DNA from: Patescibacteria group bacterium
Lineage (GTDB): Bacteria > Patescibacteriota > WWE3 > JAMCXX01
DNA: 57,185 nt
Direction of reading: 5' to 3'
Assembly (NCBI GenBank): GCA_023474425.1
Contig: JAMCXX010000004.1
Span: forward strand, 1-57,185
The position numbers were made by a program, and so were the translations under genes. This document shows, one piece after another, positions 1 to 57,185 of the stretch. Position 1 is the first letter of the stretch, and each line of letters begins with the position of its first letter. The notes beneath the pieces are model-generated. The model made no database searches and was not told where the DNA came from. It worked only from the letters and a program-made list of their open reading frames with translations.

Positions 1-213
1 CGAGGCAGAACCTTTTTCAATTTCGCCAAGCATTTCATTAAAAATTTCTCGTCCTGGCTCTTTAGCAGTTTTGCTCTCGTAAAATTCCTTTACCACAAAA
101 AGATTATTTTGCTTGGCGAATTCCCGAAGCTCAGTTAATTGAGCCTCAATAGACAAAACTTGGCGTTCCTCATCCTCTGATGATTTTCTACAATAAATAT
201 AATATTTGATCAT
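1..213 (-). CDS. Serine site-specific recombinase (resolvase/invertase family), N-terminal part, truncated by window edge
   Basis: Reverse-strand translation from ATG at 213: MIKYYIYCRKSSEDEERQVLSIEAQLTELREFAKQNNLFVVKEFYESKTAKEPGREIFNEMLGEIEKGSAS; Y-x-R-x-S motif and SIEAQ typical of serine recombinase N-terminal domains; absent from the supplied ORF track because it is open at the edge. Confidence 0.9.
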   Translation of the reverse strand, partial: MIKYYIYCRKSSEDEERQVLSIEAQLTELREFAKQNNLFVVKEFYESKTAKEPGREIFNEMLGEIEKGSAS

Positions 214-435
214 AGCTTCGGGAATTAAATTGATAAAAGGTTTTGTATTACACCGACAATTTCTAAATCTCCACTCATCGGCTCTTGTGCCTTTGGCACA
301 ATCCAAACTTTGTTTGGGAACCGCCGAATTTCGGCGGGAATTCTTTTGGCGGAATTCAAAACCCCTTGGAATTTCTTGGCGGAAACCAATGCCGAGGGGC
401 GAAGCCCCGAGGCAATTTCTTCGGCAAATTCGAAA

Positions 436-664
436 TGGTGGTGTTTGTTTGAAAAAGTCAGAACCCATTTTGCGGAAAATCCCAATGAATGAAATGGAAA
501 CAATGCGGACTCGGCGGGGCAAACTATTTTTCTGGGGGAATGGAATTGCCCCGCCTCGGCTTCCTTCCCGCCCGCAGGAGGGGTCTGGGGAGGAATGCGG
601 GCGGGTTTTTGAACCTTTCCTTTTTCGCTTCCAAATTTCGTATTTTGCAAAGCAAAATGCGCCA
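436..664 (-). repeat. 229-bp structured repeat, left copy (inverted relative to 2805-3033)
   Basis: Reverse complement of 436-640 reads identical to 2829-3033; 639-661 is a 10-3-10 hairpin (CGTATTTTGC AAA GCAAAATGCG) of different sequence from the right copy. Confidence 0.95.
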
Positions 665-799
665 CCAAAAGAGATGTTGCCCTTGACCTACCCAACCCAT
701 TCGCGGGCAACGCTAAGGAACTCCCTTTGTCTGTTATATAATTGCTCTCCATAGACCAATCATATAACATTTGATACAATCAATGCAAGTGGATAAAAT

Positions 800-1003
800 A
801 TGAAAAACGAGATTACAAATTTTGGGAAGCGTCTCCGCGAAGCCCGCTTAAAAAAGAAGATGTCGCAGGGCGATATCGCCGAGAAATTAGGTGTTCACAG
901 GAGTTATATCAGCGGTCTTGAACGCGGGAAACGCAACCCGTCTTTATTAACCATTAATAAAATGGCGAAAGCCATCGGCGTTGAGCCGAAAGAATTACTA
1001 TGA
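800..1003 (+). CDS. XRE-family helix-turn-helix transcriptional regulator
   Basis: GKRLREARLKKKMSQGDIAEKLGVHRSYISGLERGKRNPSLLTINKMAKAIGV. Confidence 0.93.
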   Translation: MKNEITNFGKRLREARLKKKMSQGDIAEKLGVHRSYISGLERGKRNPSLLTINKMAKAIGVEPKELL

Positions 1004-1398
1004 ATAATTACAACGGCACTATTATTGAGGAATCTTTAGCAAATAAAGATGTTCTCAAAAAAGTAAAAATTATTTCTACAAAAGTTGAACCGATAACTGA
1101 CGAGCACAAAACGCCGTGGCTTTCGCAATGGACTTTACACGCTGTTGAAATTCCTGAAAATGAAGCGCAAAGCGTAGCCGAAGAAATAAGTAAATCCCTT
1201 GATTACTCGCATAATAGTTCTTGGTATGCGGATTATAAAAACAATGCTCATCATTACATAATTTTCCGTGATAAAATTTTCTATATAGACCGAAAAAGCA
1301 AAGAGCAATATGACGAAGCGAAACGCTACGGTATTTCGCTTGGCATACCGGAATATCAAGTGGATTTCCACCCCGAGGTCGAGGAGTGGGAAAGATAA
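1000..1398 (+). CDS. Hypothetical protein (132 aa)
   Basis: ORF overlapping the XRE stop by 4 nt (ATGA), good coding character. Confidence 0.75.
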   Translation: MNNYNGTIIEESLANKDVLKKVKIISTKVEPITDEHKTPWLSQWTLHAVEIPENEAQSVAEEISKSLDYSHNSSWYADYKNNAHHYIIFRDKIFYIDRKSKEQYDEAKRYGISLGIPEYQVDFHPEVEEWER

Positions 1399-1418
1399 TA
1401 ATTGGAGGTGATAAAAAT

Positions 1419-1787
1419 ATGCTTAAAAAATTATTTGCAAACTGTTTGTTGGTAAATGACTTCGAAAAATCACTTGCCTTTTACCGAGACATTTTAGGGT
1501 TAGAGGTAAATTCAACTGAAGGCAAATTTGCCGATTTCAAGCTTGAAGGCACTTCTTTGGCTATCTTTGAGAAAGAAGCGGCAACGGCTATGTTCCCTAA
1601 AAAATTTATGGGAAATGGCGGCGGAGTGATTTTGGCTTTCCAAGTTGATGATGTCAAAAAGACTTGCGACGATCTAAAAACAAAAGGTATTGAGATTTTT
1701 GAAGGACCAAAAACCACGCCGTGGGGTCAAACTGTTGCTTATTTCAACGATCCAGACGGAAACATTTGGGAAGTTTCGGCAAAATAA
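1419..1787 (+). CDS. VOC (glyoxalase/bleomycin-resistance) family protein
   Basis: MLKKLFANCLLVNDFEKSLAFYRDILGLEV...TPWGQTVAYFNDPDGNIWEV; GGAGGTG Shine-Dalgarno just upstream of ATG 1419. Confidence 0.88.
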   Translation: MLKKLFANCLLVNDFEKSLAFYRDILGLEVNSTEGKFADFKLEGTSLAIFEKEAATAMFPKKFMGNGGGVILAFQVDDVKKTCDDLKTKGIEIFEGPKTTPWGQTVAYFNDPDGNIWEVSAK

Positions 1788-1795
1788 ATTAGAAT

Positions 1796-2767
1796 ATGAA
1801 GTCATTAGTTTTGAAAAACAAAAAGGAATTTTTTGTATTTCCAAGCTCGCCATTTCATTTTGACGGGACTTTTCATAAACCCTCGCATTATCCCGATAAA
1901 TTGACTGATTGGGAAGCTGGAAAGTATTGGCAAGCAATTAGAATTGGCAAGCGACTTTTTGGCTTGAAAATTGAAAACAAAGGCGCAACACAAAAGCCAA
2001 AAATCAAAGTTTCAATTTTCTATGACACAAACATTTCCGAAAGCGAACTTGGAAAAATCAAGGAAGAAATTATTTGGCGGTTTGATCTGAACGCTGATTT
2101 GAAAGAATTTAACAAGCTCGCCAAAAGCGATAAACGCTTTTATCCAATTTTCAAAAAATGGTTGGGTATGCGCAACTCAAGCGCGCATAATTTGTATGAA
2201 CTTCTCATAATCGCTGTGCTTCTTCAAAACGCGACTGTTCGACGAACTGTGCAAATGACGGACGCCTTGCTTAATAACTACGGAACAAAACTTAAATTTG
2301 ACGGCAAAGAAATTTTTGCGATTTGGTTGCCGGAAAAACTTAACAATGTATCCGAACAAGAACTACGAGATTTGAAAATTGGATATAGAGCAAAATTCAT
2401 AAAGCGTTTATCGCAAAATTTTGCCGAAGGCAAAATTGACGAGCTTAAATTAAGAGAACTTGATCAAGAGGATGCTAAAAAAGAATTAACGAAATTGTAT
2501 GGAGTTGGACCGGAAACCGCTCGCATTTTGCTTTTTGAAGTTTGCCACCAATACAATACTTTTGACCATATTGCCCCGTGGCAACAAAAAATATATTCCC
2601 AACTTTTTTACAAAAAACCGCTTGTCCCGACAAACAAAATCCGAGACGACATTAAAAAACAATATGGCGATTATTCAATGCTCGCGGTTCACTACATTTG
2701 GGAAGATATTTTTTGGAAAAGGAAACATAAAAAAATTGATTGGTTAGAAAAAGAAATCCGACTTTGA
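1796..2767 (+). CDS. HhH-GPD-type DNA glycosylase/endonuclease III-like protein
   Basis: C-terminal ELTKLYGVGPETARILLFEVCHQYNTFDHIAPWQQKIYSQLF resembles HhH-GPD motif. Confidence 0.7.
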   Translation: MKSLVLKNKKEFFVFPSSPFHFDGTFHKPSHYPDKLTDWEAGKYWQAIRIGKRLFGLKIENKGATQKPKIKVSIFYDTNISESELGKIKEEIIWRFDLNADLKEFNKLAKSDKRFYPIFKKWLGMRNSSAHNLYELLIIAVLLQNATVRRTVQMTDALLNNYGTKLKFDGKEIFAIWLPEKLNNVSEQELRDLKIGYRAKFIKRLSQNFAEGKIDELKLRELDQEDAKKELTKLYGVGPETARILLFEVCHQYNTFDHIAPWQQKIYSQLFYKKPLVPTNKIRDDIKKQYGDYSMLAVHYIWEDIFWKRKHKKIDWLEKEIRL

Positions 2768-2804
2768 TTTTTTCCGTTTTCTGGTAAATTAAAGATATAA
2801 AAGT

Positions 2805-3033
2805 TGGCGTGCCAGTTTTCAACTGGCACGAAATTTGGAAGCGAAAAAGGAAAGGTTCAAAAACCCGCCCGCATTCCTCCCCAGACCCCTCCTGCGGGCG
2901 GGAAGGAAGCCGAGGCGGGGCAATTCCATTCCCCCAGAAAAATAGTTTGCCCCGCCGAGTCCGCATTGTTTCCATTTCATTCATTGGGATTTTCCGCAAA
3001 ATGGGTTCTGACTTTTTCAAACAAACACCACCA
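2805..3033 (+). repeat. 229-bp structured repeat, right copy
   Basis: Hairpin CGTGCCAGTT TTC AACTGGCACG (2808-2830), then stems CCCGCCCGCA/TGCGGGCGGG (2864-2873/2893-2902) and GGCGGGGCAA/TTGCCCCGCC (2914-2923/2947-2956). Confidence 0.95.
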
Positions 3034-3042
3034 GTGAAATCT

Positions 3043-4086
3043 TCAGGAAACAGTCAGTGGAACAAGCGCCGGCAGGGGTTGGCCGGATAAAAATTCTAAC
3101 ATGGCGCCCCCGCCCACGGAAATAAAAGAAATATCTGTATCAAGACTATTCTTACGCAAATAAGCCTCGGTATCGCCGCCGCCAACAATAGAACAGGCCC
3201 CTTTCTTGGTTGCCTCAACAATACTCATAGCAATTAAATCGGTGCCGACCAGCTGATTTTTGGAAATGTCGCCCATGGGCCCGTTCCAAACAATCATTTT
3301 AGCTTCCAAAATCTGTGTCGCCCATTCTTTAGCTTTGTTAAAAGATAAATCCGGATCGCCGCAGGAAATCTCAATCTTTGGTCCTAAATTCTTTAACTCA
3401 TCGTGGCAACCCACCAATCCCCCAACCAAAATTTTGTCGGCAATATTCACAAAATTCTTAACTGCCAAAACCTTGGTTTCCACCTTGGCCCCGCCAATTA
3501 CTACATACAAAGGCCTGGCCGGAGTCTTGAGCACCAAGGATAACTCCCGCACCTCGTCCTGTAAATGAAAGCCGGCAAATGAGGGCAGAAATTTAGTAAC
3601 GGCCACCATCGAGGTGTCGGTACGGTGGGAATTGGCAAACGAGTCGTTCACATAATAATCGGCCAAAGCCGCATAACCGCGGGCTAAGTCCTCGCTTCCC
3701 TTCTGCTCGTCGGCTAAAAATCTCAAATTCTCCAAAACCAGTATTTGGCCGGAGGCCAGCGCGGAGATTTCGGCTTCCACCCGCGGTCCCACACAGTATT
3801 GGCTGAGGGTAACGGCCGGATAAATTGATTTTAAATAATCAGCAACCGGTCTGGAACTCTTACTTGGGTCCGGCACCCCACCCGGACGGTCAAGATGCCC
3901 GCCAATAACTACCCTGGCTTTATTCCGAACCAGGAAATCCAGAGTCTTTGAAAAGGATTTTAAACGGGTAGGGTCGCTAACGCTCCATACTCCGCCCGAC
4001 TCAACTAACGGCACATCCAAATCGGCCCGTAAAAAGACCCTCTTACCGTCCAAATCTTTTAGCTCTTCGACGCTTCTCAAATTCAT
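3043..4086 (-). CDS. pgk: Phosphoglycerate kinase
   Basis: DLDGKRVFLRADLDVPL...VLENLRF...VIGGAKVETK...IVGGGDTEAYL. Confidence 0.95.
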   Translation of the reverse strand: MNLRSVEELKDLDGKRVFLRADLDVPLVESGGVWSVSDPTRLKSFSKTLDFLVRNKARVVIGGHLDRPGGVPDPSKSSRPVADYLKSIYPAVTLSQYCVGPRVEAEISALASGQILVLENLRFLADEQKGSEDLARGYAALADYYVNDSFANSHRTDTSMVAVTKFLPSFAGFHLQDEVRELSLVLKTPARPLYVVIGGAKVETKVLAVKNFVNIADKILVGGLVGCHDELKNLGPKIEISCGDPDLSFNKAKEWATQILEAKMIVWNGPMGDISKNQLVGTDLIAMSIVEATKKGACSIVGGGDTEAYLRKNSLDTDISFISVGGGAMLEFLSGQPLPALVPLTVS

Positions 4087-4442
4087 GACTCCGTATAAAC
4101 ACTCTTAAAGTATTCTATCTCCGGCGGCTCTGTTAAAACAATGGAAACAACATCAATTCTTAAAGGCAAGGAGGAATTGGCGCCGGTCATTCGATAATTG
4201 TTAGCCGTGCGCACGAGTGATTTTAACTTGTAGTAGTTGACGGCTTCGAAAGGTTTACCCAAAGAACCGACCGAACGGGTTTTAACCTCAATAAAAACTA
4301 GGTCTTCGTGATCCTTGGCGACGATGTCCAACTCTCCCCAACGTTTACTCTTCCAATTCCGGGCCAGGATTTTATAGCCCCGCTTAGAAACATAATCGGC
4401 CGCGATTTCCTCGCCCCTTTGGCCGACACTTAAACCCTCCAT
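4083..4442 (-). CDS. YraN/UPF0102 family endonuclease-like protein
   Basis: GQRGEEIAADYVSKRGYKILARNWKSKRWGELDIVAKDHEDLVFIEVKTR. Confidence 0.9.
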   Translation of the reverse strand: MEGLSVGQRGEEIAADYVSKRGYKILARNWKSKRWGELDIVAKDHEDLVFIEVKTRSVGSLGKPFEAVNYYKLKSLVRTANNYRMTGANSSLPLRIDVVSIVLTEPPEIEYFKSVYTES

Positions 4443-4747
4443 TACGACAACTTTTTCCTAACTTCTTTGGGAGACAAATTCCTCACAAAATAAACTTTGG
4501 CGCGCCTTACACGACCTTGGCGAAGAAGCTCAACCTTCTCTAAATTAGGGCTGCTTAAGGGAAAAATCCTTTCCACCCCTACATTATCGGCACCTATATG
4601 CCGAACCGTAAAAGTCTTATCGCCGGCCTGGCCCTTTACTGCCAAGACGACACCTTCAAAAGCCTGTGTCCGCGTTTGTTCGCCTTCTTTAATTTTATAA
4701 TAAACTTTTATCGTGTCGCCGGCCTTAAAATTCAAATCCATAGACAA
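4442..4747 (-). CDS. rplS: 50S ribosomal protein L19
   Basis: FKAGDTIKVYYKIKEGEQTRTQAFEGVVLAVKG...GVERIFPLSSPNLEKVELLRQGRVRRAKVYFVR. Confidence 0.95.
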   Translation of the reverse strand: MSMDLNFKAGDTIKVYYKIKEGEQTRTQAFEGVVLAVKGQAGDKTFTVRHIGADNVGVERIFPLSSPNLEKVELLRQGRVRRAKVYFVRNLSPKEVRKKLS

Positions 4748-4786
4748 AAGATACTATCATTACCAGTCCTTTCTGACAAACACTAC

Positions 4787-6877
4787 TTACTTAGAAAGAA
4801 CGGACAGTTGCAAACCTTTCTTACCGGCATCCACCAAAATTTTTTTGCCGGGGCCAATCTCCTGGGTAAGCATTTTCGAGGAAATTAAGTTTTCCACCTC
4901 TTTCTGAATCAGGCGTCGCAGCGGACGGGCGCCAAAATCCGGGTCAAAACCCTCCTTAACCAGGTAATCTTTAGCCTTTTCGGAAACGGTTAATATTATT
5001 CCTTTTTGGCTTAAAAGATTGGCCGTTTGTTCTAAAATTCTCTCGGCAATTTGCCGAACTTCCTTTCTGCCGAGAGGATGAAAAACGACAATCTCATCAA
5101 TCCGGTTAAGAAATTCCGGTCTAAAAGTTTGCTTGAGGGCAGCCATTACTTTGTCTTTGAGCTTTTGGTAGGAATCGTTTTCAGGGTTACGGACCTCTCC
5201 TCCGCCCGAAGAAAACCCGATTGATTCTTTAGATAAAAGTTCGCTGCCCACATTGGAGGTCATTATAATAATCACGTTCTTAAAATCCACCGTGCGCCCG
5301 TGTCCGTCGGTGAGCCGCCCATCTTCCATTATTTGCAAAAGGACATTAAACACCTCGGGGTGGGCTTTTTCTATTTCATCCAAAAGAATCACCGAAAAAG
5401 GCTTGCGTCGCACGATTTCGGTTAGCTGGCCACCGCGCTCAAACCCAATGTAACCCGGAGGCGCTCCAATTAAACGGCTCACCGTGTGGCGCTCCATGTA
5501 TTCGCTCATGTCAAGCCTCACCATTAAGTCCTCACTACCATAAAGTACCTCGGCCAAAGCTTTGGTAAGCTCGGTTTTGCCGACTCCCGTGGGACCTAGG
5601 AAAAGAAAACTGCCGATCGGACGACGCGGGTCTTTAAGACCCACTCGGGAGCGCCTAATTGCCTCGGCTACCACCTTAACGGCCTCGTTCTGGTCCACAA
5701 TCCGCTCGTGCAACCTCTCCTCAAGTTTTAAGAGCTTGTGCATCTCTTCTTCGGAAAGATCGGAAAGAGGAATCCCGGTCATTCCCGAAACGATCTCGGC
5801 AATGTTCTCCTTGCGGACCACCGGCACTTCTTCCATTTTGGTTTTAAGCCATAAATCGGTCAGCTCGGCCCGCACCTTCTCCAACTCGTCAATTCGCCTC
5901 TGCAACTTATCTTTCTCCGCCGTTTTTTGGGTCCTCACCTGGGATGCCTTGGTTTGCTGTAATTCTTCCTCGACTCTTTTCAAATTTTCCGGCTCCTTTA
6001 CCGCTGCCAGCCTTACCTTGGCACAGGCCTCATCAATTAAGTCAATGGCCTTATCCGGCAGAAATCGGTCGGCAATGTAGCGGTCGGAAAGCTCCACTGC
6101 GGCCACAACGGCCCCATCATCAATTTTTACCTGGTGATGCTTTTCATACTTAGGACGCAGGCCCTTAAGAATTTCGATGGTGTCATTAAGCGTCGGCTCG
6201 GCAATCAAAACCGGTTGGAACCGCCTTTCCAAAGCGGCATCGCGCTCCACATGTTGGCGATATTCATCCAAAGTTGTGGCCCCAATGGCCTGAAGCTCCC
6301 CGCGGGCCAAGGCAGGTTTAAGCATATTGGCGGCGTCAATAGCTCCCTCGGCCGCGCCGGCACCAATAACCGTATGAAGCTCGTCGATAAAAAGGATAAT
6401 CTGGCCCTTGGCGTTAATAACTTCCTCAATGGTCTTTTTAAGACGCTGTTCGAACTCACCACGGTGGGAAGCACCGGCGAGCATGAGAGGCAAATCTATT
6501 GATACAACCCGTTTACCCTTGAGCGTTTCGGGCACGGCTCCCTGCACTATTTTTTGAGCCAGGCCCTCCACAATGGCCGTCTTGCCCACACCGGGGTCGC
6601 CAATGAGCACGGGATTGTTTTTGGTCCGGCGCGATAAAATGTGAACAACGCGCTCAATTTCGCTTTTGCGCCCGATTACCGGGTCCAGGCGGTCCTCACG
6701 GGCCAGAGCGGTTAAATCGCGTCCGTATTTGTCTAGAAAAGACGTCTTAGAAGCTTCTTCGCGGATTTCCTGAAAACAGACTTCGCAAAGATTAACAAAG
6801 ATAGGCCGCCCGTCGGGCCCAATTTGTTGTGATTGAATAACTGCGGGACGCCGCCCACAACGCTGACAAACAACCAT
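4787..6877 (-). CDS. ClpC/ClpB-type AAA+ ATPase with N-terminal zinc finger
   Basis: Two AAA modules (GDPGVGKTAIVEGLAQKI; LFLGPTGVGKTELTKALAE); N-terminus MVVCQRCGRRPAVIQSQQIGPDGRPIFVNLCEVC carries paired CxxC. Confidence 0.95.
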   Translation of the reverse strand: MVVCQRCGRRPAVIQSQQIGPDGRPIFVNLCEVCFQEIREEASKTSFLDKYGRDLTALAREDRLDPVIGRKSEIERVVHILSRRTKNNPVLIGDPGVGKTAIVEGLAQKIVQGAVPETLKGKRVVSIDLPLMLAGASHRGEFEQRLKKTIEEVINAKGQIILFIDELHTVIGAGAAEGAIDAANMLKPALARGELQAIGATTLDEYRQHVERDAALERRFQPVLIAEPTLNDTIEILKGLRPKYEKHHQVKIDDGAVVAAVELSDRYIADRFLPDKAIDLIDEACAKVRLAAVKEPENLKRVEEELQQTKASQVRTQKTAEKDKLQRRIDELEKVRAELTDLWLKTKMEEVPVVRKENIAEIVSGMTGIPLSDLSEEEMHKLLKLEERLHERIVDQNEAVKVVAEAIRRSRVGLKDPRRPIGSFLFLGPTGVGKTELTKALAEVLYGSEDLMVRLDMSEYMERHTVSRLIGAPPGYIGFERGGQLTEIVRRKPFSVILLDEIEKAHPEVFNVLLQIMEDGRLTDGHGRTVDFKNVIIIMTSNVGSELLSKESIGFSSGGGEVRNPENDSYQKLKDKVMAALKQTFRPEFLNRIDEIVVFHPLGRKEVRQIAERILEQTANLLSQKGIILTVSEKAKDYLVKEGFDPDFGARPLRRLIQKEVENLISSKMLTQEIGPGKKILVDAGKKGLQLSVLSK

Positions 6878-6964
6878 ACTCCACTATGTGAAATTTAACC
6901 AATTACCAATTTACAAAAAAAATAAAAATTGAAAATTGACCATTCCTCGCCTCGCGTCGCGAGG

Positions 6965-8752
6965 CTAGTGTTCCCAAAAATCTGACGCCTTAACATCCAC
7001 CTCCACCTTAACCTTCTTTAAAAGTTGTCGGCCGGCATTAACCATTTCTTCACTAATCACTTTGGTCATGGCCGCAACATCGCTTTCCTTTGCTTCGGTC
7101 ACGATTTCGTCGTGCACCGTGTGGGTAATATAGGCATCCAAACCTTCTTTTTTAATTCTATCATAGATGTTAATAAGGGCATATTTAGTTATATCGGCAC
7201 TGCTACCCTGAATCGGCGTATTCTTACCCTGGCGTTCGATGTTGGCCAAAAGTCTTTCGTAATTGGGGTCGCCTTTATCGGGCATAATATACCAACGTTT
7301 GCGGCCGCTTAGAGTCTGGCTGTATCCGTCCTTAACCGCCTGCTTGCCGGCTTTATCTAACCAAGCTTTAACCCCCTCATAAGCTTTAAAATACTTATCC
7401 AGAAGAACCCGTGCTTCGTCCGGGCCCACACCAATCTGGGCGCCTATAGAGGCGGCTCCCCGCCCGTACATAAGACCAAAATTTATGGTCTTGGCTGCCG
7501 TTCTCATTTTTTTATCCACCTGTTCTTCCTTAACGTTGTACATGTTAACGGCAGTTTTCATATGCAAATCCTCACCTTTATCGAACGCGCCCAAAAAGAC
7601 TTTGTCGCCGGAAAGCTCGGCCATAATCCGCAGTTCAATTTGAGAGTAGTCGGCCACCACAAGTTTGTAGCCCTCGGCCGGAATAAAGCAGCCGCGAAAC
7701 GACGAGTCCTGGGGAATCTGCTGCAAATTGGGGTTGCTGCAGGCGAAACGGCCGGTGTCAGCACCGATCTGCATAAAATCCGGGTGAATCCGCTTGGTCT
7801 TTTTGTGAATTTTTTCCAAAAAATTTTCCCCGAAGGCGGTAATCAATTTTTCCGCTTCCCGGTATTGCAGCATAAGCTGGGCTACTGGGTGGTTAACTTT
7901 GCGTAAAACGGCCTCTCCGGTGGAGGGCAGGTCGATACCCAGTTTTCTAAAGGCTTCAACGATTTGAATTGGCGAATTTAGATTAAGGACTTTGTCGCTT
8001 GAGCCAAAAAGATCAACCTGCTGAATTTTATAGTAAGGTTTAAGTTCGCGCTGAATCTGTACCACAATTTCGTCGCGCCGCGCCTTTAGGGCTTCAATAT
8101 TTTGATGCCATTTTTTAACGTCAATGCGCGTGCCCCGAAGCTCCATTTCGGCTACCACCGGCAGAAGCCTAAATTCCAGCTTGGAAACCTCAATGAGTTT
8201 CTGTTTTTTTATTTCCTCGAACTGTTTTTTAAAAATCGGAAAAAGAACCAAAACATCCAAGGCCGCATACTTAAGATGCTTTTGGGTTATACGGCCGGTT
8301 AAACCCACCTCCTGCCAGTTATAATTTTCGTAGTCTTTATCGAGGGTTATGTTTAAATATTTTTTGGCAATAGCCCCTAAGGAATTCTCGCGAATGAGAC
8401 CCGTGGTCAAAATTCTTTCGGCCAACATTGTGTCATAGATGTTGTTAATGCTAAAACCTTTCGAAGCTTTAAGGGCCTCATAATCAAATTTACCGTTTTG
8501 CAGAAGTTTAAGAATTCTTTCGTCGAGCAGTATTTCTTTAAGCGGCGTAAGGTCGAGTTTTCCGTTAAAAACATAGGCCTTGTCCTCGGTGCCGATCTGA
8601 AGTAAAAGTACCTTTAAGGTGTAGGGATCCAGTGCGTCGGCTTCCAAATCCACGGCCAAAACTGCCTCGCGGGAAAGAACTGCCGCGGTCTTGTTAAGCT
8701 CTTCCTGCGTTTCGATGTATTCAAAATTTGGGTTCTTTATATCAATGGGCAT
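6965..8752 (-). CDS. polA: DNA polymerase I (3'-5' exonuclease-like plus polymerase domains, no 5' nuclease domain)
   Basis: N-terminal DEDD-like AVDLEADAL; polymerase motifs VVADYSQIELRIMAELSGD, KTINFGLMYGRGA, THTVHDEIV. Confidence 0.93.
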   Translation of the reverse strand: MPIDIKNPNFEYIETQEELNKTAAVLSREAVLAVDLEADALDPYTLKVLLLQIGTEDKAYVFNGKLDLTPLKEILLDERILKLLQNGKFDYEALKASKGFSINNIYDTMLAERILTTGLIRENSLGAIAKKYLNITLDKDYENYNWQEVGLTGRITQKHLKYAALDVLVLFPIFKKQFEEIKKQKLIEVSKLEFRLLPVVAEMELRGTRIDVKKWHQNIEALKARRDEIVVQIQRELKPYYKIQQVDLFGSSDKVLNLNSPIQIVEAFRKLGIDLPSTGEAVLRKVNHPVAQLMLQYREAEKLITAFGENFLEKIHKKTKRIHPDFMQIGADTGRFACSNPNLQQIPQDSSFRGCFIPAEGYKLVVADYSQIELRIMAELSGDKVFLGAFDKGEDLHMKTAVNMYNVKEEQVDKKMRTAAKTINFGLMYGRGAASIGAQIGVGPDEARVLLDKYFKAYEGVKAWLDKAGKQAVKDGYSQTLSGRKRWYIMPDKGDPNYERLLANIERQGKNTPIQGSSADITKYALINIYDRIKKEGLDAYITHTVHDEIVTEAKESDVAAMTKVISEEMVNAGRQLLKKVKVEVDVKASDFWEH

Positions 8753-8820
8753 AAGAAACTTATACGGAACTTAATAGAGAATAGACCCTCCTTAAAAAAA
8801 TTTAAAGGGAAAAATCTATT

Positions 8821-10413
8821 TTACTTGAGGAGGTCTTTAAGGACGGAAGCGGCTAACTGCGGTTCGGCCCGGCCGCGCGAGATTTTCATTACCTGACCTA
8901 CCAAAAACTGCAGACTTTCCTTCTTGCCGTTTTGGTACTCCGAAACTGCCCGCTCGTTTTGTTCGACAGCTTCCCGGCAAACCTCGGCCAACTCCTCATG
9001 TTTCAGCGTTTCCTGCTCCTTTTCTTGAACCAGTTTTTGAACCAGATCTTTAGGATTTAAGTTCGCGAAGTCAAGCCTTTTGTTAACCAGGACACCGGAC
9101 AGTTTAGACACGGGATAATCTTTCTGCAGAGCTTCCGCAGCGGCCGTCTCAAAATAAGCGGCCAAGTTTTTATTCTCTACAATTATTACGGCCTCCGTCT
9201 CCTTAATCGACCAGTCTCTAATGTATCTCACAACTTTTGCCTCAGGCAATTCGGGGATTTGAGATTTGAGATTTGAGATTTGAGATTTCGTAAAGTGCAT
9301 TGGGGGAACGTCAGGCTCGGGAAAATAGCGGTAGTCGTGGGCTTCTTCTTTGCTCCTTTGAAGCACCGTCATTTTTTTGGCTTCGTTATACCCCATCGTG
9401 GCCTTATTACCGGCCTTTTTCTGCTCGCGCGTCTTTAGGAATTCTTCGGACTGTCTTTTTATTTCGTATTCCAAAGCCTGCTTAACAAATTTGAAAGAAT
9501 TAATGTTCTTAATTTCAACTAACGGGGTATAAGAAACTTCCTTCCTCTTCCAATAATTCTGCCCTTCGTCCGTCATTCTGGCTTGGGCGCTCAGCACCCC
9601 TTGTCCAGAATCGATGCTGGACCTGCCTGCCGGCAAGGCAGGATCCCCCGGCATGACACCCTCTGAGGTTATCTCACTCCGACTCAACGAAACAGATTCC
9701 GTGACCTTCAAATTAATGGTTGGCTCCAGTCTCATTGACCCCTTTTCCATGTCCGCATCAGAAATACCCAGGTATCTCACAATCAACTGAAGTTTCTTAA
9801 GATAATCAACAACTTCTTCGGTTGACTTAAAGTCCGGTTCGGTCACAATTTCCACCAGCGGCACCCCACTGCGGTTAAAATCCACTAAAGATACGTCTTT
9901 AGGGCCTTGGTAATTGGGTATTTGGTCGGAGTGCAAAAGTTTCCCTGTATCCTCCTCCATATGCACGCGGTTAATTCGAATAGTTTTACCTCTACCCTGC
10001 CCTTCGTCATGCTGGGCGACTCCAGCATCTGCCCCTTTAGATTCTGGAGTCCTTGCCCTGCTCGTCCCTAGAATGACGATTGAGCCATTCACGCAGAATG
10101 GTTTGGCATACTGACTAATCTGGTACCCTTTTGGTAAATCCGGGTAAAAGTAGTTCTTCCTCTCAAAGTACGAATCTTCGTTTACCCGGCAGTTGAGGGC
10201 TAATCCTAACATTATGCACCATTCAACCGCCTTTTTATTGGGCACTGGCAGGGCTCCCGGCAACCCTAAACAGACCGGGCAGGTGTTGGAATTAGGTTCT
10301 CTGCCAAAGTGGTCGGCCGGGCAGCCGCAAAACATTTTGCTTTTTGTTTTTAGTTCCACGTGGACTTCCAGTCCGATAATCGGTTCAAACTGCATAATTT
10401 TAACTGACTCCAA
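8821..10413 (-). CDS. gatB: Asp/Glu-tRNA(Asn/Gln) amidotransferase subunit B
   Basis: FEPIIGLEVHVELKTKSKMFCGC...SGVPLVEIVTEPDF...VEIKNINSFKFVKQALEYEI; annotated start MESVKI, more typical start at MQFEPIIGLEVH. Confidence 0.96.
   Translation of the reverse strand: MESVKIMQFEPIIGLEVHVELKTKSKMFCGCPADHFGREPNSNTCPVCLGLPGALPVPNKKAVEWCIMLGLALNCRVNEDSYFERKNYFYPDLPKGYQISQYAKPFCVNGSIVILGTSRARTPESKGADAGVAQHDEGQGRGKTIRINRVHMEEDTGKLLHSDQIPNYQGPKDVSLVDFNRSGVPLVEIVTEPDFKSTEEVVDYLKKLQLIVRYLGISDADMEKGSMRLEPTINLKVTESVSLSRSEITSEGVMPGDPALPAGRSSIDSGQGVLSAQARMTDEGQNYWKRKEVSYTPLVEIKNINSFKFVKQALEYEIKRQSEEFLKTREQKKAGNKATMGYNEAKKMTVLQRSKEEAHDYRYFPEPDVPPMHFTKSQISNLKSQIPELPEAKVVRYIRDWSIKETEAVIIVENKNLAAYFETAAAEALQKDYPVSKLSGVLVNKRLDFANLNPKDLVQKLVQEKEQETLKHEELAEVCREAVEQNERAVSEYQNGKKESLQFLVGQVMKISRGRAEPQLAASVLKDLLK
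9256..9288. repeat. Heptanucleotide (GATTTGA)n microsatellite inside gatB
   Basis: gatttgagatttgagatttgagatttgagattt; translated as SQISNLKSQISNLKSQ. Confidence 0.9.
9571..9657. repeat. GTCAT-type palindromic repeat inserted in frame in gatB (copy 1)
   Basis: CGTCATTCTGG...CCTGCCTGCCGGCAAGGCAGG...CCGGCATGAC; 87 bp, translated within EGVMPGDPALPAGRSSIDSGQGVLSAQARMTDEGQ. Confidence 0.8.
10005..10078. repeat. GTCAT-type palindromic repeat inserted in frame in gatB (copy 2)
   Basis: CGTCATGCTGGGC GACTCCAG ... CTGGAGTC ... GAATGACG; translated within IVILGTSRARTPESKGADAGVAQHDEGQ. Confidence 0.8.
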
Positions 10414-10447
10414 CTAACGTCATCCTGAGGTCTACGACCCGAAGGAT

Positions 10448-11836
10448 CTAACCATTCGGCCTTTCCTTATGCCACTCAGTTGATTGTTCATAATGGTAAG
10501 CCACCCGCAAAACCAATTCCTCCGAAAGCTTGGGACCTATTAGGTCTAAACCCACCGGCATTCCTTCACTAAAACCACACGGGACGGAAATACCTGCCAG
10601 ACCGGCAATGGAACTCGGCTCCACCAAAACGTCCGCCATTTCCCCAAACATTGACTGCCCCCGGCTTACTCCCACCGGCAACGCTATCGTCGGCGAAACC
10701 GGGCCAGCTATGAGGTCGACTTCGGAAAAAGCCCGGTTAAAATCATTAATAATTAAAGTCCTTACTTTTTCCGCCGTTTTGTAGTAGGCGTCATAGTATC
10801 CGGCCGAAAGGGCGTAAGTTCCTAGCATAATCCGCCTTTTGGCCTCCGGACCAAACGCTTCGCGCCCTTCTCCATACCGTATTCCGTCATATCTGGCCAA
10901 GTTACTGGAAACCTCACTACGTTGAATAATAGTGTAAACGGCAATGGAATATTTGGGATCCAGTAGGGAAATCTCTTTAACCAAGCAACCCAGCGTCTCC
11001 AGTTGCTTTACAGCCTCCATAACCTTTTGGGAAACTCCGTTTTCTACCCCTTCAAAATATTCCTTCGGCACTCCAATTTTTAATCCGCCGACGGAATCAT
11101 TGAGCCGGGCGGTATAATCGGGAACTTCGTCCGGCAAAGACGTGGCGTCATAAACATCGTGGCCGGCTAAAATGCTTAAGAGAAATGCCGCATCCCAAAC
11201 TGTTTTGGTAATCGGGCCGGGGCTGTCGGTGGACGAAGCCATAGCCACAATTCCGTAGCGCGAAACACGCCCGTAACTGGGCTTAAACCCAACCACCCCG
11301 CACCAGCCGGCAGGCTGGCGAATGGAACCGGCCGTTTCCGTGCCCACCGCCGCCAAGCACAAGTCGGCGGCTACGGCCGCCGCCGACCCGCCGGAGGATC
11401 CGCCCGGCAAACGCGTCAAATCCCAGGGATTTAAGGTCGGACCAAAGTCCGATGTTTCCGTGGACGAGCCGTGGGCCCAGGCGTCCATATTAGTTTTCCC
11501 CAACAAAAACGCCCCGGCTCTAATTAGCTTTTCCGCGATCGTGGCGTTGTATTGAGGTTTATAATCCTTCAAAACGCTGGAAGATGCGGTTGTTTTAAAA
11601 TCTTTGGTGAGAATGTTGTCCTTTAGAGCTAGAGGTAAGTCCTTTAATACCGAGTCACTACGCGGTTCAATACTGTTAATTTCGTCTAAGCTTACTGAAC
11701 TTAAATAAGCACGAACTTTAGAATCTCTTTGCGAAATGGCCGCAAGGCAGTCCACCACAACATCTCGGCCGCTAAATTCTCCATTGGTTATTCCTTCCAA
11801 TGCCTCTTTTAGTGTAAGATTATTAAGACCCGTCAT
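10448..11836 (-). CDS. gatA: Asp/Glu-tRNA(Asn/Gln) amidotransferase subunit A
   Basis: LALKDNI...GKTNMDAWAHGSSTETSDFGPTLNPWD...PGGSSGGSAAAVAA. Confidence 0.96.
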   Translation of the reverse strand: MTGLNNLTLKEALEGITNGEFSGRDVVVDCLAAISQRDSKVRAYLSSVSLDEINSIEPRSDSVLKDLPLALKDNILTKDFKTTASSSVLKDYKPQYNATIAEKLIRAGAFLLGKTNMDAWAHGSSTETSDFGPTLNPWDLTRLPGGSSGGSAAAVAADLCLAAVGTETAGSIRQPAGWCGVVGFKPSYGRVSRYGIVAMASSTDSPGPITKTVWDAAFLLSILAGHDVYDATSLPDEVPDYTARLNDSVGGLKIGVPKEYFEGVENGVSQKVMEAVKQLETLGCLVKEISLLDPKYSIAVYTIIQRSEVSSNLARYDGIRYGEGREAFGPEAKRRIMLGTYALSAGYYDAYYKTAEKVRTLIINDFNRAFSEVDLIAGPVSPTIALPVGVSRGQSMFGEMADVLVEPSSIAGLAGISVPCGFSEGMPVGLDLIGPKLSEELVLRVAYHYEQSTEWHKERPNG

Positions 11837-12135
11837 CCCAGTATCCTTTTAACCACAAAATATCCGCCATGCGTATTCTTGCAATTAGAAAGCGCCTCTT
11901 TTTGAGGAAGTATTCTTTTTGAATCAATCACATCCTCCCTAAAAATATCTCTTAACCCCGAAATCTGACTCGTTTCGCTCAAGTTTTTTATTTTTAAATT
12001 AAGCTTTGACAAAATATTAATATGGGAAATTGTGTCGGAAAGTTCCACGGCAAGTTTCCCTGTCTCTTCATCCGACAAAGGGAGTTTTGCCAAATCGGCG
12101 ATGTGTTTTACTTCTTCTTTGGAAATTTCAGTCAT
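11833..12135 (-). CDS. gatC: Asp/Glu-tRNA(Asn/Gln) amidotransferase subunit C
   Basis: ISKEEVKHIADLAKLPLSDEETGKLAVELSDTISHINIL; overlaps gatA start. Confidence 0.9.
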   Translation of the reverse strand: MTEISKEEVKHIADLAKLPLSDEETGKLAVELSDTISHINILSKLNLKIKNLSETSQISGLRDIFREDVIDSKRILPQKEALSNCKNTHGGYFVVKRILG

Positions 12136-12518
12136 AATCTTATTCCCAAATCCCTAAATCCCTCTTTAAAATTTTCCACAGCTTCGGTTGTTATAAAATG
12201 CGGCGGGTCGTAGTCAATCTCATGAACCAGGCTGTTGCGTACTTTGTGCGCCTGCCATACTCTGTCGTAAACAGGCCGGCTAAAACGATCGGATGCATTC
12301 TTTAGGCGCTCACCCATGGTCTGCCCGTCAACAATTTTAGACAAAGCAAAATCCATGAGCTTATCGCCGCGGCTTACGGCTTCTTTAAGAGAACTGGGTT
12401 TGGCCAGCTTAACCAAAGACTCAATCTGCACCCACTCATCGGTAACTTTCCTTTCGTCCAACGAAGAGAGCTGTCTTCTAGCAATCCGTCCGGGTTTTAA
12501 AAAATCAAAAAATCCCAT
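12132..12518 (-). CDS. Hypothetical protein (128 aa)
   Basis: ORF overlapping gatC start by 4 nt. Confidence 0.75.
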   Translation of the reverse strand: MGFFDFLKPGRIARRQLSSLDERKVTDEWVQIESLVKLAKPSSLKEAVSRGDKLMDFALSKIVDGQTMGERLKNASDRFSRPVYDRVWQAHKVRNSLVHEIDYDPPHFITTEAVENFKEGFRDLGIRL

Positions 12519-12534
12519 GTTTTACTTAATGTTA

Positions 12535-12633
12535 GGGCGCAGTGTTGGTTTTGCAGCGAGCGTTGAGGGGGAGCCGTCAGTCCGCAGACTGAGGGAGGAC
12601 TCCTTGAGCGAGTCGCAAAACTGACACGAGCCC
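12535..12633. repeat. 99-bp multi-helix element, copy A (intergenic)
   Basis: GGGC..GTGTTGGTTTTGC AGCGAGCGTTGAGGGGGAG CCGTCAGTC cgca GACTGAGGG AGGACTCCTTGAGCGAGTC GCAAAACTGACAC..GCCC. Confidence 0.9.
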
Positions 12634-12637
12634 GACT

Positions 12638-13540
12638 TTACATTGATCTAAGTATCTTTATTCTCTCCTCCAGCGGCGGGTGAGTGTCAAAAAGCCCGGC
12701 AAACCATCCGCTCAAATTCTTGCCCTTAAAGGGATTAACAATGTAGAGGTGGGCCGTGGCTTTGTTGGCCACGGAAAGCGGGCGGCTGTCACCTTTAAGC
12801 TTTTCTAATGCCGAGGCTAAACCTTCGGGAAACCTGGTTACCAAAACCCCGTCGGCGTCGGCCAAAAGCTCCCTTTTGCGGGAAACGGCCAACTGGATTA
12901 GTGTAGCAAAAAGCGGTGAAAGCAGGGCTAAAACCACGGCAATTAAAAAGATGACTGCGCCCGCCTGACCCTCCTCGCGGTCATCGCGCCTTCGACCGCC
13001 CCACCAAAGCGACTGCAGAAACCAATCCGAAAGCAGAGTAATCATACCCGCTAACACCGCCACCAAAGCCATATACCGTACATCGTAATTTTTAATGTGG
13101 GAAAGCTCGTGCGCCGTTACACCCTCAAGTTCAACCCGATCTAGCCTTTCCACAATACCCGAAGTGTAGCAAACCACGGCGTGCTGCGGGTCGCGGCCGG
13201 TAGCAAAGGCATTCATAGCCGGGTCGTTAATCATAAAAACACGGGGCTTGGGCAGACCGGCGCCAATGGCTACCGCCTCCACCAAATTATGTAAAGTGGG
13301 ATTCTCCAGTGGCAAAACCTCCCGCGCGCCCGACACTGCCAGCACAATCTTATCGCTGTAATAAAAGCTTCCCAGCGAGGCCAAAACCGAGAAAACAAAG
13401 GCAAAGATTATTAAACCCTGGCCGTAGCCGAAAACATAACCAAAAACGTAACCCAAAGCGGTAATCAAAAAAATAAAAACTGCTACGAGCAAAATACTTT
13501 TCCGCTTATTTTCGGCAATTTCTCTATAAATTGTTGGCAT
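12638..13540 (-). CDS. htpX: M48 family zinc metalloprotease, HtpX-like
   Basis: ELEGVTAHELSHIKNYDVRYMALVAVLAG...HPPLEERI; start taken as MPTIYREIAENKRKS. Confidence 0.92.
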   Translation of the reverse strand: MPTIYREIAENKRKSILLVAVFIFLITALGYVFGYVFGYGQGLIIFAFVFSVLASLGSFYYSDKIVLAVSGAREVLPLENPTLHNLVEAVAIGAGLPKPRVFMINDPAMNAFATGRDPQHAVVCYTSGIVERLDRVELEGVTAHELSHIKNYDVRYMALVAVLAGMITLLSDWFLQSLWWGGRRRDDREEGQAGAVIFLIAVVLALLSPLFATLIQLAVSRKRELLADADGVLVTRFPEGLASALEKLKGDSRPLSVANKATAHLYIVNPFKGKNLSGWFAGLFDTHPPLEERIKILRSM

Positions 13541-13599
13541 ACTTAAATTGAATTTCCACCACGAACACCACCCACAAATTATCACGAAACCTGAAGTCT

Positions 13600-13687
13600 G
13601 TCATTGCGAAGCGTTCGGCCTGAAGCAATCTTTCCCAAACGACATCCTAGTCTGCATCAGAGATCGCCACACTACGCTCGCGATGAC
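13600..13687. repeat. GTCATTGCGAAG...CGCGATGAC palindromic intergenic repeat
   Basis: GTCATTGCGAAGCGTTCGGCCTGAAGCAATC ... GATCGCCACACTACGCTCGCGATGAC. Confidence 0.75.
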
Positions 13688-13742
13688 AATATCGATCCAC
13701 GCTGATTCCGCAAAGGAGTTCGTGGAAAAAGCCTGCCTTAAA

Positions 13743-14315
13743 CTAAAACTGCACCTTAACGTCAGCTTTTTCTTCCTCCGGAGCGGCAAAATACTCCGCC
13801 TCCTTAAAGCCCAAACTTGAAGCCAAAACCACCGCCGGAAAAAGTTTAATCTTCGTGTTATAGTCGGCTGCATTGCTGTTATAGAACTGGCGGGCATAGG
13901 CGATTTTTTCCTCAATACCGGTAACCGATTCCATAAGAGATGAGAGCTCGCCGTGGGACTTAATATCCGGGTAGGCTTCCACACTTACTTTAATATCTCT
14001 CATCATTGAAGAAAGCTGATTCTCCAACTGGGATCGGCTGGCCACATTGGCGCCGGAATTTTGGGCCTCAATCGCCTGCGAACGCAAGCGAGCAACCTCG
14101 GTAAACACCTTTTCATCTAAATTAGTGGCTTTCCTAGCCGTTTCCACTAAATCTGGCAAAAGGTCGTAACGCTTTTTTAGCTGTACGTCAATGTCTTTTA
14201 AACTCTGGTCAACCCGGACTCTAGCCGTCACCAAATCGTTGTAGAGGAAAAAAACATATAAGACAGCCGCCGCCAAAATAATCAAAACAATTAATTCGAT
14301 TGACATTTTTATCAC
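13743..14315 (-). CDS. lemA: LemA family protein
   Basis: YNDLVTARVRVDQSLKDIDVQLKKRYDLLPDLVETARK...ARQFYNSNAADYNTKIKLFPAVVLASSLGF. Confidence 0.93.
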   Translation of the reverse strand: MIKMSIELIVLIILAAAVLYVFFLYNDLVTARVRVDQSLKDIDVQLKKRYDLLPDLVETARKATNLDEKVFTEVARLRSQAIEAQNSGANVASRSQLENQLSSMMRDIKVSVEAYPDIKSHGELSSLMESVTGIEEKIAYARQFYNSNAADYNTKIKLFPAVVLASSLGFKEAEYFAAPEEEKADVKVQF

Positions 14316-16060
14316 CAGCCTTTCAGATTCAACGCTTCTTTAAGTTTAGCAAACGGCAGGGAGTTTAACACGTCGTTTTTAGTTAGCCAACCGCGCCGTG
14401 CCACGCTGACACCGTATTCCATGAACCCCATGTGGGAAACATGGTGGGCATCGGTATCAATCAAGAATTTTAAACCTAACTCTTTGGCTTCCCTCACCAA
14501 AAGGTCAGGTAAATCAAGCCTTTCGGGCAAAGCGTCTATCTCCAAATACTTCTTATTTCTTAAACAGGCATTAAAGACTGCGCTCCAGTCAGCCTCGACT
14601 CCTTTGCGCTTATCCAGAAGGCGGCCGGTGGGGTGGGCAATAAAAGTAATATAGGGATTTTCGATTGCTTTAATAAGACGGCGGGTAACACTTTCCTTGT
14701 TCTGCTCAAAGCCACTATGAATCGCCCCAATTACGTAGTCAAATTCTTTGAGTAACCCATCCGGATAAGATAGTTCTCCATCGGCCCGAATAAGTAATTC
14801 GATACCATTAAGTACTCTTATATTTTTATTTGAGTAATTTATTTTATCAATAAGATTTTTACGCTTTCTTATCTCGTTTCTAACTACTATCTCACCTCTT
14901 GTCTCGATGCTTAACTGGTGGTCGGTTATACCTACGTATTCGTAACCTTTTTTAACTGCCGCCCTAACCATTTCCTCCGCAGTGTTATTTCCGTCGCTCC
15001 AAACCGTATGCATCTGTAAATCCCCACGGATGTCTTTAAGTTCTACAAGGTCCGGCAAATTATGGCCTGCCGCCGCCTCAATCTCTCCGCCATCCTCCCT
15101 TAATTCCGGTTGTATATAATCCAAACCAATACGGCCGTAAAAACTCTCCTCATCGGCAAATTCCTCTACACGACCCCTCCTCCCTTTTACGCCATATTCG
15201 GAGAGGGATAATCCCTTACTCTTAGCCAATTCCCGTAAATGTATATTATGGCTTTTACTGCCGGTAAAATGCTGCAAAAGCGCCCCAAAGGCTTGCGGCT
15301 TTTGGGTCATTAAATCTACCTGGCGTCCGTTCAAAAGAATAATTCGCCCTTTAACCCCACCCTCGTTAAGTACCTCTACCGCCTCGGGATAGGCGACAAA
15401 ATGCTTAACTACCGCTGCCGGATCGTTGGTGGCCACGGCAATATCTACGTCCCCCACGGTTGAAACGCGGCGCCGTAAAGAACCCAACGGTTCCGCCCGC
15501 AAAACTTTGGGCTCTTTAAGCAAATAGTCAATGAGGCGGCGCGAGAGGTCTAAAGCTTGGGAGAGCAACATTCTGTTTTCGCTTTTGCGCTCTTTCTCAA
15601 GGCCTTTTAAAATGTCTTCTTCGGAAGTTTCGCCAAAACCCTCAAGGCTCCTTATTTTGCCTGATTTTGCCGCTAAATAAAGCTGGTTAACGGCGTCTTT
15701 TTCCTTAAGCTTAAGATCCTTTGCCAACCGCAAGGCCGTCCTGGCGCCGATTCCGGGAATACCCAAAAGAGCAAACATGGCCGGCGGCAAACCTTTTTTA
15801 ACTGCTTCAAAGTGGGATGCCTTACCCTTAAGAAAAAGCTCATTTAAATGGGAAGCGAGGGATTCTCCAATCCCGGCAACTTCTTTAATCCTTCCTTCCT
15901 GCCAGAGGCTGTGAAGGTCTTCGCTCATGTGTTCCACCGAAGCCGCGGCGTTTTGATAGGCGCGGATGCGAAAACGGTCTTCGCCTTTAACTTCGTAGGC
16001 GGCCTCGACTTCTTTGAGAAGCTTAACAATCTGTTCGTTGGAAAATTTACCATTTTCCAT
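14312..16060 (-). CDS. polX: PolX-type DNA polymerase with C-terminal PHP domain
   Basis: GIPGIGARTALRLAKDL; GSLRRRVSTVGDVDIAVA; PHP motif DLQMHTVWSDGNNTAEEMVRAA. Confidence 0.93.
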   Translation of the reverse strand: MENGKFSNEQIVKLLKEVEAAYEVKGEDRFRIRAYQNAAASVEHMSEDLHSLWQEGRIKEVAGIGESLASHLNELFLKGKASHFEAVKKGLPPAMFALLGIPGIGARTALRLAKDLKLKEKDAVNQLYLAAKSGKIRSLEGFGETSEEDILKGLEKERKSENRMLLSQALDLSRRLIDYLLKEPKVLRAEPLGSLRRRVSTVGDVDIAVATNDPAAVVKHFVAYPEAVEVLNEGGVKGRIILLNGRQVDLMTQKPQAFGALLQHFTGSKSHNIHLRELAKSKGLSLSEYGVKGRRGRVEEFADEESFYGRIGLDYIQPELREDGGEIEAAAGHNLPDLVELKDIRGDLQMHTVWSDGNNTAEEMVRAAVKKGYEYVGITDHQLSIETRGEIVVRNEIRKRKNLIDKINYSNKNIRVLNGIELLIRADGELSYPDGLLKEFDYVIGAIHSGFEQNKESVTRRLIKAIENPYITFIAHPTGRLLDKRKGVEADWSAVFNACLRNKKYLEIDALPERLDLPDLLVREAKELGLKFLIDTDAHHVSHMGFMEYGVSVARRGWLTKNDVLNSLPFAKLKEALNLKGW

Positions 16061-16176
16061 ACTTAAACCAGTATATCATTCACAATGCTGTCCTTGACGG
16101 TTTTGGCTGGAGAGGTTAACTTATAAATGACAAACAATCGTTTTGATTTCTGATTTCTGAGATCTGAATTGTTCTT

Positions 16177-16253
16177 GGAGCTGTAGCTCAGTCGGTTAGA
16201 GCATTCGCTTGTCAAGCGAAGGGTCGCCGGTTCAAGTCCGGTCAGCTCCGCCA
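16177..16253 (+). tRNA. tRNA-Asp(GTC), CCA encoded
   Basis: GGAGCTGTAGCTCAGTCGGTTAGAGCATTCGCTTGTCAAGCGAAGGGTCGCCGGTTCAAGTCCGGTCAGCTCCGCCA. Confidence 0.97.
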
Positions 16254-16408
16254 CCCTACGCTCTGCGAGCTTCGGGCGGTCTACAACCACGCGAGGCGAG
16301 GTAGAGCTAGGAGTTGTCCCTCGAAGCCTTGCGCGAAGTGGGACAACATCCAATTAAAAATTACCTGCCCACTAACCTTTTTTGCGTGATGGGAGGTGAA
16401 CTCTAAAA

Positions 16409-16930
16409 TTGCCGAGTATAAACTACGAAGAATTTAAAAAAAGCTTAAATAACCTTCTTTCCGGCCGCGACCCGAGGTTGAGTGTTCTTTTGGTGGGAAT
16501 TCTTCTGATTGTTGCCGGATTTTTTGCCTATTCGAATTTTTACCGCAGCGAGCAGAATCCAAAAAACGCGGAAACACTAAAGATTGAGTCGGGGCAGTCA
16601 AGCGAAGGCAGCATTTCCGGGGGCGCTATTGGCCCTCAAGGAAACGTCCAAACCACCGGCTCCATAGCCGGCGCCGAAACCCAAACCGGTAACAAAACCC
16701 AAATTAAAGAAAATACTACCTGGCAGGCACGCCTGATTGAACGCAACAGTATTAAGGAAAGCACTTACACCGTGCAAAAGGGCGACACGCTTTGGGAAAT
16801 CGCCAAAGGCAAATACGGCAGCGGCTTTGAGTGGCACAAGATTCTTAAGGCTAATAAAGACAAGGTTGGCTTTCTACCCAACGGTAGTCAGGCTTTAATT
16901 GAAGTGGGACAGGAACTTGCCCTGCCTTAG
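16409..16930 (+). CDS. Membrane-anchored LysM domain protein
   Basis: N-terminal TM (LSVLLVGILLIVAGFFAY) and C-terminal LysM YTVQKGDTLWEIAKGKYGSGFEWHKILKANKD; TTG start. Confidence 0.88.
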   Translation: MPSINYEEFKKSLNNLLSGRDPRLSVLLVGILLIVAGFFAYSNFYRSEQNPKNAETLKIESGQSSEGSISGGAIGPQGNVQTTGSIAGAETQTGNKTQIKENTTWQARLIERNSIKESTYTVQKGDTLWEIAKGKYGSGFEWHKILKANKDKVGFLPNGSQALIEVGQELALP

Positions 16931-16977
16931 TCTGCCGGGAGTCACCGTGTATAATTATTCTTGTAGCTTAAGCGCAG

Positions 16978-17051
16978 GCGGGATTAGTTGAGTGGCTCAA
17001 TGCTGCCTTCCCAAGGCAGAGAGACGGGTCCGATTCCCGTATCCCGCTCCA
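16978..17051 (+). tRNA. tRNA-Gly(CCC), CCA encoded
   Basis: GCGGGATTAGTTGAGTGGCTCAATGCTGCCTTCCCAAGGCAGAGAGACGGGTCCGATTCCCGTATCCCGCTCCA. Confidence 0.93.
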
Positions 17052-17113
17052 TAGGACAATTGCGTAAATAAAAGTACACAAAGCTGCTTGATAAATACAT
17101 AATATAACAATAA

Positions 17114-17707
17114 ATGAAAAGAATTATCCTTTTTTCCACACCAACATCTGGCAATCTGGATAAGATTTTGAGTCTCGTCTTTCCAAAAGAAATGGAGCAT
17201 AAGGCATTTGCATACATGCCTAGTGATGGAGCGAATTGTCCACAAAAATATAGAGACGAATGGAAAAGTTATGCTGAAAAATATGATGCTGAGTTTAAAT
17301 ATATAGATAATTCCAAGGAAATCGCCGTTGATGAGGTTAACAAATTACTTGGAGCCAATATCTTAATTATTACCGGTGGAAATACCTTTAAACTCCTCGA
17401 TAATCTTCGAAAATCTGGACTAGATAAAGCAATAAAAGAATTTGCCAACAGAAATGAGTTTGTGTTAGCCGGGTTTAGTGCTGGTGCGTTGGTATTAACT
17501 CCTACTATTGAGGTTTGTAATTTACCTAATTACGACAAAAACGACGTTGGGTTGAAGGATTTAACTGGTCTTAACATTGTTAATTTTGAAGTATTTCCTC
17601 ACTACTCTGAACAGGAGCATAAAGATTTGTTAAGTGAATACAAGACTCATGCTAAAAATGAAGTTAAAGAGATTACAAACGAGGATTGTATAGTCTTAGA
17701 TCCTTAA
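17114..17707 (+). CDS. Peptidase E-like (S51) protein, possibly 3'-truncated
   Basis: ILIITGGNTFKLLDNLRKSGLDKAIKEF...FVLAGFSAGALVLTPTIE. Confidence 0.8.
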   Translation: MKRIILFSTPTSGNLDKILSLVFPKEMEHKAFAYMPSDGANCPQKYRDEWKSYAEKYDAEFKYIDNSKEIAVDEVNKLLGANILIITGGNTFKLLDNLRKSGLDKAIKEFANRNEFVLAGFSAGALVLTPTIEVCNLPNYDKNDVGLKDLTGLNIVNFEVFPHYSEQEHKDLLSEYKTHAKNEVKEITNEDCIVLDP

Positions 17708-17933
17708 AACTCGGGATACCTAGATGGTCTTTGAGCATCTGAAGTTGTAAAATCAAATCGGCTGTAATGTAATGGCGGAGACCAATTTTAACAGCAGTAA
17801 TAAGCGGGATGTGGGGGTCGAGTAGATACTGTTTGATATACTCGCCCTGGCTAAATAGGTCCGAGCCAATTACGTTATCCGGCTCCATATGAGAACGGTT
17901 TTGGCGCGGTTCAAAATCTCCCCTTAAAATCAA
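17673..17933 (-). CDS. Hypothetical 86-aa protein (paralogue of degenerate copy at 19107-19355)
   Basis: DLFSQGEYIKQYLLDPHIPLITAVKIGLRHYITADLILQLQMLKDHLG. Confidence 0.6.
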   Translation of the reverse strand: MILRGDFEPRQNRSHMEPDNVIGSDLFSQGEYIKQYLLDPHIPLITAVKIGLRHYITADLILQLQMLKDHLGIPSFKDLRLYNPRL

Positions 17934-18019
17934 GTTTTCCCCGAGTTCGAGCCAAATTTTTTAGCAAAATTGTCTTAGCCTGGAAAAATTAGTTACTGGT
18001 GACGAGAGTCGGACCTATT

Positions 18020-19006
18020 TCAAGCGACTGCAGCTTCATTAAATTCCAATGAGAGTTGATCAGCGTCCATGGCTACATTCAAACCAATTGGCATAGGAAT
18101 ATCCACCGTTTTATGGCCAAAATCAACTGCTCCGATAATCGGGAATTTAAAATCTTTCAATACTTCCATAGCTATTTCTTTTGGTGAAGGTTCTTCGAGT
18201 CCTTCCCAAGACGTTCTTTTTACATCTGGTAATTTTCCGATTAACATTCCAGAAATTACCCCTAATATTCCAGAATACTTTAATTGATATAACCCTTTTT
18301 CAATTCTGTAAGATGATGTATTGTCAATTTCCCAAAACAAAATCCTTCCTTTTAATTCTTCTGGTTGTGGGAAATATTCTGTTCCAACCAGAGAAGATAA
18401 TATGCTTAAATTTCCACCGAATAATCTGCCACTAGCTTTTCCTACTCGCCAACACTCCCATTTGGTTAATGGTTGTATTTGACCCAAAGGAGTAGTTGAG
18501 GTGAGGATATTGAATAACAATCTTTTACCTTCTTCTTTTTTTTCTGGCAAAAACTGCTCCCAAACTCTTCCTAAGCTATAAGTTAAGAGTGGCCCGTGAA
18601 AACCAATAAGACCAGTTTTGGTGTGTAAGGCACAATGAATATTAGTAATATCGCTAAATCCGATAAACGGTTTCGGATTTGCTTTTACAGCTTCATAATC
18701 TATGTGTTCCAACGTGGCGATAGCTGATTGGCCTCCTTCATGAACAATGATTGCTTTCACCTCAGGGTCAATGAACATTGTGTTGATGTCACTTGCTCTT
18801 TCTTCTGGAGTTCCTGCAAACCACCACTTAGTTCGCTTGAGATTTTTTGCCTCTTTTGTTTTAAATCCGAGACTTTCAAGCTCGTTTACGCCCTTACGAT
18901 ACTGGTTAAAATAATCACTGTTTTGATCGGTGGGAAAGGGAAAAGAAGTTGCGACGACTCCAATTGTGTCACCACTAATAAGCCGGTTTGGTTTAAGTAT
19001 ATTCAT
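18020..19006 (-). CDS. LD-carboxypeptidase (peptidase family S66)
   Basis: LISGDTIGVVATSFPF...PFIGFSDITNIHCALHTKTGLIGFHGPLL...GGNLSILSSLVGTEYF. Confidence 0.93.
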   Translation of the reverse strand: MNILKPNRLISGDTIGVVATSFPFPTDQNSDYFNQYRKGVNELESLGFKTKEAKNLKRTKWWFAGTPEERASDINTMFIDPEVKAIIVHEGGQSAIATLEHIDYEAVKANPKPFIGFSDITNIHCALHTKTGLIGFHGPLLTYSLGRVWEQFLPEKKEEGKRLLFNILTSTTPLGQIQPLTKWECWRVGKASGRLFGGNLSILSSLVGTEYFPQPEELKGRILFWEIDNTSSYRIEKGLYQLKYSGILGVISGMLIGKLPDVKRTSWEGLEEPSPKEIAMEVLKDFKFPIIGAVDFGHKTVDIPMPIGLNVAMDADQLSLEFNEAAVA

Positions 19007-19106
19007 ATCAAATTTCGGTCTCTGCGGCTAAGGTGTATCACGATTGTGCCATCAGTTCCCTAAAAGTAAGGTACGTTCGTCGTAGAGGTCATTCGGTACC
19101 CAAATA

Positions 19107-19355
19107 TTACCACTTTTTGCCGTCTTTTCTATATTTGCCGAAAACTTCAAAAAATAGAAATGGGTTAACTTTCTCCAAGTAGCCTTTAAAAACAGTAAGT
19201 TGTAAAATCAACTCAGACTGATCTGTAATGTAATATCGAAGACCGATTTTAATTTTAGAGATTAGAGATAAATCGGGATCGAGTAGATACTGTTTGATAT
19301 ACTCGTCCTGGCTAAATAGGTTTGAGCTGAGTACCGTCCCAAGCTCTAATTGAAT
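19107..19355 (-). pseudogene. Degenerate copy of the 86-aa hypothetical protein (no ATG)
   Basis: Reverse-strand IQLELGTVLSSNLFSQDEYIKQYLLDPDLSLISKIKIGLRYYITDQSELILQLTVFKGYLEKVNPF; in-frame TAA shortly upstream and no ATG. Confidence 0.6.
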
Positions 19356-19366
19356 GAAAAGTTGTT

Positions 19367-19915
19367 ATGAAAAACTTGCCGCCGTTTCCCCGAGGTTATT
19401 TCCAAAAATTCAGCACTAAGCCCGTTATCCTTAAGCCGTACGATCCAAAGTCTAAACAGATCTCCGATAAAATAATTAATAACCTGCAAGAAATTCTTAA
19501 AAATTACTCCGTAAAAATCATTCACCGCGGCTCAACCGCTTTTGGCATTGCCGGCAAAGGCGATATTGAAATCGGCGTTTATCCGTCGGCGGATGACTGG
19601 AAGGCAACCGTTGAAGCGGTCAGAGTGCATTTTGGGAACCCGCAAAACGTTGAATCTGACTATGTCCGATTCAACACGCGAAGCGGCGGTTTTGAGGTGG
19701 AAATCATATTACAGAACGGGGATTCAGCGAAAGTTGACTTGGCCCTTACCAATTACCTAAAAACGCATCCGCAGGCTTTAAAAGAGTACGGGAATATCAA
19801 GAAGAAGTTCGCCTACTCCAAACGGGAATATCAGATTCAGAAAGATAAGTTCTTAAGGGCAGTAGTCCGTTCCCTTCCCGAACCCGAACAAAGAACCGTC
19901 TTAAAAAATACCTAG
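19367..19915 (+). CDS. GrpB/nucleotidyltransferase-like protein
   Basis: KPYDPKSKQISDKIINNLQEIL...KIIHRGSTAFGIAGKGDIEIGVYP. Confidence 0.75.
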   Translation: MKNLPPFPRGYFQKFSTKPVILKPYDPKSKQISDKIINNLQEILKNYSVKIIHRGSTAFGIAGKGDIEIGVYPSADDWKATVEAVRVHFGNPQNVESDYVRFNTRSGGFEVEIILQNGDSAKVDLALTNYLKTHPQALKEYGNIKKKFAYSKREYQIQKDKFLRAVVRSLPEPEQRTVLKNT

Positions 19916-20054
19916 TTCTTCCTGCTCCCGACCAAATACCAAACCAATTGCTACAATGATAAGTATTAAAGCAAAGCATCAACCGGTCCGGAGTCAATCG
20001 AATCTATTCTGTTGACCGTTGTTAGTACACAACCATTTATATAATAACCTAGAT

Positions 20055-20708
20055 ATGAATAAATCTTTCAATAATCACTGGGTCGGTGTGTACCTAAAAG
20101 AATTCCTCAACTCTTTGCCAGTAAACTATGAATATTCGGTTATTGGCTCCGTGGCCCTCCTCTCATACACCCAAAAAATAGGCTACGAGCGCGAAATTCA
20201 CGATATTGACGTTATTTGCCAAGCGGAAGGATTTTCCCAAATTGCCAATAAACTTATCTCCCTCGGTTACGGGCAAGGAACTTTCGTCGACAAACGTATG
20301 CCTTTTTACAAAACCTTAATGCGCTTGGCCAAAAGCAAGTACTACCGATTCCAAAAGGAGGGACACGCCCTGGAACTCTTGACCACGCCGTTTAACAAAT
20401 TTGGAGATAAAATCTGTATTGAACTTTACCCCGGACTTAGGTTCCGGGTTCCGGAATCCTTTATCAGCGAAACCGCTTTTCAGGGTTTAAGTTTTAAAGC
20501 CGCCACTCCCGAAGCCCTATATTGTATTTGCAGCATCGGCTTTACCACCTGGGGCAAAGTTGTAAAAGTAAAGAACAACCAGGTGCTTGAAGATCTTAAA
20601 AATCTAAAAAAAGTTGTCGACACGAATTTACTTAAGGAAATGGCAAGTAAAGTAAGGGTTGAGATAGGCAAACTAAGTTTTAAACTCCCGCTAATGTTAA
20701 TCAGCTAA
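20055..20708 (+). CDS. Nucleotidyltransferase-fold hypothetical protein
   Basis: YEYSVIGSVALLSYTQKIGYEREIHDIDVICQ pattern; ATG at 20055 preferred over the upstream start at 20019. Confidence 0.65.
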   Translation: MNKSFNNHWVGVYLKEFLNSLPVNYEYSVIGSVALLSYTQKIGYEREIHDIDVICQAEGFSQIANKLISLGYGQGTFVDKRMPFYKTLMRLAKSKYYRFQKEGHALELLTTPFNKFGDKICIELYPGLRFRVPESFISETAFQGLSFKAATPEALYCICSIGFTTWGKVVKVKNNQVLEDLKNLKKVVDTNLLKEMASKVRVEIGKLSFKLPLMLIS

Positions 20709-20804
20709 CTCTGATAAAATTAGTTGAGTATTGGTATCTCCGAACACCTGTTCGGGATCCGGGACTACAGATTCCGGGTCAGGCCCGGAATGACGATTGA
20801 ATAA

Positions 20805-21989
20805 ATGACCGAATATAAATTCGCGGACCGAGACACAAATGTTCCCGTTTCCGGCATTGGTGCCATGATGAATTACGGCGCCAAATACGCCGATGTTCTG
20901 TCTTTGGGCCAGGGCACGCCCATCTTTCCTACGCCCCAATTTATTTACGACTATGTTCATGAAAGAGCCAAATCCGACCCTTCCGTTGGTATGTACAGTA
21001 GCCCCAAAATAGAAAACGGGCTCAAGGAACTGATTATAAAAGAGATGGAACAGCTCTATGGTTTTAAGCCGATGTTAGACAACCTGACCCTGACGACTGG
21101 CGGTATTGGTGCGCTCTACTCCGCCATGATGGCCCTTGTGCAAAAAGGCGACGAGGTTATTTATTTTGACCCAAGCTACCCTTTGCACCTTTCCCAAATT
21201 CATCTGACGGAAGCCAAACCCGTCTTTGTTTCCTATAAAGAGGAATCCGGCTGGGCGTTGGATCTTGAAAGACTCAAGAATAGTGTCACTAAGAACACTA
21301 AAGCAATTATACTAACAAATCCCAATAACCCTACAGGTACGGTACTTTCCAAAGAAGAGGTTGAAGAAATTGCAAAAATAATTCTGGAAAATAATCTTAT
21401 TTTGATTCTTGACGAGGCCTACGACTTTTTAACTTATGGTAAGGAGCTCTATAGTCCCATGAAAATGCAGGAGATTAGAAATAATGTAATCCTTTGTAAA
21501 AGTTTTTCCAAAGAATTTGCCATGACTGGCTGGAGAATTGGCTACGCTTATGCAAATCCGGAAATAATTAAGAAGCTAAACGATGTACACACCTACTTTA
21601 GTATTAGCCCGGCTACGCCATCTATCGTTGCCGCCATTGCTGCCCTCTCCAACCCGCGCGGCCTCGAGGCCAAGGCCGGTTTTATTAAAGAATTTAGAGA
21701 AAGCCGGGAAACTATCTGCCAAAGGCTCGACCGGCTGCCCAAGCTTTTTTCGTACCAAAAACCTGCCGGCGCCTATTACGTTTTTCCTAAATATCTTAAT
21801 TTTGACCTTACCGCTTTGGAGTTTGCCAGGCACCTTGTTGACGAAGTCCGCGTTATTACCATCCCCGGAACGGCCATGGGACCGGCCGGAGTCAATCACT
21901 TAAGAATGTCTTTTGCGGCCAAATCCGACTACATTAACCGCTGTTTCGACCGGCTTGATCAATTTGCCAAAATCCATAATCTGAATTAA
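20805..21989 (+). CDS. Pyridoxal phosphate-dependent aminotransferase class I/II
   Basis: LSLGQGTPIFPTP...AIILTNPNNPTGTVLSKEEVEEIA...LILDEAYDFLTYG...CKSFSKEFAMTGWRIGY. Confidence 0.95.
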   Translation: MTEYKFADRDTNVPVSGIGAMMNYGAKYADVLSLGQGTPIFPTPQFIYDYVHERAKSDPSVGMYSSPKIENGLKELIIKEMEQLYGFKPMLDNLTLTTGGIGALYSAMMALVQKGDEVIYFDPSYPLHLSQIHLTEAKPVFVSYKEESGWALDLERLKNSVTKNTKAIILTNPNNPTGTVLSKEEVEEIAKIILENNLILILDEAYDFLTYGKELYSPMKMQEIRNNVILCKSFSKEFAMTGWRIGYAYANPEIIKKLNDVHTYFSISPATPSIVAAIAALSNPRGLEAKAGFIKEFRESRETICQRLDRLPKLFSYQKPAGAYYVFPKYLNFDLTALEFARHLVDEVRVITIPGTAMGPAGVNHLRMSFAAKSDYINRCFDRLDQFAKIHNLN

Positions 21990-21999
21990 AAATTAATCC

Positions 22000-22470
22000 G
22001 TGCCTCAATCAAACTTTCCCGGACTTTTCTATCTTGGACAAAAAATGGCGGTGCGAATCGTTGGCCCACAATACCCGCCACTACAATTAATTGACAACAG
22101 TTTTTACCTTTCCAGAACCCACGTTTATAAGTTGCGGGTTTTAATTACCGGCTGGTACCGCAGCGAATCCAAAAAAGTAATTTTGGAGAGATTAAAAGCC
22201 GTTTCGTCTAAATTTGGATTATCCTATCGCTCTGTGAAAATTACCGGCGCCAAAACTCGCTGGGGCTCCTGCGGCCGCAAAGGCAACCTAAACTTTAGCT
22301 GGAGGCTCGTTGCCGCGCCGCCCGAGGTTATTGACTATGTGATTATTCACGAACTGGCCCACACTCTTGAGCCAAACCATTCCCGTAAGTTTTGGCAAAC
22401 GGTCGCCCGTTTCTGCCCGGATTACAAAGAAAAAAGAGTGCGTCTAAAAACGGTTATTCCCTTGGCGTGA
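22000..22470 (+). CDS. YgjP/SprT-like M48 metallopeptidase family protein
   Basis: KTRWGSCGRKGNLNFSWRLVAAPPEVIDYVIIHELAHTLEPNHSRKFW; GTG start. Confidence 0.9.
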   Translation: MPQSNFPGLFYLGQKMAVRIVGPQYPPLQLIDNSFYLSRTHVYKLRVLITGWYRSESKKVILERLKAVSSKFGLSYRSVKITGAKTRWGSCGRKGNLNFSWRLVAAPPEVIDYVIIHELAHTLEPNHSRKFWQTVARFCPDYKEKRVRLKTVIPLA

Positions 22471-23167
22471 CGCCGTAAATGGTTAGAGGCGTGCCGAGAT
22501 TATTATCCGCGGCGTAAGTTACGTTGCCGGCAGTTGGCGGGTCGGCCCAATTGTAAAGCTTCTCGGCGTTAGGAATGCTTATATTAATACAGCCGTGGCT
22601 CATGGGATGACCAAAATTATTGTGCCAGTAGGCCCCGTGCAAGCCGAATCCGCGCCACTTGGAAATTTCGTCATTGTAAAAATACATGGTAAAAGGCACA
22701 TTGGGCAGGTCGTAATAGGTGTGAATGGCCGGATTGCCTCCGGTCATCCGCGTGTAGCGCAGTTTAATCCAAATTCTAAAATCGCCGGTGGGTGTTGGGT
22801 ACCACTTGCCCGAAGAAATAGGAAAAGAAAAAACTTCCCTGTCCCCCTCCTTGGCATAAAGCATTTGGTGGGTTAAATCCACATAAATATGTTTGTTAGG
22901 CGCCGAACTTTCCCCCAAAACCGGCGGCGGTTTGACGGCGGCTATTTCTTTAGGCACGTCCACCTCGATGCCTTCAAAAACTCCCTCTTTCGGTGACGCT
23001 TCATACTTGCCCGTAAGGTTCCCTAAACAGCTTAGGGAATTGGCGCAAACGGTGCCGGCATTTTTCTTTGAAAGACGATTGAGACCGGGTAAAATAGCAA
23101 AAACCGAAAGTGAAAAAACGCTTAACAGGAAAATAGCTAAAAGAATCTTATTGGAACCGTTTCTCAT
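22454..23167 (-). CDS. L,D-transpeptidase (YkuD domain)
   Basis: IYVDLTHQMLYAKEGDREVFSFPISSGKWYPTPTGDFRI...FGLHGAYWHNNFGHPMSHGCINI. Confidence 0.93.
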   Translation of the reverse strand: MRNGSNKILLAIFLLSVFSLSVFAILPGLNRLSKKNAGTVCANSLSCLGNLTGKYEASPKEGVFEGIEVDVPKEIAAVKPPPVLGESSAPNKHIYVDLTHQMLYAKEGDREVFSFPISSGKWYPTPTGDFRIWIKLRYTRMTGGNPAIHTYYDLPNVPFTMYFYNDEISKWRGFGLHGAYWHNNFGHPMSHGCINISIPNAEKLYNWADPPTAGNVTYAADNNLGTPLTIYGVTPRE

Positions 23168-23266
23168 ACCTAATTCGACCTAAAAATTAAAATCTTAAAA
23201 ACAATTATAGTTCGAGTTCCCTCCAGAAACAATCCTCAAACCAAATTATCCTGTACCGTCCACCGT

Positions 23267-23295
23267 TTGACAAAATTGTCCCATTGACCTATAAT
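23267..23295 (+). promoter_or_regulatory. Consensus sigma70-type promoter upstream of the VanW-like gene
   Basis: TTGACA (23267-23272), 17-nt spacer, TATAAT (23290-23295). Confidence 0.85.
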
Positions 23296-23310
23296 ATAAT
23301 TATGTCTAGA

Positions 23311-23331
23311 TAGCCCAAGGGGCTATTTTTT
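23311..23331 (+). terminator. Intrinsic terminator-like hairpin in the leader between promoter and VanW-like gene
   Basis: TAGCCC AAG GGGCTA followed by TTTTT, ending about 7 nt before the ATG at 23338. Confidence 0.75.
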
Positions 23332-23337
23332 GTTGTT

Positions 23338-24009
23338 ATGACAATATATTCTTTTTCCAGCCAAGCTATAGCTTCCCTACTCTTAATACCGGGTTTGCTG
23401 GGCTTCAATGCCACACCGGAAAAAATTCTGGCCGGTCATAAAATGGACCTTAATAACCGTTATTCGGTATCCTCGGTCAATCTCGTTTTTAAAGACAACA
23501 TTCTTTTAACTCTTAATAATTTGGAGGGCGGCACCGAAAGCCGGGCGGAAAAAGTCGTCTGGAATGAAGTCATACAGTCCAAAGATTTTAGTTTCACGCT
23601 AAACCCCGGCCAAGTATTTGCTTTCCACGACTCAATCCTGCCGGAGTTTAAAAACAGGGTGGTTAAAACTACCGAGTCTCATTTTAGCGGTGAAGAAGGT
23701 TTTAAAAGCGACGGCTACCTTTTTGGCGACGGGGTTTGCCATCTGGCTTCGCTTATTTACTGGACTGCCAAAGATGCCGGTCTTGAAACCGTAGCTCCAA
23801 CCAACCATAACTTTGCAAGAATCAACGGCATACCGCGGGATTACGGTGTTTCTATTTACTCTAACCCTCTTTTACCAAACATTAGCGCCAACCAAAATCT
23901 TTATGTGGCCAATAATTTTTCCCTACCCGTTAGTTTTAACTTCCAATACCAGGACGGCATTCTTTACTTCTCTATCTCAATTCCCAACCCAACCGGAAAG
24001 TCTGTCTGA
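23338..24009 (+). CDS. VanW-like family protein
   Basis: WNEVIQSKDFSFTLNPGQVFAFHDSI...GDGVCHLASLIYWTAKDAGLETV...NHNFARINGIPRDYGVSIYSNP. Confidence 0.85.
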   Translation: MTIYSFSSQAIASLLLIPGLLGFNATPEKILAGHKMDLNNRYSVSSVNLVFKDNILLTLNNLEGGTESRAEKVVWNEVIQSKDFSFTLNPGQVFAFHDSILPEFKNRVVKTTESHFSGEEGFKSDGYLFGDGVCHLASLIYWTAKDAGLETVAPTNHNFARINGIPRDYGVSIYSNPLLPNISANQNLYVANNFSLPVSFNFQYQDGILYFSISIPNPTGKSV

Positions 24010-24195
24010 CATCGGAAAATAACATCCATAAAAACTTGAGAATGTTGGTATAAAAAGCGAAAAGAAAAATAATTCTTGACCTCCAATAATTTCCCCAAAA
24101 ATTCTTTGCCAGAATTTACACAAATTCTACCTTGGTAAAAAAATCTTCTTGACAGACTTTGGGGGTGTGCTACAACTCCATATCATAAAGATTTT

Positions 24196-25344
24196 ATGGA
24201 ACCGGAAAGAGACAAACCCCACACTATCGTTGAAACAACTATAACCCCGTCGCAAAGGGCGGAAAAAATTATTCCCCGCGGCGTTAGGGCCATGCTTCCC
24301 CACGGCGGACTGCCCGAATCCGTCTCCCTTTACCTTTTGGAATTAATTGAAAAAACCGGCGGCCGAAAAGGACCTTTGGGGCTTCAATTCCTTGCCCAGC
24401 CGGAACTGGAAAAAAAATATTATCAAATTAAGGCGCTGGACCCATTAATCGAAGACGAGCACGAGGTGGCCCCGGGCCTTGTTTACAAATACCGCGGCAA
24501 GCTTAACAAAAACAAACATGTTGTTACTCACGGACGCGTTTTGTGGACAATCACCCGTTTTTGCTCAACATACTGCCGTTTTTGCACCCGCGGCCGAGAG
24601 GTTGGCATTCCGCCAAACGTAAAGGGCTACAACCACTCTACCATTTCCCGCAAACCGTATTTGGATGATAACGAAATCGAACAGGTTTTCAATTTTCTTC
24701 GTGATCGTAAAGAGATTAATGAGGTGATTTTATCGGGCGGAGACCCTTTGACCTGCCCCCAAAACTACCTTACTAAGGTTTTTGAGGGACTCTCCAAACT
24801 CCAGAAAGAGGGTCACATAGACATTATTCGTCTGGGCACCCGCCTGCCGGTTCACAACCCCCCGGCCGTCCAAAACTGGCATTATGAACTTTTAAGGCTA
24901 ATTCAAAACCCTTATTTAATGGTTCACATTAATCACCCGTTTGAACTCACCCCTCAAACTTTAAACGTGCTTAATAATTTTAGAAGAATTGCCCAAGCTG
25001 TGGTGATGAGCCAATCGGTTCTTTTAAAAGGGATCAACGACAATGTGCAAACTCTCCACGACCTTTTTGTGAAAATGGCGGCGGAGGGAATCAGACCATA
25101 CTATATCTATCAGAATGACCCCGTTTACTGGGCGTCCCACTTTACCGTGCCTCCCAAAAGAGCCATAAAAATTTGGCAAAGCCTAAGACCAAAACTTTCC
25201 GGTGTGGCCGCCACGGCGCGGCTGGTGATTGACACGCCTTTTGGCTTTGGCAAGGTGGCCGTACCCGAAGGCAACGCATGGGAAGTAAACTTTAAATCCT
25301 ACAAAGACTTCAAGGGCCAAAGGCATGAGTTAGCCCGGAAATGA
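24196..25344 (+). CDS. KamA-family radical SAM protein (lysine 2,3-aminomutase-like)
   Basis: TRFCSTYCRFCTRGREVG (CxxxCxxC), EVILSGGDPLTCP, HINHPFELTPQ. Confidence 0.92.
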   Translation: MEPERDKPHTIVETTITPSQRAEKIIPRGVRAMLPHGGLPESVSLYLLELIEKTGGRKGPLGLQFLAQPELEKKYYQIKALDPLIEDEHEVAPGLVYKYRGKLNKNKHVVTHGRVLWTITRFCSTYCRFCTRGREVGIPPNVKGYNHSTISRKPYLDDNEIEQVFNFLRDRKEINEVILSGGDPLTCPQNYLTKVFEGLSKLQKEGHIDIIRLGTRLPVHNPPAVQNWHYELLRLIQNPYLMVHINHPFELTPQTLNVLNNFRRIAQAVVMSQSVLLKGINDNVQTLHDLFVKMAAEGIRPYYIYQNDPVYWASHFTVPPKRAIKIWQSLRPKLSGVAATARLVIDTPFGFGKVAVPEGNAWEVNFKSYKDFKGQRHELARK

Positions 25345-25391
25345 CATTGGGCCGACTAAAAACCTAGCTACTTTGTACCTTCTGACCTAAT

Positions 25392-25853
25392 CTAGTGAGT
25401 GAGACCGGGGCTTAAATAAAGAAGGGAGATTAAAAGAACAATCTGCAATGTTACCAAAACCGAAAGAATGACCACAAATTTGCCCAACCTGGCCGGGCTC
25501 GATACTGCCGGTTCGAGCTTCTTTGTCTCCCGCTCCTCCAACTTTTTAGGCGGTGTTGCCGACTTAGATGTTTTTGCATATTTTGAAGGCTTAGAGGGCG
25601 CCGCCGGAATTTCCGGCGCAGCATAGTTCTTAACAAATTCCTGTACGGCCGGTCTGCCCGACGCTTCCGAAACCGCCACGGCTGCCTTTGCCCGAGAAAC
25701 TCCCGAATTCTCCGCTTGAGCTTTTAATTTCGGTAAAACATTTTTCTTATTTTCGGCCGGGTCGGGTGTAACCGTAGCCAAAGGCACGACAGGCGGCACG
25801 TACTCCGAAATCTTTTGGGTATTCTTAAACTTGGTCATAATTTCTGCGGACAA
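25392..25853 (-). CDS. Hypothetical protein with C-terminal TM helix
   Basis: GKFVVILSVLVTLQIVLLISLLYLSPG. Confidence 0.65.
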   Translation of the reverse strand: MSAEIMTKFKNTQKISEYVPPVVPLATVTPDPAENKKNVLPKLKAQAENSGVSRAKAAVAVSEASGRPAVQEFVKNYAAPEIPAAPSKPSKYAKTSKSATPPKKLEERETKKLEPAVSSPARLGKFVVILSVLVTLQIVLLISLLYLSPGLTH

Positions 25854-25886
25854 ATATATTACCGCAATTGTAGCAGATTGTTAACT

Positions 25887-26627
25887 TTAAGAGACTTTAA
25901 AAATAATCCCGACCAAATAGCCGGCCAGAGCCGAGACCGTACCAATAACCGCCATCTCTAAACCGCTCTTCAAAGGTTTTCCGACCGTTTGCCGCGCTTT
26001 ATAGGCGCCGACCAAGAGTAAAGTGAGCGCCGCCAAAAAAACGGAGACAAAAAGAGAAAGACGGAGAGGCAGAAAAATAAACGGCAGAAGGGGAATTAAA
26101 GAACCGACCACTGCCGAAGCTCCGACCAGCACGGAAGAGGCCAAAAGAGTGCTTTTAGCCACCGGTTCCAGTTTTAGCTCCTCTCTCATCATAACCTCCA
26201 ACCAGACTTTTGGATTACTCACAATTTTTGCCACCACTTCCTCCAAAAGCGGTCCGTCAAAACCGCGTTCGCGATAAATCTGACGAATTTCTTCTACCTC
26301 CTGTGAGGGTACGTCCTTCATTTCACGCGTCTCGCGATTTACCTCCGATTCGTAGAAATCTGCCCGAGCCCTTTTACTGGTATAGGCCACGGCGGCCATG
26401 GAAATACTTTCGGCAAAAGTAGCGGACAACCCGGCGGCGATTACCAGACGCGGCGACTGCGAGGCGGCGGCAACCCCCAAAATCACACCCAAAACGTTAA
26501 CCAATCCGTCCTGACCCCCCAAAATAATATCAGTTAGGCGAAACTCCGTGCGGTGCTGTTCCATATAACCCTTTAAGACTAGCTTAAAACGAGGTCTTCT
26601 GACAAGAACTTTACTAATGAGACCCAA
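25887..26627 (-). CDS. VIT1/CCC1 transporter family protein
   Basis: DIILGGQDGLVNVLGVILGVAAASQSPRLVIAAGLSATFAESISMAAVAYTSKRA. Confidence 0.88.
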   Translation of the reverse strand: MGLISKVLVRRPRFKLVLKGYMEQHRTEFRLTDIILGGQDGLVNVLGVILGVAAASQSPRLVIAAGLSATFAESISMAAVAYTSKRARADFYESEVNRETREMKDVPSQEVEEIRQIYRERGFDGPLLEEVVAKIVSNPKVWLEVMMREELKLEPVAKSTLLASSVLVGASAVVGSLIPLLPFIFLPLRLSLFVSVFLAALTLLLVGAYKARQTVGKPLKSGLEMAVIGTVSALAGYLVGIIFKVS

Positions 26628-26648
26628 ACATCTACCATTTAAATAATT

Positions 26649-27356
26649 ATGAAACCAGGAGAACTCTTCTTAAAACTGATACCAAAAATCGGCCTGATTA
26701 TTGCTATCCCTCTTATTATTTACTTTTGGGGGGCGGCTATCGTCTACAACATCGCTAACTTCTGGAAGATCTTTACGCCATCAAATACCGTAACCTTGAG
26801 CCAAAGCACCGATAATCCTGTTCTTCCGCCCCATATTCAACCGCTGCCGCCGGCCGTTAAGGACCCTAAAATAGCCGTTTCCGGCTACGCCCAAGAGGGG
26901 GTGGAGGTAAGGATTTATGTAAACGGCAGTCTTGAGGCAAGCGTTCGAGCCGACAAAGGCGGGCAGTTTTCCTTTGATAGCATTAATCTTAAAGAAGGCG
27001 ACAACCAAATCTACGCCAAGGCGGTTGACTCTCAACGTAACGAAAGTTCTCCATCTCAAACCATCACGGTGAGCTACATTAAGAAACCGCCGTTTTTGGA
27101 CGTGAATAATCTTGGTTCGGACGTTAACGACGTTAAACAGGCCTCCAACGTTTTTAATCTGGTAGGCAAAAGCGACCCTCAAGCCACCATCACCGTTAAC
27201 GGCTTCCAGGTTTTCGTGGACCCTGACGGCAATTTTAGCTACCCCTTAACTCTTAATAAAGGCCAAAACCAAATCACTATCCAGGCCACGGACACCGCCG
27301 GCAACACGACTACCATTAAGAAAATCATTAACTTTACCCAACAACAGCAGTCTTAA
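26649..27356 (+). CDS. Membrane-anchored protein with Ig-like/bacterial surface domains
   Basis: TM near N-terminus; repeated motif VEVRIYVNGSLEASVRADKGGQFSFDSINLKEGDNQIYAKAVD / ATITVNGFQVFVDPDGNFSYPLTLNKGQNQITIQATDTAGNTT. Confidence 0.8.
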   Translation: MKPGELFLKLIPKIGLIIAIPLIIYFWGAAIVYNIANFWKIFTPSNTVTLSQSTDNPVLPPHIQPLPPAVKDPKIAVSGYAQEGVEVRIYVNGSLEASVRADKGGQFSFDSINLKEGDNQIYAKAVDSQRNESSPSQTITVSYIKKPPFLDVNNLGSDVNDVKQASNVFNLVGKSDPQATITVNGFQVFVDPDGNFSYPLTLNKGQNQITIQATDTAGNTTTIKKIINFTQQQQS

Positions 27357-28561
27357 AGAAGGCCCAAAAGAATCCACAACCAAAGCATAATCTGGGGAAA
27401 AAAAAGCGAGTTTATAAACTGACTCTCAAACAGTAATCCGAAGAGAGAAAGGGTTATGGCCAGGCCGGCGGGCGCCCGAATGTTGCTTGTGGAAAGAAAA
27501 AGTATTCTTAACGCCAACAAAAGAAACAGAATTAAACCAACAACCCCGGTGGTTGCCAGAACCAGAAGCAGGCTGGAATCGGAGCCGGCGCCGGCGTGGC
27601 CGCCAACAACAAGCGTTGAATTAAGCCGGGGACCAAAAAAACCAAAATCCTCTTGTGACGTCCGATAAAGATTAAAACCCACCCCGGCAATCGGCGACGA
27701 ACGCCAGACAGCCAGGGCGTGAGACCAGGAAACAAGACGCAATTGGGCGCTGTCGTTAGGATCGGTGATTCCGGCCAGGCGGGTCTGAACCCGCGGCACG
27801 GCAAAGTAGGCCAGAAATCCTATAATACCCGCCAGAAAGATTAAACGGGGTGACCTTAAAAGACTGTAGAGAAATAAAACCGCCGCCAGCAGTAACCAGC
27901 CCGAGCGCGAAAAGGTTAAAAAAATAGCCAAGACCAAAACCGTACCAAGAAAAGCTCTTACTACGTTACTATGTAGTAACGTAGTGAAGCGGTCGGAAAC
28001 CCTTTCACTCATACACAAGAGTAGCGTCAAACTCAAAACCAAATAGGCGGCAGTAAAATTCGGGTCAAGAAAAGTGGAAACCAGTCGGTTCTTGTGAGGG
28101 TCATAGCCAAACTCCGCCGCCAACCGAGCCAAATCTGGATAAACAATCAACTGAACGAAACCGGCCACGGCGAGAACCAACCCGCTTATAATAAGAGCCC
28201 ACAAAACACGCCCAAAGAATTTTGGTGAGCTTCTCTTGAGGTCGAATACGACCAACGCCAGAAAGGCGTAAGCGGCAAAACGGATAAGATAGGCGGCCCC
28301 GTCAATAAAATCGGAGGGAGGCAAGTCTCGGGCGCCGTGAATCAGTGAAATAAGAGCCCAAAAACAGAAAAAGAATAGAAACGGCCAAAAACCGGGCAAA
28401 TCAATTTTTTTATCATTGGACAAAAGCCTGTCAAAAACAAAAACAACTCCAACGATAATAACCAGAATATCCTGCGGGTAAAAATTACCCGAGCCAAAGG
28501 GCAGTTTAATCAACTGACCAAAAAGCCCGGAAAAAATTGTAAGATAAATTAGATATTCCAC
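27353..28561 (-). CDS. O-antigen ligase/polymerase family membrane protein
   Basis: Multi-TM; LRLVSWSHALAVWRSSPIAGVGFNLY ... GHAGAGSDSSLLLVLATTGVVGLILFL. Confidence 0.82.
   Translation of the reverse strand: MEYLIYLTIFSGLFGQLIKLPFGSGNFYPQDILVIIVGVVFVFDRLLSNDKKIDLPGFWPFLFFFCFWALISLIHGARDLPPSDFIDGAAYLIRFAAYAFLALVVFDLKRSSPKFFGRVLWALIISGLVLAVAGFVQLIVYPDLARLAAEFGYDPHKNRLVSTFLDPNFTAAYLVLSLTLLLCMSERVSDRFTTLLHSNVVRAFLGTVLVLAIFLTFSRSGWLLLAAVLFLYSLLRSPRLIFLAGIIGFLAYFAVPRVQTRLAGITDPNDSAQLRLVSWSHALAVWRSSPIAGVGFNLYRTSQEDFGFFGPRLNSTLVVGGHAGAGSDSSLLLVLATTGVVGLILFLLLALRILFLSTSNIRAPAGLAITLSLFGLLFESQFINSLFFPQIMLWLWILLGLL
27960..27985. repeat. Perfect 26-bp palindrome within the O-antigen ligase-like CDS
   Basis: ACTACGTTACTA TG TAGTAACGTAGT. 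Confidence 0.95.
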
Positions 28562-30646
28562 TTAAACGGACGAATAAATTTCCATAAGCTCTCCGGTTAT
28601 TTTTTCTTCCCCAAAAGAATTTAAGGCTTTTTTTAAAGCATTTTTACCTAATCTTTCTCTAAGGGATTCATTATTAGCAAGCTTTTCTAAGGCGTTTGTC
28701 AGAGAGTCAGCTGAAGGTGTTACCAAGAGCCCCGTCACCCCATCTTCCACAAACTCTTTAGTACCGCCGGTATTGGTTGCCGCTATCGGCAGACCGGCCA
28801 ACCCTGCCTCAATTACGGCCGTGGCAAAAGGCTCCGGCTCAATCGAGGCCTGAACAAAAATATCAAAAATCTTATACCAAACAGCCGGCTCTTCGCAAAA
28901 GCCGGTAAAAAAAACGCGGTCGGAAAGTCCGCTCTGGCTTACCTTTGCTGCAAGCCTTTCCCGCTCCACCCCCTCGCCAACAAAAACCAGACGGGCCTCC
29001 CTTCCCTCCTTGACCAAAGAGGTAAAGGCGTCTAATAGCAAAAAAGGTCCTTTCCAAAAGACCAGACGGCCCACAAAGCCGATGGTCAAAATTCCTCTGG
29101 TATTCGGCAAACCCAACGACACGGCGGCTATGTCGATGTCTAAATCGCTGACTTGGGATAATCTCTTCTCGAAATCTGAACCTACGTAAACCACTGTGGC
29201 GCGTTTTTCGAGACCGTAGAAATCTTGAACACTTTTCGAAACGCAAACATACCGGCCGACCTTAAAAGCGGTCAGCCGCAAAAGAATTCGGGAATACTCA
29301 AAGTCCCTCAAAATAAGAATAAGTTTTTTTCTCAAGACTAACGAAACCAGAAAACACAGGTAATAAGCCCGTTCGGTATTGGCCGTGAGTATTTCTATGC
29401 CTTCGCGGTTAACCAAGCTAATAAGGTCTAAAAAATCCGCCAGAAAATAAAGAGAAGCTTGCGGCTGCAGAGATTTTAAGCGCGGAAACCGAAGAATTTT
29501 TACTGTCAGACCAAAAACCTCCTCAAAGCGCCGCGTCAGATCTGGGGTGCTGCCTGACAAAACCATAACCGGCCAAAACTTTTGCCTATCCAAAAATTTT
29601 AAGTGACGCAGAAGTGCCAACTGGGCCCCGCCAACGAACGGGGTATGGTCGGCAAAAAGTATCCTAATCCGTCTGGTCTTACTTTCCATTTGACTCGAAA
29701 AACACTCTATAACTTGAGCTCGATATTTAATTTTCCCCAACTGTCTAAAAAAATTGGCCAAGCCGTCAAGGAAAGCAACCCTGCCTCGCTCGCGGCCGCG
29801 GGCAAGATTTAAAAGAAAAATAACCGGCGAGGTTAAAAGTCCTGCGGTGAGCCAAATATAACCCGGCGAAGTTTGGCCGTGATTCAGCTTGAACTGCAAA
29901 ATACTGCCGCCGAGGCTTAAATTTTGAGCCAGGAAACGGCGAAAATTATAACTCGAGAGATGGCGGTTAATTATCGGCAGAAAAACGAGAAAGTAACCCC
30001 GGCTGACCACCCGCTCCTTAAGATCGGCGTCCTCACCGTAGATTGAGGGGACAAACCTTTCATCAAAACCGCCGACCTCGTTAAGAATATCGCGGCGATA
30101 AGCGATGTTGCCGCCAAAAACCGGGTGCTCGTTTATTGAAAACGAGCACCGCTGCGCCTTGGGATAATTCTCATAAACAGATCTCTCGTAAGCGGCAAAG
30201 ATATTTTTAGAGACCAAATCCGGCGGCGGCAAAGTTAAGCCGCCGGCCCCAACCGCGTCCGGATTATCTTTAAAAGCCCGGTCAAATTCGATCAGCCAAT
30301 TTGGCGGCACTGCCACATCGTCATCGGTAAAAACCAGAACGGAACTCAATATTTTTGTTTGACCTCTGTTAACCGCTCTAAGACCAAAGTTGCGCCCTCG
30401 GGCTGCGCCCAAATTACCGAGGTTCGGCTTAAGAAGTGTAAAATTTGCGTCGCTTTGCGAGGCCAAACGTGAAAGATGGTCTATATCCCCGTTGTTAAGC
30501 CCGGAACCGCTGTCTACAATAACGATTTCAAAATTCTCTTTGGGGAAATCCTGACGGCAGAGCGTGGCAAAACATTCAGCAAAAACCGCTCTTCTATCTT
30601 TGTTTTCAACCCCACGGGAAACGACAACTATAATGGAGAAGGTCAT
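28562..30646 (-). CDS. Bifunctional glycosyltransferase (GT2-like N-terminal + GT4-like C-terminal)
   Basis: N-term FEIVIVDSGSG...VLVFTDDDVAVPPNWL; C-term ILTIGFVGRLVFWKGPFLLLDAF...PEPFATAVIEAGLAGLPIAATNTGGTKEFV. Confidence 0.9.
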   Translation of the reverse strand: MTFSIIVVVSRGVENKDRRAVFAECFATLCRQDFPKENFEIVIVDSGSGLNNGDIDHLSRLASQSDANFTLLKPNLGNLGAARGRNFGLRAVNRGQTKILSSVLVFTDDDVAVPPNWLIEFDRAFKDNPDAVGAGGLTLPPPDLVSKNIFAAYERSVYENYPKAQRCSFSINEHPVFGGNIAYRRDILNEVGGFDERFVPSIYGEDADLKERVVSRGYFLVFLPIINRHLSSYNFRRFLAQNLSLGGSILQFKLNHGQTSPGYIWLTAGLLTSPVIFLLNLARGRERGRVAFLDGLANFFRQLGKIKYRAQVIECFSSQMESKTRRIRILFADHTPFVGGAQLALLRHLKFLDRQKFWPVMVLSGSTPDLTRRFEEVFGLTVKILRFPRLKSLQPQASLYFLADFLDLISLVNREGIEILTANTERAYYLCFLVSLVLRKKLILILRDFEYSRILLRLTAFKVGRYVCVSKSVQDFYGLEKRATVVYVGSDFEKRLSQVSDLDIDIAAVSLGLPNTRGILTIGFVGRLVFWKGPFLLLDAFTSLVKEGREARLVFVGEGVERERLAAKVSQSGLSDRVFFTGFCEEPAVWYKIFDIFVQASIEPEPFATAVIEAGLAGLPIAATNTGGTKEFVEDGVTGLLVTPSADSLTNALEKLANNESLRERLGKNALKKALNSFGEEKITGELMEIYSSV

Positions 30647-30753
30647 ATCCGCGAATTTAAAATTTGAACTTTGAAATTTTCAATGAATTTTAATTGATTT
30701 AAAGTTTCAAACATTTAAAATTGGGGTTCTGTTATTTCATTTCAAATTGAAAA

Positions 30754-32037
30754 TTACGATTCAGATGATCGAAAACCTTTTAACCCGAAATAAGCCACTA
30801 AAACGAGAATAAGCAACTCCGTGGCGCCGGTCAGCCAAGCACTGGCCATAAAACCGAACTTTGGAATTAAAAGATAATTGGAACAGAAATTAAAAACGGC
30901 CGCGATTAGATAAATAAAGGGAATAATTTTTTGCTGATTTTGAGTAATCATTAAAAAAAGAAAAAGAGCCGAACTAAAAAAAAATGGCAGACCAAAAAGC
31001 AGAACCCTTAGTGCTGTTGGCGCCAAAACAAAACCGCGGCCGCCAATAATTTCGATTATCAGCGGCGAAAAATAAATACCCAGAGCGCCAACCGCAATGG
31101 ACGCGCCAACCATAAAAACCAGTGATGACCAGAAAATCCTACGAAATTTGGGCGCATCAACAGCGTAATTTTTAACCATAAGGGGGTAAACGGCATTCAC
31201 AAAATAGGTGGGGAAAACCAGAATGTTTTCAAAAACCTTATAGGCCAAACCGTAGTTGCCCAAAGCCACATCATTAGTCATCTCAAGGGAGGGAGAAAGT
31301 CTAAGAACCGAAAGCAAAAATTGATCCGATTTGGCCACGACCACTGTTAAAACAATGCCGGCGCCAAGCGGTAATGAAGTCGTGATTATTTTCTTCCAAA
31401 AAGCAAAATCGAAATCCAGAGAAACTTGCCCCGTCACCTGTCCGGCCAAATAAAGAGAAACCGCCGCCACAATGATCGCGCCAAAAGTGTTAGCCGCCAC
31501 AAGAGGCAAAAGGCCAAAACCTTTTTCCACGAGCCACAAAACCAAGGCCAGAAAAGTGAGATTGCCGATAATCGAAGAAACCACTAACTTCTCATAAGAA
31601 AGCGTTGTCTGAAAAATAATGGTGGCGCAGTTATAGACGCTTTGGGAAAAAATGGTCAAGAGCCCAATTAGGATTCCAAAACGGATAACATTGGGATCGG
31701 CCAGCCTAAAGGGAATAAGCGGCACCAGAAAAAAAAGGACCAAAAAAATTACGAGCGCTTCCAAAAGCCGCAGGGTTAAAAGATTGTTAAAATATTTTTG
31801 CGCTTTGGAAAAATCGGCCGATAAATCCCTGGTGGCAATGGCGTTAATCCCAAAATCGGTTAACAGGTAGAAATAGGTGGCAAACCCGGTCATTAAGAAA
31901 AAAGCGCCAAACTCGGCCGCGCCGAAGCGGCGGGCAATAATGGCCGTAGTAATTACCGTGGTGCCGGCAGAAAAAGCTTTGCCCAAAAGCTGGGCGGCGG
32001 TATTGGTAGTAATTTTTCCAACTTCCCGATTTATCAT
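30754..32037 (-). CDS. Polysaccharide flippase (Wzx/MATE-like oligosaccharide transporter)
   Basis: NTAAQLLGKAFSAGTTVITTAIIARRFGAAEFGAFFLMTGFATYFYLLTDFGINAIATRDLS. Confidence 0.88.
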   Translation of the reverse strand: MINREVGKITTNTAAQLLGKAFSAGTTVITTAIIARRFGAAEFGAFFLMTGFATYFYLLTDFGINAIATRDLSADFSKAQKYFNNLLTLRLLEALVIFLVLFFLVPLIPFRLADPNVIRFGILIGLLTIFSQSVYNCATIIFQTTLSYEKLVVSSIIGNLTFLALVLWLVEKGFGLLPLVAANTFGAIIVAAVSLYLAGQVTGQVSLDFDFAFWKKIITTSLPLGAGIVLTVVVAKSDQFLLSVLRLSPSLEMTNDVALGNYGLAYKVFENILVFPTYFVNAVYPLMVKNYAVDAPKFRRIFWSSLVFMVGASIAVGALGIYFSPLIIEIIGGRGFVLAPTALRVLLFGLPFFFSSALFLFLMITQNQQKIIPFIYLIAAVFNFCSNYLLIPKFGFMASAWLTGATELLILVLVAYFGLKGFRSSES

Positions 32038-32090
32038 CGTTAATCTATTATAACTGTTATAATAGTTATATTCCCAAGCCTTTCGAATAC

Positions 32091-32166
32091 GGCCGCTTAG
32101 CTCAGTTGGTAGAGCGCTGCATTCACATTGCAGAGGTCGCTGGTTCGAGACCAGCAGCGGCTACCA
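32091..32166 (+). tRNA. tRNA-Val(CAC), CCA encoded
   Basis: GGCCGCTTAGCTCAGTTGGTAGAGCGCTGCATTCACATTGCAGAGGTCGCTGGTTCGAGACCAGCAGCGGCTACCA. Confidence 0.96.
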
Positions 32167-32179
32167 TTTTCTTATTTTT

Positions 32180-32755
32180 ATGATTAAATCGATTGCCTCA
32201 CAACTTTTGGATTTTCTGGAAACAATCGTCCTCGCATTTATTATTTTTATTCTCGTGGACACATTTGTGATGCAGCCGCACGTTATCCGCGGCGACTCCA
32301 TGCTGCCAAACTTTCATACCGGAGAAAGGATTTTTACCGAAAAAATCAGCTATCGATTTCACGATCCGCAACGGGGCGATGTGGTGGTCTTTCGCTACCC
32401 TTTAGCCCCAATTAACGACTACATAAAAAGAATTATTGGCCTGCCCGGCGAAGAACTGGAAATAAAGGACGGAAAAATTACGGTCTTTAACTCCCAACAC
32501 CCGCAGGGCTTTCTTCTGAATGAGCCGTACTTGGCCGCAGGAACCGTCACCCAAGGCAAGGCGGCTATACCGGACGGGGTTAAATTTAAAGTTCCCGAAG
32601 GCCAATACTTGGTTATGGGGGATAATCGTTCGGAAAGTTCGGACTCTAGAGAATGGGGACCTGTACCCAAGGCCAACCTGGTGGGTCGGGTTTTCTTAAG
32701 ATATTGGCCGCCTTCGGCCCTTTCAATTATTTCGGGGTTTACCTACCAAGAATAA
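32180..32755 (+). CDS. lepB: Signal peptidase I
   Basis: QPHVIRGDSMLPNFHTGERIFTEKISYRF...GDVVVFRYP...DYIKRIIGLPGEEL...VMGDNRSESSDSREWGPV. Confidence 0.95.
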   Translation: MIKSIASQLLDFLETIVLAFIIFILVDTFVMQPHVIRGDSMLPNFHTGERIFTEKISYRFHDPQRGDVVVFRYPLAPINDYIKRIIGLPGEELEIKDGKITVFNSQHPQGFLLNEPYLAAGTVTQGKAAIPDGVKFKVPEGQYLVMGDNRSESSDSREWGPVPKANLVGRVFLRYWPPSALSIISGFTYQE

Positions 32756-32759
32756 AAGT

Positions 32760-33374
32760 TTAGCGCCTCAAAATCACAAAGCCGGCTATTCCCAGAAAAA
32801 GAAAAAATCCGCCCAATACAAAATATTTTGTCGGACCGGAAAAGGACGACAGCCGGCTTATTAGCAAAGATGCCGCATTAGTCTGGCCGGATGCAGGAAT
32901 CGAAGGCGTTATGGTCCCCGGCGAAACTTTCTGCGTTTCTTCGGACCCGGCCGGTGCCCGGGTTTCAAATTTAATCGTCTGGATTATTTGCGGGTCAAAA
33001 CTCTTGTCGTCGTTGCCTACGAGTTCTACGATTAAGGTGTGCTTGCCGGAGGGTACATCGGCAAAAACATAGGGGTCGGTTTTAGCATATTTAATGGCGT
33101 TGTCATGAGTAGGATTGTCTGCATCCAACCAGAGGTCTAGGTGGCCCTGATTTGGATTGTTACCAAGAAATTGACGGTAATCTTTAAGAGTAAAGTTCTT
33201 TAAGCTGAAATTAAGAGTCACTACATAAGAATTTATCACCTGGCCGTCGGTGGGGCTTTGAATATTGATAAGGGGAACAGGCGCGCCAAAGGCTAGCCTT
33301 TGCGTAGCGAGCAAGATAACACAAAAGGTGGCCAACAAACCCAAAGGCTTAAAATATCTGAGGGAGAGGTACAT
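32760..33374 (-). CDS. Hypothetical membrane protein with signal peptide
   Basis: N-terminal signal; INIQSPTDGQVINSYVVTLNFSLKNFTL...GHLDLWLDADNPTHDN; C-terminal TM. Confidence 0.7.
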   Translation of the reverse strand: MYLSLRYFKPLGLLATFCVILLATQRLAFGAPVPLINIQSPTDGQVINSYVVTLNFSLKNFTLKDYRQFLGNNPNQGHLDLWLDADNPTHDNAIKYAKTDPYVFADVPSGKHTLIVELVGNDDKSFDPQIIQTIKFETRAPAGSEETQKVSPGTITPSIPASGQTNAASLLISRLSSFSGPTKYFVLGGFFLFLGIAGFVILRR

Positions 33375-33618
33375 TACCTAAATTCTAAAACCCTTTCTTG
33401 CCTAATTGCAAATCTCTGCGATTAAGCTTGAGCCTTTGTAAAAATTTGTTTTCTTATTCCACTATTCGTTCGAATTAGAGAATATAGATTTACATGTTTA
33501 CGCTCAAGCACCAACCGGAGTTGAAAAGAGCGTAATTAACTCGAACTATAAAAGTATATCGCTTCCGGTTTGATTTTTCAGTTAAATACCTTGAAAAATT
33601 ACCTTAATGTTCAAAGTT

Positions 33619-34260
33619 TCAGAGTGATAAACCCAGTAAAGCCTTCTTAATTGTAACGGTGTTGTCATTAATTTCACTAACGTGGATATTAATATTTCGC
33701 TGTAACTGTTCTTCTATTTTACGACACGCACGAACTAAGTTTTCAAAATCAGGTCTACCAGAATATTTAGGCATCCTGTCTTTAACGTCATTAATTCTTT
33801 CCTCTAACGTCCCAATGCCGAAAGGGAGAGTTCTTAAATCAGCATAGTACAAAATTTTCAGCGGCCAGTTATTTGAATTTTTTGTTTCAATCGAACTACC
33901 GAAACTTTTTTGAAGAATTGCCTTTATCATCTCGTCTTCTACACCAATCTCCAGGAGCATTTGTTTTGTAGCTTCGTGATCATCCGACCCGTATCTTTTA
34001 ACAATTTTCCCCTGGACCTTTTTCCAATGCTGTACATTTGATTCCTCCTCTCCAAGAAATTCCGGATGTTTGTCTAAATCAAATTTCACCGTATTTCCCA
34101 AATCGTGAAGTAATGCCATTTTTTTAGTGAAATTCCAATCAATAATTTCTTTTCCCCGCCAATGTTTTTGGAAAAACTCAACGATACCGCAAACTCTTAA
34201 CATGTGGTCTTGAAGATTGGGGGTTATTCCGTATTCTTCGTAGATTTCACTGATCTTCAT
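33619..34260 (-). CDS. HD-domain protein
   Basis: NLQDHMLRVCGIVEFFQKHW...KMALLHDLGNTVKFD. Confidence 0.8.
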   Translation of the reverse strand: MKISEIYEEYGITPNLQDHMLRVCGIVEFFQKHWRGKEIIDWNFTKKMALLHDLGNTVKFDLDKHPEFLGEEESNVQHWKKVQGKIVKRYGSDDHEATKQMLLEIGVEDEMIKAILQKSFGSSIETKNSNNWPLKILYYADLRTLPFGIGTLEERINDVKDRMPKYSGRPDFENLVRACRKIEEQLQRNINIHVSEINDNTVTIKKALLGLSL

Positions 34261-34313
34261 GTTAATTTATGTATGTAATTTATTAGTAACTTTATACCCA
34301 TTCCTGTCACTTC

Positions 34314-34369
34314 TGGAACCGGAGAGAGAAATCGAACCTCCAACCTAGTGTTTACGCATAAACCACTAC
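34314..34369 (-). pseudogene. tRNA 3'-half remnant abutting tRNA-Thr
   Basis: Reverse strand ...GTTGGAGGTTCGATTTCTCTCTCCGGTTCCA has a T-arm and CCA-ending acceptor 3' strand (CTCCGGT T CCA) but no matching 5' half. Confidence 0.6.
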
Positions 34370-34445
34370 TGGAGCCGCCTCTCGGGATCGGACCGAGGAC
34401 CTACTGTTTACGAAACAGTCGCTCTACCAACTGAGCTAAGGCGGC
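34370..34445 (-). tRNA. tRNA-Thr(CGT), CCA encoded
   Basis: GCCGCCTTAGCTCAGTTGGTAGAGCGACTGTTTCGTAAACAGTAGGTCCTCGGTCCGATCCCGAGAGGCGGCTCCA on reverse strand. Confidence 0.96.
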
Positions 34446-34511
34446 TTACTGTCACCATTCTACTAAATTTGTACCTAAACTTTAACTCTTGCTGCTGACA
34501 TACTCGCATAA

Positions 34512-34601
34512 CGTCATTCCGAGTCCGGCTCAGCCGGAGTCCCGAAGAATCTCTACTGTTGAGATCCTTCTCCCGACGTAGAGGTCGAGATCAAGATGAC
34601 G
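34512..34601. repeat. GTCAT-type palindromic intergenic repeat
   Basis: CGTCATTCCGAGTCCGGCTCAGCCGGAGTC...GAATCTC tactgtt GAGATCC...AAGATGACG. Confidence 0.75.
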
Positions 34602-34675
34602 GGTGAGGTCCATACCTGTTCGTGGAGAAAGTTCGTGGAAAGCCTCCATTATGAATATGTTAAGATTAAAATGTT

Positions 34676-37234
34676 ATGCCCGTTCAAGGACTGACGAGCA
34701 GTGAGGCCTTAAGCAAGCTTAAAGATTTAGGACCCAACGAAATCGCCGAGAAAAAAAGAAACGGACCTCTTTCCATTTTCCTTGGCCAATTTGCCAACTT
34801 TTTGGTAATACTCCTTATTATTGCCGCCGCGCTTTCCTTCTTCCTTGGCGACGCCACCGACGGAATTTTTATTCTTCTTATCGTAATTCTTAACGGCGCC
34901 TTGGGTTTTGCCCAGGAGGTCAAGGCCGAAAAAGCCATTGAGGCCTTAAAAAAAATTACCATTTCCCGAATCCGGGTGTTGCGTGACGGTGTGGAGACGG
35001 AAGTTGACAGCCGTATGCTTGTCCCCGGAGACGTTTTCTTTGTGGAAGAGGGCGTCAAAATTCCCGCCGACGGCAAAGTTCTTAACGCCTACAATCTTGA
35101 GGTCAACGAGTCAAGCCTTACCGGAGAGTCGCTGCCGGTTGCAAAAAGCGTATCGGCGGAAAATTCGGGTAAGGTTGTTTTTTCCGGCACGGTTGTAGCC
35201 GGCGGGCGCGGCCAAATACTGGTTGTGGCAACCGGTATGCGCACACGTTTCGGCAAAATTGCCGAAAGCCTCCAGAATATTCCCAGCGAACCCACTCCCC
35301 TGCAGAGAAAAATTAACTCTCTCGGACGGCAGCTTGGAATACTGGGCGTGGCCGCAAGCCTGCTGGTCTTAATTCTGGCCATTGTTCGGAGCACGCCGAT
35401 TTTTGACTCAATTCTTACGGCTATCTCCCTCTCGGTGGCGGCCATTCCCGAAGGACTGCCGGCGGTTATTACCATTACCCTGGCCGTGGGGGTGCAGCGA
35501 ATGTCCAAGGCCAAAGCCGTGGTACGCAAAATGACGGCCGTGGAAGCTTTGGGCTCTACCTCCACCATTGCCACCGACAAAACCGGAACTCTAACCGAAA
35601 ACCAAATGCGGGTTCGCGAAGTCTGGTTTGACGGTGCCTCTCACTCATCCGACAATTTAGAACCCAAAGAATCGCTCGAAAAAATTATTCATATCTCCTC
35701 TATCTGCAACAACTCCAGCCTGGTTTATAAAAAGGATGGCGGTATTAGTATCTTGGGTGACACCACCGAAGGCTCCCTCCTGCTATTTGTCCACAATTTA
35801 GGACTGAACCCTCAACAAATAAAGGAGGCCGAGACGATGGTTGCCGAACTCCCATTTAATACCGTCTCCAAAACTATGACCTCCGTCTACACTCACGCCG
35901 GACAGACCGAAATTCTAACCAAGGGCGCTCCGGAATCAATTCTTAAAATATCTTCGCAAATTTTGTGGATGGGAAAACCGGAGAGTCTTACCGAATCCAA
36001 AAGGCAACTTGTAACAAAAGCTTTTGAACAATCGGCGGCCACCGGCTTGCGCATGATTGCCTTCTCGTTCAAAAATCCGGAGGTGGGAAACCCGGTTGAA
36101 ATAAAAAGGGACGAAGCCGAATCACAAATGGTTTTTGCCGGATTCGTAGGCATCGCCGACCCGCCTAGGGAAGAGGCAAAGGCAGCCGTTCGTCAGTGCA
36201 AAGACGCCGGAATTCGGATCATCATGGTAACGGGAGACAACGAGCTCACCGCCAACGCCATAGGCAGCGAACTGGGAATAATCGAGGAAGGTGAAGATAT
36301 CGTCACAGGGTCCCAGCTGGACAGTTACTCCGACGACGACCTTATTAAAATTCTTCCCAAGGTTAAAATATTTGCACGCACTACCCCGGAACACAAGTTT
36401 AGAATCGTTAAATCCCTGCAAAAGCTCGGCGAAGTGGTGGCCGTTACCGGCGATGGGGTTAACGATGCTCTGGCCTTAAAACAGGCCGACGTGGGCGTGG
36501 CCATGGGAAGGACCGGCACCGATGTAGCTAAAGAGGCGGCCGACTTAGTAATCACCGACGATAATTTTGCCTCCATTGTACGGGCGGTGGAGGAAGGCCG
36601 CGTGATTTTCGAAAATGTTAAAAGCGCCGTCAAGTATCTAATCGGCTGCAACAGCGGCGAAGTCCTGGCCGTACTTTTGGGAATTATTTTTGGCTGGCCG
36701 CTAATTCTAACCCCTATTCAAATTCTTTACGTCAACCTGATTACCGACGGACTGCCGGCAATTGCCCTGGCTCTAACGCCAAAACATACCGACACTATGC
36801 AAAGAAAGCCGCGCAAGGGTGAAGAGATTATAACCGGCCGGGACCTTCCATGGTTCGCGGAAGTTACCTCCCTGACCACTGCCGTAACTCTTATGGCCTT
36901 CTATTTAGGACTACAATTAAATATATCGGCGGCCCGAACCCTGGCGCTGACCGTCATCGTTTTTGCCCAGCATTTCGTTCTTTTGGACGTTTGGAGCCGC
37001 AACAAATCCGGGATTAACGTTTATCTTCTTAAAAATCCAGTCTTTCTTCTGGCCTTCGCCTTTCCCTTCCTACTCCAACCGATACTTACTTACCTGCCGC
37101 TCTCCGCTAAAATTCTAGAACTCACCCCCATTAGTCCTGCCGATTTGGGTCTGGTCTTTCTTCTTTCCCTAGCCGTTTTTATTGTTTCGGAACTGCGAAA
37201 GCTAGTCCTCAAAAAAAATATTATTCGTTCCTGA
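34676..37234 (+). CDS. Cation-transporting P-type ATPase (Ca2+-ATPase-like)
   Basis: DKTGTLTENQM phosphorylation motif; TGES; VTGDGVNDALALKQADVGVAMG. Confidence 0.95.
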   Translation: MPVQGLTSSEALSKLKDLGPNEIAEKKRNGPLSIFLGQFANFLVILLIIAAALSFFLGDATDGIFILLIVILNGALGFAQEVKAEKAIEALKKITISRIRVLRDGVETEVDSRMLVPGDVFFVEEGVKIPADGKVLNAYNLEVNESSLTGESLPVAKSVSAENSGKVVFSGTVVAGGRGQILVVATGMRTRFGKIAESLQNIPSEPTPLQRKINSLGRQLGILGVAASLLVLILAIVRSTPIFDSILTAISLSVAAIPEGLPAVITITLAVGVQRMSKAKAVVRKMTAVEALGSTSTIATDKTGTLTENQMRVREVWFDGASHSSDNLEPKESLEKIIHISSICNNSSLVYKKDGGISILGDTTEGSLLLFVHNLGLNPQQIKEAETMVAELPFNTVSKTMTSVYTHAGQTEILTKGAPESILKISSQILWMGKPESLTESKRQLVTKAFEQSAATGLRMIAFSFKNPEVGNPVEIKRDEAESQMVFAGFVGIADPPREEAKAAVRQCKDAGIRIIMVTGDNELTANAIGSELGIIEEGEDIVTGSQLDSYSDDDLIKILPKVKIFARTTPEHKFRIVKSLQKLGEVVAVTGDGVNDALALKQADVGVAMGRTGTDVAKEAADLVITDDNFASIVRAVEEGRVIFENVKSAVKYLIGCNSGEVLAVLLGIIFGWPLILTPIQILYVNLITDGLPAIALALTPKHTDTMQRKPRKGEEIITGRDLPWFAEVTSLTTAVTLMAFYLGLQLNISAARTLALTVIVFAQHFVLLDVWSRNKSGINVYLLKNPVFLLAFAFPFLLQPILTYLPLSAKILELTPISPADLGLVFLLSLAVFIVSELRKLVLKKNIIRS

Positions 37235-37235
37235 C

Positions 37236-37264
37236 TTGACAACCCCACTTATATTCGGTATATT
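37236..37264 (+). promoter_or_regulatory. Consensus sigma70-type promoter upstream of the 81-aa ORF-dinB pair
   Basis: TTGACA (37236-37241), 17-nt spacer, TATATT (37259-37264). Confidence 0.75.
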
Positions 37265-37375
37265 TTCGGTAATATAAATGGGTCGGAAGGCAGAAGGCAA
37301 TAGGTCCTAGGTAAATAAATCTAGGTGCTCCAAGGACTTCTGACTTTCTAACTTCAGACCTCCTGACCTCATTGT

Positions 37376-37621
37376 ATGTACGAAGATATTAACGAGCCCA
37401 TAGAAGTTGCCACACATTTCAAGGGTGGTCGGGCAAGTCCTCTTGCCTTCCGCTGGCAGCACCTATTCTTTAAGGTCAGCCGAGTCAACCTTTATCATAA
37501 ATTCCGCATCGGCCGGGATGTTATTCACGCTTACTCGGTTTCCACTGACCAAGGAGGAACGTTCAAGATTTCTTTTGATCCTAATCTGCTCACATGGCGA
37601 CTGAACCAAATTTACAACTGA
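37376..37621 (+). CDS. DUF6504-like small protein preceding dinB
   Basis: NEPIEVATHFKGGRASPLAFRWQHLFFKVSRV...; overlaps dinB ORF start. Confidence 0.65.
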   Translation: MYEDINEPIEVATHFKGGRASPLAFRWQHLFFKVSRVNLYHKFRIGRDVIHAYSVSTDQGGTFKISFDPNLLTWRLNQIYN

Positions 37622-38928
37622 AGTCCCACGAATTTAATTGTTCCCCTTCAAACGTCATGCACATTGATTTGAATAGCTGCTTTGCTTCAATAGAGCAGCA
37701 GGCCAATCCAACGCTTCGCGGCATTCCTACCGTCGTGGCCGCCTACCCCACCGGCGGTGGCTGTGTGCTGGCGGCCAGCATTGAAGCCAAAAAACTGGGT
37801 ATAAAAACAGGCTGGCGTGTCAGGGACGCACAAAAAGTCTGCCCGCAAGTAGCCGTTCTTATCCCAGACCCGGCCAAATACCGCCACGTCCACAAAGAAA
37901 TGATGAAAATATTCGAAGCCTACTGCGGCAATGTTACCCCCAAAAGCATTGACGAGGCTGTTCTCACATTTGGAAAGCCCGAGCGGAGGGCATGGTTTGC
38001 AGCGAACGTTGAGGGGGAGCCGTCAGTATTCGGTCTGACGGAGGACTCCTTGAGTGAGTCGCAAACTATGCCCGAGCTCGGAAACATAGGAAAACAAATC
38101 AAAAAAGACATTAAGGAAAAAATTGGGGAATGGCTTACTGTTAGCATCGGCATAGGACCAAACAGGTTTATGGCCAAAACGGCCGCCGGACTTCAAAAAC
38201 CCGACGGTCTCGAAGAAATAAACTTTATGAACGTGGATAGAATATTTAGCGGCCTGAAGGTTGAGGACCTTTGTGGCATTAATGTTGCCCTTAAGTCCCG
38301 CCTCAATGCTGCCGGAATTTATTCGGCTTTAGAATTCCTCAACGCTAACCGCTACACGCTAAACGCTGTTTTTCGCTCCATCTCTTCCTACCACTGGTAC
38401 ATGCGTTTAAGAGGGTTCGAAGTTGACAACTGGTCTACGGAGAGAAAAAGCATTGGGCATTCCTATGCTTTGCCCAAAGCCACAAACGACGAAAGAGAGC
38501 TCGGTAAAATACTTTTTAGGCTTTGCGAAAAGGTCGGTCTGCGCTTACGCAATAATAACCTGGAAGCCCAAGGAGTTTACCTTTTCTGCTCCTACAAGGG
38601 TAGAACCTGTTTTCACAAAAGTCATAAACTTCACCAGAAGATATTTACCACCCCGGAAATCTACCAACAGGGTTTGCGGATTTTGAGCGAGAGTCTCAAG
38701 ATGGTTAACTCTATTGGAACCCTCGCCGTCGGGGTTTTTGACCTATCTCAATCCCTATACCAACAACAAACCTTCTTCGAAGACCAAGACAAAAAAAGGC
38801 ACCTAGCCCAAACGCTAGACAAGATTAATAACAAGTACGGTAATTTTTCTGTGTCTTTCGGCACCACTTTTGGCCTGTCCAAGAAAATCCTGGACCGCAT
38901 TGCCTTCGGCGGAATTAGAGATATGTAA
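37594..38928 (+). CDS. dinB: Y-family DNA polymerase IV with in-frame repeat-derived insertion
   Basis: MHIDLNSCFASIEQQANPTLRGIPTVVA...SIDEAVLTF...WLTVSIGIGPNRFMAKTAAGLQKPDGL. Confidence 0.94.
   Translation: MATEPNLQLKSHEFNCSPSNVMHIDLNSCFASIEQQANPTLRGIPTVVAAYPTGGGCVLAASIEAKKLGIKTGWRVRDAQKVCPQVAVLIPDPAKYRHVHKEMMKIFEAYCGNVTPKSIDEAVLTFGKPERRAWFAANVEGEPSVFGLTEDSLSESQTMPELGNIGKQIKKDIKEKIGEWLTVSIGIGPNRFMAKTAAGLQKPDGLEEINFMNVDRIFSGLKVEDLCGINVALKSRLNAAGIYSALEFLNANRYTLNAVFRSISSYHWYMRLRGFEVDNWSTERKSIGHSYALPKATNDERELGKILFRLCEKVGLRLRNNNLEAQGVYLFCSYKGRTCFHKSHKLHQKIFTTPEIYQQGLRILSESLKMVNSIGTLAVGVFDLSQSLYQQQTFFEDQDKKRHLAQTLDKINNKYGNFSVSFGTTFGLSKKILDRIAFGGIRDM
37981..38079. repeat. 99-bp multi-helix element, copy B, inside dinB CDS
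   Basis: GAGC..GGGCATGGTTTGC AGCGAACGTTGAGGGGGAG CCGTCAG tattcggt CTGACGG AGGACTCCTTGAGTGAGTC GCAAACTATGCCC..GCTC; translated WFAANVEGEPSVFGLTEDSLSESQTMPEL. Confidence 0.93.
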
Positions 38929-38940
38929 AAAATCTTACGG

Positions 38941-39609
38941 CTACTTACCGGCGATAATTAGAGTAACTTCACCCTTAACTTGCCGGCCTTTAAACTTTTC
39001 CAAAACTTCCGACACCGCGCCCCGCACGAAATCTTCGTGAATTTTTGTCAGTTCGCGGGCCACGCAGATTTGCCGGTTCCCTAAAACTTCCAAAATGTCC
39101 TTGAGGGTAAAAAGCAGACGGTGGGGAGATTCATAAACGACAATTGTCCCTTCTTCCAACTTTAACGATTCCAAAAAGTTGCGCCTTTTTCCCGGTTTCT
39201 GCGGCAAAAAACCAACAAAGACAAACCGGTCGGTGGGCAGACCGGAAGCGGCTAAGGCGGCAACGGCGGCCGATGGACCGGGAATAGGAACCACCTTTAC
39301 GCCCTGGGCAATCGCCGCCCTGACTAACGAGTAACCGGGGTCGGAGACCGCCGGCATACCGGCATCGGTAACTAAAGCCACATTGGCCCCGGATAAAATC
39401 TGGCTGACTATTTTAGCCGTCTTCGACAATTCATTATGTTCAAAAAAACTTTCCAGAGGCTTGGAAATTTCGTAATGAGAAAGCAGTTTACCTGTCACCC
39501 GAGTGTCCTCGCAAACCACCAAATCTGATGACTTTAAAACTTTAAGGCCTCTAAAGGTGACATCTTCCAAATTCCCAATCGGCGTGGCTACTAAATATAA
39601 AATTCCCAT
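38941..39609 (-). CDS. rsmI: 16S rRNA (cytidine(1402)-2'-O)-methyltransferase
   Basis: MGILYLVATPIGNLEDVTFRGLKVLKSSDLVVCEDTRVTGKLL...DAGMPAVSDPGYSLVRAA. Confidence 0.95.
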   Translation of the reverse strand: MGILYLVATPIGNLEDVTFRGLKVLKSSDLVVCEDTRVTGKLLSHYEISKPLESFFEHNELSKTAKIVSQILSGANVALVTDAGMPAVSDPGYSLVRAAIAQGVKVVPIPGPSAAVAALAASGLPTDRFVFVGFLPQKPGKRRNFLESLKLEEGTIVVYESPHRLLFTLKDILEVLGNRQICVARELTKIHEDFVRGAVSEVLEKFKGRQVKGEVTLIIAGK

Positions 39610-39742
39610 AATCAGCCTATACGTCATCCTGATCCGGCTCAGCCGAAGAAGGATCTAAACAGCCAGACGGGGATGATATAACTCAGAATAACAACCGTAT
39701 ATGTTATTTTATCATTATTGAACTTGTGTCTATAATGTAGCT

Positions 39743-40048
39743 ATGGCAACAAGTATTAATAAACTGACAAAAGGCGCCTTAAAGATGCAGCTGGAAACCA
39801 CCAAACAGATGATTGTTCTGGCCACCAACGGCTTTGGGCTGGTGGCCGCTCTGGCTTGGAACAATGTGGTTCAGGACGCGGTTAATACCTATATTAAACC
39901 CTTTTTGCCAAACGGCTCCGGTTTGGTTTCGCTTCTTATTTACGCTCTCCTGGTTACCGTTCTGGCCGTAGGCATTACCGTTCAGCTAACTGCGCTTAAA
40001 GACCGTTTGGAGAAGTCGATGCTCGAAAAAGAAGGCAATGAAACTTAA
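39743..40048 (+). CDS. DUF5654-like small membrane protein
   Basis: MIVLATNGFGLVAALAWNNVVQDAVNTYIKPFLP...LLIYALLVTVLAVGITVQL. Confidence 0.8.
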   Translation: MATSINKLTKGALKMQLETTKQMIVLATNGFGLVAALAWNNVVQDAVNTYIKPFLPNGSGLVSLLIYALLVTVLAVGITVQLTALKDRLEKSMLEKEGNET

Positions 40049-40625
40049 AACTGTCTTCTCTATATTGATATTATTAATTATAACAGCGTCCGTTTCATTT
40101 TCTCTGGGTTATACTCTTAACAACGCAAACTTAATTGCCCGGTATGCCGGCCAAATTATTCAAAGCATTAAAGGTATGAATTCCACCCAAGTGGTTATTA
40201 AAGAGTCGCCGGCTCCGGTGCAGGTTTCCATTAAACCTTCTGCGACTTCGCCCAAACCCAATTGGAGCGGCCCGGATTTCTGGAACGCGATCTCCGATAA
40301 ACGCCGCGAGGGAGGCTTAAGCCCAATACCGGTGGTAGATATTCTTTGCACCCTGGCGGCCATAAGGCTTAACGACCTTAGAACCCTGGGACGCTTGGAC
40401 GACCACAACGGGTTCAAGCCCCTCGTTGATAAATATCATGACGATTTAGTGAAGGCAGATCAGCTTAACCTTTACGAATTTCTCACCTATGGCGCCCCCA
40501 CGGCCAAAGATGCTGTTGACGGTCTTTTTAATACCCTTGGTCACAAGGCTTTATTCACCGATATTTACAAGGGTGGCTGCGCCTACGCCGCCGACACCTT
40601 TGGCGTTGTGATAACATCTAAATGA
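40038..40625 (+). CDS. Secreted/anchored protein with CAP-like domain
   Basis: N-terminal TM; DFWNAISDKRREGGLSPIPVVDILCTLAAIRLNDLRTLGRLDDHNGF. Confidence 0.65.
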   Translation: MKLKTVFSILILLIITASVSFSLGYTLNNANLIARYAGQIIQSIKGMNSTQVVIKESPAPVQVSIKPSATSPKPNWSGPDFWNAISDKRREGGLSPIPVVDILCTLAAIRLNDLRTLGRLDDHNGFKPLVDKYHDDLVKADQLNLYEFLTYGAPTAKDAVDGLFNTLGHKALFTDIYKGGCAYAADTFGVVITSK

Positions 40626-40665
40626 CGCGGACTCGTCATCCTGAGCGGAGTGAAGGATCTAAACT

Positions 40666-41091
40666 ATGACTTTCGAATTAGGAAACCGAGTCATCCGAAA
40701 AGCGGCCGGAATAATTGTTAAGGACAGAAAACTCCTTTTGTTTAAAGGAGGCGGTAAGGATACCTTTGTTGCACCCGGAGGTAAACCAGAAGGTAACGAG
40801 ACAATAACGGAAGCACTTGCCCGTGAACTTAAAGAAGAGGTTGGAATAGTAATTGACGGTAATGATTTGGAAGAATTTGGAACATTTTCTGCCGAGGCGG
40901 CCACCAAACCCGGTTATGTTGTTAAGATGGAAACCTTTATTGTTAAGTCCTGGCAGGGAGAAATTAAAGCCTGCGAAGAAGGCTCAGAGATACTCTGGAT
41001 AAACTCTCAAATTCCAAAGGATATAAAAGTAGGCTCAATATTCGCTCATGAAGTAACTCCCAGATTAAAGGAAAGAAACTTAATCGATTAA
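40666..41091 (+). CDS. NUDIX hydrolase
   Basis: GGKPEGNETITEALARELKEEVGI NUDIX box. Confidence 0.93.
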   Translation: MTFELGNRVIRKAAGIIVKDRKLLLFKGGGKDTFVAPGGKPEGNETITEALARELKEEVGIVIDGNDLEEFGTFSAEAATKPGYVVKMETFIVKSWQGEIKACEEGSEILWINSQIPKDIKVGSIFAHEVTPRLKERNLID

Positions 41092-41141
41092 TACTAAAGA
41101 GCTGTATAATATTTAAGTTATCGACCGCTCATAAACAAGTC

Positions 41142-41540
41142 TTACAAAATGGGCACCATAATAATCAACTCTTTTTGCGACCGGTAAAATTCAATCCGTG
41201 GGCGGGAAATATCTTCTGGGTATTTGCTGGCCAATGACTTAAAAGTTGGATAAAGCTGGTCAATCTTACCACCCCAATCCCAGATCTTGGTTTTAACATA
41301 TTTTCCTTCGGGAATTGATGTTTCCCCGAATCCTAGAGCCCGAGGATCCTCCCCAGCTACAACCGCCACAGCGGCAAGGTAGGTTTTCCCTTCGTCAGAA
41401 ATAATCCCATAGAATCTCCTCCCCTTTAAGGTGGAAAGTTTTCCCTCCAGCGTACTAAACGCCGCCGCCGCCCCTTGGGGTCCATCTTCCGACTTAACAT
41501 ACATTACCTTTATCTCATCTAACAAAATTTCAGATTCCAT
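41142..41540 (-). CDS. GyrI-like/effector-binding domain protein
   Basis: ESEILLDEIKVMYVKSEDGPQGAAAAFSTLEGKL...YPTFKSLASKYPEDISRPRIEFY. Confidence 0.55.
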   Translation of the reverse strand: MESEILLDEIKVMYVKSEDGPQGAAAAFSTLEGKLSTLKGRRFYGIISDEGKTYLAAVAVVAGEDPRALGFGETSIPEGKYVKTKIWDWGGKIDQLYPTFKSLASKYPEDISRPRIEFYRSQKELIIMVPIL

Positions 41541-41542
41541 AA

Positions 41543-42730
41543 TTAACAGTTAGCTCCTTTATGAATTTTAGTAAAATAAGTGTGGTTCCTTATTACATCC
41601 GGCAAAAAACTTTCCCTAGTATATTTTTCGTAACCTTTGCTGTAACCCAAGTCCCTCATAAGTCTCGTGGGAGCGTTTCTAATTTTAAGAGGAATAGGAA
41701 GGTTCCCATATTCTTTGACATCTGCCAGGGCTTTCATGTAGGCATCGTACGCCGAGCGGTCTTTGGGGGCTTTAGACAGATAAACCGCTCCGTGGGCCAA
41801 ATTTTCCTGGCATTCAGGCAAGCCGATTGTTTCACAGGCGCGAAAGACCTCATTGGCCACAACCAGCGCCGTTGACTGAGCCATACCCACATCCTCCGAA
41901 GCAAAAACAACCAAACGCCTTGCAATAAACAGCGGGTCTTCGCCGGCGGCTACCATGCGGGCCAAATAATAAAGAGCCGCATCCGCGTTGGAAGCTCTCA
42001 TTGATTTAATAAAGGCACTAATCGTATCGTAGTGTTCGTCGCCCACCCGGTCATACCTTAAAAACTTGCTCTGCAGTGCCTGCGCCAAAGTTTTCTGACT
42101 CACTTCTTTGTACAAACGGGCGGTCTCTTCCATAAGGTTTAAGGCCTTACGGGCGTCGCCGTTGGCAAAAGCAACCAAAAAATCCTCGGCTTCGCACTCG
42201 AGTTCCACCGAAATTTCCTTGGCTCCCCTCTTTAAAATTCGGGAAAGGTCGCCCGCTGAAAGCGGCTCCAAAACAAAGACGCGGGCACGGGACAAAAGCG
42301 GGCTAATTATCTCAAAACTGGGATTTTCGGTCGTGGCGCCAAATAGAACAATAGTTCCGTCTTCAACAAAAGGCAGAAAAGCGTCCTGCTGGGCTTTAGT
42401 GAACCGATGTATTTCGTCTATGAACAGAATCGTTCTCCGACCGGAAGTTTTAAGACGTTCCCGGGCTTCCCCAACCACCGCCATCACATCGGCTTTTCTG
42501 GCCGCTACGGCCGAGTACTCAACAAAATGCGCGCCCGTTTGGGAAGAAATAATCCTGGCCAAAGTGGTCTTGCCGATTCCCGGAGGCCCCCAAAAAATAA
42601 TGGAGAAAAGATTGCCGGTTTCAACAATTTTGGAAAGCGGTTTATCTACACCAATTAAATGGCTCTGTCCGACCACCTCTCCAAGCGTTGAGGGCCTGAT
42701 TCTATCTGCCAAGGGAGCCGCTGTGTTCAT
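41543..42730 (-). CDS. rarA: Replication-associated recombination AAA ATPase
   Basis: APLADRIRPSTLGEVVGQSHLIG...IIFWGPPGIGKTTLARII...LFIDEIHRFTKAQQDAFLPFVEDGTI. Confidence 0.95.
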   Translation of the reverse strand: MNTAAPLADRIRPSTLGEVVGQSHLIGVDKPLSKIVETGNLFSIIFWGPPGIGKTTLARIISSQTGAHFVEYSAVAARKADVMAVVGEARERLKTSGRRTILFIDEIHRFTKAQQDAFLPFVEDGTIVLFGATTENPSFEIISPLLSRARVFVLEPLSAGDLSRILKRGAKEISVELECEAEDFLVAFANGDARKALNLMEETARLYKEVSQKTLAQALQSKFLRYDRVGDEHYDTISAFIKSMRASNADAALYYLARMVAAGEDPLFIARRLVVFASEDVGMAQSTALVVANEVFRACETIGLPECQENLAHGAVYLSKAPKDRSAYDAYMKALADVKEYGNLPIPLKIRNAPTRLMRDLGYSKGYEKYTRESFLPDVIRNHTYFTKIHKGANC

Positions 42731-42807
42731 ACTTTCCGGTTTCGGTAAACTTTCGGTTAATCACAGTATGGGCTATTAAGTTCGTGGTGTCAATTAGAAA
42801 AAACGGG

Positions 42808-43077
42808 TTATTTTTGAGGTTTGGCGGGAATTACGGAGACTTTTTTCTTGCCTTTTTTTAGAAAGGAATAGTCGACAACGCCTTCAATCATAGAAAAAAT
42901 AGTATAATCGCGGCCCATACCCACGTTGAGACCTGGGTGAATCACCGTTCCCAACTGTTTAACCAAAACGGTCCCGACCTTAACTTTTTGACCGCCGTAA
43001 ACTTTTATTCCCCGCGATTTACCGCGGATATTTCCTCCCTGGCGGGCTTTGCTGCCCCCGGCTTTTTTATGCGCCAT
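42808..43077 (-). CDS. rpmA: 50S ribosomal protein L27
   Basis: MAHKKAGGSKARQGGNIRGKSRGIKVYGGQKVKVGTVLVKQLGTVIHPGLNVGMGRDYTIF. Confidence 0.96.
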   Translation of the reverse strand: MAHKKAGGSKARQGGNIRGKSRGIKVYGGQKVKVGTVLVKQLGTVIHPGLNVGMGRDYTIFSMIEGVVDYSFLKKGKKKVSVIPAKPQK

Positions 43078-43088
43078 ACCTTATAAAA

Positions 43089-43463
43089 TTACGAACTTAT
43101 AGAAATAACTCTTACTTTAGTCAAACTTGATCTGTAGCCAATGTGCTTCCGGTACCGCGATTTGGCTTTATACTTATAAACATCAATCTTAGGCCCTTTC
43201 AAGTTCTCCACTATCTCCAGCTTAACCCCAGCTCCTTCCAAATAAGGCCGGCCGAATTTCGCCTGACCGTCTTTCGACAAAAGTAAAACCTGTTTAATCT
43301 CAAAACTCTCGCCGGTTTCCAGGCCGCGGCGGTCAATTGTAAAAACCTCCCCTTCCTTAACCAGGTATTGATGTCCGGACAGTTCAACGACAGCCAAAAC
43401 ACTACCCGTCCTTGCCGTGTTGTCAGGGTTTTCTTTAATTTTCGCAATCTTTTTCGTGACCAT
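43089..43463 (-). CDS. rplU: 50S ribosomal protein L21
   Basis: AVVELSGHQYLVKEGEVFTIDR...KGPKIDVYKYKAKSRYRKHIGYRSSLTKVRVISI. Confidence 0.94.
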   Translation of the reverse strand: MVTKKIAKIKENPDNTARTGSVLAVVELSGHQYLVKEGEVFTIDRRGLETGESFEIKQVLLLSKDGQAKFGRPYLEGAGVKLEIVENLKGPKIDVYKYKAKSRYRKHIGYRSSLTKVRVISISS

Positions 43464-43482
43464 AAGAAAGCATTTTAATTTA

Positions 43483-44547
43483 TTATGTCTCTTTGTGCAA
43501 GACGGTTGACTGGACCACGCCCAGGCAAAGGACGGTCGTTACCAGAGAGCTGCCGCCGGATGAAATGAGAGGCAGAGGAATGCCCGTAACCGGAGCCAAA
43601 CCAAGATTCATTCCGATATTAATGGCGAATTGCGAAAAAATCATGGAGAAAACCCCCAAACACAGAAGTTTGCTAAAAGGTTGGACGGCTCGGTCATATA
43701 GAATCAAAATCCGAAAAAGCATAAATGTAAAAATAATTAGAATAAGAAAATCGCCTACAAGACCCCATTCTTCGGATAAAGCGGCAAAAATAAAATCGTT
43801 ATGGTACTCGGGCAAAAAACGCAGACGGCTTTGTGTTCCCTGCCCAAAGCCCCGACCAAAAATTTGTCCGCTACCAATGGCGATGCGGGACTGGAGAATA
43901 TGGTAACCGGCGCCCAAAGGGTCCGCAGAGGGACTTAAGAATGTGGTTAATCTTTGACGTTGGTATGCTTTTAGCGAATGCCAGAGAATTGGGGAAACAA
44001 GAATTGCCGCCAAACCAAAGATAATCAGATATTTAACTTTAAAACCGCTGCCAACAAGCATCAGCATCCAAATAGAAAAAATAACCAGGGTGGTGCCTAA
44101 ATCCGGCTGCCAAAAGACAAGCAAAATCGGCGGTGTAATAATAAACAGACAAATAAGAAAGCTTCTTATATTACCCCGCCAGAAACGCGAAGAAAAGAAA
44201 GCCGCCAAAACTACAATCAAGAGAAACTTGGCGAGTTCCGAGGTTTGCAGGGTAACTCCACCTAAGAAAAGGGGGATCCAACGCACGGCTCCATGCGAGA
44301 GAATACCGATAAATAAGGTGGCCGTAAGAAGAGTAAGGGCTAAAAAATAAAAAAAAGGCGAAAAAATTTTAAAATAGTCCGTTTGCGTAAAGGCTACAAA
44401 AAAATAGAGAATTAACCCAAACAGCCCAAAAACAGCCTGCTCGGCAGCCAAACCCGGGTCGGTGGAGTAAATCACCAAAACACCAAATGAGATTAAAAAA
44501 ATCATGGGAATAAAAATTCCCCAGTCAAATTTTCTTAGGTTCTCCAT
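43483..44547 (-). CDS. rodA: RodA/FtsW/SpoVE (SEDS) family protein
   Basis: DWGIFIPMIFLISFGVLVIYSTDP...SRIAIGSGQIFGRGFGQGTQSRLRFLPEYHNDFIFAALSEEWGLVG...GIPLPLISSGGSSL. Confidence 0.93.
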   Translation of the reverse strand: MENLRKFDWGIFIPMIFLISFGVLVIYSTDPGLAAEQAVFGLFGLILYFFVAFTQTDYFKIFSPFFYFLALTLLTATLFIGILSHGAVRWIPLFLGGVTLQTSELAKFLLIVVLAAFFSSRFWRGNIRSFLICLFIITPPILLVFWQPDLGTTLVIFSIWMLMLVGSGFKVKYLIIFGLAAILVSPILWHSLKAYQRQRLTTFLSPSADPLGAGYHILQSRIAIGSGQIFGRGFGQGTQSRLRFLPEYHNDFIFAALSEEWGLVGDFLILIIFTFMLFRILILYDRAVQPFSKLLCLGVFSMIFSQFAINIGMNLGLAPVTGIPLPLISSGGSSLVTTVLCLGVVQSTVLHKET

Positions 44548-44626
44548 AACTAAGACGTTTTAATTATAATCCCTTTTAGGAAAAAATTAGGGAAGTGAAC
44601 GGTTTTGGTCCACTCCCCCATAAGTC

Positions 44627-45082
44627 TTACTCCCGAGATTTGAGACTAAGATACAATATTTGTTGACCTGGCCTAAGACGCTCGCTGAAGCCAAATCTTC
44701 CGAAGACTTCCGGTTTACGGGTAACGGTCATAACTGTTTCAATCCCTTGACGGCGCGCAAACTGCACTCCGGAGCCAATCAGGTCGGAACCTACTCCCAT
44801 ACGACGAAACTCTGGCAGAACATAGAAAGTGCGAATCTCGCACCAGCGTCCGCCGTTATCGACCACCCGACCGTTAAGCACCGAGGCATAAATGCGGACA
44901 AACAGACAGCCAATCACCTTTTCTTCATGGACGGCAACAAAACCGCAGCCAATCAAGGCCCTAATCTCGTCTTCCTTGCAGAGCAGTAAATCTCCCTCCT
45001 CGTATCCCAAGCGGTTCAACTCCAATATTGAAGGTACATCCGGCGGTATCGCACCCCTAACCAGAGCTTTTAAGCCGTTCAT
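44627..45082 (-). CDS. GNAT family N-acetyltransferase
   Basis: CEIRTFYVLPEFRRMGVGSDLIGSGVQFARRQGIETVMTVTRKPEVFGRFGF. Confidence 0.9.
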   Translation of the reverse strand: MNGLKALVRGAIPPDVPSILELNRLGYEEGDLLLCKEDEIRALIGCGFVAVHEEKVIGCLFVRIYASVLNGRVVDNGGRWCEIRTFYVLPEFRRMGVGSDLIGSGVQFARRQGIETVMTVTRKPEVFGRFGFSERLRPGQQILYLSLKSRE

Positions 45083-45108
45083 TGATCCCTCCCTCTAGTT
45101 TTACGCGG

Positions 45109-47958
45109 CTAGATCAATTCTATCCTAAAATCTTTTGCTGAAGCGACACTCTCGGCTAATGTCTCTTTTTTAATATAGTCCTCAAACTCTTTTGGCCAGG
45201 AGGGCGCAAAAATTCTAATTCTGTCTGTGACTTTGCAACCGGCTTCCTTGCGCAAATCCTGAATCTGTCTAACAAGATCTCGCGCTTCGCCTTCAGCTTT
45301 GAGTTCCGGTGTGATAACAGTATCCAAAGTCACCTGTGGCTCGGAAGCAGTAGTATCTTTTTTCCACTCCACCATTTTTATATTAACTTCGTCCAGAATT
45401 AATTGTTCTAAGTCTTTTCCGACCGCACTACCACTATAATTAACTATAACTTTGGCCAAAGGCTGACGGACCTTGATGGACTTTTCTTTTCTTTGAGCGT
45501 GCCCCAGCTCACAAATCTTCCTCACCAAAACCATATCATCCATCAGGGATGCCGAGGCTCCCGAAGTCTGCCCAGCTTCGCTGCCCCGACTCCGGGGGGC
45601 GGGCCAATTCGCCAAATGCACCGATTCTTCCCCGGTTAAGTCTTTGTAAACATACTCGGTGATAAACGGAATAATAGGCGCCGCTACTTTAGAAAAGCGG
45701 ATAAGCGCTGTTGCCAAAACTTGGAGTGAATCGGTTCTACTGTCCTTAATAACGTCCCGGCTGCGCCGCAGGTACCAGGTGGACAAATCGGAAACATATT
45801 CGCGCATTAACTTGCAGGAACTAACCGTATCATAATCATCCATAAAACCGGTCGCTTCCCTAACTAGCCAGTCCGTTCTGATAATCAGCCACTCGTCCAA
45901 AACCGTCATCTTTCCTTTTGGCCACTCGTCCTTGAATTGATCCTGCGAATACAACCGCAAAAACCTAAAACAGTTGAAGTAAAGATTTATAAACTGGTTG
46001 CGGGCTTCCTCCACACCAGACTCTGAAAAAATAACATCCTCGGCCTTCATTACGGAAGAGCCCATCATATAAAACCTCAAAGAGTCCACGCCGTACTTGT
46101 TGATCACGATCATGGGATCGGGGAAATTACCGCGCGATTTACTCATTTTTTTACCATCGGTGCCAAGATAAGTACCCGTCACCGAAACATTTTTAAAGCT
46201 GGGCTTACCAAACACCGCCACGGAAATTCTGTGCAAAACATTAAACCAGGCCCGCACCTGCGCCACATATTCACCAATAAAGTCGGCCGGGTAGTTTTTT
46301 TCGAACCACTCTTTGTTTTCAAAAGGATAATGCTTGGCGGCAAAAGACATAGAGCCGCTTTCCACCCAGCAGTCAAAAACATCGGGAATCCGCATCATCT
46401 CGCCCCCGCATTCACATTTGAGTCTGATTCCGTCTATGTAAGGTCTGTGCAGATCAAAGTCATTGGTCAACGGTTGACTATTTTTAGCTAACGACTTCAA
46501 TTCTTCAACCGAACCAATAATCTGCTTCGTCTGACAGGATTCACACACCCAAATTGGCATTGGATTTCCCCAATAACGGCTGCGGCTAATATTCCAGTCC
46601 GGAGAATTCTCAAGGATGTCCTTAAATTGTCCGTGCTTAAAATGCTGCGGGTGCCAAGAAATCTGTTCGTTGGCGGCTACCAGTTCTTTTTTGATTTTTT
46701 GAATATTAATAAACCAGGCCGGTACGGCATTGTAAAAAAGCGGGGTGTCGCAACGGTAACAAAACGGATAGGGGTGAACTATTTTTTCTTCGCGGTAAAG
46801 TAAATCCCGCGACTTAAGATCGTCTATGACCAAAGGGTTAGCCTGTTTAAAAAACTTTCCGGCCAGAAAACCGGTGAAGGGCAAGAATTTTCCTTCGTCC
46901 GAAAGCATGGGCACAGCCGGAAGACCCAATTCCATTCCCAGACGATAATCGTCTTCTCCATACATTACCGCTGTGTGAACGACGCCGGTACCTTCTTCCA
47001 TACTCACAAAATCCGCCCCCGCAACATAAAAAGCCTTCCTGTCACCTATGGGAAGAAACCCATACAAAGGTTCATATTCTAATCCGACCAGATCTTTGCC
47101 CTTGATTTCTTCAACGACTTCATAAGGTTCCTTAATAACCTTTTCTGCTAGAGATTTAGCCAAAATCAATAGTTCTTCGTCCTTACTTCTTAATTCTTTC
47201 TTCTTAATTCTGATTTTGACGTAATCAGCTTTTTCATCCACAGCTAAAGCCACATTTCCCGGTAATGTCCAAGGAGTCGTCGTCCATGCGAGTATATATC
47301 CCTCATCCTTGATTCTTGATTCTTTATTCTTGATTCTAAACTTCACATAGACCGACTCGTCCTCCACATCCCGGTAACTTTTGTCCATGGCGATTTCAAA
47401 ATCGGAAAGGGGCGTAGCGCAACGCGGGCAATAAAGAATCACGCGGCGGCCTTCGTAAACCAAACCTTTTTCCCAAAGTTTCTTGAACCCCCACCACACC
47501 GACTCCATAAAGGTGTTGTCCATGGTTTTGTAGGAGTGCTCCATGTCAACAAATCTTCCGATGCGGGTAATAAATTTTTTCCACTCTTTATCGAACCTTA
47601 AAACGGCTAAGCGGCAGGCTTCGTTGAATTTATCTATCCCCAAGGCTTCAATACCTTTTTTGCCCCCGGTAATTGCCAATTCTTTTTCCACAATATTTTC
47701 AATGGGCAGGCCGTGGCAATCCCAACCCCAAACCCGCTCCACCCGGAAGCCCCGCATCGTCCAGTAACGCGGCATAACGTCTTTAAGAGTAGAACCTAGA
47801 AGATGGCCGTAGTGAGGCAGACCCGTGGCAAAGGGCGGGCCGTCATAAAATACGTAATGACGATCTTGCGGTCGGTTTTCCACCGACTTTTCAAAAATCC
47901 TGTTTTTTTGCCAAAAATCGATTACCTTTTCTTCTACCTCCGGAAGCGTTTGGGCCAT
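45109..47958 (-). CDS. ileS: Isoleucyl-tRNA synthetase
   Basis: FYDGPPFATGLPHYGHLLGSTLKDVMPRYWTMRGF...DGKKMSKSRGNFPDP. Confidence 0.96.
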   Translation of the reverse strand: MAQTLPEVEEKVIDFWQKNRIFEKSVENRPQDRHYVFYDGPPFATGLPHYGHLLGSTLKDVMPRYWTMRGFRVERVWGWDCHGLPIENIVEKELAITGGKKGIEALGIDKFNEACRLAVLRFDKEWKKFITRIGRFVDMEHSYKTMDNTFMESVWWGFKKLWEKGLVYEGRRVILYCPRCATPLSDFEIAMDKSYRDVEDESVYVKFRIKNKESRIKDEGYILAWTTTPWTLPGNVALAVDEKADYVKIRIKKKELRSKDEELLILAKSLAEKVIKEPYEVVEEIKGKDLVGLEYEPLYGFLPIGDRKAFYVAGADFVSMEEGTGVVHTAVMYGEDDYRLGMELGLPAVPMLSDEGKFLPFTGFLAGKFFKQANPLVIDDLKSRDLLYREEKIVHPYPFCYRCDTPLFYNAVPAWFINIQKIKKELVAANEQISWHPQHFKHGQFKDILENSPDWNISRSRYWGNPMPIWVCESCQTKQIIGSVEELKSLAKNSQPLTNDFDLHRPYIDGIRLKCECGGEMMRIPDVFDCWVESGSMSFAAKHYPFENKEWFEKNYPADFIGEYVAQVRAWFNVLHRISVAVFGKPSFKNVSVTGTYLGTDGKKMSKSRGNFPDPMIVINKYGVDSLRFYMMGSSVMKAEDVIFSESGVEEARNQFINLYFNCFRFLRLYSQDQFKDEWPKGKMTVLDEWLIIRTDWLVREATGFMDDYDTVSSCKLMREYVSDLSTWYLRRSRDVIKDSRTDSLQVLATALIRFSKVAAPIIPFITEYVYKDLTGEESVHLANWPAPRSRGSEAGQTSGASASLMDDMVLVRKICELGHAQRKEKSIKVRQPLAKVIVNYSGSAVGKDLEQLILDEVNIKMVEWKKDTTASEPQVTLDTVITPELKAEGEARDLVRQIQDLRKEAGCKVTDRIRIFAPSWPKEFEDYIKKETLAESVASAKDFRIELI
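47185..47211. repeat. Microsatellite-like tract inside ileS (1)
   Basis: ACTTCTTAATTCTTTCTTCTTAATTCT; encodes RIKKKELRSKDEE region. Confidence 0.75.
47307..47338. repeat. Microsatellite-like tract inside ileS (2)
   Basis: CCTTGATTCTTGATTCTTTATTCTTGATTCTA; encodes FRIKNKESRIKDEG. Confidence 0.8.
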
Positions 47959-47965
47959 AACTTGA

Positions 47966-48160
47966 TTATTTTATCACGAAGGATGGGGAAGAGGGGCTTG
48001 CCTCTTTAATAATGGACGATGAGGTTGACAGTCTCTCGCTACCGGAAGGATTATAGATCGCCGGCAGTTTTGATGCTTTGTAAACAAGAAAAGTTGTTAG
48101 AACAATGCCTGCCAAGGCAACTACCGCCAAAACTGCGTAAAAAGACTGCTCCCGTTTCAT
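47966..48160 (-). CDS. Small membrane protein
   Basis: MKREQSFYAVLAVVALAGIVLTTFLVYKASKLP. Confidence 0.6.
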   Translation of the reverse strand: MKREQSFYAVLAVVALAGIVLTTFLVYKASKLPAIYNPSGSERLSTSSSIIKEASPSSPSFVIK

Positions 48161-48225
48161 TTGGCTAAATTATGGTCAAATTAGGTTTAATTGTCAAAAA
48201 CTATACAAGCTGATAAGTTTGGGTA

Positions 48226-48774
48226 GTGGCCATATACACACGAACCGGAGATATCGGAACAACCTCGGTAGGCAGTTTTAAGCGACGGTCAAAAGCTGAC
48301 GGACTGGTTAAAATTTTGGGCGATTTGGACGAGCTTAACTCGAGTCTTGGCTTGGTTCTCTCTTACTCCAAAACGACGCGGACGGCAAAAATCCTTAAAA
48401 CGGTTCAAAACTCCATTTTTAATCTGGGCGCCAAACTTACCGGGCACCAAAAAAACTTCCGGAAACTTGAACATCCCGATGTAGGATTTCTGGAGAGAGA
48501 AATTGACAAAATCGAACGGGAACTTAAACCTCTAAGAAATTTTATTCTGCCCGGCGGTAGTAAAGGTTCGGCGCATCTGCATTTAGCCCGATCCGTCTGC
48601 CGAAGAGCCGAAAGAACCGTGGCGGAAAATCGTAAACTGGTAACAGAGGATAATAGAATCCTCTTACCCTACCTAAATCGTTTGGCCGACCTCCTATTTG
48701 TTTTAGCCCGATTCGAAAATCAAAGAGCGGGCCTTAAAGACCGGCTTTGGAACAAAGAATTTAAAACCCCTTGA
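48226..48774 (+). CDS. PduO-type ATP:cob(I)alamin adenosyltransferase
   Basis: MAIYTRTGDIGTTSVGSFKRRSKADGLVKILGDLDELNSSLGLVLSYS...FILPGGSKGSAHLHLARSVCRRAERTV. Confidence 0.94.
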   Translation: MAIYTRTGDIGTTSVGSFKRRSKADGLVKILGDLDELNSSLGLVLSYSKTTRTAKILKTVQNSIFNLGAKLTGHQKNFRKLEHPDVGFLEREIDKIERELKPLRNFILPGGSKGSAHLHLARSVCRRAERTVAENRKLVTEDNRILLPYLNRLADLLFVLARFENQRAGLKDRLWNKEFKTP

Positions 48775-48775
48775 C

Positions 48776-48823
48776 AGCAGTCATTTTGTGTATCAGGATT
48801 TCCCATAACACAAGAAGTTGTGT
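48776..48823 (+). promoter_or_regulatory. Putative tandem NrdR boxes upstream of the RNR gene
   Basis: AGCAGTCATTTTGTGT (48776-48791, right half matches), 16-nt spacer, palindromic ACACAAGAAGTTGTGT (48808-48823); nrdR lies downstream at 52337. Confidence 0.65.
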
Positions 48824-48833
48824 TTTTGCTTTT

Positions 48834-51104
48834 ATGGGGGACACTGCCTTAAACAATCAAAAGACCGCCTTACAACAACCGGTTTTAAATTATCCCTCAG
48901 TCATTGTAAAACGCGACGGGCGGGTGGTCCCCTTTGACATTAAAAGAATAGAAAATGCTCTCAATAAGTGTTTCTTAAGTTTAGAAAAGACTCCCAACAC
49001 ACCAGTGGAGGAATTGTCCCGTCAGGCCGTGAACATTGTGGTTGCCAAGGGAGAGACAGCCACTGTGGAAGCCGTGCAGGACGCAGTGGAAATTATTCTT
49101 CAGGCGGTAGGTGAATTTGAAGCCGCCAAACACTATATCCTCTACCGCGCCGAGCACGCTAGAAAACGACAGGAACGTCCCATACCCGAAGAGGTACGCC
49201 GGGCCTTTGCCCAGTCGGATCGTTACTTTCCCACTCCCATTCAAAAATTTCAATTTTATGACAAATATTCGAGATTTAATTACGAATTAGGACGGCGGGA
49301 AACCTGGGTGGAAACGGTTGACCGCTCGGTAAGCTTTCTCCACGACCTAGCCGGTTCGAGGCTGCGTACGGAAACTTACGAAAAGATCCGCCAAAATATT
49401 TTGGAAATGAGATCAATGCCCTCCATGAGACTTTTGGCCATGGCCGGAGCGGCGGCTAAACGCAGCAATATTGCCATCTATAATTGTTCTTATCTTCCCG
49501 TAAAAGATGAGGACAGCTTTGTGGAGGCTCTAATAATTTCCATGAACGGATGCGGGGTGGGTTTTTCGGTGGAGCGGCGTTACGTAGAGAACTTTCCCCG
49601 AATTAAAAGGCAAAAAGGCAAAGCGCCGGCCAGATTCACCGTGGCCGATACAACCGAAGGCTGGGCCGATTCGTTAAGATTCGGTCTTAAAACCTGGTTC
49701 GACGGCGAAGATGTGGAGTTTGACTTAACACATCTGCGGCCGGCCGGGGCACCCCTAAAAACTAAAGGCGGGAGGGCTTCGGGACCGGAACCGCTGCGCA
49801 AGATGTTCGACTTTATGAGAGGGCGGATACTCGCCCGGCAAGGCAGTTTCCTGCGCCCGATTGACGCACACGACCTAATGTGCGCCGTGGGCAGCGCCGC
49901 CGTTTCCGGAGGTGTCAGGCGCACGGCCATGATTTCCCTCTTTGACTTTGATGACACGGAGATGCGTCTCTCCAAATCCGGCGATTTTGAGCGCAGCAAC
50001 AATCAGCGCTGGAACGCCAACAATTCCGCCGTTTGGCCGGAAAGACCCTTAACCCAAACTGAAGTAGCCCACTTTATTATGGACATGGTGGACTCGGGCC
50101 GCGGCGAGCCGGGAATATTCAGCCGGCAGGCGGCTCTTAATTCCATTCCAGAACGACGCAAGCCGGCCGAGTTCGGCACTAACCCCTGCGGGGAAATTGT
50201 GTTGCGCCCATATGAGTTTTGCAACCTTTCCATTGCCGTAGCCCGCGCCGAAGACGACTTTGAAAGTCTTAAAGACAAGGTGGAAGTAGCCGCCATAATC
50301 GGCACTATTCAATCTTTGGCCACAAACTTCCCGGGACTGCGCGACGATTGGAAAAGAAACTGTGAGGAGGAGAGACTATTGGGTGTCGATATTAACGGAC
50401 AGATGGACAGCCCGGTTTCACAAAATGCGGAAGTTCAAGCCAAATTAAAAGGGTTGGTGCGCGAGGTGAACCGCCGAGTCAGCCGTGACTTAGGCATTAA
50501 CGAATCGGCCTCTCTTACCTGTGTTAAGCCTTCGGGTAACTCCTCACAACTTTTAAACTGTTCGTCCGGCGTCCACGCCCGCTGGTCCCCCTATTACATT
50601 CGCAACGCTAGGGTGGGCACCCACACGCCGATTTATAAAGTCTTAAGTGACGCCGGCGTGCCCATGGACCCCGAAAACGGCCAAAGCCGCAAAGATGCCA
50701 ATGCCTGGGTGGTTCACTTCCCTATTAAATCACCCGATGGGGCCGCCACCCGGCAAGACCGGGCACTTCATAATCAGCTTGACTACTGGCTTCAGGTCAA
50801 AAAGCAGTGGACGGAGCACAACCCCAGCGCCACCATTACCTACCGCAACGATGAAGTTATTGAAATTATTAAATGGGTCTGGGAGCATCAGGATATTATT
50901 GGCGGCATTACCTTTTTGCCCTCTACCGACGCCCAATACGACCAAATGCCTTATGAAGAGATTGAGCGTGGGGAGTATGAGAAAAGACTCGCCGCTTTTC
51001 CCGAAATCGATTTTTCCAAGATTTACCGCTACGAAGAAGAAGATTTAACCACCGCCGCCCAGGAAATTGCCTGCCTTGGTGCCGCCTGCGACCTAACCCT
51101 CTAA
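48834..51104 (+). CDS. nrdJ: Adenosylcobalamin-dependent ribonucleoside-triphosphate reductase (class II)
   Basis: ATP-cone VIVKRDGRVVPFDIKRIENAL; NGCGVGFSVERRYVENFP; NPCGEIVLRPYEFCNLS; KPSGNSSQLLNCSSGVHARWS. Confidence 0.92.
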   Translation: MGDTALNNQKTALQQPVLNYPSVIVKRDGRVVPFDIKRIENALNKCFLSLEKTPNTPVEELSRQAVNIVVAKGETATVEAVQDAVEIILQAVGEFEAAKHYILYRAEHARKRQERPIPEEVRRAFAQSDRYFPTPIQKFQFYDKYSRFNYELGRRETWVETVDRSVSFLHDLAGSRLRTETYEKIRQNILEMRSMPSMRLLAMAGAAAKRSNIAIYNCSYLPVKDEDSFVEALIISMNGCGVGFSVERRYVENFPRIKRQKGKAPARFTVADTTEGWADSLRFGLKTWFDGEDVEFDLTHLRPAGAPLKTKGGRASGPEPLRKMFDFMRGRILARQGSFLRPIDAHDLMCAVGSAAVSGGVRRTAMISLFDFDDTEMRLSKSGDFERSNNQRWNANNSAVWPERPLTQTEVAHFIMDMVDSGRGEPGIFSRQAALNSIPERRKPAEFGTNPCGEIVLRPYEFCNLSIAVARAEDDFESLKDKVEVAAIIGTIQSLATNFPGLRDDWKRNCEEERLLGVDINGQMDSPVSQNAEVQAKLKGLVREVNRRVSRDLGINESASLTCVKPSGNSSQLLNCSSGVHARWSPYYIRNARVGTHTPIYKVLSDAGVPMDPENGQSRKDANAWVVHFPIKSPDGAATRQDRALHNQLDYWLQVKKQWTEHNPSATITYRNDEVIEIIKWVWEHQDIIGGITFLPSTDAQYDQMPYEEIERGEYEKRLAAFPEIDFSKIYRYEEEDLTTAAQEIACLGAACDLTL

Positions 51105-51209
51105 TTCATTAACCAGATGTAAATACTCCAGAAGGTCTACAAACTCTGTGCGAACGAGGTGATTTGATAAAGAGGAATAAAAAAACTATAAAAAAGGTTA
51201 TAATTATGC

Positions 51210-52220
51210 GTGATGGAAACCAAAGATTATCAAGAACTTCATAACCTAATCAAAATTTCAGTCGAGCCGAATTTTGTAATCAGGTTAGTTGGCCCAAACC
51301 CGTCAATAAAATCTTTCTGGGTAATGCTTAAATCTAAAACAAGCGTGGTTGAGGGCAAATTATTCTTACAAAACAGCAGAACAAAATTAGTGATTTTCGA
51401 ACCGGGATTTCCTGGAGGCGGCTCAACTCAATTCGAGAAGCTGTGGTTGAGAAAAACGCTTGAAAAAGGTTATTCCGTATTTTTAGCTCGGCACGGAGGA
51501 ACAATAATCAATGGTAAATTTTCGAGCCGCTATCTAAATTGCCCAGAAAGGCAAGAATTAGAAATAGCTAACAGAGTTAATGGTTTGAGCGTCCTTGGGA
51601 ATAAAAAAGAATATAACATTGCTGACTGGCTTATTGAACCACTAACCGCAATGAAAATACTAGTTCCGCATTTCTCCGACGTTGTCCTCTGCGGTCATTC
51701 GTTTGGACCACTAGCATTAATCTATTCTCTAATAAGATTTGTCGAAGAAGAACCCAGGTTATCAAGAAAAATATACCGCGTGGTATCGCTCTCGGGGTCC
51801 ATTGGAAAAATAAGAAGCTATGACAACTCCATACTGAAAGTTTGGCAGGACCATCTAAATACGGAATGGGCAAGAGAACGGGTTCAGGTGGGCGACCATA
51901 AAAGAAACACTGATATTTTCGAAGAGGCGCATAAAGCTGTCAACGATAACGTCTCAATTATTCCAAAAGACGTAACCCTTATAGCCGTTGTCCCTTACGG
52001 CGATACCGAAAATTCTATTGATGAAATAGTAAACCCCATGGAGTCGATAGATTTTATAAACTCTCTTGGAAGAGGTTATTTTATTGTTGACAAAACAGAG
52101 TGGGGAGATAAGAAAACCGGCCGGATGACGCATGATATGGAAGCCTTAACTTCGGATACTCTTGTCAAGTTGCTGTCAAAAGATTGGATACCCGAAAGCC
52201 GGATTACAACAATTGAATAG
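51210..52220 (+). CDS. Alpha/beta hydrolase-fold-like hypothetical protein
   Basis: LVIFEPGFPGGG...VVLCGHSFGPLALIYSL nucleophile-elbow-like motif. Confidence 0.65.
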   Translation: MMETKDYQELHNLIKISVEPNFVIRLVGPNPSIKSFWVMLKSKTSVVEGKLFLQNSRTKLVIFEPGFPGGGSTQFEKLWLRKTLEKGYSVFLARHGGTIINGKFSSRYLNCPERQELEIANRVNGLSVLGNKKEYNIADWLIEPLTAMKILVPHFSDVVLCGHSFGPLALIYSLIRFVEEEPRLSRKIYRVVSLSGSIGKIRSYDNSILKVWQDHLNTEWARERVQVGDHKRNTDIFEEAHKAVNDNVSIIPKDVTLIAVVPYGDTENSIDEIVNPMESIDFINSLGRGYFIVDKTEWGDKKTGRMTHDMEALTSDTLVKLLSKDWIPESRITTIE

Positions 52221-52336
52221 TTTTATCTTTCCGGACCAGAGCAGACGTGTCACAAGAAGCGGGAACGAGCTAACACATCGAAGTTAAATATTTCTTGTGA
52301 GCGGCCGGAGGGAGTCGGCCCTTGAAGTTTACGCTT

Positions 52337-52786
52337 ATGAAATGTCCGTATTGCCAAAGTGCGGAAACCAAGGTTATTGATAAAAGAGATTTGAGCGAAG
52401 AGGCCTCAACTAGGCGGCGGCGCGAATGCCTTAAATGCGGCAAGCGTTTTACCACTTATGAAAAAGTCGAGCGGATTGATTTGAAAGTCGTAAAGAAAGA
52501 CGGCCGGGTGGAAGACTACGTGCGGGAAAAGCTTAAAGCCGGGCTTGTGAAAGCCGTGGAAAAAAGACCGGTAACGGAAGAGCAGATTGAGGAAGTAATC
52601 GACGACATTGAACAAAGGATTCTTAAACGTCAGTCAAAACAGATTTCGGCTTCGGATATTGGGCAGATGGTTTTAACGAGGCTCAAAAAGATTGACCGCG
52701 TGGCTTACTTAAGGTTCGCCAGCGTTTTTCTGGAATTCGAAAGCCTTAAAGACTTCGCCAAACAGATTAAGGATTTTAGCAAATAA
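52337..52786 (+). CDS. nrdR: Transcriptional repressor NrdR
   Basis: MKCPYCQSAETKVIDKRDLSEEASTRRRRECLKCGKRFTTYEKVERIDLKVVKKDGRVEDY. Confidence 0.97.
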   Translation: MKCPYCQSAETKVIDKRDLSEEASTRRRRECLKCGKRFTTYEKVERIDLKVVKKDGRVEDYVREKLKAGLVKAVEKRPVTEEQIEEVIDDIEQRILKRQSKQISASDIGQMVLTRLKKIDRVAYLRFASVFLEFESLKDFAKQIKDFSK

Positions 52787-52848
52787 TTTGTTGGCGTCAT
52801 AATGTTTTACTTTCAAAGAACCCAAAGATAATCTATTATGAGAAAATT

Positions 52849-53850
52849 ATGAAAATCGGAATAATTGGCACTGGCTTTGGCAAAATGATTGGTCTGAACT
52901 TTAAAGCTGTGGATCCCTTGTGTCAGATTTATTTCTTCTCACGGGACAAAGAAAAGGCCAAAACAGCTTGTCGAGAGACCGGATGCCAAGGAACTTTTGA
53001 CACTTGGCAGGAACTGGTCCAAAGTCCAGGAATCGACCTAGTTGTTATTGCCAGCCCCAGCTATCTGCATAAGGAAATGTTTGAATTCGTGGCCAAAAAC
53101 AAAAAAGCAGCCCTGATTGAAAAACCGGCTGCCGTTACTACTAAAGACATGGCCGCGATGATGAGATGTGAGACCGGAGAATTAGCCGTGGTTAACCACG
53201 AAGGCCGTTTCCATCCAGTGGTTTCTTACATCAAAGATCTGGTCGCCCAGGGCAGGCTGGGAGAGATTTTAACTGCGAGAATTGGAGCCTATTTAAACTG
53301 GTATACCAATCCAGAATACAAAGGAACTTGGAATGATCTGAAGAAATTCGGTGGCGGACAGCTATTATCATTGGGTACTCATCAAATTGATCTGGCCAGA
53401 TTCGTCTTAGGAATGCCCAAGATTAAATCCGGGTCGGTACAAACCAGGATTTTCAGCGGGCCGCGCATTCACCCACCAGCCGAAACGGAAACCCAATTTT
53501 CCGCACATTTCCTGACTGAAAATAAAACCAGTATCCAACTTTTCAACGATACTTATTGCTTCGGGTATAAAAACTTCACAATTGATGTGATTGGCAGCAA
53601 TGGTACCGTGATTTACAGCGACCTTACCGGGCTCAAAATTACTTATTCTAACAATGAACCGTTGCAGACAGTTGAGTGGGTGGACCCGTTACCAGAAATT
53701 AAATTGGGCAACTCGATTTTGACAAAATCTATGAAATATATGGCTAAGGCCCTAATTGAATCGATTTCGGATAATAAACCGAACCCTAACTTCTGCACAC
53801 TAGAACAGGCTCGTGACAATCTGGAAATACTCGAACGTTTTAAACAATAA
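52849..53850 (+). CDS. Gfo/Idh/MocA family oxidoreductase
   Basis: MKIGIIGTGFGKMIGLNFKAV...DLVVIASPSYLHKEMFEFVAKNKKAALIEKPAAVT. Confidence 0.93.
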   Translation: MKIGIIGTGFGKMIGLNFKAVDPLCQIYFFSRDKEKAKTACRETGCQGTFDTWQELVQSPGIDLVVIASPSYLHKEMFEFVAKNKKAALIEKPAAVTTKDMAAMMRCETGELAVVNHEGRFHPVVSYIKDLVAQGRLGEILTARIGAYLNWYTNPEYKGTWNDLKKFGGGQLLSLGTHQIDLARFVLGMPKIKSGSVQTRIFSGPRIHPPAETETQFSAHFLTENKTSIQLFNDTYCFGYKNFTIDVIGSNGTVIYSDLTGLKITYSNNEPLQTVEWVDPLPEIKLGNSILTKSMKYMAKALIESISDNKPNPNFCTLEQARDNLEILERFKQ

Positions 53851-54169
53851 GGTAACGTTAAATTCCCTTCCCCACCCGCAGAAAATCCGTCTAAAAATTA
53901 TTACTTCGGGCGTGGATTTTTTAGGCTGGGTTCATTTCCACAGCCACCGCATCCTGCGGACAGCTACTAAAAAACGGATGTACAAAAGGATTGCCGAGAA
54001 CCCCAAGGAATCAACCCGACAATCTTACTTAGGGCTTCTAAAGCACGGCAACGCCTACAAAATTAAAAAGAGGCTCGATTGTCTTTATGCTAGAGAAAAA
54101 AATAAGCTCCCAGACGGAAAGAACCGGCCTGAGAGCTTAAGGACAGAAGAACCAAGGGCAAAGAGCTAA
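53846..54169 (+). pseudogene. C-terminal fragment of a DGR/group II-like reverse transcriptase
   Basis: SGVDFLGWVHFHSHRILRTATKKRMYKRIAENPKESTRQSYLGLLKHGNAYKIKKRL resembles the C-terminal region of DGR-class RTs; no RT catalytic core (YADD) upstream, where a Gfo/Idh gene lies. Confidence 0.65.
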
Positions 54170-54188
54170 GTGGCCAAGGGTCAAAGCG

Positions 54189-54632
54189 CTACTTGCGGAA
54201 GGCCAAGAAGCGATAGCCCTGATGCCATCTGTCGTCAAACCACGGGAGGTAGAGGCCCCGGTGAGAACTGTGGCCCCACAGGTACGGAACGCTGCGATTG
54301 CCAACAGAAGCACGCCAAACCGAGCCAAGAGCCACGATAGGATATTCGCGCTGTTGATTGGGATGTTGGGCACCCAAAGCGAGAAGTTCTGCCAAAGTCC
54401 CAGCCCGCATTCCCATCTTGTCGAGTTCGGCGAGGACTTCATCTGACTCCATGTAGCGATCGAATTGGACGAGGACTGCTTCGAGGTTCGCCTGTCCCTT
54501 CCGCTGGGACGGAAAATTCTTGGAAGTGACATCGCTGTTGGCGTAGTCAAACTTCCCCGCCTTGACCACCACCTCGACCGATTGGTCGTAATCAACTCTT
54601 AACTTGAGCGTTGTCTGCGTCAAAGTGCTCAC
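54189..54632 (-). CDS. Hypothetical protein, candidate DGR-type variable (C-lectin-like) protein
   Basis: C-term YPIVALGSVWRASVGNRSVPYLWGHSSHRGLYLPWFDDRWHQGYRFLAFRK; GTG start with AGGAGGAG Shine-Dalgarno. Confidence 0.65.
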   Translation of the reverse strand: MSTLTQTTLKLRVDYDQSVEVVVKAGKFDYANSDVTSKNFPSQRKGQANLEAVLVQFDRYMESDEVLAELDKMGMRAGTLAELLALGAQHPNQQREYPIVALGSVWRASVGNRSVPYLWGHSSHRGLYLPWFDDRWHQGYRFLAFRK

Positions 54633-54662
54633 TCTCTCCTCCTTTCTGGGAGACTTACAGTT

Positions 54663-54712
54663 TGTCCTACGGGAATCCCAATTTGGCCAGGGTGTGTTTT
54701 GCCCGTAGGACA
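54663..54712. promoter_or_regulatory. 11-bp stem-loop in the 5' leader of the 54189-54632 gene
   Basis: TGTCCTACGGG (54663-54673) / CCCGTAGGACA (54702-54712), + strand followed by GGGTTTTT. Confidence 0.7.
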
Positions 54713-54791
54713 GGGTTTTTAATGTTAGGGATATATTAACACAAACAACCTATAATTGTCGAGGGGGTGTAAGAGCCAGTGAGATTAGCGG

Positions 54792-55859
54792 TTAAATCCC
54801 CTTACCGGCCCGAAGGTAGGCGGGGATGTCGAAGCGGTCGCCAGAAGCGGAATCGGGAAATGTTTCCGGAACACTCTCATCTTTAATGCGGCCGGTTTGA
54901 CGACGTCGGGAGTCAAAGCCGGTGGCCACCACCGTAATCTTAATACTGTCCGAAAGCGACTCGTCAATGGCCGCGCCAAAAATAATATTGGCTTCGCTAT
55001 CCGCCGCGTCGCTGACCACTCTGGCCGCTTCGTCCACCTCGTTCATGGTCAAATCTTTGCCGCCGGTCACATTAAAAAGAATCCCTTTGGCGCCGTCAAT
55101 AGTAACTTCCAAAAGCGGAGAAGAAATAGCCTGCTTGGCCGCGACCAGTGCCCGGTCCTCCCCCGAAGCCGTCCCCACACCCATTAGGGCCGAACCGGCA
55201 TCGGTCATAATCGTTTTAACATCGGCAAAATCAACGTTCACCAAACCGGGCAAAATAATTAAATCAGAAATCCCCTGCACTCCTTGGGATAAAACTGAAT
55301 CGGCCAGATCGAAGGCCTCTAAAATCGTCATCTTTTTGTCCACAATTTCCAGTAACCTTTGGTTGGGAATAGTAATGAGAGCATCCACCTCGCCGCGCAG
55401 GGCTTCGGCTCCGTCCTGCGCCACCAGGGAGCGCTTGTTGCCTTCAAACGAGAAAGGTTTGGTGACCACGCCAATGGTCAGGGCGCCCAGGCTCTTGGCG
55501 ATTTTAGCCACAATGGGGCTTGCGCCGGTGCCTGTGCCGCCGCCAAGTCCGGCCGTCAAAAAAACCATATCCGAGCCGGCCACGGCCGCCTTTATTTTTT
55601 CCGCCGACTCCTCGGCCGCCTTGCGTCCGATTTCGGGATTGGCGCCGCTGCCCAAACCCTTAGTTAAATCCTCTCCAATTTGAACTTTGGTCGGACAGGC
55701 TGAATTGTCCAACGCCTGTTTATCGGTATTAATTCCCACAAAATCCACTCCTGAAATTACGTTGCGGGCTACCATGGAGGAAACGGCGTTGCAGCCGCCG
55801 CCGCCAATCCCCACCACCTTGATCCGGGCAAATTTTTCCACTTCCGGTTTAATCAGCAT
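54792..55859 (-). CDS. ftsZ: Cell division protein FtsZ
   Basis: [18 protein letters not shown]...[37 protein letters not shown]. Confidence 0.97.
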
Positions 55860-55929
55860 ATTAGTTGAACCAATACCACACACTTAACTGCCAACTGACA
55901 GGTTTCCTACATAGACTACCACAGATAAA

Positions 55930-56028
55930 GGCGAGAGGTAAGGCTCACAGCGAGCGTTGAGGAGGTACCGTCAAATCTACGACTTTGACGGGGGACACCT
56001 TGAGCGAGTCGTGAGACTTACCCGAGCC
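55930..56028. repeat. 99-bp multi-helix element, copy C (intergenic ftsA-ftsZ)
   Basis: GGC..GGTAAGGCTCAC AGCGAGCGTTGAGGAGGTA CCGTCAAA tctacgac TTTGACGG GGGACACCTTGAGCGAGTC GTGAGACTTACC..GCC. Confidence 0.92.
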
Positions 56029-56051
56029 TAACTCACAAATTAATAATAGAT

Positions 56052-57185
56052 TTAGGGCAGGAAAGATTTAAACCAACCTAGGGCGCGGCTAAAAGGACTG
56101 GCCAAACCTCCGCGACCCAAAAAACCAAAGGAGCTCACAGGCTGAGCCTTAGAACCATAGATAACTAAACCCACCGAACCGCTGTAGGCCGGGCCCACAA
56201 TTTCGTCAATTAAACCGGTTACGCCGGTTGGAGCCCCGAGTCTGACCGGCATTTTTAAAACCGACCGGGCTACCTCCGCCGCCCCCCGGGTTTCACTACC
56301 GCCGCCGGTCAAAACTAAACCGCCGGCCACCTTGCCCAAAAGTCCGCTTTTCTTTACTTCGGCTCCCACCAAACTAAAAATTTCCGAAAGACGCACACGG
56401 ACAATTTCCTCTAAATTTTTACGGGAAACCGATTCCGTGGCCCCATCGGCTCCCAAACCGGGTATCGTTATCTCTTCGCCGTTTTCCTCACGAGACATCT
56501 GCGAAAGTTTTATCTTTGCTTTCTCGGCCGTCTCGATAGATGTTCTTAAACCAATGGCCAAATCATTAGTAATATTTTGGCCGCCGATGGGCAATACCGA
56601 GCTATAATAAGGACTACCACCTTCAAAAATGCAGATTTTGGTGGTACCGGCGCCCACATCCACCAAAACCGTGCCCAATTCCTTTTCCGTATCGGTTAAA
56701 ACACTTTGGGAGGCGGCGATACCAGAAAACACCAGGTCGCTCACATCTACTCCTACCTGGGCGACGCATTTGGTAAGATTGCGCAAAGAAGTGGCTGAAC
56801 CGTAAATAATGTTGGTTTCCACCTCCAAGCGGATGCCGCTCATGCCTACCGGATTTTTAACGCCCTCCTGGCTGTCAACAATAAAATCTCGGGGAATCAC
56901 ATGAATTATTTCCTGTGAGGTGGGAATGGAAATAGCCTGGGCGGCCTCGGTGGCCCGGGCTACGTCCTCCTCGCTGATTTCCCCATCGGAACTGGAAACA
57001 GCCACCACCCCCTTGGAATTAAGCGAGCTTATGTGTGAACCGTCCACACCAATAAAAGCACTGGTTACCGCATAGCCGGCCATGCGTTCGCTGGCCTCGA
57101 GGCTTTGGGAAATGGCCGCCACGGCCTGGTCAATGTCAACCACAACTCCTTTTTTTATTCCCTTGGAAGGGGTGGAAGAAACGCC
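56052..57185 (-). CDS. ftsA: Cell division protein FtsA, N-terminus beyond window edge
   Basis: Frame open to the edge: GVSSTPSKGIKKGVVVDIDQAVAAISQSLEASERMAG...VLVDVGAGTTKICIFEGG...GGLVLTGGGSETRG. Confidence 0.95.
   Translation of the reverse strand, partial: GVSSTPSKGIKKGVVVDIDQAVAAISQSLEASERMAGYAVTSAFIGVDGSHISSLNSKGVVAVSSSDGEISEEDVARATEAAQAISIPTSQEIIHVIPRDFIVDSQEGVKNPVGMSGIRLEVETNIIYGSATSLRNLTKCVAQVGVDVSDLVFSGIAASQSVLTDTEKELGTVLVDVGAGTTKICIFEGGSPYYSSVLPIGGQNITNDLAIGLRTSIETAEKAKIKLSQMSREENGEEITIPGLGADGATESVSRKNLEEIVRVRLSEIFSLVGAEVKKSGLLGKVAGGLVLTGGGSETRGAAEVARSVLKMPVRLGAPTGVTGLIDEIVGPAYSGSVGLVIYGSKAQPVSSFGFLGRGGLASPFSRALGWFKSFLP

Follow-up and report, generated by a model that had tools for sequence, protein, structure and literature searches.

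The window, by which we mean the whole 57,185-nucleotide stretch of patescibacterial DNA analysed here, carries on its plus strand a 444-aa DNA polymerase IV gene, dinB (37594-38928), whose product matches the Pfam families IMS (2.2e-34) and IMS_C (5.1e-13). The reading frame runs through all 444 codons without frameshift or stop and matches DNA polymerase IV from end to end, with the SIDEA motif and the C-terminal domain intact. The NCBIfam models for DNA polymerase IV align to the protein in two stretches that flank an insert, with scores below their curated cut-offs. At the insert lies copy B (37980-38083, plus strand), an imperfectly palindromic element roughly 104 nt long. A preliminary description had placed a 99-bp repeat at 37981-38079; both its location in dinB and its repetitive nature were confirmed, but the unit is longer than proposed. 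The divisibility of 99 by three, offered there in support of in-frame insertion, carries no weight, since that boundary is arbitrary and the unit ranges from 83 to 113 nt between copies.

A family of six palindromes

Searching the genome (681,323 bases in five contigs, 84% complete) with the copy B segment recovered copy A at 89% identity over 70 nt (E 2.7e-20) and a third match at E 3.6e-6. A first covariance model, built on four copies, recovered six in the genome, whereas two had initially been recognised. Three lie on the plus strand of the window, namely copies A (12534-12637; R1 108.0 bits), B (R1 108.6 bits) and C (55928-56033; R1 106.7 bits). The other three, also located by covariance model, are found on other contigs: D (C2:10850-10954), E (C3:13273-13385) and F (C2:265372-265454), the last having lost its apex. 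A second model built on all six copies detected no further members in the genome at E values up to 10. Copy B is the only one within a gene. Compared by eye across the six copies, the ends of the element read approximately GCGAGGGT...ACCCGAGC. The right end ACCCGAGC is found again in C and F and partly in B and E, and on this ground we dropped the idea that the outer arm was copied from the target at insertion.

Copy B folds into a single long hairpin (-63.2 kcal/mol, z -7.3 versus shuffles), and copies A (-57.2 kcal/mol, z -6.6) and C (-44.9 kcal/mol, z -4.2) are likewise stable. Over the six copies 93.3% of cells are paired, compared with 76.9% in shuffles, and double changes occur at 15 pairs (32 cells), a level reached by none of 500 shuffles; both counts are biased in favour of the structure, to which the alignment had been fitted. 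The shuffles do not keep the relatedness of the copies. A second control, in which the pairing partners were slid against each other, does keep it, and led to the same outcome by abolishing the covariation signal. The outer arms (with flanks) are only about 45% identical among the five fuller copies, with 79 of 85 cells paired, and their hairpin structure has been kept by compensatory changes.

Identity between copies is 88% in the core. This part carries a tandem G-A mismatch that is kept in all full copies, and G-U accounts for 15 of its 55 paired cells, at the same three pairs in every full copy. Arm-to-arm correction is an unlikely source of the covariation, because these core G-U pairs and the G-A mismatch have stayed uncorrected. 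Through the fixed G-U pairs the plus strand folds better than its complement in every copy, which suggests that recognition acts on the plus strand, by sequence in the core and by structure in the arms.

The reading frame of the element is not conserved between copies. It had been proposed that copy A holds open the same frame as copy B, yet the equivalent frame of copy A ends at a TGA within the element, and copy C contains stops in all six frames. Since 14 of the 36 element frames (six copies) are free of stops, an open frame says little by itself, so that of copy B is attributable to the easy availability of open frames and to selection after insertion, and not to a coding element.

Genomic settings and distribution

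Copy A occupies the whole gap between two minus-strand genes and follows immediately on the stop codon of an M48 peptidase gene (12638-13585), and copy C lies between ftsA (56052-57143) and ftsZ (54792-55883), both on the minus strand. Outside the window, D is bordered by genes for a histidine kinase and an HlyD-type protein, E by dnaX/recR, and F by divergent genes for a tyrosine recombinase and a DivIC-type protein (all identified with Pfam). Four of the five intergenic copies (A, C, D and E) lie about 0-30 nt past a stop codon. No target-site duplication was consistent in position over the six copies. The left flank of copy C (55872-55928, plus strand) is shared with copy E (77% over query positions 5-59, E 5.9e-6), and these roughly 50 nt could represent either a favoured target site or another repeat; they occur once more, without the hairpin element, at C3:53290-53335 (L112), upstream of a YebC-like gene.

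Two other repeats were observed in the window. Perfect 206-nt inverted repeats (436-641 and 2828-3033), 2186 nt apart at the very start of the contig (C4), enclose genes of the glyoxalase and HhH-GPD families together with a helix-turn-helix-like reading frame, and the segment between them is possibly a composite mobile segment. Direct repeats of 131 nt with 75% identity (17762-17892 and 19223-19353) lie near peptidase S51 and GrpB-family genes.

Covariance model searches of 45 further class genomes, of 380 further phylum genomes under stricter filters and of 32 close relatives under looser ones found no member of the family; these relatives were sampled at the level of class and phylum, none coming from the host's own genus or family. 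Phage and plasmid collections likewise gave no match to the element. An exact pattern scan of named genomes returned 68 matches scattered over unrelated phyla, which we ascribe to chance (best model score 19.4 bits, E 0.066). A search of the open-access literature, incomplete in its coverage, yielded no report of such elements in candidate phyla.

The placement after stop codons raises the question of whether the family is a functional RNA that spreads, such as a 3'-UTR hairpin acting as an mRNA stabiliser or as a site for RNase III or a binding protein, and whether the dinB copy was selected for regulating dinB, beyond being tolerated. Structure preserved by compensatory changes would be expected of such an RNA, and the better folding of the plus strand, with core G-U pairs fixed in the full copies, points in the same direction. 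Orientation with respect to transcription is mixed, however, with B and D in sense, A, C and E in antisense and F between divergent genes, and REP elements also typically sit after stop codons (PMC3733652). We therefore regard a functional RNA as improbable.

The lengthened loop of DinB

Loop length was measured from the motif SIDE-x-x-L/I/V to the next helix in the 26 relatives in which the region could be aligned. The loop after the SIDE strand comprises 38 residues in the present DinB versus 12 in 24 of the 26 relatives, the other two having 14 and 31, as anticipated by the suggestion that DinB proteins normally have a short loop there. The gain is private to this DinB and preserves the frame, and the DinB matches in relatives of the class are mostly split in two pieces at the insert site. 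Copy B had been described as a 33-codon insertion that is read through; the open frame stands, while the net gain amounts to 26 codons (78 nt). Because this is less than the element itself (~95-104 nt, 32-35 codons), part of the 12-codon host loop was probably lost or overwritten, unless the element ends are slightly misplaced. The loop tolerates changes in length, since the DinB of one relative (L009, in genome G014) carries an unrelated 19-aa extension there, whose DNA forms no more than a modest hairpin.

The predicted inserted segment is AWFAANVEGEPSVFGLTEDSLSESQ, and a single-sequence AlphaFold prediction of the protein gave a pLDDT of 30. Judging from the intact reading frame, copy B appears to be translated in DinB as about 26 extra amino acids, and we infer that the lengthened protein is a functional polymerase. 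It could instead be supposed that dinB is decaying and that the insertion merely marks a gene no longer needed: DinB was not found in 19 of the 56 genomes searched and may be dispensable in the group, and the insert falls directly past the catalytic strand. A frame undisturbed over its full length, with the key motif and C-terminal domain retained, makes this very unlikely. Still harder to credit is that the insert is removed from the message like an intron, or skipped by the ribosome, so that DinB is made without the segment: the hairpin is very stable (~-63 kcal/mol) and closes on itself within the gene, but the segment is stop-free and frame-preserving, rendering removal needless, there is no other intragenic copy whose frame is broken and would call for it, and Rfam covariance models at gathering scores identified only tRNAs in the window, with no intron or ribozyme family.

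Relation to known palindromic systems and proposed origin

Rickettsia palindromic elements (RPEs) are palindromes of ~105-150 bp that form a long stem-loop, some lying in frame within conserved protein genes and others between genes (PMC2229807, PMC10969869). A guanylate kinase that contains an RPE keeps its activity with changed affinity (PMC2229807). The present family resembles them in its ~104-nt palindrome and long hairpin, within the ~100-150 bp that characterises RPEs, and in the in-frame insertion of copy B, and copy B only, into a protein gene whose relatives lack it. The families differ in host, in the share of intragenic copies (one of six here, compared with 19 insertions reported to lie inside Rickettsia genes) and in that no conserved peptide recurs in frame in several genes here, the frame varying between copies. 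In Wolbachia, WPE-like palindromic sequences occur in frame in addA, addB and priA, genes of repair and recombination (PMC4224334); an in-frame palindrome in a repair gene is the shared feature, and the host is again different.

REP palindromes are mostly found 3' of genes, and intragenic REPs are reported often to lie in replication or repair genes, including that for the error-prone DnaE2 (PMC3733652). The positions after stop codons and the intragenic copy in a repair gene are similar here, whereas REPs are 20-40 bp long and tagged GTAG or CGTC at one end, the GTAG families being accompanied by a RAYT transposase; our element is ~104 nt long, and no Y1 transposase (PF01797) was matched in its own genome, which is 84% complete. 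MITEs such as Correia/NEMIS and ERIC are small non-autonomous repeats with long stem-loops that in some cases form in-frame fusions with ORFs (PMC2229807). By contrast, the outer arms of the present element vary, and it has no fixed terminal inverted repeat, no consistent target-site duplication and no 5'-TA-3' ends. Inspection of the outer ends of the six copies revealed neither of the integron attC outer core sites (RYYYAAC and GTTRRRY). The analogy with Rickettsia palindromic elements drawn in the preliminary description agrees with all the evidence, and the element may work like those of Rickettsia and Wolbachia; the possibility that all DinB orthologues carry the segment is ruled out. Since its intragenic insertion neither recurs nor brings a conserved peptide, we do not claim membership among RPEs. 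The dinB insert also fits the pattern of RPEs, WPEs and intragenic REPs in repair genes, a single copy proving no preference.

Taken together, we consider it likely that a structured palindrome, mobile now or in the past, inserted into a loop of dinB that tolerates changes in length, and that it is read through in translation. We infer mobility from six dispersed copies that stand in both orientations relative to their neighbours and have no counterparts in relatives; weighing on the other side are the lack of a consistent duplication, the failure to find a Y1 enzyme and a net gain smaller than the element. In the proposed history, small non-autonomous palindromic elements would have spread in the lineage of this genome, and one would have entered the palm-domain loop of DinB just past the catalytic SIDEA strand with the frame kept. 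It would then be translated as an extension of the loop, tolerated as the loop accepts changes in length. Movement may have depended on an enzyme recognising the strand in its folded form. A strand-specific hairpin of this kind, whose core (tandem G-A mismatch and fixed G-U pairs) is read as sequence and whose arms are read as structure alone, is a tentative and rather doubtful proposal.

If such structure-based recognition were true, the arms could diverge freely by compensatory change, and the elements of this lineage could enter conserved genes and add segments to their proteins. Protein-coding palindromes have been reported mainly from Rickettsia and Wolbachia. Here a separate family occurs in another genome of very small size, and once more in a gene for DNA repair. 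This suggests a more general route by which selfish hairpins become segments of proteins, and the covarying arms provide a structure-based signature with which more such elements may be found.
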